Origin: an uncultured Acholeplasmatales bacterium
Lineage (GTDB): Bacteria > Bacillota_I > Bacilli_A > Acholeplasmatales > Anaeroplasmataceae
Assembly (NCBI GenBank): GCA_905236965.1
Contig: CAJOQR010000064.1
Coordinates: 1 to 43,191, forward strand
Reading direction: 5' to 3'
DNA length: 43,191 nt
Positions 1 through 43,191 of the stretch are shown piece by piece; positions within the stretch are counted from its first letter, which is position 1, and the number at the start of each line of letters is the position of its first letter. A model generated the notes under the pieces. It was given only the letters and a program-made list of their open reading frames with translations. It ran no database searches and was not told the origin of the DNA. The translations under genes and the position numbers were made by a program.

Positions 1-2
1 AT

Positions 3-320
3 AGAAATGCAACTGTAACAATTGCTCATTCAAAAACTAAAGATTTAGCAAGCGTAACAAAAGAGGCTGATATTTTAATTGCAGCAGTAGGAAAACCACT
101 TTTTGTTAAAGAAAATATGGTTAAAGAGGGTGCAGTTGTAATTGATGTTGGAGTTAATAGAAATGAAGAAACTGGAAAGCTTTGTGGAGATGTAGATTTT
201 ATAAATGTTGAACCAAAAGCTTCTTATATAACAAAAGTTCCTGGTGGAATAGGACCAATGACTATTACTTGTTTATTAGAAAATACAATTGAATGCTTTA
301 TTGAGCATAGAAAGGATTAA
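3..320 (+). CDS. folD: Bifunctional methylenetetrahydrofolate dehydrogenase/cyclohydrolase, C-terminal part (5' truncated by window)
   Basis: Frame open from base 3 ([35 protein letters not shown]...[10 protein letters not shown]...DVDF...[16 protein letters not shown]), characteristic FolD C-terminal motifs; the ORF track starts only at the internal M at 117. Confidence 0.95.
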
Positions 321-322
321 TA

Positions 323-1615
323 ATGATTGAAAGATATTCAAGACCAGTAATGCGTAAAATCTGGACTGAAGAAAATAAATTTAATGCATATTTAAAAGTT
401 GAAATATCTAATGCGAAAGCTTGGGCAGAGCTTAATGTTGTACCTAAAGAAGATTTAGCTTTACTAGATAAAGCTACTTTTGATGTTGATAGAATAAAAG
501 AAATAGAACAAATAACAAAACATGATGTTGTTGCTTTTACAAGATGTGTTGGAGAATCATTAGGTGATGAAAAGAAATGGATTCATTATGGTTTAACATC
601 AACAGATGTAGTTGATACAGCAAATGGTTATTTGTTAAAGCAAGCAAATGATATTTTAAGAAAAGATTTACATGAAATTATTAATGTTATAAAATCTAGA
701 GCTTTAGAATTTAAAATGACTCCATGTATTGGTAGAACACATGGTATGCATGCTGATATTACATCATTTGGATTAAAATGGGCATTATGGTATTCTGATA
801 TGAATAGATGCTTAGAAAGATTTGAATATGCATGCAAAGAAGTTGAAGTTGGAAAATTATCTGGTGCAGTTGGTAATTTTGCTAATATTCCACCGCAAAT
901 AGAAGAATATGTATGTAATGATTTAGGAATTTCTCATGCAGATATTTCAACTCAAGTATTACAAAGAGATAGACATGCATTTTATATGTCTACTTTAGCT
1001 TTAATAGCATCTCAATTAGAAAAAATGGCATTAGAAATTAGAAATTTATCTCGCCAAGAGGTAAAAGAGACAGAAGAATTCTTTAATAAAGGACAAAAAG
1101 GATCAAGTGCTATGCCTCATAAAAGAAATCCAATTTCTTCTGAAAATATTTGTGGATGTGCAAGAGTAATGCGTGGTTATATGGATACTTTTTATGAAAA
1201 TATAGCATTATGGCATGAAAGAGATATATCTCATTCAGCAACAGAAAGAATTATTTTACCTGATGCTACTGAATTATTAGATTATATGTTAAATAGATTT
1301 AAAGGAATATTAGAAAATTTAACTGTATTCCCTGAAAAAATGATTGAAAATATTAATTTAACTCATGGTGTTATTTTTGCACAAAGAGTTTTATATAAAT
1401 TAATTGAAAAAGGCTTTGTAAGAGAAAAAGCTTATGATACTGTTCAACCTATTGCAATGAAAGCTTTAGAAGAAAAGGTTGAATATAAAGATTTATTAAA
1501 AAAAGATAAAGTTGTATCAAGTGTATTAACTGATGAAGAAATAGATTCTTGTTTTACATTAGATTATTATTTAAAAAATGTAGATTATATTTATAATAGA
1601 TTAAATTTAAAATAG
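323..1615 (+). CDS. purB: Adenylosuccinate lyase
   Basis: 430 aa; signature GSSAMPHKRNPISSENICG, GLTSTDVVDTA, GRTHGMHAD. Confidence 0.96.
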   Translation: MIERYSRPVMRKIWTEENKFNAYLKVEISNAKAWAELNVVPKEDLALLDKATFDVDRIKEIEQITKHDVVAFTRCVGESLGDEKKWIHYGLTSTDVVDTANGYLLKQANDILRKDLHEIINVIKSRALEFKMTPCIGRTHGMHADITSFGLKWALWYSDMNRCLERFEYACKEVEVGKLSGAVGNFANIPPQIEEYVCNDLGISHADISTQVLQRDRHAFYMSTLALIASQLEKMALEIRNLSRQEVKETEEFFNKGQKGSSAMPHKRNPISSENICGCARVMRGYMDTFYENIALWHERDISHSATERIILPDATELLDYMLNRFKGILENLTVFPEKMIENINLTHGVIFAQRVLYKLIEKGFVREKAYDTVQPIAMKALEEKVEYKDLLKKDKVVSSVLTDEEIDSCFTLDYYLKNVDYIYNRLNLK

Positions 1616-1624
1616 GTGACTATT

Positions 1625-3172
1625 ATGCAAAATGAAAAAGTTTTAGTGCTTGATTTTGGAGGACAATACAATCAATTAATTGCAAGACGTGTTAGAGAAT
1701 GTAATGTTTATTGTGAAGTTCATCCTTATAATATGCCAATAGAAAAAATAAAAGAATTTAATCCAAAAGGAATAATTTTTACAGGGGGACCTAATTCAGT
1801 TTTTTTAAAAGATTCTCCTTTGCCAGATAAAGAATTATTTAATTTAAATATTCCTATTTTAGGAATATGCTATGGATGTCAGGCAATTGCATATTTATTA
1901 AAAGGAGAAGTTAAAACAGCTCCAAGTAGTGAATATGGAAAAATAATTATTGATGCAGATAATAATTCTAATTTATTTAAAAATGTTAATAAAAAAACAA
2001 CAGTATGGATGAGTCATACTGATTATGTATCAAAAGTTCCAAATGGATTTAAAATTACAGCAACAAGTAATAATTGCCCTGTTGCTGCAATGGAAAATGA
2101 AGAAAAAAATATATATGCCTTACAATTCCATCCTGAGGTTATGCATACAGAAGAAGGAATGAAGATGCTAAGCGCATTTGTTTTAGATGTATGCGGTTGT
2201 AAAGGCGATTGGAAAATGGATTCATTTGCTAAAACAACAATTGAATCATTAAAAGAAAAAATAAAAGATGGTAAGGTATTATGTGCTTTATCAGGTGGTG
2301 TTGATTCTAGTGTTGCTGCTGTACTTCTTTCAAAAGCTGTTGGAAAACAATTGACATGCGTATTCGTAGATCATGGTCTTTTAAGAAAAGATGAAGGCGA
2401 TGAAGTAGAAGCTGTTTTTGGTCCAAATGGTCCTTATAATTTAAATTTTATTAGAGTTAATGCTCAAGAAAGATTTTATAAAAAATTAAAAGGAGTTACT
2501 GATCCAGAGGCAAAAAGAAAAATTATTGGTGCTGAATTTATAAGAGTTTTTGAAGAAGAAGCTAAAAAAATTGGTGCTGTGGATTATTTAGTTCAAGGAA
2601 CAATTTATCCAGATGTTATTGAATCAGGATTAGGTAAATCAGCAACAATTAAATCACATCATAATGTTGGTGGTCTTCCATCTGTTGTTAATTTTAAAGA
2701 AATTGTTGAACCATTAAGATTATTATTTAAAGATGAAGTTAGAAAAGTTGGATTAGAATTAGGAATTCCAGATTATTTAGTTTATCGTCAACCATTCCCA
2801 GGCCCAGGTTTAGGAATTAGAATTATTGGTGAAGTAACAGAAGAAAAAGTTAAGATAGTTCAAGAAGCTGATGCTATTTATAGAGAAGAAATTAAAAAAG
2901 CAGGCATTGATAAATCATGTAATTTAGGTCAATATTTTGCAGCATTAACAAATATGCAATCTGTTGGTGTAATGGGTGATTTTAGAACATATGATTATGC
3001 AATAGCACTTCGTGCAGTTGAAACATCTGATTTTATGACTGCAGATTGGGCAAGAATTCCATATGATGTTATTGATATAATTTCAAGAAGAATAGTAAAT
3101 GAAGTTAAAGGTGTTAATAGAGTATTATTAGATTGTACATCTAAACCACCAGCAACAATTGAATTTGAATAA
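1625..3172 (+). CDS. guaA: GMP synthase (glutamine-hydrolysing)
   Basis: GATase motifs (GGPNSV, GICYGCQ, QFHPEV), [10 protein letters not shown]-loop, [17 protein letters not shown]-term KPPATIEFE. The ATG at 1625 is preferred over the GTG at 1616 in the ORF track. Confidence 0.96.
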
Positions 3173-3178
3173 AATAGG

Positions 3179-3212
3179 AGTATATTCTTATCTTTAAGAA
3201 TATACTTTTTTT
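3179..3212 (+). terminator. Rho-independent terminator after guaA
   Basis: AGTATATTCTTA-tct-TTAAGAATATACT followed by T-run. Confidence 0.85.
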
Positions 3213-3277
3213 CTTTTGTATTAAGTCTTTCTTTTTTTTAATAGCCATTGTATAATTTTAAACGAAAGGAAAAATTT

Positions 3278-4042
3278 ATGATTTATTATTTTTCAGCAAC
3301 TGGAAATTCTAAATATGCTGCAATTAAAATTAGTAATGCATTAAATATTAAAACAGTATCTTTAAATATTTATTTAAAAGAACATATTTTTGAATTTGAT
3401 AATGAAAATGATGATTATTTAGGGTTTGTTTTTCCAACATATGATTATGATATTCCTTATGTAATAAAGGATTATTTAAAAGAAGTTAAAATTAAAAATT
3501 TAAAAAAAGATACATTCGTCTTTTCAGTTTTTACCTGTGGAGAAAAAACAGGATCATCATATAATTCTTTAAATAAATTATTAATTAAGAAAAATATAAA
3601 ATTATCATCATTTTATTCAATAAAAATGGTAGATAATTCAATACCTTGGTTTAAACCAGCACCTGATGAGGAAAAGAAAAATTCATTAATTAATGCTGAT
3701 TTAAAATTAGATGAAATTATTATTAATTTGTTGAATAAAAAACAAATTATTAAACCTGATAAAAAAATAAATTTTTTATTTAAATTTTTAATAAATAAAT
3801 TTTTTGTACCAACTCAAAAAAAGACAAAGCATTTTTATGTTTTAAATAATTGCATAGGCTGTGGTTTATGTAGCAAGATATGTCCTATGAATTGTATAAA
3901 TATAAAAAATGATAAACCAAACTGGAATGATAATATATGTGCATCATGCCTATCATGTGTTCATAGATGTCCTAAGGAAGCTATCCAGTATAATAAAAAA
4001 ACAGAAAAAAGAAAAAGATATTATAATCCTTTTGTGGATTAA
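3278..4042 (+). CDS. EFR1-type flavodoxin-like/4Fe-4S ferredoxin protein
   Basis: N-term MIYYFSATGNSKYAA (flavodoxin-like P-loop), C-term CIGCGLCSKICPMNCI and CASCLSCVHRCPKEAI 4Fe-4S motifs. Start moved to the ATG at 3278 preceded by GAAAGGA. Confidence 0.85.
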   Translation: MIYYFSATGNSKYAAIKISNALNIKTVSLNIYLKEHIFEFDNENDDYLGFVFPTYDYDIPYVIKDYLKEVKIKNLKKDTFVFSVFTCGEKTGSSYNSLNKLLIKKNIKLSSFYSIKMVDNSIPWFKPAPDEEKKNSLINADLKLDEIIINLLNKKQIIKPDKKINFLFKFLINKFFVPTQKKTKHFYVLNNCIGCGLCSKICPMNCINIKNDKPNWNDNICASCLSCVHRCPKEAIQYNKKTEKRKRYYNPFVD

Positions 4043-4074
4043 TAATATAAATAAAAGAAAGGAAGAAAGAAAAG

Positions 4075-4311
4075 ATGCCACATATTAATATTAAATGTTA
4101 TCCAGGAAGAACAGAAGATCAAAAGAAAAGATGTGCTGATGCAGTAGCAAAAGCAGTATCTGAAATTATGGGATGTGATATATCTCATGTATCACTTGAA
4201 ATAAATGAAATAGAAAAATCTGATTGGGCAGATACTGTTTGGGATAAAGAAATAGAACCAAATATGGATAAATTATATATTAAACCTGGATATAAACCAG
4301 ATAATAGGTAA
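4075..4311 (+). CDS. Tautomerase family protein (4-oxalocrotonate tautomerase-like)
   Basis: 78 aa, N-terminal Pro after Met (MPHINIKCYPGRTEDQKK). Confidence 0.8.
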   Translation: MPHINIKCYPGRTEDQKKRCADAVAKAVSEIMGCDISHVSLEINEIEKSDWADTVWDKEIEPNMDKLYIKPGYKPDNR

Positions 4312-4364
4312 TTATCATAAAAATATTTTTTAAAATTATAAAAAAAATAAATTTTTGATTTTAT

Positions 4365-4395
4365 AAAGACAGTGTTTAAACATTGTCTTTTTTAT
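4365..4395 (+). terminator. Rho-independent terminator
   Basis: AAAGACAGTG-tttaaa-CATTGTCTTT plus T tail. Confidence 0.8.
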
Positions 4396-4442
4396 TTAAA
4401 AATGGTATATTTTATATAAGAGTTTTTAGGAGATATTATGTA

Positions 4443-5465
4443 ATGAAATATAGTTTTAGAAATGATTATTCGACTATTTGCCATAAAAAAGTTTTAGAAA
4501 AATTAATAGAATGTCAAGATGAACAAAATATAGGTTATGGAGAAGATATTCATACTATAAATGCTAAAAGATTGATTCAAGAAAAAATAAAAAATAAATC
4601 AGATGTTTATTTTTTAGTTGGTGGTACCCAAACAAATATGACAGTTATATCTCATATATTAAAACCATATGAGGCTGTAATTGCATGTGAAAGTGGACAC
4701 ATTAATGTTCATGAAACTGGCGCAATAGAAGGAAAAGGTCATAAAGTTTTAACAGCTTATTCAAAAGATGGTAAATTAACAAAAGAATTGATTTTAAATA
4801 TATTAAATAATCATACAGATTATCATATGGTTAAACCTAAAATGATTTATATTTCTAATACAACTGAAATTGGATCTTTTTATACCTTAGCTGAATTAAA
4901 ATCAATATATAAATGCGCAAAAGAAAATGATTTATATTTATTTTTAGATGGTGCTAGATTAGCATCTGCTTTAGCAGCATCAGATATTGATTATCCTGAT
5001 TATGCTAAATATACTGATGTTTTTTATATAGGTGGAACCAAAAATGGTTCTTATTTAGGAGAAGCAGTAGTATTTAATGATTTAAATTTATCAAAAGAAT
5101 TTCAATTTTCTATAAAGCATTCTGGTGCTATGATGGCAAAAGGATTTGTTGCATCTATTCCTTTTGAGGTTTTAATGGAAGGAAATTTATATAAAGAAAT
5201 AGGTGAAAATGAAAATAAATGTGCCATTTATTTAAAAGAAGAATTAAAAAAATTAGGATATGAATTTTATTCAGATTCAAATACAAATCAAATTTTTGTT
5301 AATGTTAATAAAAAATGTGCTGAATATATAGAAAAAGAATATTCATTTGAAAAGTGGTCTGATATAGATGATGATTTTTTAGTAATTAGATTAGTAACAT
5401 CATTTACAACCACAATAGATATATGCAAAGATTTTATTTCATATATGAAAGCATATAAAAATTAG
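4443..5465 (+). CDS. Low-specificity L-threonine aldolase-like PLP enzyme (beta-eliminating lyase family)
   Basis: FRNDYSTICHKKVLE, GGTQTNMTVI, CESGHINVHETGAIE, FLDGARLASAL, GGTKNG (PLP Lys). Start placed at the ATG at 4443 rather than the TTG at 4383, which lies inside the preceding terminator. Confidence 0.88.
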   Translation: MKYSFRNDYSTICHKKVLEKLIECQDEQNIGYGEDIHTINAKRLIQEKIKNKSDVYFLVGGTQTNMTVISHILKPYEAVIACESGHINVHETGAIEGKGHKVLTAYSKDGKLTKELILNILNNHTDYHMVKPKMIYISNTTEIGSFYTLAELKSIYKCAKENDLYLFLDGARLASALAASDIDYPDYAKYTDVFYIGGTKNGSYLGEAVVFNDLNLSKEFQFSIKHSGAMMAKGFVASIPFEVLMEGNLYKEIGENENKCAIYLKEELKKLGYEFYSDSNTNQIFVNVNKKCAEYIEKEYSFEKWSDIDDDFLVIRLVTSFTTTIDICKDFISYMKAYKN

Positions 5466-5474
5466 GGGGATAAA

Positions 5475-5915
5475 ATGGAATTGTTGGATTTTATTCAATT
5501 GATAAGACCAATTATTTCAAAACAAAATTATAAAAGCATGAAGAAATTTCGTCATCATGCTAATAGAAGTTGTTATTATCATTCAATAAAAGTAGCTTAT
5601 TTAGTTTATAAGCATTGTCAAAAGAAAAAAAGAAAATATGATACTTTAGAAATTGTTAAAGGTGCCCTTTTGCATGATTATTATTTATATGATTGGCATA
5701 ATAAAAACGAAGGTCATAGATTACATGGGTTTCGTCATCCTAAATTTGCTTATAAAAATGCATTAAGAGATTATGGTGATTTAACAAAAATAGAAAAAGA
5801 TATTATATTACATCATATGTTTCCACTTGTTATTTTCTTTCCACTAACAAAGCAGGGATATATAGTTAGTTATTATGATAAAGTTGCATCTTTATTAGAT
5901 TATTTTCATAGGTAG
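5475..5915 (+). CDS. HD domain-containing protein (putative phosphohydrolase)
   Basis: YYHSIKVAYL...GALLHDYYLYDW...ILHHMFP pattern typical of HD superfamily; GGGGG RBS. Confidence 0.75.
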   Translation: MELLDFIQLIRPIISKQNYKSMKKFRHHANRSCYYHSIKVAYLVYKHCQKKKRKYDTLEIVKGALLHDYYLYDWHNKNEGHRLHGFRHPKFAYKNALRDYGDLTKIEKDIILHHMFPLVIFFPLTKQGYIVSYYDKVASLLDYFHR

Positions 5916-5924
5916 GTATTATAA

Positions 5925-7025
5925 ATGGAAGAGGAAAAAGAAAAGCCTCAAACTGAATCATTTAATAAGAAAAAAACAATCGGTTTAGTTTTTTTGGTTA
6001 TTTTAATATCAATAATTGTTTTTGTTATAATATTTAATTTTAATGATTTTAATGAAACCATTGATGAAATTGCAAATTTAAATCAAGCATATATTGGATG
6101 GGGTGTTTTATGTATAATTATATATTTAGCCATATGGCCTCTTTCATTATGTTTAATTTCTAAAGTAAATAAAACAAATTCTAAATTTATAGATAGTTAT
6201 TTAATAGGTGGTAGTGAACATTTTTTTAATGCTATAACACCTTTTTCATCAGGTGGACAACCAATTCAAATTTATTTATATCATCAAGGTGGAATAAATG
6301 TTGCTCAATCAACGAGTATGATTATGTCAAATTTTATTGCCTTTTTGATCTCAACAAATATTTTTGCGGTTGCATCTTTATTTTATTATGGAAGATTTTC
6401 TTATAATTTTACATCTGCGACTAGATGGATGATTATTTTAGGATTTGTTATGAATTTATTTACATTAGTTTTTATTATTTTAATGGCTACATGTAAATTT
6501 ATTGCTAATTTTTTTACTAAATGCTTAAAAGTATTATCAAAAATTAAATTTATTGGTAAATATATAGAAAAAGGTATTCCAACATTTGAAAAATATTGTG
6601 AAAATGTTCAAGCAGCATCTAAACAAATTATTTCTCATAAAAAAGCATTCATAGGAGCTATTATTTTAAGAGGAATTTCATTATTATTTTATTATGCTGT
6701 TCCATTTTTTATTTTAAAAGCATTAGACGTTGAAATAGGAATAAAAGAAATACCATTTATTATTTTAGCATCAAGCTTTGCAATAACAACAATGGTATGG
6801 GTTCCAACTCCAGGAGGAATGGGAGGAATTGAATTTGCTTTTACAACAATTTTTGCAACATTTACAAATGTAACAAATTCTAAAGCTTTAACAGGAATGG
6901 TTTGTTGGAGATTTTTAACTTATTATTTATTGATGATTTTAAGCTTTATTATGTATATTATTTATAAAATAATTATAAGAAGAAGGAAAAAAATAAATGA
7001 TCAATGTCTTACTGACAGGGGATAA
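5925..7025 (+). CDS. Lysylphosphatidylglycerol synthase TM region/UPF0104 flippase-like membrane protein
   Basis: Multi-TM protein with GGSEHFFNAITPFSSGGQPIQIYLYHQGG and WVPTPGGMGGIEFAF motifs. Confidence 0.85.
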   Translation: MEEEKEKPQTESFNKKKTIGLVFLVILISIIVFVIIFNFNDFNETIDEIANLNQAYIGWGVLCIIIYLAIWPLSLCLISKVNKTNSKFIDSYLIGGSEHFFNAITPFSSGGQPIQIYLYHQGGINVAQSTSMIMSNFIAFLISTNIFAVASLFYYGRFSYNFTSATRWMIILGFVMNLFTLVFIILMATCKFIANFFTKCLKVLSKIKFIGKYIEKGIPTFEKYCENVQAASKQIISHKKAFIGAIILRGISLLFYYAVPFFILKALDVEIGIKEIPFIILASSFAITTMVWVPTPGGMGGIEFAFTTIFATFTNVTNSKALTGMVCWRFLTYYLLMILSFIMYIIYKIIIRRRKKINDQCLTDRG

Positions 7026-7821
7026 TAATGTTTTAAAAGGAATGGCATTATGTATTCTTTCAATTGTTAGAAAAACTAAATCTCCTATTCATTTTCATAT
7101 AATGACTATTGGAATTAATTGGGAAAAGAATATTGAAAAAATAACTTTTGATAATTTCAATATTTTATATGAAGAAATATCAAAAATATCTAAAGATGTT
7201 AAATTTTCTTATTATGATGTTACAAAAGATATGGAAGAAGTTTTTAAAAATTCACCAAATAAAAATCCACAATATTCACCAGCATCTTTAATAAGATTAT
7301 TTTGTTATAAATATATAGATGTAGATAGACTTATATATTTAGATTGTGATACATTAGCTTATAATTCGTTAGAAGAATTTGAAAAAATTAATATTGATGA
7401 TTATGAATTTGGTGTTGTTTTAGATCATATGGGAAAATTTTGGATTAAAAAGGATTATTTTAATTCAGGAGTTTTATATATAAATATGCCTTTATGTAAA
7501 CAAAATAAGGTATTTGAAAATTCAATTAATTTATTAATGAAGAAAAAATATTATTTTGCTGATCAGTCAGCACTTTATCATTCAAGTACTAAAAGATTAT
7601 ATTTAGATAGAAAATTTAATGAGCAAAGGCATCCTAAATCTGATACAGTTGTTAAACATTTTTGTAAAGGAATAAAATATTTTCCTTATTTTTGGGTTTA
7701 TAATATTAAGCAATGGAATGTTAAAAAGGTTCATTCGTTTTTAAAAATACATGAATTTGATGATTTATATGAAGAATATGATAAAATTTTTGGAAATATA
7801 TGGCCAATTGAAAAAGAGTGA
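6997..7821 (+). CDS. Glycosyltransferase family 8 protein
   Basis: MINVLLTGDNNVLKGMALCILSIVRKT, DRLIYLDCDTLAY (DxD), FNSGVLYINM, DQSALY; overlaps the preceding gene by 29 nt. Confidence 0.9.
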   Translation: MINVLLTGDNNVLKGMALCILSIVRKTKSPIHFHIMTIGINWEKNIEKITFDNFNILYEEISKISKDVKFSYYDVTKDMEEVFKNSPNKNPQYSPASLIRLFCYKYIDVDRLIYLDCDTLAYNSLEEFEKINIDDYEFGVVLDHMGKFWIKKDYFNSGVLYINMPLCKQNKVFENSINLLMKKKYYFADQSALYHSSTKRLYLDRKFNEQRHPKSDTVVKHFCKGIKYFPYFWVYNIKQWNVKKVHSFLKIHEFDDLYEEYDKIFGNIWPIEKE

Positions 7822-7826
7822 TTTAA

Positions 7827-8441
7827 ATGAAATTTAAATATTTAATTATAGGTATTTTTATAGCTTTAATAGGAACAATTGAATACTTATTTTTTGATAG
7901 TGTATTAAGCTCAGTAATATTAATTTTATCAATGATTATAGCTTTATTTTTTATATCACTTGAATATATCGAATATTCTAAAGGCTCTAATATAACAAAA
8001 ACTGTATTATGTTATATATTAAAGGATGATAAAGTTTTATTAATAAAAAAAGCATATAAAGAAAATGATATGAATTCTAATAAATATATGGGCGTTGGTG
8101 GTCATATTGAAGAAAATGAATCTATAGATGATGCTATTTTAAGAGAAGTAAAAGAAGAAACTAATTTGACATTAACTTCTTATAATTTATTAGGAGAAGT
8201 TAAATTTTATATGAATAATGAATATAAAGAAAAAATATATGTATATTTAGGATATGATGTAAAAGGTGAAATTAAAGCATCTGATGAAGGTGAATTAGAA
8301 TTTGTTAAAAAAGATGAAATTTATAATCTTCCTATGTGGGAAGGAGATAAAATATTTTTAAATCCTTTATTTAATGAAAAAAAATTTAAATGTAGCTTAT
8401 ATTATAATGAAGAAAAATTAATTAATTATAAAATAAAATAA
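7827..8441 (+). CDS. Nudix hydrolase with N-terminal membrane hairpin
   Basis: Two hydrophobic N-terminal segments, then Nudix box GGHIEENESIDDAILREVKEETNL. Confidence 0.85.
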   Translation: MKFKYLIIGIFIALIGTIEYLFFDSVLSSVILILSMIIALFFISLEYIEYSKGSNITKTVLCYILKDDKVLLIKKAYKENDMNSNKYMGVGGHIEENESIDDAILREVKEETNLTLTSYNLLGEVKFYMNNEYKEKIYVYLGYDVKGEIKASDEGELEFVKKDEIYNLPMWEGDKIFLNPLFNEKKFKCSLYYNEEKLINYKIK

Positions 8442-8496
8442 AAATTTAATTGATTTTTGAATATTAAAGAGTATATTTATTATTAGAGGTGAGATT

Positions 8497-8808
8497 ATGG
8501 GATTTTATCAATGGTTTGACAAACAAACTCAAGGTGTTAAAATTATTTTATTAATTCCTTTTTGGGGTTGGATTTTTAGCTTTTTATACCGCTTAGATAA
8601 ATTTATTGAAAATAAAGATGTTGCATCTTTAATTGGCTTTGTTTTATCTTTGGTTATTGGTTATATTATAGCTATAATTGATATTGTTACTGTTGCTGTA
8701 GAAAATAAAATATTAATTTTAGTTTCTGGCGGAGAAAATTTCGGTATTAATGGAAAAGTTGATTCTAATACTGATGAAAGTAATGATTCAGAATCTGATG
8801 AAAAATAA
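8497..8808 (+). CDS. Small membrane protein with acidic Ser/Asp-rich tail
   Basis: 103 aa, two predicted TM segments, tail DSNTDESNDSESDEK; RBS GAGGTGAG. Confidence 0.6.
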   Translation: MGFYQWFDKQTQGVKIILLIPFWGWIFSFLYRLDKFIENKDVASLIGFVLSLVIGYIIAIIDIVTVAVENKILILVSGGENFGINGKVDSNTDESNDSESDEK

Positions 8809-8840
8809 AAAACAAATGATTAATTTTTAACTATAATAAA

Positions 8841-8870
8841 AAATAGGCTAGCTTAGGCTAGCCTATTTTA
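8841..8870. terminator. Bidirectional terminator between convergent genes
   Basis: AAATAGGCTAGC-ttag-GCTAGCCTATTT. Confidence 0.85.
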
Positions 8871-8886
8871 ATAAGAGAAGGAAAAA

Positions 8887-11310
8887 TTATATTTTAATAA
8901 CAACTTTAACTTCAGGGACATCTTTGTCATATGGAATTATTTTTCCATCAATTATCTTATCATTAATGATCATTTGATAATTGCCTGAATTATTGTTATC
9001 AATACTAATATTATATTTAATACCCCTATAAATTCTTATAACATCTGCATGTTTAATTTCTTTTGGAAGATGTGGATCTATCATTAAACCTGAATATTCT
9101 GGTTTAATACCTAATATTGCTTGACTTGCTGCAAACATTGTCCAAGAAGCAGTACCTGTTAACCAGCTATTTTTAGCTTCTCCATAATTTTTAGCATTCC
9201 TTCCAGCAATTGTTTGTGAATATACATATGGTTCAGTTTTATGTATTTCTGATACATCTTCTAAATATGCTGGGCAGTTTCTTTTATAAACATCAAATGC
9301 TCTTTCATTATTTCCTATTGTTGTATTCGCTATAACAATCCAAGGATTATTATGACAGAATACTGAACCATTTTCTTTATATCCCATTGGATATGATGAT
9401 ACCTCTCCAAGCTCTATATGGTATTCTTTATAGCATGGATTTAGTATTTCTACACCATAATCGTTTGTTAAAATTTTTTCAACAGAATCTAAAGCTTTTT
9501 TACCATATCCTAAATCTTCACCAATCCTTGCCATTGTACAAAAGCCTTGTGGTTCAACAAATATTTTTCCATCTTCACATTCATTGCTTCCGACTTTGTT
9601 AGAAAAAGCATCATATGCTCTTATAAACCAATTGCCATCCCAACCATATTTTATAGTTGCATCTTCAATAGATTTTACTTCATTTAAGATATAATTTGCT
9701 TCATCATTTAAATTTATATTTTTAAGTATATTTGAAAATTCTTTTCCATAAAGGACAAACATTCCTGCTATAAAAACTGATTCAGCTTTTCCTGATTCAA
9801 AATTAGAAGCAGTTTGGAAGGATTCTCCTGGTGTTTTAGAAAAACAATTTAAATTTAGACAATCATTCCAATCGGCTCTTCCAATAAGTGGTAAGCCATG
9901 TGGGCCCTTATGAGTAATAATATAATTAATTGAAGCTCTTAAATGGTCAATTAATGGCTTTTCAGAACCTTCTTTATTATTAAATGGTGTAGGCTCATCT
10001 AAAATAGAATAATCTCCTGTTTCTTTTATATATTGACTTACTGCAGCTATTAACCATAAAGGATCATCATTAAATCCTCCTCCAATATCTGCATTTCCTC
10101 TTTTAGTTAATGGTTGATATTGATGGTATGTTGATCCATCTTCAAATTGAATGGATGCAATATCTATAATACGCTCTCTTGATTTTTCTGGTATTAGATG
10201 TAAAAAGCCTAATAAATCCTGGCAGCTATCTCTAAATCCCATACCACGACCTGTTCCACTTTCATAATATGATGCAGATCTTGACATATTAAATGTAACC
10301 ATACATTGATATTGGTTCCAAATATTAACCATTCTATCAAATTTTTCATTATCAGATTTAACATGTAATGTTGATAATAAATTTATCCATTTATTCTTTA
10401 ATTCATTAAAAGCATTTAATACTTTTTCTTTTGAATTGTATTTTTCTTGTAATTCATAAGCATGGATTTTATTTATTACATGCAATTTTTCAAATTTTTC
10501 TTCTTCAAGATTTTCAACATATCCTGTTTGGAAAATAATTGTTTTAGATTCATTTGGTTTTAATTCTATATTAAACATATGTGAAGCAATTGGAGACCAA
10601 CCAGACGCAATAGAATTAAAAGAAGTAGCATTTTTTACAGCAATAGGATCACACCATGAATTATATAATCCAATAAAAGTATCTAAATCAGAATCAAATC
10701 CATCATGCTTTATATTTGTATGATAAAATGCAAAATGATTTCTTCTTTCTCTATATTCTGTTTTATGATAAATAGTTGAGTCATCAATTTCAACTTCACC
10801 TATATTCCAATTTCTTTGGAAATTAGTTTGATCATCAACCGCATTCCATAAGCACCATTCAATTACACCATGAAGTGTAATTTTTTTTGTTTCATTACTA
10901 TTATTTGTTAAAGTCAATTGATTTATTTCACATAAATCATTTAATGGAACAAAGCATAATAATTCACATTTTAAATTATTTTTTTCGCTTTCAAATATAC
11001 TATAGCCTAATCCATGTCTACATTTATAATTATCTAATTTTGTTTTAAAAGGTAAGAATCCTGGATTCCAAATTGTTCCGTTATCATTAATATAGTAATA
11101 TCTTCCACCATAATCCCTTGGAACATTATTATATCTAAATCTTGTAATTCTTCTTAATTTGGCATCCTTATAAAACATATATCCGCCACATGTATTACTC
11201 ATTAAGCTAAAAAAACCATCTTGTCCAAAATAATTAATCCATGGTAATGGTGTATTATAATCTGTAATTACGTATTCATATTTTTCATCATCAAAATATC
11301 CGAATTTCAT
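8887..11310 (-). CDS. GH94 glycoside phosphorylase, cellobiose phosphorylase-like
   Basis: 807 aa; MKFGYFDDEKYEYVITDYNTPLPWINYFGQDGFFSLMSNTCGGYMFYKDAKLRRITRFRYNNVPRDYGGRYYYI, GMGFRDSCQDLLGF, GRADWNDCLN, typical cellobiose phosphorylase signatures. Confidence 0.92.
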   Translation of the reverse strand: MKFGYFDDEKYEYVITDYNTPLPWINYFGQDGFFSLMSNTCGGYMFYKDAKLRRITRFRYNNVPRDYGGRYYYINDNGTIWNPGFLPFKTKLDNYKCRHGLGYSIFESEKNNLKCELLCFVPLNDLCEINQLTLTNNSNETKKITLHGVIEWCLWNAVDDQTNFQRNWNIGEVEIDDSTIYHKTEYRERRNHFAFYHTNIKHDGFDSDLDTFIGLYNSWCDPIAVKNATSFNSIASGWSPIASHMFNIELKPNESKTIIFQTGYVENLEEEKFEKLHVINKIHAYELQEKYNSKEKVLNAFNELKNKWINLLSTLHVKSDNEKFDRMVNIWNQYQCMVTFNMSRSASYYESGTGRGMGFRDSCQDLLGFLHLIPEKSRERIIDIASIQFEDGSTYHQYQPLTKRGNADIGGGFNDDPLWLIAAVSQYIKETGDYSILDEPTPFNNKEGSEKPLIDHLRASINYIITHKGPHGLPLIGRADWNDCLNLNCFSKTPGESFQTASNFESGKAESVFIAGMFVLYGKEFSNILKNINLNDEANYILNEVKSIEDATIKYGWDGNWFIRAYDAFSNKVGSNECEDGKIFVEPQGFCTMARIGEDLGYGKKALDSVEKILTNDYGVEILNPCYKEYHIELGEVSSYPMGYKENGSVFCHNNPWIVIANTTIGNNERAFDVYKRNCPAYLEDVSEIHKTEPYVYSQTIAGRNAKNYGEAKNSWLTGTASWTMFAASQAILGIKPEYSGLMIDPHLPKEIKHADVIRIYRGIKYNISIDNNNSGNYQMIINDKIIDGKIIPYDKDVPEVKVVIKI

Positions 11311-11327
11311 TTTTTACCTCTATTTTG

Positions 11328-11349
11328 TTAACGTAAACGTTTAAGTAGC
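11328..11349. promoter_or_regulatory. LacI-type operator upstream of GH94 gene
   Basis: TTAACGTAAACGTTTAAGTAGC, 16/22 match to the perfect palindrome at 16221-16242; sits just downstream of the minus-strand -10. Confidence 0.75.
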
Positions 11350-11357
11350 CTATTCAT

Positions 11358-11386
11358 ATTATATATGCTCATTTTCATAAAATCAA
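11358..11386 (-). promoter_or_regulatory. Promoter for GH94 gene
   Basis: Minus strand TTGATT (11386-11381), 17-bp spacer, TATAAT (11363-11358). Confidence 0.8.
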
Positions 11387-11433
11387 TACAAATTTTCTAA
11401 TTTATGGGATTTTTTGATAATATATAAAAAGCA

Positions 11434-11462
11434 TTGAAATTAAAAAAACTTTAACATATAAT
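11434..11462 (+). promoter_or_regulatory. Promoter for LacI regulator gene
   Basis: TTGAAA (11434-11439), 17-bp spacer, TATAAT (11457-11462). Confidence 0.85.
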
Positions 11463-11465
11463 AAA

Positions 11466-11487
11466 AATACGATAACGTTTAAGTATT
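11466..11487. promoter_or_regulatory. LacI-type operator overlapping the start region of the lacI-family gene
   Basis: AATACGATAACGTTTAAGTATT, 19/22 match to palindrome AATACTTAAACGTTTAAGTATT. Confidence 0.8.
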
Positions 11488-11502
11488 AAGGTTGGGATAA
11501 AA

Positions 11503-12516
11503 ATGGTAAAAATTAAAGACATTGCTGATGAGTGTGGGGTTTCTATAGCTTCTGTTAGTAAAGCATTGCATGGGAATTCTGATTTGAATCCTAAAACTGC
11601 TGAATATATAAGAAGCGTAGCTAAAAAAATGGGATATGTTCCTAATGCATCAGCTAGACTTTTAAAAACAAATAGAAGCTATAATATTGGAGTTTTATTT
11701 GTTGATGAAACAAGTTCTGGCTTAGAGCATGAATATTTTGCATCTATGTTAAATGCTATAAAAGAAGAAGCAGAAAGTTATGGATATGATATAACTTTTA
11801 TTTCACATCGTTTTAGAAATAATAATTTAACATTTTATGAACATGCTAAATATAGAAATGTTGATGGTGTTATAATTGCTTCAGTTGATTTTAAAGATTC
11901 AGAAGTTATAAAGCTTGTTGAAAGTGAAATTCCTACTGTAACAATTGATTATGAATTTAATGGAAAATCATCTGTTGTATCAGATAATATTCAAGGAGAA
12001 AAAGATATTGTTGAATATTTAATAAAAATGGGACACAAAAAGATTGCTTTTATTAAAGGTGATGATACAGCTGTTACTTTAAAAAGATTTACAAGCTTTT
12101 ATAAAACATGTGAAGAAAATGGAATTAAAATTAGTGATGATTATATTAAAGAAGGAAGATATCATATTCCAAAGGTTAGTGGAACTGTAACAAGAGAATT
12201 ATTAAATTTAAAAGAAAGACCTACTGTTATTGTATATCCTGATGATTATTCATTACTTGGTGGTATTACAGAAATTGAAAAGCATGGATTAAAAATACCT
12301 GATGATATTTCTATAGTTGGTTATGATGGAATAAAATTATCTCGTTTACTTAGACCTATTGTTACAACATATGTTCAAGATTCAATAGAAATAGGTAGAC
12401 AATCAGCAAAAAAATTAATTGAAATTATTGAAAATCCTAAAACTACTTTACCTGAAACAATTGTTGTTAAAGGACGTTTACAAGAAGGAAAAACTGTTAA
12501 AGATTTAAATAAATAA
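11503..12516 (+). CDS. LacI-family transcriptional regulator
   Basis: MVKIKDIADECGVSIASVSKALHG HTH; periplasmic-binding-like effector domain; VDGVIIASVD, SIVGYDGI. Confidence 0.94.
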   Translation: MVKIKDIADECGVSIASVSKALHGNSDLNPKTAEYIRSVAKKMGYVPNASARLLKTNRSYNIGVLFVDETSSGLEHEYFASMLNAIKEEAESYGYDITFISHRFRNNNLTFYEHAKYRNVDGVIIASVDFKDSEVIKLVESEIPTVTIDYEFNGKSSVVSDNIQGEKDIVEYLIKMGHKKIAFIKGDDTAVTLKRFTSFYKTCEENGIKISDDYIKEGRYHIPKVSGTVTRELLNLKERPTVIVYPDDYSLLGGITEIEKHGLKIPDDISIVGYDGIKLSRLLRPIVTTYVQDSIEIGRQSAKKLIEIIENPKTTLPETIVVKGRLQEGKTVKDLNK

Positions 12517-12558
12517 TTATTAAATGCCATAAGGCTTTTAATAAAACATTTATTAAAA

Positions 12559-12590
12559 AAGGCAATGGCATATTGCCTTTATTTTTTTAA
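12559..12590 (+). terminator. Intrinsic terminator/attenuator between lacI-family gene and GH1
   Basis: AAGGCAAT-ggcat-ATTGCCTT then TATTTTTTT. Confidence 0.75.
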
Positions 12591-12599
12591 GGTGGGTAT

Positions 12600-13946
12600 A
12601 TGTTTAGTAAAGATTTTATATTTGGAGTATCAACTGCATCATATCAAATAGAAGGATCAATAAATATTGATAGATGTGACTCTATTTGGGATGAATTTAC
12701 AAAAAATAAAAACAATATATTAGATGGAAGCGATGGTAGTATTGTTTGTGATAGCTATTTAAAATATAAAGACGATGTTAGATTATTAAAAGAATTAAAT
12801 GTTGATGCTTATAGATTTTCTATTAGTTGGCCAAGGGTAATTGATATTAATAATATGCCAAATGAAAATGGTATTAATTATTATGTATCCTTATGTAAGG
12901 AATTAAAAAAATATAATATTAAACCTATTGTAACTTTATATCATTGGGATATGCCTTTATGGATTTATAAAAAGGGTGGATTTTTAAATGATGATATTTC
13001 TGAATATTTTAAATATTATGTTGATGTTATTACTAAAGCTTTAGATGGATATGTAACTGATTATATAACAATAAATGAACCACAATGCATTATTCATTTA
13101 GGGTGCGTAAAAGGAGTATTTGCCCCAGGAGATAAATATAGTGATAAGGATACATTAAAAGCAATTCATAATTTATTATTATGCCATGGGAAGGCAGTTA
13201 AAGTAATTAGAGAAAATGTAAAAAATTCTAAAATAGGATTCGCACCATGTTCAAGACCTGCTGTCCCTATTTTTGAAAATGATCCTTTATTATATCAAAA
13301 ATGTTATGAAAAATATTTTGAACTTGATAGAAATTTTGAATTTGCAAATGGTGTTTCAATATATAGTGATCCTATTTTTTTAGGTGATTATCCAAAAGAA
13401 TATTATGAACAATTTAAAGATATATTACCTAATATAAAAGAAGATGATTTAAAATTAATTAGTCAGCCTTTAGATTATATTTATCAAAATATTTATTCAG
13501 GAAATTATTATAAATTAGATAGTGATAATAATTTAATTAAAGAAGATTTTTATTTTGGATATCCAGAAGGAAATATAGATTGGTTACAAGTTGTTCCTAA
13601 ATCATTATATTATGGACCTAAATATTTATATGAAAGATATAAATTACCTATAATTATTAGCGAAAATGGTTTTTGCAATAATGATTTAATATCTTTAGAT
13701 AATAAAGTTCATGATTATGAAAGAATAGATTATATTAAAAGATATTTAATTGAACTTGAAAAGGTATCAAAAATAATAGATGTTAAAGGATATTTTTTAT
13801 GGAGCTTGTTTGATAATTTTGAATGGAATAGTGGTTTAAAAAAGAGATTTGGATTAGTTTATATTGATTATAGAGATGGAAAAAGAATAAAAAAGGATTC
13901 TTTTTATGAATACAAAAAAATAATTAAAAAGAGGAGAATAAAATGA
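12600..13946 (+). CDS. GH1 family glycosidase (beta-glucosidase-like)
   Basis: FIFGVSTASYQIEGS, YRFSISWPRV, TINEPQC, IISENGF, DNFEWNSGLKKRFGLVYIDY. Confidence 0.93.
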   Translation: MFSKDFIFGVSTASYQIEGSINIDRCDSIWDEFTKNKNNILDGSDGSIVCDSYLKYKDDVRLLKELNVDAYRFSISWPRVIDINNMPNENGINYYVSLCKELKKYNIKPIVTLYHWDMPLWIYKKGGFLNDDISEYFKYYVDVITKALDGYVTDYITINEPQCIIHLGCVKGVFAPGDKYSDKDTLKAIHNLLLCHGKAVKVIRENVKNSKIGFAPCSRPAVPIFENDPLLYQKCYEKYFELDRNFEFANGVSIYSDPIFLGDYPKEYYEQFKDILPNIKEDDLKLISQPLDYIYQNIYSGNYYKLDSDNNLIKEDFYFGYPEGNIDWLQVVPKSLYYGPKYLYERYKLPIIISENGFCNNDLISLDNKVHDYERIDYIKRYLIELEKVSKIIDVKGYFLWSLFDNFEWNSGLKKRFGLVYIDYRDGKRIKKDSFYEYKKIIKKRRIK

Positions 13947-14944
13947 CAGAATTTATAGAACTAGAAAATAAATTTAATACCAAAGTTATTTTATGTAATA
14001 TTGGCGCTTCTATTTATGATATTAAAACTATAGATAAATTTGGAAAACAAGAATCAATTTTATATACTCCTTATGATAAAGATGATTTTCCATATGATAA
14101 TAGTTATTTTGGAAAAACCATAGGAAGAACAGGCGGAAGAATTTCTAATTCAAAATTTATTTTAAATGGAAAAGAATATAAAATTTTATCAGATGATCCA
14201 AATGGTCTTCATGGTGGAAATGATGGTTTAAGCTTTAAAAGATTTAAATATGATTTTTATGAAACATTAGAATATTATAAAGTTGTTTTTTATACTGAAT
14301 CATATGATTTAGAATCAGGATATCCTGGAAATTTAGATTTAGAAGTTGAATATGTTCTTTTTAAGCAAGAAAATAAATTAAGCATTAATTATATAGCTAA
14401 ATCTAGTAAAGATACATTATTAAATTTATCAAATCATAGCTATTTTAATTTAAGTGGTAATTCTAAAAGAGATATATTAAAACAAGAATTATATATTAAT
14501 TCTTCTAAAATGGAAAAAATTAAAAACTTAATACCTGTAGAAATTGTTGATTGTTCTGAAATTTATTCATTTAAAAATATGCATGAAATAGGTACTTATT
14601 TATTTAATAAAGAAATTATTAATAATACCAATGGATATGATTTTCCTTATATTTTTGATGATTTTAATTCTTATAATATTTATTTAAAGGATAATATATC
14701 AAAAAGAAATTTAAAAATAAAAACAACATATCCAACAGTTGTTATTTATACATGTAATTTTGCTGGTGATGTTTTAATGAACAATAAAAAGATAATGATG
14801 CCATATCATGCTATTTGTTTAGAATGCATGTATCATCCTAATACAATAAATAGTGATTTTTTAAGTGAAAAAAAAGATATATTGTTAAAGGATAAAGTTT
14901 ATAATGAAAAAATAGAATATTATTTTGGAGTGGAAAATGATTAA
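13943..14944 (+). CDS. Aldose 1-epimerase (galactose mutarotase-like)
   Basis: GKTIGRTGGRISNSKF, GLHGG, NLSNHSYFNLSG, LECMYHPNTIN. Confidence 0.9.
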   Translation: MTEFIELENKFNTKVILCNIGASIYDIKTIDKFGKQESILYTPYDKDDFPYDNSYFGKTIGRTGGRISNSKFILNGKEYKILSDDPNGLHGGNDGLSFKRFKYDFYETLEYYKVVFYTESYDLESGYPGNLDLEVEYVLFKQENKLSINYIAKSSKDTLLNLSNHSYFNLSGNSKRDILKQELYINSSKMEKIKNLIPVEIVDCSEIYSFKNMHEIGTYLFNKEIINNTNGYDFPYIFDDFNSYNIYLKDNISKRNLKIKTTYPTVVIYTCNFAGDVLMNNKKIMMPYHAICLECMYHPNTINSDFLSEKKDILLKDKVYNEKIEYYFGVEND

Positions 14945-15971
14945 ATTAATTGGATATCAAAAAGGCGTTAATTTAGGTGGATGGCTATCTCAAAGTAGCC
15001 TAGAATATGATTTTGTTGATTCTTTTATAAAAGAAGAAGATATAAAAAGAATTAAAGATATTGGATGTGATCATTTGAGATTGCCTGTTGATTTTGAATG
15101 TATTTATGATGAAATAAATGAAAAAGATAATGAATTTGGATATAAATATATAGATTTATGTATTAAATGGTGTAAAAAATATAATTTAAATATTGTATTA
15201 GATTTGCATAAGGCACCAGGCTATGTATTTGATGATTTTGAATATTCAAAAGATTTTTTTAAAAATGAAAAATTAAATAATTTATTTTTAGATATATGGG
15301 ATAGATTATCTAAAAGATATGCAAAATATAGTAATATGATGATGTTTGAAATGCTAAATGAGGTTACAAGCTTTGATGTTATTAATGAATGGAATGAATT
15401 AGCACTAAAATGTATTAAAGTTATAAGAAAAAATTCAAAGGATGTAAAAATATTATATGGCGGAGTAGGATATTCTAGTGTTAATGCTGTAAAATACATT
15501 AAAAATGTAGATGATAAAAATGTTATTTATAATATTCATTGTTATGAACCAATGGCATTTACGCACCAAGGTGCATATTGGATGGATAAAATGCCATTAG
15601 ATTTTAATATCAAATATCCAGTTGAAAAAGAAAAATATGAATATATTTGTAAAATAGTACCAGCAATTAATGAAGGTAATTTAGGAAATGCAGAAAATGC
15701 TTTAAAATTGTTAGGTAATAATTTTTTTATTAATTTATTTAAAGAGGCAGTAGAATGTGCAGAAAAAAATAATGTAAGCTTATATTGTGGAGAATATGGC
15801 GTTATAGATAAAGCAGATACATTATCAACATTAAATTGGATTAAAGATATTAATTATGCATTCGAATATTATGGTATAGGAAGAGCCTTATGGAGCTATA
15901 AAAAGATGGATTTTGGATTAATAGATGATCATTATGAAAAAATATTTTCAGAAATGATAAAATATTTATAA
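14937..15971 (+). CDS. GH5 family glycoside hydrolase, predicted cytoplasmic
   Basis: KGVNLGGWLSQ, HLRLPVDFE, LDLHKAPG, MFEMLNEV, YCGEYGV, LWSYKKMDFGL; no signal peptide. Start at ATG 14937 (ORF track started upstream). Confidence 0.87.
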   Translation: MIKLIGYQKGVNLGGWLSQSSLEYDFVDSFIKEEDIKRIKDIGCDHLRLPVDFECIYDEINEKDNEFGYKYIDLCIKWCKKYNLNIVLDLHKAPGYVFDDFEYSKDFFKNEKLNNLFLDIWDRLSKRYAKYSNMMMFEMLNEVTSFDVINEWNELALKCIKVIRKNSKDVKILYGGVGYSSVNAVKYIKNVDDKNVIYNIHCYEPMAFTHQGAYWMDKMPLDFNIKYPVEKEKYEYICKIVPAINEGNLGNAENALKLLGNNFFINLFKEAVECAEKNNVSLYCGEYGVIDKADTLSTLNWIKDINYAFEYYGIGRALWSYKKMDFGLIDDHYEKIFSEMIKYL

Positions 15972-16013
15972 AATGATAGTTTTATATTAAATAATATAAA
16001 AAAATAGTTTTTT

Positions 16014-16027
16014 TGAAAGCGATTTTC
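16014..16027. promoter_or_regulatory. Possible CcpA cre-like site
   Basis: TGAAAGCGATTTTC resembles cre TGAAANCGNTTNCA; overlaps the LacI-type operator. Confidence 0.4.
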
Positions 16028-16044
16028 GTAAACGTTTTAGTTTT
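16023..16044. promoter_or_regulatory. LacI-type operator upstream of transporter promoter
   Basis: TTTTCGTAAACGTTTTAGTTTT, 16/22 match to the 16221 palindrome. Confidence 0.6.
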
Positions 16045-16057
16045 TTTAAAAAAAGTA

Positions 16058-16086
16058 TTTACAAGTGTTTTTAATAGTGTTATTAT
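16058..16086 (+). promoter_or_regulatory. Promoter for sugar ABC transporter
   Basis: TTTACA (16058-16063), 17-bp spacer, TATTAT (16081-16086). Confidence 0.7.
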
Positions 16087-16160
16087 ATAGCTAGCGAAAA
16101 ACATTTTAATTTTTAACAATTAGATATAAAAAACAAGGTTGAGAGAGTTTTAATTATATT

Positions 16161-16176
16161 AAGAAAACGCTTTAAA
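16161..16176. promoter_or_regulatory. Possible cre-like site in transporter leader
   Basis: AAGAAAACGCTTTAAA, close to cre TGAAAACGCTTTCA. Confidence 0.4.
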
Positions 16177-16220
16177 TAATTAAAAAAATCTAATTTTTTA
16201 AAAATTAATTTGTTATTTAA

Positions 16221-16242
16221 AATACTTAAACGTTTAAGTATT
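16221..16242. promoter_or_regulatory. Perfect 22-bp palindromic LacI-type operator
   Basis: AATACTTAAACGTTTAAGTATT is identical to its reverse complement. Confidence 0.85.
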
Positions 16243-16301
16243 AAAGCCTATTAATAAACTAACAAATTTTTTCAAGGAAAAGGAGAAAAGAAAAGAAAAT
16301 T

Positions 16302-17636
16302 ATGAAAAAAAGAGTTTTAGGTTATGTTATGGGTGCTGCAGTTGCAGGTTTAGCAGCACTAAGTTTAGCAAGTTGTGGTGGAGATAAAGACGTTTTCCAC
16401 ATCTATGCATGGAATGATGAATTCCAAGGATTCTTTAACAAATATTTAACAGATGAAAATAAAGATTTAGCAGTTGATAAAAAAGTTACTGCTAGTGTTT
16501 ATCATCTAGATGGTAAAGAAGTAAAATGGACAATTGTTCCTTCTGATGATGGTGCATATCAAGAAAGTCTTGACCAAGCATTAGAAAACAATGAAAAAGC
16601 AAAAAAGAGCGAAAAGGTTGATATGTTCTTAGCTGAAGCAGACTATATTTTAAAATATACTAATAGTACTGCTACAAAAGATGTAACTAAGATTGGTGTT
16701 ACTGATTTTTCTAGTATTTATTCTTATACAAAAGAAGCAGCATCAGATAAAAATGGTGTTGTAAAGGGCGTATCTTTCCAATGCTGTCCAGCAGGTGTTA
16801 TTTATCGTCGTTCTATAGCTGAAGCTGTTTTAGGCGTTTCAACTCCTGAAGAAGTTCAAGCAAGAATTAATACTTGGGAAAAATTTGATGCAGTTGCAGC
16901 TCAAATGAAAGCAAGCAATTATTTAATGACAGCATCATATGCTGAAACTTATCGTGCATTCTCTAATAATACATCTGTCCCTTGGGTTGATGCTAATAAT
17001 AAATTACAATTCGATTCTAAGATTGAAGCTTGGATGGAACAAGCTGATTTATATAATACTAATGGTTATACATTAACTGCTGGTATTTGGGATGATGAAT
17101 GTACAGCTGAAATGTTTGCAAATGGTAAAGCATTCTGTTATTTCGGACCTGCTTGGTATTATAATTTCTGTATGGGTAATGCTCAAGATCCTGTAAAAGG
17201 CTGTAATGGTGACTGGGGTCTAGTTCAAGGTCCTGATGCTTACTTCTGGGGTGGTACTTGGATGTTAGCAGCAACTGGTGGAGATGATGATGCTTTAGTT
17301 GCTAAAACTATGAATGCATTTATTAATGATTATGATTTATGTTATAATTTAGTTAAAGAAGAATCTCAATTCTCTAATAACCAAAAAGCTAATAAAGCAT
17401 ATGCACAAACTGGTGAAGGTAATGCATTCTTAGGCGGTCAAAATGATACTCAATTATATTTAGAATTAGCTAAGAATATTAAATTCCAAAATCAAACAAT
17501 TTATGATCAATATTGTAATGAAGGTCTTCAAAACGCCTATGGCGAATATTTGAAAGGCGCAGTAACTAAAGATCAAGCTTTAGCAAACTTCAAAGAATAT
17601 ATTAAGACTAAGTGTCCTACAGTTGTTGTAGCATAA
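16302..17636 (+). CDS. Extracellular sugar-binding lipoprotein (ABC transporter SBP)
   Basis: Lipobox LAALSLASCGG; family 1 extracellular solute-binding-like fold; followed by two permeases and an ATPase. Confidence 0.9.
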   Translation: MKKRVLGYVMGAAVAGLAALSLASCGGDKDVFHIYAWNDEFQGFFNKYLTDENKDLAVDKKVTASVYHLDGKEVKWTIVPSDDGAYQESLDQALENNEKAKKSEKVDMFLAEADYILKYTNSTATKDVTKIGVTDFSSIYSYTKEAASDKNGVVKGVSFQCCPAGVIYRRSIAEAVLGVSTPEEVQARINTWEKFDAVAAQMKASNYLMTASYAETYRAFSNNTSVPWVDANNKLQFDSKIEAWMEQADLYNTNGYTLTAGIWDDECTAEMFANGKAFCYFGPAWYYNFCMGNAQDPVKGCNGDWGLVQGPDAYFWGGTWMLAATGGDDDALVAKTMNAFINDYDLCYNLVKEESQFSNNQKANKAYAQTGEGNAFLGGQNDTQLYLELAKNIKFQNQTIYDQYCNEGLQNAYGEYLKGAVTKDQALANFKEYIKTKCPTVVVA

Positions 17637-17664
17637 TAATATATTTAAAAAAGATATAAATTGG

Positions 17665-17695
17665 AAAATGTGGCGGTAGCCCCGCCACATTTTTT
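17665..17695 (+). terminator. Intrinsic terminator between SBP and permease genes
   Basis: AAAATGTGGCG-gtagccc-CGCCACATTTT + T run, GC-rich against the background. Confidence 0.88.
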
Positions 17696-17726
17696 AATCA
17701 AAAATAATAATTATGGAGGTGTTTTA

Positions 17727-18695
17727 ATGGAAAACGTAATGGATGATACTACAAAAGAAGAATCAAAGCCTAAAAAGAAAAATAAGAAAAAAAGCATTAG
17801 TTATGCTAAATGGGGTTATATTTTTATTCTTCCTTTCTTTGTTGTCTATTTGATTTTTACATTAGTTCCACAAATAACAACAATTGTTTATAGCTTTTTT
17901 GAATATTTTAAAGATGGTTTAGATACTTATGGTCCTAGATTTGTAGGCTTCGAGAATTATATTAAATTATTTAGTGTTTCTGAGGCTGGATCAATTATGA
18001 TATTGAAATGCTTAGGTAATACTTTAATAATGTGGGTTTTAGGAGCTGTATTTCAATTAATCGTTTCACTTGTTTTAGCATTATTCTTTACAAGCACAAG
18101 ATTAAATTTAAAAGGATTAGGTTTCTTTAAATCAGTATTTTATATGCCTAATTTAATTATGGCATCAGCATTTGCATTTTTATTCTATGCTATTTTTAAT
18201 GCTATAGGTCCTGTTAATCAAATGTTACAAGCATTTGGATGGACAACTCAAAATATTGATTTTATTACGACTTATCCTTGGTCAACTAGAAGCTTAGTTG
18301 CAGCAATGAATTTTTTGATGTGGTTTGGTAATACAACAATATTGTTAATGGCTGGCATCATGGGTATTGATGAAAGCTTATTTGAAGCTGCACGTATGGA
18401 TGGTGCATCTTCAACAAGAGTATTCATAGATATAACATTACCACTTTTAAAACCAATTTTAGTTTATGTTTTAATTACATCTATGATTGGTGGATTACAG
18501 ATGTATGATGTACCTCATGTTTTAACTAAAGGCTTAGGCTCTCCTAATAACACAACTAAAACACTTGTTATGCTTTTAAATGATTATTTATCAGTTAGAA
18601 ATTATGGTATGGCAGGAGCTGTTGCGGTAGTATTATTTTTTGTTACAGCATTATTAAGTATCATTGTATTTAAATCTGTATCTAATAAAGAATAA
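17727..18695 (+). CDS. Sugar ABC transporter permease (MalF/UgpA-like)
   Basis: Six-TM; EAARMDGASSTRVFIDITLPLLKPI EAA loop. Start at ATG 17727 after GGAGGTG; the ORF-track extension is read through the terminator. Confidence 0.93.
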   Translation: MENVMDDTTKEESKPKKKNKKKSISYAKWGYIFILPFFVVYLIFTLVPQITTIVYSFFEYFKDGLDTYGPRFVGFENYIKLFSVSEAGSIMILKCLGNTLIMWVLGAVFQLIVSLVLALFFTSTRLNLKGLGFFKSVFYMPNLIMASAFAFLFYAIFNAIGPVNQMLQAFGWTTQNIDFITTYPWSTRSLVAAMNFLMWFGNTTILLMAGIMGIDESLFEAARMDGASSTRVFIDITLPLLKPILVYVLITSMIGGLQMYDVPHVLTKGLGSPNNTTKTLVMLLNDYLSVRNYGMAGAVAVVLFFVTALLSIIVFKSVSNKE

Positions 18696-18706
18696 AGGAG
18701 GTAAAT

Positions 18707-19627
18707 ATGGAAAATAGTATAGATAACGAAGTTGTTAAAAAATCTAAAAAGGTTGATTCAACTGGCTCTAAAGAAAATAGAAATGCTAAAATAAAATTAA
18801 CAATTCAACGTGTATTTGTTTATATGTTTTTAATCATATTAACCTTTATTTGCTTATTCTTTTTCTATTTATTATTTGTAAATGCAACTAGAAGCCATGC
18901 AGAATTGCAAGCTGGTTTTACATTAATTCCTTCAACTCATTTTTTTGAAAATTTTAAAAAATTATGGAATTATACTGATGTTGCTGATATTAAGCTAGGA
19001 TTATTAAATTCATTTATTATTGCTTCTTTATCAGCAATATTAACAACTTATTTTTCAGCTTTATGTGCATATGGTATTTATGCATATGATTTTAAATTTA
19101 AAAAAGCAGCTGAAACATTTATTTTAGCAATAATGATGATTCCATCACAAGTTTCATCAGTTGGCTTTGTTCAAATATGTAATGAGCTTGGCTGGAAAAA
19201 TCAATTTTGGGTATTAATTATTCCTTCAATTGCTGCTCCAGCGACATTCTTTTATATGATTCAACACCTAAGAGCAACTCTACCACTAGAGCTTGTTGAA
19301 GCATCAAGAATGGATGGTTCTAATGAATTTATGACATTTAATAGAATTGTTCTTCCTGTTATGAAGCCTGCATTAGCGGTTCAATTAATATTCTCATTTG
19401 TTGCATCATGGAATAATTTATATTTACCAACATTATTATTAACTGATAAATCAAAAAGAACACTACCTACAATGTTATCATTGCTAAGAAGTGCTGATTT
19501 TTCTAAAATGGATATGGGCTTAATTTATATGGCAATATTTGTATCAATTTTCCCTGTATTAATAGTTTACATTTTCTTATCTAAATCTATTATTAAGGGT
19601 GTTACAAGCGGATCAGTTAAAGGTTAG
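18707..19627 (+). CDS. Carbohydrate ABC transporter permease (MalG/UgpE-like)
   Basis: [30 protein letters not shown] loop, multi-TM. Confidence 0.93.
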
Positions 19628-19641
19628 AAAGAGGAAAGAAT

Positions 19642-20901
19642 ATGGCAGAAGTAATTTTAAAAAATATTGTAAAAATTTATCCTTATGTTGAAAAGAAACC
19701 TAAGAAGAAATTGTTTTCTAAAAAAGTAGTTGAACCAGTTAGAAGAGGAGTTAATCTTCAATTGACTGATAAAGGTGTTGTTGCGGTTCAAAATTTTAAT
19801 TTAACAATTGCTGATGGAGAATTTATTGTATTAGTTGGCCCATCAGGCTGTGGTAAATCAACAACATTACGTATGGTTGCTGGATTAGAAGAAATCACTG
19901 AAGGTGAATTATATATAGATGGTAAAATTGTAAATTCAATAGAACCTAAAGATCGTGATATTGCAATGGTATTCCAAAATTATGCTTTATATCCACATAT
20001 GACTGTTTATGATAATATGGCATATTCATTAAAAATTAAAAAAACGCCAAAGGATGAAATAGATCAAAAAGTAAGAGAAGCAGCTGAAATTTTAAATATT
20101 ACTGATTATTTAGGAAGAAAGCCTAAAAATTTATCTGGTGGTCAACGTCAACGTGTCGCAATAGGTAGAGCTATTGTTAGAAACCCTAAGGTTTTATTAA
20201 TGGATGAACCATTATCTAACCTTGATGCTAAATTACGTAATCAAATGCGTGCTGAAATTATTAAGCTTAGAAGTAGAATTGATACAACATTTATTTATGT
20301 AACACATGACCAAGTTGAGGCTATGACTTTAGGCGATCGTATTGTTGTTATGAAAGATGGCTATGTTCAACAAATAGGAACACCACAAGATGTTTATGAT
20401 AATCCTAGAAATAAATTTGTTTCAGGATTTATTGGTACGCCTCAAATGAATTATTTTGATGCTGACCTTTTATTAGAAGATGATAAATATTTTGTTAAGA
20501 TAGATGATTATAAAATAGAATTATCAAAAGAAAAACAAGAAAGATTAAAAAATAATAATATAAAACCACAATTAATTACATTAGGTGTTAGACCAGATCA
20601 TATGATTGTTGGAGAAGATGGTATAGAAGGTGTTGTTGAAGTTTCAGAATTAATGGGTCCTTCTGCACATTTACACTTAAAAGTAAAAGATAGTGATGTT
20701 ATAGTAATTATTCCTACTTTAGGTGGATATATTAATCAAGTAGGTCAAAAAATTAAATTAGGATTTACAGGTAATTTGATTAATTTATTCTCAAAAGAAA
20801 ATGATAAGAATCTAGAATATATTTTAGAAGATGATTATAATTTAAAAATAGAAGCTGAAGAAGAAAAAGAAGATATAGAAAATCAAAAAGTAGAAGAATA
20901 A
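19642..20901 (+). CDS. ABC transporter ATP-binding protein (UgpC/MsmK/MalK-like)
   Basis: [50 protein letters not shown]-terminal TOBE region. Confidence 0.95.
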
Positions 20902-20906
20902 TTAAT

Positions 20907-20940
20907 AAAAGTTGTTAAGATTACCTTAACAACTTTTTTA
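20907..20940 (+). terminator. Rho-independent terminator after ABC operon
   Basis: AAAAGTTGTTAAG-attac-CTTAACAACTTTT + T run. Confidence 0.88.
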
Positions 20941-21002
20941 AAAATATTTTAAAAATAAAAAAATAAATTGTATAATTTATTTAAATAAATGGTGGTGATA
21001 TT

Positions 21003-21893
21003 TTGAGAGTAGGAATTGATGTAGGAGGAACTACTGTTAAAGTTGGTTTTATTGATAATTATAAAATTATCGATAAATTAGTAGTTGAAACAAAAAAAGA
21101 AACATTATTTGATGATGTATTAAATGAAATAAAAAAATATTCATTAGAAAAAAAATATGATATTGAAGGATTAGGTTTTGGACTTCCAGGACATGTTATA
21201 GGAACATATATTGATAAAATGCCAAATGTTGGTATTGAAAATTTAGATATAAAGCCTATTATTTCATCATATTTTAATAATGTTAAAATAGGAACAACTA
21301 ATGATGCAAATGCGGCTGCCTTAGGTGAACTTTTATCTGATAATGATAATAAAAATAAATCATGCTATATGATAACTTTAGGTACTGGTGTTGGTGGCGG
21401 ATTAGTTATTGATGGTAAGGTTAGAGATGGTGCACATGCAAATTGTGGTGAAATAGGTCATATGTTTATTGATGATTTACATAATTATAAGTGCACTTGT
21501 GGATTATCTGGTTGTTTAGAAACTGTTGCATCAGCAACAGGAATTGTAAGATTAGCAAATGAGTATTATGATCAATTTAAAACGAGCTTAAAAAGAGAAT
21601 CTTTTGTTTCTAAGGATGTTTTTGATTTAGCAAAAGAAAATGATGAATTAGGATTATTTGTTTTAGATAAAGTAGCATCTTATTTAGGAAAAGCTATTTC
21701 TATAATAGAGCTTGCGGTTGATGTTGATATTATATATATTGGCGGTGGTGTTTCTAATGCTGGTGATATATTGATTAATAAAATAAAACAATATTATAAT
21801 AAATATGCTCATTTTGCTATAAAAAATTTAAATATTAAAAAAGCAAAATTAGGAAATGATGCAGGAATGCTTGGGGCTGCATATTTATTTTAA
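21003..21893 (+). CDS. ROK family kinase (glucokinase-like), TTG start
   Basis: RVGIDVGGTTVKVGFID, TLGTGVGGGLVIDG, CTCGLSGCLETVAS (ROK zinc motif); TTG start after GGTGGTGA. Confidence 0.9.
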   Translation: MRVGIDVGGTTVKVGFIDNYKIIDKLVVETKKETLFDDVLNEIKKYSLEKKYDIEGLGFGLPGHVIGTYIDKMPNVGIENLDIKPIISSYFNNVKIGTTNDANAAALGELLSDNDNKNKSCYMITLGTGVGGGLVIDGKVRDGAHANCGEIGHMFIDDLHNYKCTCGLSGCLETVASATGIVRLANEYYDQFKTSLKRESFVSKDVFDLAKENDELGLFVLDKVASYLGKAISIIELAVDVDIIYIGGGVSNAGDILINKIKQYYNKYAHFAIKNLNIKKAKLGNDAGMLGAAYLF

Positions 21894-21898
21894 ATTAA

Positions 21899-21928
21899 AA
21901 ATTGGATGTGAATTTTCACATCCAATTT
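21899..21928. terminator. Bidirectional terminator
   Basis: AAATTGGATGTGAA-tt-TTCACATCCAATTT between convergent genes. Confidence 0.85.
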
Positions 21929-21934
21929 AATTAT

Positions 21935-24358
21935 TTATAAACTATTTTTTAAAATCATATTTATTAAATCTTTATATAAAATATTTGCTTCTTTTGCTTC
22001 AGCTGCAAAATGTGAATAACATCCTAATTCAGGAAGAGAATCACATTTAATACAATATATATCATCATTTTTAATTATAAAATTTATTTTTGAATATGCT
22101 TTTAAATTTAATATGCTTGATGCCTTTAAAGAAATTTCTTGCAATTTATTTTCTAATTCTTTTTCTATTTCTGCAGGGCATCTTTTTGATTTAATCCCTC
22201 TTAAATTCATTCCAATTAATTCATCTTTTGTATTTAAAGGAAGAATTTCTAAAACAGGAAGTGGTGTCAAATTAATTGTAGAACAACTAAATTCACGCCC
22301 TATTATATATTCTTCAATAATTATTTCATCATCCCATTTAAAAGCTTCTATAATGGCTTTATTTAATTCATCATCATTAATTACAGCTTTTATTCCAACA
22401 CCATATCCTAATGTATTAGTTTTAACTATTAAAGGATATGAAAAATTATATTTATTAGGATAAATTATTTCATCACCTTTTTTTAAACTATACCATTTTG
22501 GAGTTTTAATATTATTTTCTTTTAAAATAGATTTAGATATTATTTTATTTGTTGCTTTAAAAGAAGATAGATAATCATTTCCTGTATAATCAATTCCTAA
22601 TAAATCGAATGTTGCTTGTATTTTTCCATTTTCTCCATCTGTTCCATTTAATGCAATAAATACTAAATCGCTTTGCTTACATATTTGTAAAACATTAGGA
22701 CCAAAATATGAATCTGTTTGATATATTCTTCTTTTTCTAACAGCCCATAAATCAGGTAAGCTTTCAGGTATTTCTCCTATATCTAAACTATATTTATCTG
22801 GATTTTTAAACGCATCATTTATTTTTATTTCTTCGTCATTATATCCCATATATGAATCAAGTAATATAACATTATGACCTAAATCTTTTAATTCTTTATA
22901 AATCATATAGCCATTATGTAATGAAATATTTCTTTCTATTGATAATCCTCCAGCTAAAACAACTATATTTAAGTTTTCTATATCCTCATCAATTTCATTA
23001 ATATCTAATGTATCTAAATCAATATTTTTACCATTTAAATCTAATTCTAAGGTTTTTAGTTTTTCTTTAGTTAAAGAAACAACAATAAGTGCTTTTGAAA
23101 TTTGTTCTTTTGTTAAATTGACTTCATATTTTTTTATAAGCATTGATTGTATTTTTTTAACAACTATTTTATTTACATGTGAAATTAAAAAATTAGAAAC
23201 ACCTAAGATAATATTTAATTTTTTAGAATTTACTAAATCTTCAATAATTTCAATTGTTTTTACTATTTCTTTAGCATCAAAATGATTCATTATATCCTTT
23301 AAAGATATTAAAAAATTAGGATTTTGCTTAGAATATTTAATTGTAAATGCTAAAACATATGCAGCGTTATCTATATAATCCTCATCACCAATTAAATTAA
23401 ATAAAAAATTAATGAAATCTTCTTGTGAAATCTCTTTATTAACGCTAAATCCTTTTTCAACTAATTCACCAACTAATTTATTATTTTTACTACGATCTTT
23501 ATCTGTTTCTGCAGAACGAATCAAGCTATTAATAAATCCTTTTAAAATTTGCATTTCTGGTCTTTGTCCATTTGGATTTATTTCCATTTTATAATTTTTA
23601 TCATCATCAAAAGAAAAGAAAGTATTAGGACAATGGCTTTCAGCAAAACCTCCTGCACCATATCCAAAGCCTACATAAAATGTTTGTGATCCTATATCAT
23701 TCATTAAAATATTTACAAAATCATAATCTATGTTATGGTTTTGTATAATATTTTGTCTTGATAATATTTCTTTTTTATAATAATTAATAAATTTATCTGA
23801 AAATCCTTGACCATCAAAGGAAACACATCTATCAACAGTATTATTTAATATAGCAATATATTTAGCTTTATTTCCTCCTTTAGAATGTCCTATTACAGTA
23901 ATATAATAATTTTTTAATTCAAATTGTTGATATATAAATTTATACCATTCTAAAGCATTGATTTGTTGTAAAGAATCTATTTGGTTAGCTCCTAAAAAAT
24001 CATCTGTCCATTCCATTGCGGCAGTTCCTCTATATGCAACAACAGATTCTTTTTCTTCTTCATTGATAAATAATATAGATAAACCAAGACCACCACCAAA
24101 AGCCATATCAAAATGTGAATCAATGATTTTTGTTTCACATAATTTTTTGTTTTTTAATATCGCATAAATTAAATTTTTCCAATCATATCCAGTTGTAAAA
24201 GAAGAATAATCCTTTTCATCATCTATTTGTGTTAAATCCATTAAATCAAACATTTCTTTAATAGTTTTCCCAACAAAATTAGATATATTTAAAAGAGGTG
24301 GAATATCTTCTAAATATGTTAAATTTTCTAATAATAATAATTCATCGACTCTAAACAT
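21935..24358 (-). CDS. Fusion protein: N-terminal DUF2974/Mbeg1-like alpha/beta hydrolase, C-terminal D-Ala-D-Ala ligase-like ATP-grasp domain
   Basis: One uninterrupted 807-aa ORF: GHSKGGNKAKYIA nucleophile elbow and VAYRGTA in the N half; VVLAGGLSIERNISLHNG, ALNGTDGENGKIQATFDLLGIDYTG, VKTNTLGYGVGIKAV, EEYIIGREFSC in the C half. Confidence 0.8.
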   Translation of the reverse strand: MFRVDELLLLENLTYLEDIPPLLNISNFVGKTIKEMFDLMDLTQIDDEKDYSSFTTGYDWKNLIYAILKNKKLCETKIIDSHFDMAFGGGLGLSILFINEEEKESVVAYRGTAAMEWTDDFLGANQIDSLQQINALEWYKFIYQQFELKNYYITVIGHSKGGNKAKYIAILNNTVDRCVSFDGQGFSDKFINYYKKEILSRQNIIQNHNIDYDFVNILMNDIGSQTFYVGFGYGAGGFAESHCPNTFFSFDDDKNYKMEINPNGQRPEMQILKGFINSLIRSAETDKDRSKNNKLVGELVEKGFSVNKEISQEDFINFLFNLIGDEDYIDNAAYVLAFTIKYSKQNPNFLISLKDIMNHFDAKEIVKTIEIIEDLVNSKKLNIILGVSNFLISHVNKIVVKKIQSMLIKKYEVNLTKEQISKALIVVSLTKEKLKTLELDLNGKNIDLDTLDINEIDEDIENLNIVVLAGGLSIERNISLHNGYMIYKELKDLGHNVILLDSYMGYNDEEIKINDAFKNPDKYSLDIGEIPESLPDLWAVRKRRIYQTDSYFGPNVLQICKQSDLVFIALNGTDGENGKIQATFDLLGIDYTGNDYLSSFKATNKIISKSILKENNIKTPKWYSLKKGDEIIYPNKYNFSYPLIVKTNTLGYGVGIKAVINDDELNKAIIEAFKWDDEIIIEEYIIGREFSCSTINLTPLPVLEILPLNTKDELIGMNLRGIKSKRCPAEIEKELENKLQEISLKASSILNLKAYSKINFIIKNDDIYCIKCDSLPELGCYSHFAAEAKEANILYKDLINMILKNSL

Positions 24359-24482
24359 TTATATATACCTCTTTAAAATCATCGTTTTAATTTTAACATA
24401 TTTAGTATATATTAGTAAAAATATTTGTAAAACTAAATAAAAAAATGTAAAATTAAGATAGTTTTTATGAGGTATATTTTAT

Positions 24483-25442
24483 ATGATTTTAAGTAAAGAT
24501 GTTGAAAAAATTTTAACTGTTATTACAGAAATGTCAAAAGAAGAAAATTATTATAAATTATTAGAAGATATTTTAGAAGTAGGAATGTCTATTTCTAATT
24601 GTGATGGTGGTACATTATATTTATTGAATGGTGATAAATTAGAATTCTTTTTTATGGTAACAAAATCTTTAAATATAAAAGAGGGTGGTACAAAAACTAA
24701 AATAAATTTACCACCAGTTGATATTAATTCACCATCTGTTGCAGCATTATGTGCTAAAGCAAAAAGAATAATAAATGTAGAAGATGTTTATTTTGATAAA
24801 ACATATAATTGGTCTGGACCTAAAAAATATGATGAATTAACAGGATATCATACAGAATCTGTACTTGTTTTACCTTTATTTGATAAAGAAAAAAATGTAT
24901 TAGGTGTTATGCAATTAATAAATGCTGTTTTATTTAAAAAGGTTGTCCCATTTTCTTATGATGTTGAAAAAATATTATCATCTTTATCATCTTTATCAGG
25001 TATATTATTAGATAATATTAAACTATATGATAGCACAAAGGATTTATTAGATTCATTAGTAAATGTTATTGTTAAACAAGATAAAAAAAATCAATCACTA
25101 AATGTAGCAAATATTTGCGATGAATTTGTTGATTTTTTAAATTTAAATGGATATGATGAAATTTCAAAATCTGCAAAAGAAGAATTAGTTATGGCTTCAA
25201 GGCTTTATAATGCAACTAATGCTTTAGCTGAAATTGATTTTAAAAATAAATATATACATGTAAAAGATATTATTTATAGTTATCATAATCAAGATAAAAT
25301 AAATCCTGATATTTCTAAATATGTTGAAATTTTAAAAATTGCAGATTATTATGATAAAACAAAATCAATAGATTTATTAAAAGAAAACGAAAAGCTAAAT
25401 AAAAATTTAGTCGATAATTTTATAAATTTTATTGAAAGATAA
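24483..25442 (+). CDS. GAF domain protein with C-terminal helical (degenerate HD-GYP-like?) region
   Basis: GAF: CDGGTLYLL, IINVEDVYFDKTYNWSGPKKYDELTGYHTESVLVLPL, GVMQLINA (pattern typical of GAF-HD-GYP proteins); C-term PDISKYVEILKIADYYD. Confidence 0.75.
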   Translation: MILSKDVEKILTVITEMSKEENYYKLLEDILEVGMSISNCDGGTLYLLNGDKLEFFFMVTKSLNIKEGGTKTKINLPPVDINSPSVAALCAKAKRIINVEDVYFDKTYNWSGPKKYDELTGYHTESVLVLPLFDKEKNVLGVMQLINAVLFKKVVPFSYDVEKILSSLSSLSGILLDNIKLYDSTKDLLDSLVNVIVKQDKKNQSLNVANICDEFVDFLNLNGYDEISKSAKEELVMASRLYNATNALAEIDFKNKYIHVKDIIYSYHNQDKINPDISKYVEILKIADYYDKTKSIDLLKENEKLNKNLVDNFINFIER

Positions 25443-25443
25443 T

Positions 25444-25471
25444 AAAAAAGGATGAGATTCATCCTTTTTTT
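25444..25471 (+). terminator. Rho-independent terminator, probably bidirectional
   Basis: AAAAAGGATGA-gat-TCATCCTTTTT. Confidence 0.85.
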
Positions 25472-25477
25472 GTTATA

Positions 25478-26077
25478 TTATCTAGAATTCATAATTTTAT
25501 TATTTATGAAAGAATTATACATATCAAATTCATCATCAGCATATATTCCAAGTTCAATAGCTATTTCATAATAAATTTGATCGATTGTATGGAATTCTAT
25601 ATCTAAGTTATCAAACATAGAAGAAGTAATATCGCTTAATATTGCAAAATATTCATCAGGTACATTTTTTTTATTATCTATTGATTTTGTTACTTTATCA
25701 TATAAATCATCTAATTTTTTTAAATCATTTTTTGTTTCTTTATAATTTAATGCTTCGTTTTGAAAATCATTAATATATAATAATAAATTAATAGTTTTAG
25801 AATATTTTTCTAATTCCATATAATCGTTATTAAAATTCTTTTTTAATAATGTTTGAATTAATAAAAATTGGTCATAAATATAATCAAAACCTGTTGAGAA
25901 AATTAATTCTAAATCATCATTTAATTTTTTTTCTTTAGAATGCTTATCATATAAATAATCAACAACTGCAATAACAGATGTAAAACGAGATATTGTTTTA
26001 CTTTTATTTTTTATTAATGTATTTATTAATTCAAAATTTTCTGATTTCCAATTTGAGTAATCTGTATAAATATCCAT
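25478..26077 (-). CDS. Hypothetical helical protein, unknown function
   Basis: 199-aa ORF immediately downstream of lysS on the same strand; no motif recognised. Confidence 0.6.
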   Translation of the reverse strand: MDIYTDYSNWKSENFELINTLIKNKSKTISRFTSVIAVVDYLYDKHSKEKKLNDDLELIFSTGFDYIYDQFLLIQTLLKKNFNNDYMELEKYSKTINLLLYINDFQNEALNYKETKNDLKKLDDLYDKVTKSIDNKKNVPDEYFAILSDITSSMFDNLDIEFHTIDQIYYEIAIELGIYADDEFDMYNSFINNKIMNSR

Positions 26078-26078
26078 A

Positions 26079-27575
26079 TTATCTTGTTTTCATTTGAGGG
26101 AATAAAATTACATCTCTAATTGATTCAGATTCAGTTAAGAAAATAACTAATCTATCAACACCGATACCGATACCACCACAAGGAGGCATACCATATTCTA
26201 ATGCTTCAACGAAATCATTATCCATTTCGTTTGCTTCATCATTACCTTTTTCTTTTTCAGCTAATTGTTCAATAAATCTTTCTTTTTGATCGATTGGATC
26301 ATTTAATTCTGTATAAGCATTTGCGAATTCTTTTCCACCAATAAATAATTCAAATCTTTGAACAAATCTTGGATCTGTAGGATCCTTTTTTGTTAAAGGA
26401 GATATCTCAATTGGATGACCACATAAGAATGTTGGTTGTACTAATTTAGATTCACAATATTCTTCAAAAAAAGCATTTATTATATGTCCAACAGTAAAAT
26501 GCTTTTCAATTGGAACATTGTGCTCTTTAGCTATTTGTTGAGCTTGTTCTAATGTGTAATTATTATTTTTAAAATCAACACCTGTTTGTTCTTTTATTAA
26601 TTCGCACATTGTTACTTTTCTAAATGGTTTAGAAATGTCAATTGCATCTCCTTCAGGGTCAAATGGATTTTTAAATAATTCTTTTCCAATTACTTTTTTT
26701 GCAGAATGTCTTATAACACCTTCACATATATCCATCATAGATGATAAATCACCAAATGCTTGATATAATTCAACTGTTGTAAATTCTGGATTATGAGTTC
26801 TATCCATTCCTTCATTTCTAAAAATTCTTCCAATTTCATAAACTCTTTCAAGTCCACCTACTACTAATCTTTTTAAATGAAGCTCAGTTGCAATACGTAA
26901 ATAAAAATTTGCATCTAATGCATTGTGGTGTGTTATAAATGGTCTTGCGGTAGCACCACCTTGAATATTTTGTAATACAGGTGTTTCAACTTCTATAAAG
27001 CCTAAAGAATCAAAATATTCTTGCATTGCTCTTATAATTTGTGGACGTTGAATAGCAACTCTTTTTGCATCCTCATTCATAATTAAATCAAGATATCTAC
27101 GTCTATATCTTTCTTCTACATCTTGTAAGCCATGGAATTTTTCAGGTAATGGTCTTAAAGCTTTAACTAAATGTGTATATTCTTCGCATTTAATTGTGAT
27201 TTCGCCTGTTTGTGTTCTCATAACAGAGCCTTTAACACCAACAATATCTCCAATATCTGCCATTTTAAATAAATCATATTGATTATCACCAACAATATCC
27301 TTGCGGATATATATTTGAATTTTTCCTAATTTATCTTGTAATGCAAAAAAAGAAGCTTTTCCCATTTTTCTTATGAACATAATTCTTCCAGCAACACTAA
27401 CTTCATGTTTTTCGTTTTCTAAATCTTCATGAGAAAAATCCTTGAATTTTTCTTTTATTTCTAAACTTTTATTTGAAGCATCATATTTTTGTCCGAATGG
27501 ATCGATGCCTAATTCTTTATATTTTTCTAATTTTGCAATTCTTACTATTTCTTGTTCAGATCTCTTTTCTTCCAT
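26079..27575 (-). CDS. lysS: Lysyl-tRNA synthetase, class II
   Basis: 498 aa; FIEVETPVLQNIQGGATARPFITHHNAL, RIFRNEGMDRTHNPEFT, GGIGIGVDRLVIFLTES. Confidence 0.96.
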   Translation of the reverse strand: MEEKRSEQEIVRIAKLEKYKELGIDPFGQKYDASNKSLEIKEKFKDFSHEDLENEKHEVSVAGRIMFIRKMGKASFFALQDKLGKIQIYIRKDIVGDNQYDLFKMADIGDIVGVKGSVMRTQTGEITIKCEEYTHLVKALRPLPEKFHGLQDVEERYRRRYLDLIMNEDAKRVAIQRPQIIRAMQEYFDSLGFIEVETPVLQNIQGGATARPFITHHNALDANFYLRIATELHLKRLVVGGLERVYEIGRIFRNEGMDRTHNPEFTTVELYQAFGDLSSMMDICEGVIRHSAKKVIGKELFKNPFDPEGDAIDISKPFRKVTMCELIKEQTGVDFKNNNYTLEQAQQIAKEHNVPIEKHFTVGHIINAFFEEYCESKLVQPTFLCGHPIEISPLTKKDPTDPRFVQRFELFIGGKEFANAYTELNDPIDQKERFIEQLAEKEKGNDEANEMDNDFVEALEYGMPPCGGIGIGVDRLVIFLTESESIRDVILFPQMKTR

Positions 27576-27714
27576 ATTAGAACCTCCAATTTAAAACATA
27601 AAAATTATATCATAATAGATTTTAAAAAACAAATAAATGATAAATTTATTTATCATAATGGATAATTTATTATTGCTTTTTTTGTATTATGTATTTAATG
27701 TAATATAAAAATTT

Positions 27715-27743
27715 TTGCTTTTTTTATTAAAAAGTGCTAAAAT
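27715..27743 (+). promoter_or_regulatory. Predicted promoter of riboswitch-controlled surface operon
   Basis: TTGCTT (27715-27720), 17-bp spacer, TAAAAT (27738-27743). Confidence 0.55.
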
Positions 27744-27907
27744 TATTATATATATAATAAAACTTGAATGAACTGGGTGAATAAATGGCTATTTTTCCAC
27801 ATTTGAAATAAATGTTGTAGAAAAATAAATACCTTTAATATATAGACAAGTAATATTTAATTAGTTATAATTTCAATGTAAAATTTAAATTTCATATTTA
27901 AAGAATA

Positions 27908-27978
27908 AAAAAGGCAAAATAGAAGTAATTCTATGACGCAAAACTAAAGGGTCCAATGTGGATAGCCAGCTACTTATT
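27908..27978 (+). ncRNA. Cyclic di-GMP-I (GEMM-I) riboswitch aptamer 1
   Basis: GGCAAA-ATAGAA-GTAA-TTCTAT-GACGCAAAACTAAAGGGTCC...GATAGCCAGCTAC: conserved GEMM-I core with GNRA tetraloop (27925-27928). Confidence 0.9.
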
Positions 27979-27983
27979 TAAAA

Positions 27984-28065
27984 AATGTTAAAGGCAAACT
28001 TAAGGAAACTTAAGGACGCAAAACTATAGGACCCAAATATATTTATCAGGTAGCCAGTTGTCATT
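27984..28065 (+). ncRNA. Cyclic di-GMP-I (GEMM-I) riboswitch aptamer 2 (tandem)
   Basis: GGCAAA-CTTAAG-GAAA-CTTAAG-GACGCAAAACTATAGGACCC...AGGTAGCCAGTTG: GEMM-I core with GAAA tetraloop (28005-28008). Confidence 0.92.
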
Positions 28066-28107
28066 TAAGTGTTTTATAAACTTAGGACAACTTTTTTATT
28101 TTTTTAA
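28056..28107 (+). terminator. Riboswitch expression-platform terminator
   Basis: AGTTGTCATTTAAGT ... ACTTAGGACAACT followed by TTTTTTATTTTTTT; 5' arm overlaps the P1 3' strand of aptamer 2. Confidence 0.8.
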
Positions 28108-28124
28108 GAAGGAGGTAGTTGTAA

Positions 28125-28865
28125 ATGAATAAAAAAATTAATCTTATCGTATCATTTTTATCTATGCTAACAACTGCTGTTCTTCTTATTGTTACTATTT
28201 TTTCATGGTATACAGAAAATAGAGAAACACATTCAGGCTCAATAATTGGTGGAACAGAAATACCTAAAACAAGTTTTGAATTAGATTATTGGAATGATTC
28301 AAGTTGGGTAGTTGTTAATAATATTGAAAAAACAAATGTTTTACCAGGAACAACAACATATTATAGATTAAAATGTGTTAATAGTGGTGATTCAACTGTT
28401 AGTTTAACTGCAAAATTTGAAGGAATATCATCAAAATTAGATACAGGATATGTAAGAATTTCAGCAGATAATAAATCAGTTACATATAATGGTATAAAAA
28501 CATATGATATTGTTAATAATTCTGTTACAGTTGATCCTGTTGTTGATAATGGTGATACAAAAACTGTTTTGTATGATATATCTGAAGGTAGTATATCTTT
28601 AAGACATTTTAAAATAGAAGAAGGATATATTATTCAAAGATTTGGTACTGTTGAAACAACATCTAATGCTATTTTGAAAAAAGATGATGTTACATTAGAA
28701 TATGATACAATAAGTATTGGCGATCCAATTTTAAATAATCAAGAAATTGCGATTGGAACAAGTTATTATTATTTTGCATTAACATTTTTAGATAATGATG
28801 ATATTGATAGATATTTTATGTATCAAGGATTGTATATTAATTCTTTAACAATGTATGAAAATTAA
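28125..28865 (+). CDS. Secreted/membrane-anchored surface protein, TasA/camelysin-like (SipW-type N-terminus)
   Basis: N-terminal TM ending VTIFSWYTENRETHSGSIIGG; VLPGTTTYYRLKCVNSGDSTVSLTAKFEG resembles the camelysin/TasA beta domain; RBS AAGGAGGT. Confidence 0.6.
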   Translation: MNKKINLIVSFLSMLTTAVLLIVTIFSWYTENRETHSGSIIGGTEIPKTSFELDYWNDSSWVVVNNIEKTNVLPGTTTYYRLKCVNSGDSTVSLTAKFEGISSKLDTGYVRISADNKSVTYNGIKTYDIVNNSVTVDPVVDNGDTKTVLYDISEGSISLRHFKIEEGYIIQRFGTVETTSNAILKKDDVTLEYDTISIGDPILNNQEIAIGTSYYYFALTFLDNDDIDRYFMYQGLYINSLTMYEN

Positions 28866-28877
28866 TAGGAGGTAAGC

Positions 28878-29972
28878 ATGAAAAAGAAATTAATTTTTAA
28901 TTTAATAGCTTCCCTATTAATTATAATTATTGCGGGAGCAGTAGTAATTACATATGCATGGTATACAAATACTACTAAATCTTCATCAATGAAATATTTA
29001 TCTAATGGTTTAGTTATTTCATATAGGATAGAAGATGAGTTTAATGTTGAAGAATATGATGTTGAAAATGTTGTTTTCTTTGATATAGATAAAAATAGAG
29101 AAGGTAAATATTTTAGTGTTTCAGCTGTTAAAGTTACATTAGAAATTTCTAATTATTCTTCAACACCAGTTACTGTTTCTTTAAAGCAGGATATACAGCC
29201 ATTCACACTTTCAAATGAAATTGATAATAATGTAATGACTATATATAAATATAATTTAGCAAATATTAATAGAAGCTCTGTTTTTGAAGAAAACACATAT
29301 TATACATTTGATAATAATTTAGGCTATATTTTACAAGATAGATATGAAGCTGGAAATACTTATTTTACTAAAGAAAGCTATATTACAGCAACCTTAACAG
29401 CAGAAAATAATAAAATTATTTCTGTTTCATCAGTTGATAGTGAAAATAATGAATTAGTTTCAACAGTTGGTGATGATGGAAAAGATTTTATAGTTGGTAA
29501 ATATTCTTTAGCGACAAATCTTACAAAAGATGCATTTAATAATGGTGTTTATTATAATAAGGTAGGAGATGATTATATTCAAGCAAAATCATTTAATTCA
29601 TCTAATACATATTATGAAGTAAACACAATGGCTTATGTTGGAGATATTAATTCAACAGAAGATACTGTTATAGATGCATCAATAACAACAACAGGTGCTT
29701 ATATATCTTGTGCAATAACAGATCAAAATCTAGATTCATCATCAACACCATATTCTGTAAGAGATTATTTAGGAAATTTAGATATATCAAATGAATTTGA
29801 TATTGAATCTCCTTTGGTTGCATCATCAGCATATAATACTGCTGGTGGTTCTAAAACAGTTTATTTATATATATATGGTGTTCAATTATTTAATAAATCA
29901 ACTTCAAATTTCTTAGAAAATTCTAGAAATATATATCCATTTAATTTAATTATTACGGCAAATCAAATTTAA
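28878..29972 (+). CDS. Surface protein with SipW-type N-terminus and two YY-repeat modules
   Basis: N-terminal IIIIAGAVVITYAWYTNTTKSSSMKYLSNGLVISYRI; RBS AGGAGGT; tandem YY modules. Confidence 0.6.
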   Translation: MKKKLIFNLIASLLIIIIAGAVVITYAWYTNTTKSSSMKYLSNGLVISYRIEDEFNVEEYDVENVVFFDIDKNREGKYFSVSAVKVTLEISNYSSTPVTVSLKQDIQPFTLSNEIDNNVMTIYKYNLANINRSSVFEENTYYTFDNNLGYILQDRYEAGNTYFTKESYITATLTAENNKIISVSSVDSENNELVSTVGDDGKDFIVGKYSLATNLTKDAFNNGVYYNKVGDDYIQAKSFNSSNTYYEVNTMAYVGDINSTEDTVIDASITTTGAYISCAITDQNLDSSSTPYSVRDYLGNLDISNEFDIESPLVASSAYNTAGGSKTVYLYIYGVQLFNKSTSNFLENSRNIYPFNLIITANQI

Positions 29973-29990
29973 AAAAAGGAAGTGGTAGCC

Positions 29991-31136
29991 ATGAGAAAAT
30001 TTAATATTAAAATGATAATAATGGCTATCGCTTTTGCTTTATTAATATCTATAAGTGTTATTACCTTTGCAGCATTTTCATATCATAAAGGCATTGTATC
30101 AGCAGATGTTACTGTTGGTGATATCATTATTAATAATAAATCATTTGTGACATATGCAAAAAAAGATGAAAATGCAGAAAATGAATATACACAAGAATTT
30201 TATAGATTATGTAAATTAAGAACTGATTCAGTTGCGATAGTAGAGGGTATAACTATTAATTCGTCTTATCAAAAGGTTAATATTTCTAGCTTCTCTACTG
30301 GAGTTACATATTACACATATGATTCTTTAGCTTTATCATATGTTGTTGCAACAAATTATGTATCAGGAACTGATTATTATATAAAAACTGATTCATTAAG
30401 CATTAAAACTGCTTATGATGCTGATAATAATCTTTTATCATATACAACATCAAATAATGTTGTAACATTAAGAAATGGTTCAACAATCGTTGAAATATTA
30501 ACATTAACAATTGAAAACGGTGTTGTTGTATCAGTTGGATTGAATGATTCAAATCATAGATGTGTTATTGGTTCTAATGGTTTAAGTATTTATATTTTTA
30601 CAAATGAAATAGGAACATCTAGAACTCTTGATGCTACTGATACAATCACATGCTATGCAAGTGAAAGAAAAAGAGATGATTCTCGTATTGATTATAATTT
30701 GCCATATTTAAATCAATTAGGTTTGGCATTTGAATTTACAGCTAAAATTCCTGTTTATTTAAGAGTTCATATTCAAGATGCTTGGATATCTACTCAATTC
30801 TTATCATCTAAGAGTGTAAGAGAAAGATATGTTTCAAAAGATCAAATATCTGGTTCTTCACCATTTTCTGTAACTGATAATGATTGGTATTATGATGAGG
30901 CAACAAATATTGCTTATTATAAGGGAATGTTTGAACCAATAAAAGATACAAATGGTGATTTTAAATCTCAACAATTTATTTTTAATGTTAATGAAGGTTA
31001 TTTCTATTATGATACATCTGCCCAAGCAGCATCTAAGGTAACAACAGTTCAGGTTTCATTTACTGTTGAGCTTGTTCAAGCAAATCGTGCTGAAGAATTA
31101 TGGGGCGTTGATTTTGACGAATTATTCGGTAATTAG
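29991..31136 (+). CDS. Surface protein, TasA-like N-terminus, one YY-repeat module
   Basis: ISVITFAAFSYHKGIVSADVTVGDIIINNKSF resembles TasA (TWAAFND...ATFASGTLDL). Start at ATG 29991 (MRKFNIK); the ORF track began at 29982. Confidence 0.6.
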   Translation: MRKFNIKMIIMAIAFALLISISVITFAAFSYHKGIVSADVTVGDIIINNKSFVTYAKKDENAENEYTQEFYRLCKLRTDSVAIVEGITINSSYQKVNISSFSTGVTYYTYDSLALSYVVATNYVSGTDYYIKTDSLSIKTAYDADNNLLSYTTSNNVVTLRNGSTIVEILTLTIENGVVVSVGLNDSNHRCVIGSNGLSIYIFTNEIGTSRTLDATDTITCYASERKRDDSRIDYNLPYLNQLGLAFEFTAKIPVYLRVHIQDAWISTQFLSSKSVRERYVSKDQISGSSPFSVTDNDWYYDEATNIAYYKGMFEPIKDTNGDFKSQQFIFNVNEGYFYYDTSAQAASKVTTVQVSFTVELVQANRAEELWGVDFDELFGN

Positions 31137-31147
31137 GAGGAAATATT

Positions 31148-34100
31148 ATGAGAAAGGGTAAGGCTAAAAATAGAATAATAATTAATAAGATTGTGACTAT
31201 GTCTATGGTTTTAGTCTTATTTGTTATTTCAATATTTACTTTTGTTGCGTTATTTTATAATGAAGATTCTACTGATGTTGAATTTATTCCTAAAACTACA
31301 ACATATTCATCTAGTCAAGAACAAATTGTAAATCCAAATACATCTAATATTTCAACTACTACAATAACTATGACTGATGCATATAATAATTATGCATCTA
31401 TAGGTGATAAAACAATTACTATTACTAATGCAAATGAATTATATTTATTCTCTACAGCATGTAATACTAATGCAAATTATTTATCAAAAAATTATAAATT
31501 GCTTTCAAATATTGAATATGATATTCAAAATCAATTTATACCAGTTGGTTATAGTGGTACAGCATTTAGTGGAACTTTCGATGGCTGTGGATTTGAAATT
31601 TCTAATTTAAAAATGGTTGATATTACTTCTCAAATTAGTAATGAATCTTTATACTCTAATATGTATTATTATGCAATGTTTTCTGTGAATTCTGGAACAA
31701 TTCAAAATCTTGGTATTGTTGAATCTAGAAATACAGTTGTATCTGTTGAATTAGAAAATATTGTATCTAATGGTGGTGTAGCTAATTTAGTTGGTAAAAA
31801 TGAAGGTACAGTTCAATATTGTTATTATAAAGATTTAAGAGACATGATTGATGATGAAATCGGTCTTGCATTTTATGGTGGATATAGAATTGCTGGTTTA
31901 GTTTATTTGAATAATGGTACATTTAATAATTCATATGTTGCTGTAAGTACAGTTGTAAACCATAAAATTACAGGCTATGAATCTTTATGCGGAATTTGTT
32001 ATCAAGATAATAATTATTCTCAATCAAATAATTTATATTATTATGATGGAAGTATTGATACATATAGATCTATTGCAGGAGCAATAGAAATCACATATAA
32101 AGATGAAGTATTTAGTGATGCTACATTCTTAGATGCTAATCAAAATGTAGGTATATATTGTTCTAGTATTGATGATTTAAATTCTAATTATTTATCAAAT
32201 AATAATTGGTATTTACCAGAAAAATATGATTCAACATTAGAAATATATATTAAAAATGAAACTCCTATTTTACGTGGCTTATCATTTAATTTATCTGATG
32301 GTAAATATACATTTGCTATAGATGATGTTAATGATTTTTTATACATGTTTGAATTGATGAATAATTCAGATTTCTTTGCTGGAGATTTAGCAATTTATCA
32401 AATTAATTCAGATATAAATTTATTAAATATTGAACCAATTCATTTTATTTATAAAAAATTAATTTCTTCATCAATTATTGGTAATCAAACAGCAGGAAAT
32501 ATTAATCCTACTTTAATTACTGGTTCATCATCTTCTTATCCAACAATTTATAATTTTAATGCTATTGATTCAGAAAGAAAAACAACAACATTAGGTATTG
32601 ATGCATATGGCTTATTCCCTTATTTAACAGGATCTGTTTCATATTTAAATATTATACCCGATGCAATAAATTTAGATGAGATAGAAGTAACTAATAACGT
32701 AAAAGGTATTGCTGCTGTTTCAGGATATGTTGAAAAAGGTAATATTTCAAATGTTAACGTTTATATTACAACAACACATGAATCAACAGATATAAAAGAA
32801 TTCTATTTAGGTGGAATTGCTGGTATATTAGGTGGTGAAGGTACAATCAGTAATTGTACTGTATCAGGAAATTATGATATGTCATATTTTGCATCTTCTG
32901 CACCTATAGCATCTGTTTATACAGAAGGTAATGCTATTGGTGGTGTTGTAGGTTATATTTGTGAAACATATGGTAATATTTCAACATGCTTATCAGCAGT
33001 TGATATGAATTTGAATTTTAATAGCTCAGCTGTAAAATATCAAATTGGTGGTGTAATTGGTGCTGCTTATACAATTGATGCATCTGAATTAGAAAATTTA
33101 GGTTCAATTAATATTGGTACATCAAGCGTAACAGCTAAATATAATGCTTTATATGTATCTGGTATAATAGGAAGACATTTGGGCGTTAAACAACAAATAT
33201 CTGATTTTACAAACCAAGGAGATATAACAGTATATGGTTCTAATGCTTCAGCAGATTTATATATTTCTGGTATAGAAAATGCTGATATTTTAACAACTTC
33301 ATTATCAACTGGTTTAATTGCATCATCTGATAAAACAAAAGATGGTAAATTTAGATTTAGAGCATCTTCTTTAACTAATAGAGCTAATATTGTATCAGCA
33401 TCAAGTGAAGTAGCTGATACAGTTGAATATACATTTGGTATAAATTTATTAACTGAAAATGGTTTTGTATCAGAATTAGCTGGTGTATATAACTTAAATT
33501 ATAAAGAAAAATATGTATCATCATCATCAAAGGTAAAAACAGCTTTAGGTGAATTTGCAATTGATATGAATCTAATTCATAATTATTCTGGAGTTGTAAA
33601 TGTTATAAATGAAGATTCAACTGATCAAACAATAACAACAGATTTAACAACTGTATATAATTTAAGAGATATAACAATTTCATCATCTGTTGCTATTGCT
33701 GGTGCATACGATTATGAATATTATGGAACTGTAAAAGGTAAATTTATTAATTATTATGATGTAAGAAATGAAGGATCAATTACAGCAAATATTACAAGAA
33801 GCTTAGGTAGTGCAACTAATAATTGTAATATCATTTTAGTTGGTGTATTTGAAGAGGTTTCAGAAGGATGTAGTGCTGATAATATTTTTAATGGTGGAGA
33901 TATATCATTAACATTTACTGGCGCAAATATTAATGGTAATGTTTATGCATCTGGTATTTGTTATAAAAATAGTGGATATAATGAAAATACAATCAATAAA
34001 TATAATCCATTCTCTTTAGATTATGATTCAACTATTAAAGGTGCAATGAATAATGTAATTAATAATGGTAATATTAATATTGATAATCCTACTAATTTTG

Positions 34101-37100
34101 CTACTATAACATATTCATATGAAACAGTTCAATCTGGTAACGGACAATCAGATTTAGGTTCTAAGCCTATTACAACTTACAATGCAGGTTATAGCATTAC
34201 TGGAAATTTAAATGTATCAGGTATTACATGTATTAATGAAGCACCAATAACAAATACATTTAATTTAGGTAATTTATTTGCTTCAAATTATATTTCTAGT
34301 ACAACTATAGAAAAAGAAATAAATGTTGCTGGTATTATAGATTTAAACATTGGTCAATATGCATATGTATTAAATTCTGCTAATAATGGTATTTTAAAAG
34401 GTATTAATTTATCTTCTGGTGAAGATTATTTATCAAATGTAAATGTAGCTGGTATTATTGCTAGAAATGATGAATTAGAAGATGGTACAGATTATACATC
34501 TAATCAATCTAATCCAAATTCAAAACAAATCGTTTCATTTACAATAAATTATGGTGATATTTATTCTTATAATTTTGCATATAATATTACATCTACATCT
34601 GCAGAACCAAAAGCTAAATCTGCTGGTATTTTAGCGATGGGTTTATGTAATGCAATTAATGTTGTAAATTATGGTAATGTTTATGGAAGTGAAACAGCAT
34701 CTGGTATTTATGGCGTTTTATATTTTGATAAATTTAAAGATGAAGTAACATCATCAAATGAAGTATCAGTTGCTAACACAATAAATTATGGTAATGTTTA
34801 TATGCTTTCTAGGGGTTATAATTATGTTCATGGAAATGCATATTATGATTATAGTGTTATAAATTATACTAATTTAAAAAATTTAAGCTCATCAAATATT
34901 ATTTTATCTAATCAAACATTAGGAAATGTTCAAGCATTCACTCAAGTTGCAAGAAATACGGATTATATATCTGTTATTGGTTCAGTATTTTCAATCGTTA
35001 ATTTTGCATCAAATGTAAATGCTAATAATATTAATATTAGATATTTGATTTCATTTAATGATCAATTATCTATTTGTGGTGCTACAACTGAAATCCCTTC
35101 AAGTGTATCTGCAGACACATCAAGCTTATATTCTGCATATGTTTCAACAAATGCGGCAACTGGTGCTTTATTAAGAGATTCATGGATGGGTAAATATGTT
35201 CAATACTCACCACTTATTACAACAAAATATACTGATAGATTTGTAACATCAATAAGCCAGTCTGGTATTGTTTCAACAACTACTGAAACTTATACTGGTG
35301 TATTTAATATTGATTTTGCATTCCGTCAAGCAATTAATAAAAATTCAAGTTATTATCAACCTAATTTATACGTTTCTGATGAATTTATTTCAGATTATTT
35401 CCAATTTGTTCAATATAATTATATTAATAGTGTATTATTAGACAAAATTGGTTGGCGTGCTATAGCTGTTGCTACAGCAGCAAATGATTTTGCTCAAAAT
35501 TTAGGATATGTTTCAAAAACATTAGAAAAATTAAATACAATTAGCTCAACTGATTATAATAATATAGTTTCTAATGCTTTATCAACAGGTGATTGGTTAA
35601 GATATTTAAGTGCTGAAAATCAAGCTTTATTATTAAATGATTTAGTTACAAGTTTAACTGTTACAGAAATTAAAGATTATATTGAATATTTATTTATAAA
35701 TAATTCTACAAGCTTGTTAATGAATCAAACAACTTTAGAGCAAATCATGGAAATTGGTGAAGAAATAAACCCTAATATTGATTATTCAGCTATTTTATCT
35801 TCAATATTAACATATGAAAATAATTTTTCAACTTTATTAGCTGATAGTGTACTTGGTGCATCAGCAAATTCTGTTTCATTATATTTAAATGATTTCTTAG
35901 CATCATCTGAATTAACTAAAGCACAAAAAATTGCTTTAATAGAAGATTATATTTCATATGAACAATATGGTTATTTTGATTATGATTTAAATGAAGCAAC
36001 AAGAATTACAATCTTATCTAATTTATTTGAGGATATAGATGAATTTGAATATCCATTCTTCTATGAATATTTATATGAATTATTAAATATATCATCATAT
36101 AGTACAATTGCATCTGAAATTCAAATAATGTCTGGTTTTGCATCTTTAACTGATGCAGAAAAAATTGGTGTTTTTGTTGCAATGTTTAATAATACAACTC
36201 CAGCTAATATACAAACATATTTAGCAACAATGGCTAGTGAAGTTGGAATGTATTCTAAGCTAATTCAATCTGGATATGCTGTTTCATCAATGGATGATGT
36301 TTCAAATAAAACAAGTATGACATCATCATCTACAGATACAACTGTAATAAATGAAAGAATTGAATTATGGAATAAGATTAGAGGTACATCATCTTTTGCA
36401 ACATATTTAAGCGGAAGATTAGGTGCTACAACTAAATATTATTTTGAAGCAACAGAATTTAATAATACATATCAATCAGTTACAGAACCTCATACTGAAG
36501 GTGCATATATTGGTGATACTGCTGAAAATAGATTAAGTTATTTATATACAACAGATATTACACCTGCCGTTTATTTTTATGGACCTTATAGAACTGTTGC
36601 AACAAATCATTTAAGTGGTACTTTAGGAACTAATGTTACTCGTGCAGACTCAAATTTATTTGCTGCAGCTGATGAAGATATTTATAAGAGCACTGATTTA
36701 ATGCTTTCAAGAGGTGGAAAAAATTCAACTACTACGTTTATTGATGCATTTGGTGTTTGGAATTCTGATATAAATAATTACACAAATAGATTTAATAATG
36801 ATAATAAAAATGGTTCATATTATTTAATGTATTATGATTTATCAAATGAACAATTTGGTGGTGCAATTGAGCAATATACATTTAATGGTGAAACCTTCTG
36901 GGGTATGGGTGGAACCCAATTAAATCAAACAAAAAATTATGCAGATCCTATTAATGGAACTACATCTGGTGCATCAGACTGGACAGGTGTAAAATTTGGT
37001 AATTATGATTATACATTAACAGTTGCAACAACAGGTGAAATTATTTCATTAAAGAATGCTACTATGACAGGTATTTATTATAATACAACAACATATACAT

Positions 37101-40100
37101 TTAATGGTACAAATTATACTTTACCTGCAGGAAGAATTTATATTTGTGATGAAAATGGAACATATCACCCAGTTTTTGGAAATGTTACAGTAACAAATAA
37201 TAATAATCCATCTGATACATTTAATATGAATATTCAAAATAACAATAATAGATATACATATTATTCATATTTATTGTATAGATTTGCATTAAAATATTAT
37301 ACAGTATTAAATCCAACTTATTATAGTACAGCTGGTTATACAGGTATTTATAGACATGCAGAGCACTGGGGCGATATTCCATATTATACATGGAAACAAT
37401 CTCAATCTAATAGAGTAGCAACAACATCATATATTGATTATTTATATACAGATATTTTGAATTTAGATGGTTATTTAACACAATATGATGATGGAACTAC
37501 TATTTCTAATACAGAAGTAGATATTATAAATTGGTTCTTTAATAATTATTTTATTAATGATTCTACTAATTTTAGAAGAGCTGTTGAAAAATCATTATTT
37601 GAAGCATCTATAGGTGCAAATGATTGTTATATTGTAACTAATAAATTAATATATGATAATTATAATAATATATATTATTATGATGATGTTAATAATCAAT
37701 TAGTTGATAGACAAGGTAATAAAATAATTGATGTAACAATTACATACACTACCGAATATCCTTATGTTAGTGTTGTAGCAGATGGTTATGTTACATATCA
37801 AGAAGGTAATAAAATTTATATTAATAAAAATCCTGATATTATAGGAAATTTAACTGATTTCATATCAGCGAATGTATATTCAGAAAATCTAATTAATTCT
37901 AATAACCCATTATCTAGATTAAATTATTCTAATACACAATCTGTATGGGCTTATTTACAAGCTAAATATACATCATTAATTGATAAAAAATCAGCTATAA
38001 TAAGTGCGGCAACAGATTATAATTCTGTTTTTGAAGCTTTAATTAATAATTATTTATCATATGATGAAAATATGACTGATACAGAAATGAATGATGAATT
38101 AAATATAGATTTAAATATTAATTCTTCAAATGCTTCACTGGAATATATTAATGCTACATATCAAGGAAAATCATACAACAAAGCAATAAAGGTTTCTGCT
38201 GGTGGATATTATATATTCTATATAGATGCAAATAATGCTTTAAAAGTTGTTGCAAGAGGTGTTACAGGAAATACAAATATGACTGTACAAATCTATACAA
38301 CTGCATGGACAACTATTGCAACTAACCAATTTAATGCAACTATTAGTGAATATAAAATTGCTGCATCTAATTTTACAGCAAATTATGCTGTTCGGTTGAT
38401 GTTTAGTGCAGATGCCTATGTATTTGATATTTTAGAAGGTACAGATACTCAAGTAACATTTACTAAAAATATAATACCTGCTGGAAATACAGATAGTGAT
38501 TATCGTTATAGATATGTTAGAATACCATCATCAGAAGAAGTAAGACAATATGTTTCTGAATATGAAGGTAATGAAATTAATTATAATTTAAATTATACAT
38601 TAAGTGCTTCAACAATTGCAGCAACTAAAACAGATACAACTGCTAGATATTATGTATTATTCACAACAACTGCATTATTGACAACAGAAAATTATAATAC
38701 AACAACAAGAACAATTATTTGGACTTCAACTAATACATATGGAAGCACAAATACAACATTAACAAATGTTAATGGTACATTTAGGAATAATGCTACATCA
38801 TATGCAAATTATTTTACAAATTATGGTGGTAGGTATTTATATGTTTCATATGCAAACAATAATACAGGCACTAATAACTTAAATAATGTTACAACAAGTA
38901 ATACTGTATATTTCCGTACATTTACATTCTCAATAACTTATACAAAAGAAGATTATACTTCTATATTAGATCCAACAATTAATTTAGATCAAACATTAAT
39001 AACATCAGAAGAAAAACAATCTTATATTAATGCTTCATTAAGAAATTCAGGATTTGATTTAGATGAATTTAGTAATGATATTTTAGTTGATTTAATCCCA
39101 TTAAGCAAAGATAACACATTAGAAAATAGTTTATTAAAAGAAATTATGGGTGATGAATTAGATGCATTCTGTAAATATTTAATTTCAAATTCAAATAAAG
39201 ATGTATTTATGGAATATGTTAATGAGGTTGTTGGCACATCATCTGAAAGTGCTAGAAAATTAATGCAATCTATTGGTCAGTTAGATTATAGGTTTATATA
39301 TTCATTAATCATATCAATGGATAATGATTCTAAATTAACTAATGATTTAAAATTATTAATAGCTGCAGCATATATAGTATCTGATTATTCAAATATTTAT
39401 AATCAAAGCTTATCATCTACATCTATAAATGTATCAAGTACAAAATTTAATACGAATATTTTGATACATTTTGATTCAACATATCAATATATTTCATCTA
39501 ATGGTACATTTGATGCAGATAAATATACTGCATTTACAAGATATATATTAGATGAGGCAATTACTGCATCAGGTTATGGTATATTTGCTTTAGCATCATC
39601 TCGTGGTATTGAAAATGGTGCATTTATCCCAGATAATATTGACCTATTATCAATGGATGTATGCTATGATACAACAGCTAGTATTGGTTCTGTATCAATT
39701 ATTGAATTAACTGATTCAATTAATTCTTCATGGAGAGATAATTTAGCATCTTTAGAAGATTATGATACTACAGATACAACAAGTGTTAATTACCATATTA
39801 GAGTTGAAATGAAGCAATTAGTAAAAGCTATTTCTAATATTATATTTGAACTTGATTTAGAATGTGATGATACAATTTTATATTCATCTGTAGATCAAAT
39901 GGATTATGAAGAAAAAATAATAACATATTATGTTTCTGAACAATACCTAGATTATATTAAGAATGCACAATCATTAGAAATAATTAAATTATTATATGCT
40001 GATACTGCAACATCTAATAAAGCAGAAGGTGATTATATCACATTGAATAAAACATATGGTTATTCGCCTATTGAATTAACAGCATCTTCATTTGTAGCAT

Positions 40101-43036
40101 CAAAATATTATACATATGATGAAGATTTAAGAACTTATTCTTTAGCAACAGTTTATGATAATGATGAAAATTATTATGAAATAAGTCAAATTGATATAGC
40201 ATCAGCTATAACAATTATTCCTGAAGAAACAGATTATACTGCTAATTATACAATTAGATTTATTAAGATTGATACTGCAATTACATCATATAATTATTAT
40301 TCAATGTATTTCTTAACAGATGAGGATTCAACAACATCAACAACTATTTATACAACAAGAAATATTCCATATTATGGTGCAACAGTTACATTTGTTGTTG
40401 AGGCTGATTTACCTGATGGAATGGATTTAAAATCATTCTTTAATATAACAGGTGAGACTAAGAATTTAACATGGGCATTTGATTTAAATGCTACAAATAA
40501 TGGTATTATATCATCTAATATTGCATATATTTCTATAAATGTTGATATTAGTATGAGTCAAGGCTCTAAAGCATTTGTTCTTAATTTATATGGTAATACA
40601 AGAACAATAAATATAATAAAGGATGCAAATAGAAATTCATTAATAACAGGTTTTGCATATGATGGTACAGATTATACATCTAGTATGAATTTATCAAGAA
40701 CTGCTTCAAGTACTATTCCTTTTGGTAGAGCATTTAATTATGATGAATTAACTACTCCTTATATCTTAACAACAGATATAGCAATTGACCAATTGAAAAC
40801 ATATTATATCCAAAATGGTACAAATGGTTCTTATTCATATATTAAGGTTGCATCTCCTACAATAGATGATATTTCAACATATTATGAAATAAATCCTGAT
40901 TTCTATTTATATTTATTTGAAGTATCTTCAAATGCGACAGTTTCAATAACTGCTACAAAAGAAGAAAATTCAGAAACAGGTTTAATGACATATACTGTTA
41001 CTTATGTTGTTAGATCAGAATATGGAACAACTACTACATATACTCATTTGTTAACTGAACATATTTATTTTGATGATGGAACTGTCTTTGGAACTTTATA
41101 TAAAGATGGTGTTGCTGTAGATGGTTCAGGATTATATACAACTGATTTTATATATGATGAAGAAGAAATTTTTGCATCAACATATTCAGATTTAATATAT
41201 GATGAAGATGAAGATAATTTCGTTGCTGTAATATTTAATAGAGGTTATGAGCCACAATATAGAATTAGATATAATCTATCTAATTTCTATGGAGATATAA
41301 CTAAATATTCAGTAACTCAAGGAGAAGCAAATGCTTCATTATCATCTCCACAAAATACATATGCTGGTATTACAATTACAATAGATGATGACCAAGAGCC
41401 TGGTACATATTTATTCAATTATGTTTATACAAATACAGGCTTATGGGAATCAGTTAGTGGTTGGGTTGCTGCTACAAGCTTTGATCCAGATGCAGTATAT
41501 TACTTTAATTATGGTGATGATGAATATTATTCTCCAATGGATGAAATAGGCGAAGAAATTACTGCAGAAAATTTTGATGATTATGTTGATTACTTAGTTA
41601 TGTATGTTTCAGGAGAAGATCCAAATTATACAAGAACTTATACATTCCCTGATTTATATATCTTAAAGGATTTTGCAACTGATGCTTTATTCCATAAATT
41701 AACATTCTTAGATGAATCTATAGTTTTAGGTGGTACTGCTTCAGTTATGTTACCTACTACACCTATTAGTGCTGGTAGCAATAATACAGATGAGGATTCA
41801 GTGATTTATAGTTCTGTATTTGCTAATTATTCTTCAAATCAAATAATTATTAATCCAAACTCAATTGAATATTCTCTATCAGCTCAAGATGCATCTGTAA
41901 CAGATTATTATACTGTAGGTACTGTTTCTGATACAGATTTGGAAAATTATGCTCCAACTATTAAAGTTGAAGACCATGCTCAAGTATTTAAATATACTAC
42001 TTTAACTAAATTAGCAACATATGGTGCTGATAATGGTCAAACTGTTAAAGATAGTGATATCTTATCTAATAGAGAAGATATGCTACTTTATATTCCATTT
42101 GTTACTGGAACAGGTAATGATAAAACATATGAAGTTTTCTTAGTATTGTTAGATGAAAATTTAAATTGGTTAAAGGTATATCCTAGATTATTTAATGGCG
42201 TTGATGATGGTACTAAGAGTATTTATACATATTCAACAACATTTGATACATCTGATGCAGAAGCTGATCCTACTTTAACTCAATTTACATATGATGGTAA
42301 TACATATCAGATTGCTGATTATGCTGGAAATACAGATATTACATCTGATGAATCTAAGAATATATCATTATATATGGATTATATTGGTGATCCATTAGAA
42401 GATCATTTCTGGTATATTTCTTATGTTGTATTCTCTGAATATTATCTAAATAAAGGACAAACTGATACAAACTCTGATGGAAAAGATGATTTAGGAGCTG
42501 TTAGATATTATCATATATCTATAGTAGATGCTTCTAACACAGTATATTTTGATGTTTCATTATATGCTCCACAAGATTTTAAATTAGATGAAATTTATTT
42601 AACTTTTGCAGAGGTAATTTATAATTCACAAACTTATATTGGACAACGTCAATTAAGCTGTTATTTAGAAAAGACTCTAGATGAAGAAGATAATTATATT
42701 TATGGAGAAGAAGGAACAGATGTTGAAGGTTTAGTATTATATACTTTAAAATTAAGTATGGCTGCTTTACCTGCTGGTTATTTCAATTTCTATTTGGATT
42801 TACCAAATGGTTATGGTGCTATTTGTTATACAAATAAAGATAATGAATTAAATACAGCTACTGCTCCTGGTTCATCATTAGAAGGTTCATATTTACCACA
42901 TACAACAATTATTCCTATTACTGTTGGTTTAAGAATTATTGTTAGTGAATTAACAGGTGAAAGCTCAAGCGTATGGGCAGTTAATACATCTGATTTATAC
43001 ACAAGACAAATTACTTATATGGGTAAAGAAGAATAA
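31148..43036 (+). CDS. Giant (3962 aa) surface protein: N-terminal TM anchor, beta-helix-like repeats, helical domains, C-terminal beta-rich domains
   Basis: Single uninterrupted ORF with RBS AGGAGG; N-term MVLVLFVISIFTFVALFYN; FIPVGYSGTAFSGTFDGCGFEISNLKMV and repeated NxGxI/YGNVY segments (GLUG/parallel beta-helix style); no LPXTG or C-terminal anchor. Confidence 0.9.
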   Translation: MRKGKAKNRIIINKIVTMSMVLVLFVISIFTFVALFYNEDSTDVEFIPKTTTYSSSQEQIVNPNTSNISTTTITMTDAYNNYASIGDKTITITNANELYLFSTACNTNANYLSKNYKLLSNIEYDIQNQFIPVGYSGTAFSGTFDGCGFEISNLKMVDITSQISNESLYSNMYYYAMFSVNSGTIQNLGIVESRNTVVSVELENIVSNGGVANLVGKNEGTVQYCYYKDLRDMIDDEIGLAFYGGYRIAGLVYLNNGTFNNSYVAVSTVVNHKITGYESLCGICYQDNNYSQSNNLYYYDGSIDTYRSIAGAIEITYKDEVFSDATFLDANQNVGIYCSSIDDLNSNYLSNNNWYLPEKYDSTLEIYIKNETPILRGLSFNLSDGKYTFAIDDVNDFLYMFELMNNSDFFAGDLAIYQINSDINLLNIEPIHFIYKKLISSSIIGNQTAGNINPTLITGSSSSYPTIYNFNAIDSERKTTTLGIDAYGLFPYLTGSVSYLNIIPDAINLDEIEVTNNVKGIAAVSGYVEKGNISNVNVYITTTHESTDIKEFYLGGIAGILGGEGTISNCTVSGNYDMSYFASSAPIASVYTEGNAIGGVVGYICETYGNISTCLSAVDMNLNFNSSAVKYQIGGVIGAAYTIDASELENLGSINIGTSSVTAKYNALYVSGIIGRHLGVKQQISDFTNQGDITVYGSNASADLYISGIENADILTTSLSTGLIASSDKTKDGKFRFRASSLTNRANIVSASSEVADTVEYTFGINLLTENGFVSELAGVYNLNYKEKYVSSSSKVKTALGEFAIDMNLIHNYSGVVNVINEDSTDQTITTDLTTVYNLRDITISSSVAIAGAYDYEYYGTVKGKFINYYDVRNEGSITANITRSLGSATNNCNIILVGVFEEVSEGCSADNIFNGGDISLTFTGANINGNVYASGICYKNSGYNENTINKYNPFSLDYDSTIKGAMNNVINNGNINIDNPTNFATITYSYETVQSGNGQSDLGSKPITTYNAGYSITGNLNVSGITCINEAPITNTFNLGNLFASNYISSTTIEKEINVAGIIDLNIGQYAYVLNSANNGILKGINLSSGEDYLSNVNVAGIIARNDELEDGTDYTSNQSNPNSKQIVSFTINYGDIYSYNFAYNITSTSAEPKAKSAGILAMGLCNAINVVNYGNVYGSETASGIYGVLYFDKFKDEVTSSNEVSVANTINYGNVYMLSRGYNYVHGNAYYDYSVINYTNLKNLSSSNIILSNQTLGNVQAFTQVARNTDYISVIGSVFSIVNFASNVNANNINIRYLISFNDQLSICGATTEIPSSVSADTSSLYSAYVSTNAATGALLRDSWMGKYVQYSPLITTKYTDRFVTSISQSGIVSTTTETYTGVFNIDFAFRQAINKNSSYYQPNLYVSDEFISDYFQFVQYNYINSVLLDKIGWRAIAVATAANDFAQNLGYVSKTLEKLNTISSTDYNNIVSNALSTGDWLRYLSAENQALLLNDLVTSLTVTEIKDYIEYLFINNSTSLLMNQTTLEQIMEIGEEINPNIDYSAILSSILTYENNFSTLLADSVLGASANSVSLYLNDFLASSELTKAQKIALIEDYISYEQYGYFDYDLNEATRITILSNLFEDIDEFEYPFFYEYLYELLNISSYSTIASEIQIMSGFASLTDAEKIGVFVAMFNNTTPANIQTYLATMASEVGMYSKLIQSGYAVSSMDDVSNKTSMTSSSTDTTVINERIELWNKIRGTSSFATYLSGRLGATTKYYFEATEFNNTYQSVTEPHTEGAYIGDTAENRLSYLYTTDITPAVYFYGPYRTVATNHLSGTLGTNVTRADSNLFAAADEDIYKSTDLMLSRGGKNSTTTFIDAFGVWNSDINNYTNRFNNDNKNGSYYLMYYDLSNEQFGGAIEQYTFNGETFWGMGGTQLNQTKNYADPINGTTSGASDWTGVKFGNYDYTLTVATTGEIISLKNATMTGIYYNTTTYTFNGTNYTLPAGRIYICDENGTYHPVFGNVTVTNNNNPSDTFNMNIQNNNNRYTYYSYLLYRFALKYYTVLNPTYYSTAGYTGIYRHAEHWGDIPYYTWKQSQSNRVATTSYIDYLYTDILNLDGYLTQYDDGTTISNTEVDIINWFFNNYFINDSTNFRRAVEKSLFEASIGANDCYIVTNKLIYDNYNNIYYYDDVNNQLVDRQGNKIIDVTITYTTEYPYVSVVADGYVTYQEGNKIYINKNPDIIGNLTDFISANVYSENLINSNNPLSRLNYSNTQSVWAYLQAKYTSLIDKKSAIISAATDYNSVFEALINNYLSYDENMTDTEMNDELNIDLNINSSNASLEYINATYQGKSYNKAIKVSAGGYYIFYIDANNALKVVARGVTGNTNMTVQIYTTAWTTIATNQFNATISEYKIAASNFTANYAVRLMFSADAYVFDILEGTDTQVTFTKNIIPAGNTDSDYRYRYVRIPSSEEVRQYVSEYEGNEINYNLNYTLSASTIAATKTDTTARYYVLFTTTALLTTENYNTTTRTIIWTSTNTYGSTNTTLTNVNGTFRNNATSYANYFTNYGGRYLYVSYANNNTGTNNLNNVTTSNTVYFRTFTFSITYTKEDYTSILDPTINLDQTLITSEEKQSYINASLRNSGFDLDEFSNDILVDLIPLSKDNTLENSLLKEIMGDELDAFCKYLISNSNKDVFMEYVNEVVGTSSESARKLMQSIGQLDYRFIYSLIISMDNDSKLTNDLKLLIAAAYIVSDYSNIYNQSLSSTSINVSSTKFNTNILIHFDSTYQYISSNGTFDADKYTAFTRYILDEAITASGYGIFALASSRGIENGAFIPDNIDLLSMDVCYDTTASIGSVSIIELTDSINSSWRDNLASLEDYDTTDTTSVNYHIRVEMKQLVKAISNIIFELDLECDDTILYSSVDQMDYEEKIITYYVSEQYLDYIKNAQSLEIIKLLYADTATSNKAEGDYITLNKTYGYSPIELTASSFVASKYYTYDEDLRTYSLATVYDNDENYYEISQIDIASAITIIPEETDYTANYTIRFIKIDTAITSYNYYSMYFLTDEDSTTSTTIYTTRNIPYYGATVTFVVEADLPDGMDLKSFFNITGETKNLTWAFDLNATNNGIISSNIAYISINVDISMSQGSKAFVLNLYGNTRTINIIKDANRNSLITGFAYDGTDYTSSMNLSRTASSTIPFGRAFNYDELTTPYILTTDIAIDQLKTYYIQNGTNGSYSYIKVASPTIDDISTYYEINPDFYLYLFEVSSNATVSITATKEENSETGLMTYTVTYVVRSEYGTTTTYTHLLTEHIYFDDGTVFGTLYKDGVAVDGSGLYTTDFIYDEEEIFASTYSDLIYDEDEDNFVAVIFNRGYEPQYRIRYNLSNFYGDITKYSVTQGEANASLSSPQNTYAGITITIDDDQEPGTYLFNYVYTNTGLWESVSGWVAATSFDPDAVYYFNYGDDEYYSPMDEIGEEITAENFDDYVDYLVMYVSGEDPNYTRTYTFPDLYILKDFATDALFHKLTFLDESIVLGGTASVMLPTTPISAGSNNTDEDSVIYSSVFANYSSNQIIINPNSIEYSLSAQDASVTDYYTVGTVSDTDLENYAPTIKVEDHAQVFKYTTLTKLATYGADNGQTVKDSDILSNREDMLLYIPFVTGTGNDKTYEVFLVLLDENLNWLKVYPRLFNGVDDGTKSIYTYSTTFDTSDAEADPTLTQFTYDGNTYQIADYAGNTDITSDESKNISLYMDYIGDPLEDHFWYISYVVFSEYYLNKGQTDTNSDGKDDLGAVRYYHISIVDASNTVYFDVSLYAPQDFKLDEIYLTFAEVIYNSQTYIGQRQLSCYLEKTLDEEDNYIYGEEGTDVEGLVLYTLKLSMAALPAGYFNFYLDLPNGYGAICYTNKDNELNTATAPGSSLEGSYLPHTTIIPITVGLRIIVSELTGESSSVWAVNTSDLYTRQITYMGKEE

Positions 43037-43045
43037 ATATAAACT

Positions 43046-43082
43046 AAAAAAGGATATAAAAAAATTTATATCCTTTTTTTAA
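43046..43082 (+). terminator. Rho-independent terminator ending surface operon
   Basis: AAAAAAGGATATAAA-aaaa-TTTATATCCTTTTTT. Confidence 0.85.
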
Positions 43083-43130
43083 TGAAAATAAAAATATTTT
43101 TTTTAAAAAAATTAAAAATCTCTCTATTAT

Positions 43131-43160
43131 TTATATGAATTAGTAAAAAAATTCATATAA
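43131..43160. repeat. 11-bp inverted repeat upstream of the next gene
   Basis: TTATATGAATT ... AATTCATATAA. Confidence 0.6.
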
Positions 43161-43183
43161 CAATTTTAGGGAGGTATAATAAA

Positions 43184-43191
43184 ATGGAAGA
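43184..43191 (+). CDS. Start of next CDS, truncated by window end
   Basis: GGGAGGT RBS then ATGGAAGA. Confidence 0.55.

Follow-up and report, generated by a model that had tools for sequence, protein, structure and literature searches.

Two back-to-back c-di-GMP-I aptamers precede a single terminator in a predicted ON switch of an uncultured Acholeplasmatales bacterium

Introduction

Among tandem riboswitches, c-di-GMP-I is the commonest class, with 347 doublets and 12 triplets, and these arrays of one and the same class are listed solely among systems with multiple expression platforms; in the same survey, glycine and guanidine-II fill the Table 1 column for two aptamers on one platform, and the text adds NAD+-I (PMC9481103). 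According to the available text of a second survey, c-di-GMP riboswitches are enriched as tandem complete riboswitches with their own platforms, and adjacent aptamers, defined by a gap of <20 nt, are enriched for glycine (PMC12452182). Both surveys, the latter as far as that text goes, treat tandem c-di-GMP-I as multi-terminator, 'pseudo-cooperative' systems. In the Bc3-5 leader of B. thuringiensis, several class-I aptamers act as an ON switch in which the 5′ arm of the terminator derives from P3, the C92-equivalent and P1 of the aptamer; Bc3, Bc4 and Bc5 are read as three independent elements with the same terminator mechanism, and for Bc4 ligand was inferred to turn transcription on (PMC4759541). 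The tandem glycine riboswitch joins two homologous adjacent aptamers, with known inter-aptamer contacts, to one platform from which a steeper response is expected; whether its adjacent aptamers are cooperative or redundant is debated (PMC9481103).

Here, we analyse a leader within a window of 43,191 nucleotides, the whole stretch of DNA considered, which forms contig C64 of a draft genome of 1.5 Mb (G000, 83% complete). It resembles Bc3-5 in carrying several class-I aptamers, in its predicted ON polarity and in the origin of the terminator 5′ arm, but only its last aptamer can control a terminator, none being found behind aptamer 1. With the glycine riboswitch it shares two homologous adjacent aptamers on one platform, whereas ligand and fold are different. 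With a gap of 5 nt and no hairpin with U-tract in between, the pair falls among adjacent aptamers as the available text of PMC12452182 defines them. Measured against the surveys, the latter in its available text, back-to-back c-di-GMP-I aptamers on a single platform appear to be an under-described variant and not a new kind, and further cases may sit in supplementary tables.

Results

Two complete aptamers and one terminator

Scanning the window with cmscan against Rfam returned only two matches, both to RF01051, both complete (model 1-87) and both above the gathering score of 35 (Table 1). The first-pass annotation of this DNA, made from the letters alone, had claimed two complete GEMM-I aptamers 70-80 nt apart and proposed an Infernal scan as a check; their starts lie 80 nt apart. 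The motifs that it had singled out, GGCAAA, a GNRA-type P2 loop (GUAA in aptamer 1, GAAA in aptamer 2), GACGCAAAACTA and TAGCCAG, are present in both aptamers. Residues are given in Vc2 numbering (PMC4744006, PMC9262584), with position 92 counted from G83 and P3 one nucleotide shorter than in Vc2, as in Cd1 (PMC9262584). The interhelical C44-G83 pair is present in both aptamers (C27937-G27965 and C28017-G28053). For P1 of aptamer 2, the strands of the earlier proposal need revision: AATGTTAA extends beyond P1 into the J1/2 linker, and positions 28058-28061 fall within P3 and the junction.

The two aptamers match at 14/14 core positions and at only 8/17 positions of the P2 region, and all P2 pairs form in both despite the different P2 sequences. 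A diverged P2 with intact core and intact pairs argues, at the level of sequence, for constraint on aptamer 1 and against a fresh copy.

Table 1 Features of the riboswitch locus in the window and of the triple array on contig C58
Feature	Position	Strand	Details
Promoter-like TAGACA-17-TATAAT	27843-27871	+	consensus match only, 11/12
c-di-GMP-I aptamer 1	27903-27977	+	RF01051 55.8 bits, E 2.2e-8
Aptamer 1 P1	27904-27908/27974-27978	+	
Aptamer 1 pocket residues	G20=27913, C44=27937, A47=27940, G83=27965, C92=27973	+	Vc2 numbering
Linker between P1 helices	27979-27982	+	3-4 nt
c-di-GMP-I aptamer 2 (actuator)	27983-28065	+	RF01051 68.1 bits, E 2.2e-11
Aptamer 2 P1	27983-27987 (AAAUG)/28062-28066 (CAUUU)	+	
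Aptamer 2 pocket residues	G20=27993, C44=28017, A47=28020, G83=28053, position 92=U28061	+	Vc2 numbering
Single intrinsic terminator	28056-28107	+	folding, hairpin search
Ribosome-binding site AAGGAGG, first gene	28109-28116	+	
Gene 1, 246 aa	28125-28865	+	N-terminal membrane segment ...TIFSWYTEN; 'W' family
Gene 2, 364 aa	28878-29972	+	signal-like N-terminus ...VITYAWYTN
Gene 3, 384 aa	29982-31136	+	N-terminus similar to gene 2
Gene 4, giant, 3962 aa	31148-43036	+	N-terminal hydrophobic segment
C58 triple c-di-GMP-I array	G000:C58:11361-11598 (within L007)	minus	back to back, gaps 8 and 3 nt

The leader has one expression platform, located after the last aptamer only. The outer (28056-28062/28086-28092) and inner stem (28065-28070/28080-28085) of the terminator enclose a loop at 28071-28079 and are followed by a U-tract from 28092; its folding energy is -10.9 kcal/mol (z -3.4), with 0-1 of 200 shuffles equally stable. 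Between aptamers 1 and 2, the terminator search found neither a terminator-like hairpin nor a U-tract, and the linker is so short that a terminator cannot fit there, which bears out the initial reading of one terminator following the second aptamer. A generic promoter/terminator scan did not report the terminator at 28056-28107, probably because its 9-nt loop is above the limit of that scan. Same-genus orthologues retain the terminator pairing AGTTG[T/C]C...G[A/G]CAACTTTTTT.

The 5′ arm of the terminator (28056-28070) starts within the P3 3′ strand of aptamer 2 and continues through positions 91-93 into the P1 3′ strand, whose inclusion had been recognised at first pass. Since this arm is common to aptamer 2 and the terminator, bound aptamer and terminator are mutually exclusive; aptamer 1 by itself is unable to block the terminator. 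The predicted ON switch is supported by sequence, folding and about 60 related genomes, and we infer with considerable confidence a c-di-GMP-dependent ON polarity, which would be expected in vivo as well. When the 3′ arm of the terminator is left off, the minimum-free-energy fold of the leader lacks the native aptamers, a prediction that ignores tertiary contacts and ligand. A further helix is predicted between the 5′ leader (27894-27902) and 28064-28072; the triple array on C58 has no corresponding upstream leader. The promoter-like element would place the transcription start near 27878, ~25 nt 5′ of aptamer 1, and promoter elements right upstream of the aptamer are also found at C58 and in relatives.

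Controlled operon and c-di-GMP signalling in the genome

Translation of gene 1 starts from the ATG at 28125. None of the four operon proteins matched a family in Pfam or NCBIfam; their N-terminal segments resemble SipW/TasA-type secretion signals, and single-sequence structure prediction of proteins 1 and 2 was uninformative (mean pLDDT 36 and 33). What had been called a giant adhesin-like operon is supported as a surface-protein operon, but no Pfam or NCBIfam family backs the word 'adhesin'.

Acholeplasmatales are wall-less mollicutes, and the genome yielded no match for a PBP transpeptidase, as expected without a cell wall. With 83% of the genome covered, we counted 19 matches for GGDEF and 8 for EAL domains, and none for PilZ. 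Many GGDEF and EAL domains without PilZ make it plausible that riboswitches are the principal effectors of the second messenger, a role that they may play in this genome. For comparison, A. laidlawii (CP000896) has 14 GGDEF/EAL proteins (PMC2408644). Four further c-di-GMP-I aptamers lie outside the window: a single one, upstream of an operon that encodes two EAL proteins, and the C58 triple array, which has one terminator and the same design as the window pair. The pocket residues of the triple array are, in order, A20/C92, A20/C92 and G20/U92. Its SipW/TasA-like operon encodes proteins with ...TFAWF... N-termini and a SipW-like signal peptidase (NF046067, E 4.9e-8, with a score well below the cut-off).

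Across the order, genes behind the aptamers form recurrent families, which we term W, T and EAL. The W family, which includes gene 1 of the window, stands behind c-di-GMP-I aptamers at 23 loci, and two aptamers occur only in the window. The T family accounts for 45 loci and for most arrays of both designs described below; arrays are enriched at T loci (11/44 versus 4/65, Fisher p 0.009, uncorrected for kinship). The EAL family is found at 10 loci, and several aptamers also precede GGDEF genes. The latter are the loci L035, L101, L105, L115, L137 and L140; together with the EAL operons, this suggests riboswitch feedback control of c-di-GMP.

Two array designs across the order

We searched 101 genomes, that of the window included, and found RF01051 in 63; the loci fetched from these searches provided a collection of 130 aptamers from 58 genomes. 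Arrays follow two designs. In the spaced design, found in the A. laidlawii family (f3) and in G069, 2-4 aptamers lie 41-88 nt apart, and 12/12 upstream aptamers are followed by their own hairpin and U-tract. The back-to-back design is found in the family of the window (G000 twice, G019, G020, G037 and G041), in G083 and, outside the order, in four arrays from a Bacillales MAG, two Clostridia MAGs and a Lachnospiraceae MAG. Counting these four, a terminator stands behind 0/12 upstream aptamers, a figure that follows in part directly from the short gaps, where a terminator has no room. The platforms of the G019 and G020 arrays are weak (-4.4 and -5.2 kcal/mol), and the contig of the Lachnospiraceae array ends before its platform.

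The adjacent layout is rare: when 398 genomes were sampled evenly across the class, the exact pattern matched only 4 of them. A genome-wide scan for the adjacent-pair pattern gave 37 matches, 20 of which were scanned against Rfam; 14 of these 20 contain at least one RF01051 aptamer, 5 contain two adjacent ones and 6 contain none. Many of the proteobacterial matches outside the Rfam-scanned set are probably due to chance. At corresponding loci, the aptamer number ranges from 1 to 3, and the relative G014 has single aptamers at both kinds of corresponding locus, so that aptamer 1 is dispensable for the switch. At L089 (G020), before an EAL gene, the second aptamer, near position 1276, has C at position 20 and is unreported by Rfam; it is possibly a decayed or 'ghost' aptamer.

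Ligand specificity

The family has C at position 92, which pairs with the second guanine of the ligand. In the aptamers of the order, U takes this position in 41/130 cases, U28061 of the window among them. U92 may weaken c-di-GMP binding by aptamer 2; it could form a G-U pair with c-di-GMP or alter the specificity. Hypr-type GGDEF domains carry Ser at the specificity position. In this genome and three A20-bearing relatives, an active-site motif could be recognised in 27 GGDEF domains, whose specificity position is Asp in 26, Asn in one and Ser in 0/27. A SMODS nucleotidyltransferase (CD-NTase) had no match in the 83%-complete genome. A20, which characterises cGAMP-type variants (PMC9481103), occurs in 16/130 aptamers, all in the family of the window, and never together with U92 (0/130). 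The A20-bearing loci include L007, L078, L079, L095, L113, L119, L124 and L127. A cGAMP-type GEMM-I variant is unsupported at this locus, whose two aptamers are without A20, with no Hypr type among the GGDEF domains read and no CD-NTase match in the 83%-complete genome. From sequence, c-di-GMP is the likely ligand, and A20 and U92 may tune the affinity for it.

Discussion

Our preferred reading, to which we assign a probability of roughly 60%, is that of one ON switch in which two c-di-GMP-I aptamers serve one platform and aptamer 1 most likely assists aptamer 2. When c-di-GMP is lacking, the 3′ strand of aptamer 2 would pair with 28080-28092 and the polymerase would stop at the U-tract. By holding aptamer 2 in its three-helix fold, c-di-GMP would lock this strand in P3 and P1, prevent termination and allow read-through into the surface-protein operon with its four genes. 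Most probably, aptamer 1 would help aptamer 2 to capture or hold ligand within a decision window of ~27 nt, through stacking or docking across the short linker between the P1 helices, and thereby steepen the response. The predicted pairing between the aptamers amounts to 15.9 expected pairs compared to 16.2 +/- 6.7 in random aptamer pairs. With base pairing at the null level, any cooperation would be tertiary, for example by P1-P1 stacking, or kinetic, by earlier capture of ligand. Such true cooperation is plausible, although we rate its chances as somewhat short of even.

The main competitor is that aptamer 1 is neutral for switching, being an undecayed copied module, a passive leader or a ligand sink. 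The variable aptamer number at corresponding loci, with the single aptamers of G014, and the absence of inter-aptamer pairing beyond the null speak for this explanation. Against it, the two aptamers have diverged widely while the core residues and P2 pairs of aptamer 1 are all intact, and the back-to-back layout is found repeatedly: in five genomes of the window's family, G083 and four genomes outside the order. We consider neutrality unlikely, if still the strongest of the alternatives. An improbable model holds that the ligand-free aptamers are mutually exclusive and that ligand on aptamer 1 would free aptamer 2 in a sequential, AND-like manner. In this model the P3 5′ strands would pair, 27949-27954 (GGGUCC) with 28029-28034 (GGACCC), a perfect 6-bp complementarity with a pairing probability of 0.98 when the leader stops short of the terminator 3′ arm. 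The consensus GGGCCU is, however, nearly self-complementary and random aptamer pairs of the same family pair equally well, for which reason we rejected an evolved pairing between the aptamers and regard the P3-P3 pairing as generic; moreover, G083 and the Clostridiales array L062, with GGGACU in both aptamers, cannot form it.

The first-pass annotation had also raised cooperativity or two-input logic as ideas to test. In a c-di-GMP/cGAMP version of the latter, each aptamer would recognise its own cyclic dinucleotide. The occurrence of A20 in the order, also in two aptamers of the C58 triple, and the difference between C and U at position 92 within the window pair lend this idea some substance, but both window aptamers have G20, and neither the GGDEF domains nor the nucleotidyltransferase search revealed a cGAMP cyclase, which leaves a c-di-GMP/cGAMP reading unsupported at this locus and very improbable. 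Least credible of all would be independent ON riboswitches in series, pseudo-cooperative as proposed for Bc3-5 (PMC4759541), with an unrecognised terminator of aptamer 1: this is the design of f3 relatives such as A. laidlawii, whereas the 5 nt between the aptamers of the window hold no U-tract and the terminator search came back empty there.

The order offers a natural series of 1-3 aptamers on one terminator, with the same ligand class and ON mechanism, next to 2-4 aptamers each with their own terminator, often on related operons, so that the two designs can be compared directly; the uncommon one-terminator variant is well suited to testing cooperativity. We tentatively suggest, at slightly less than an even chance, that several lineages reached multi-aptamer control independently, one Acholeplasmatales family through spaced riboswitches and another through back-to-back aptamers, often for the same kind of surface-protein operon, and that c-di-GMP-I aptamers can be cooperative through one terminator. 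The data further suggest that, in wall-less bacteria, c-di-GMP may govern the expression of surface proteins through riboswitches. Elsewhere in the window, the minus strand carries two ORFs of identical length (8887-11310 and 21935-24358, 807 aa), which are possibly paralogues.
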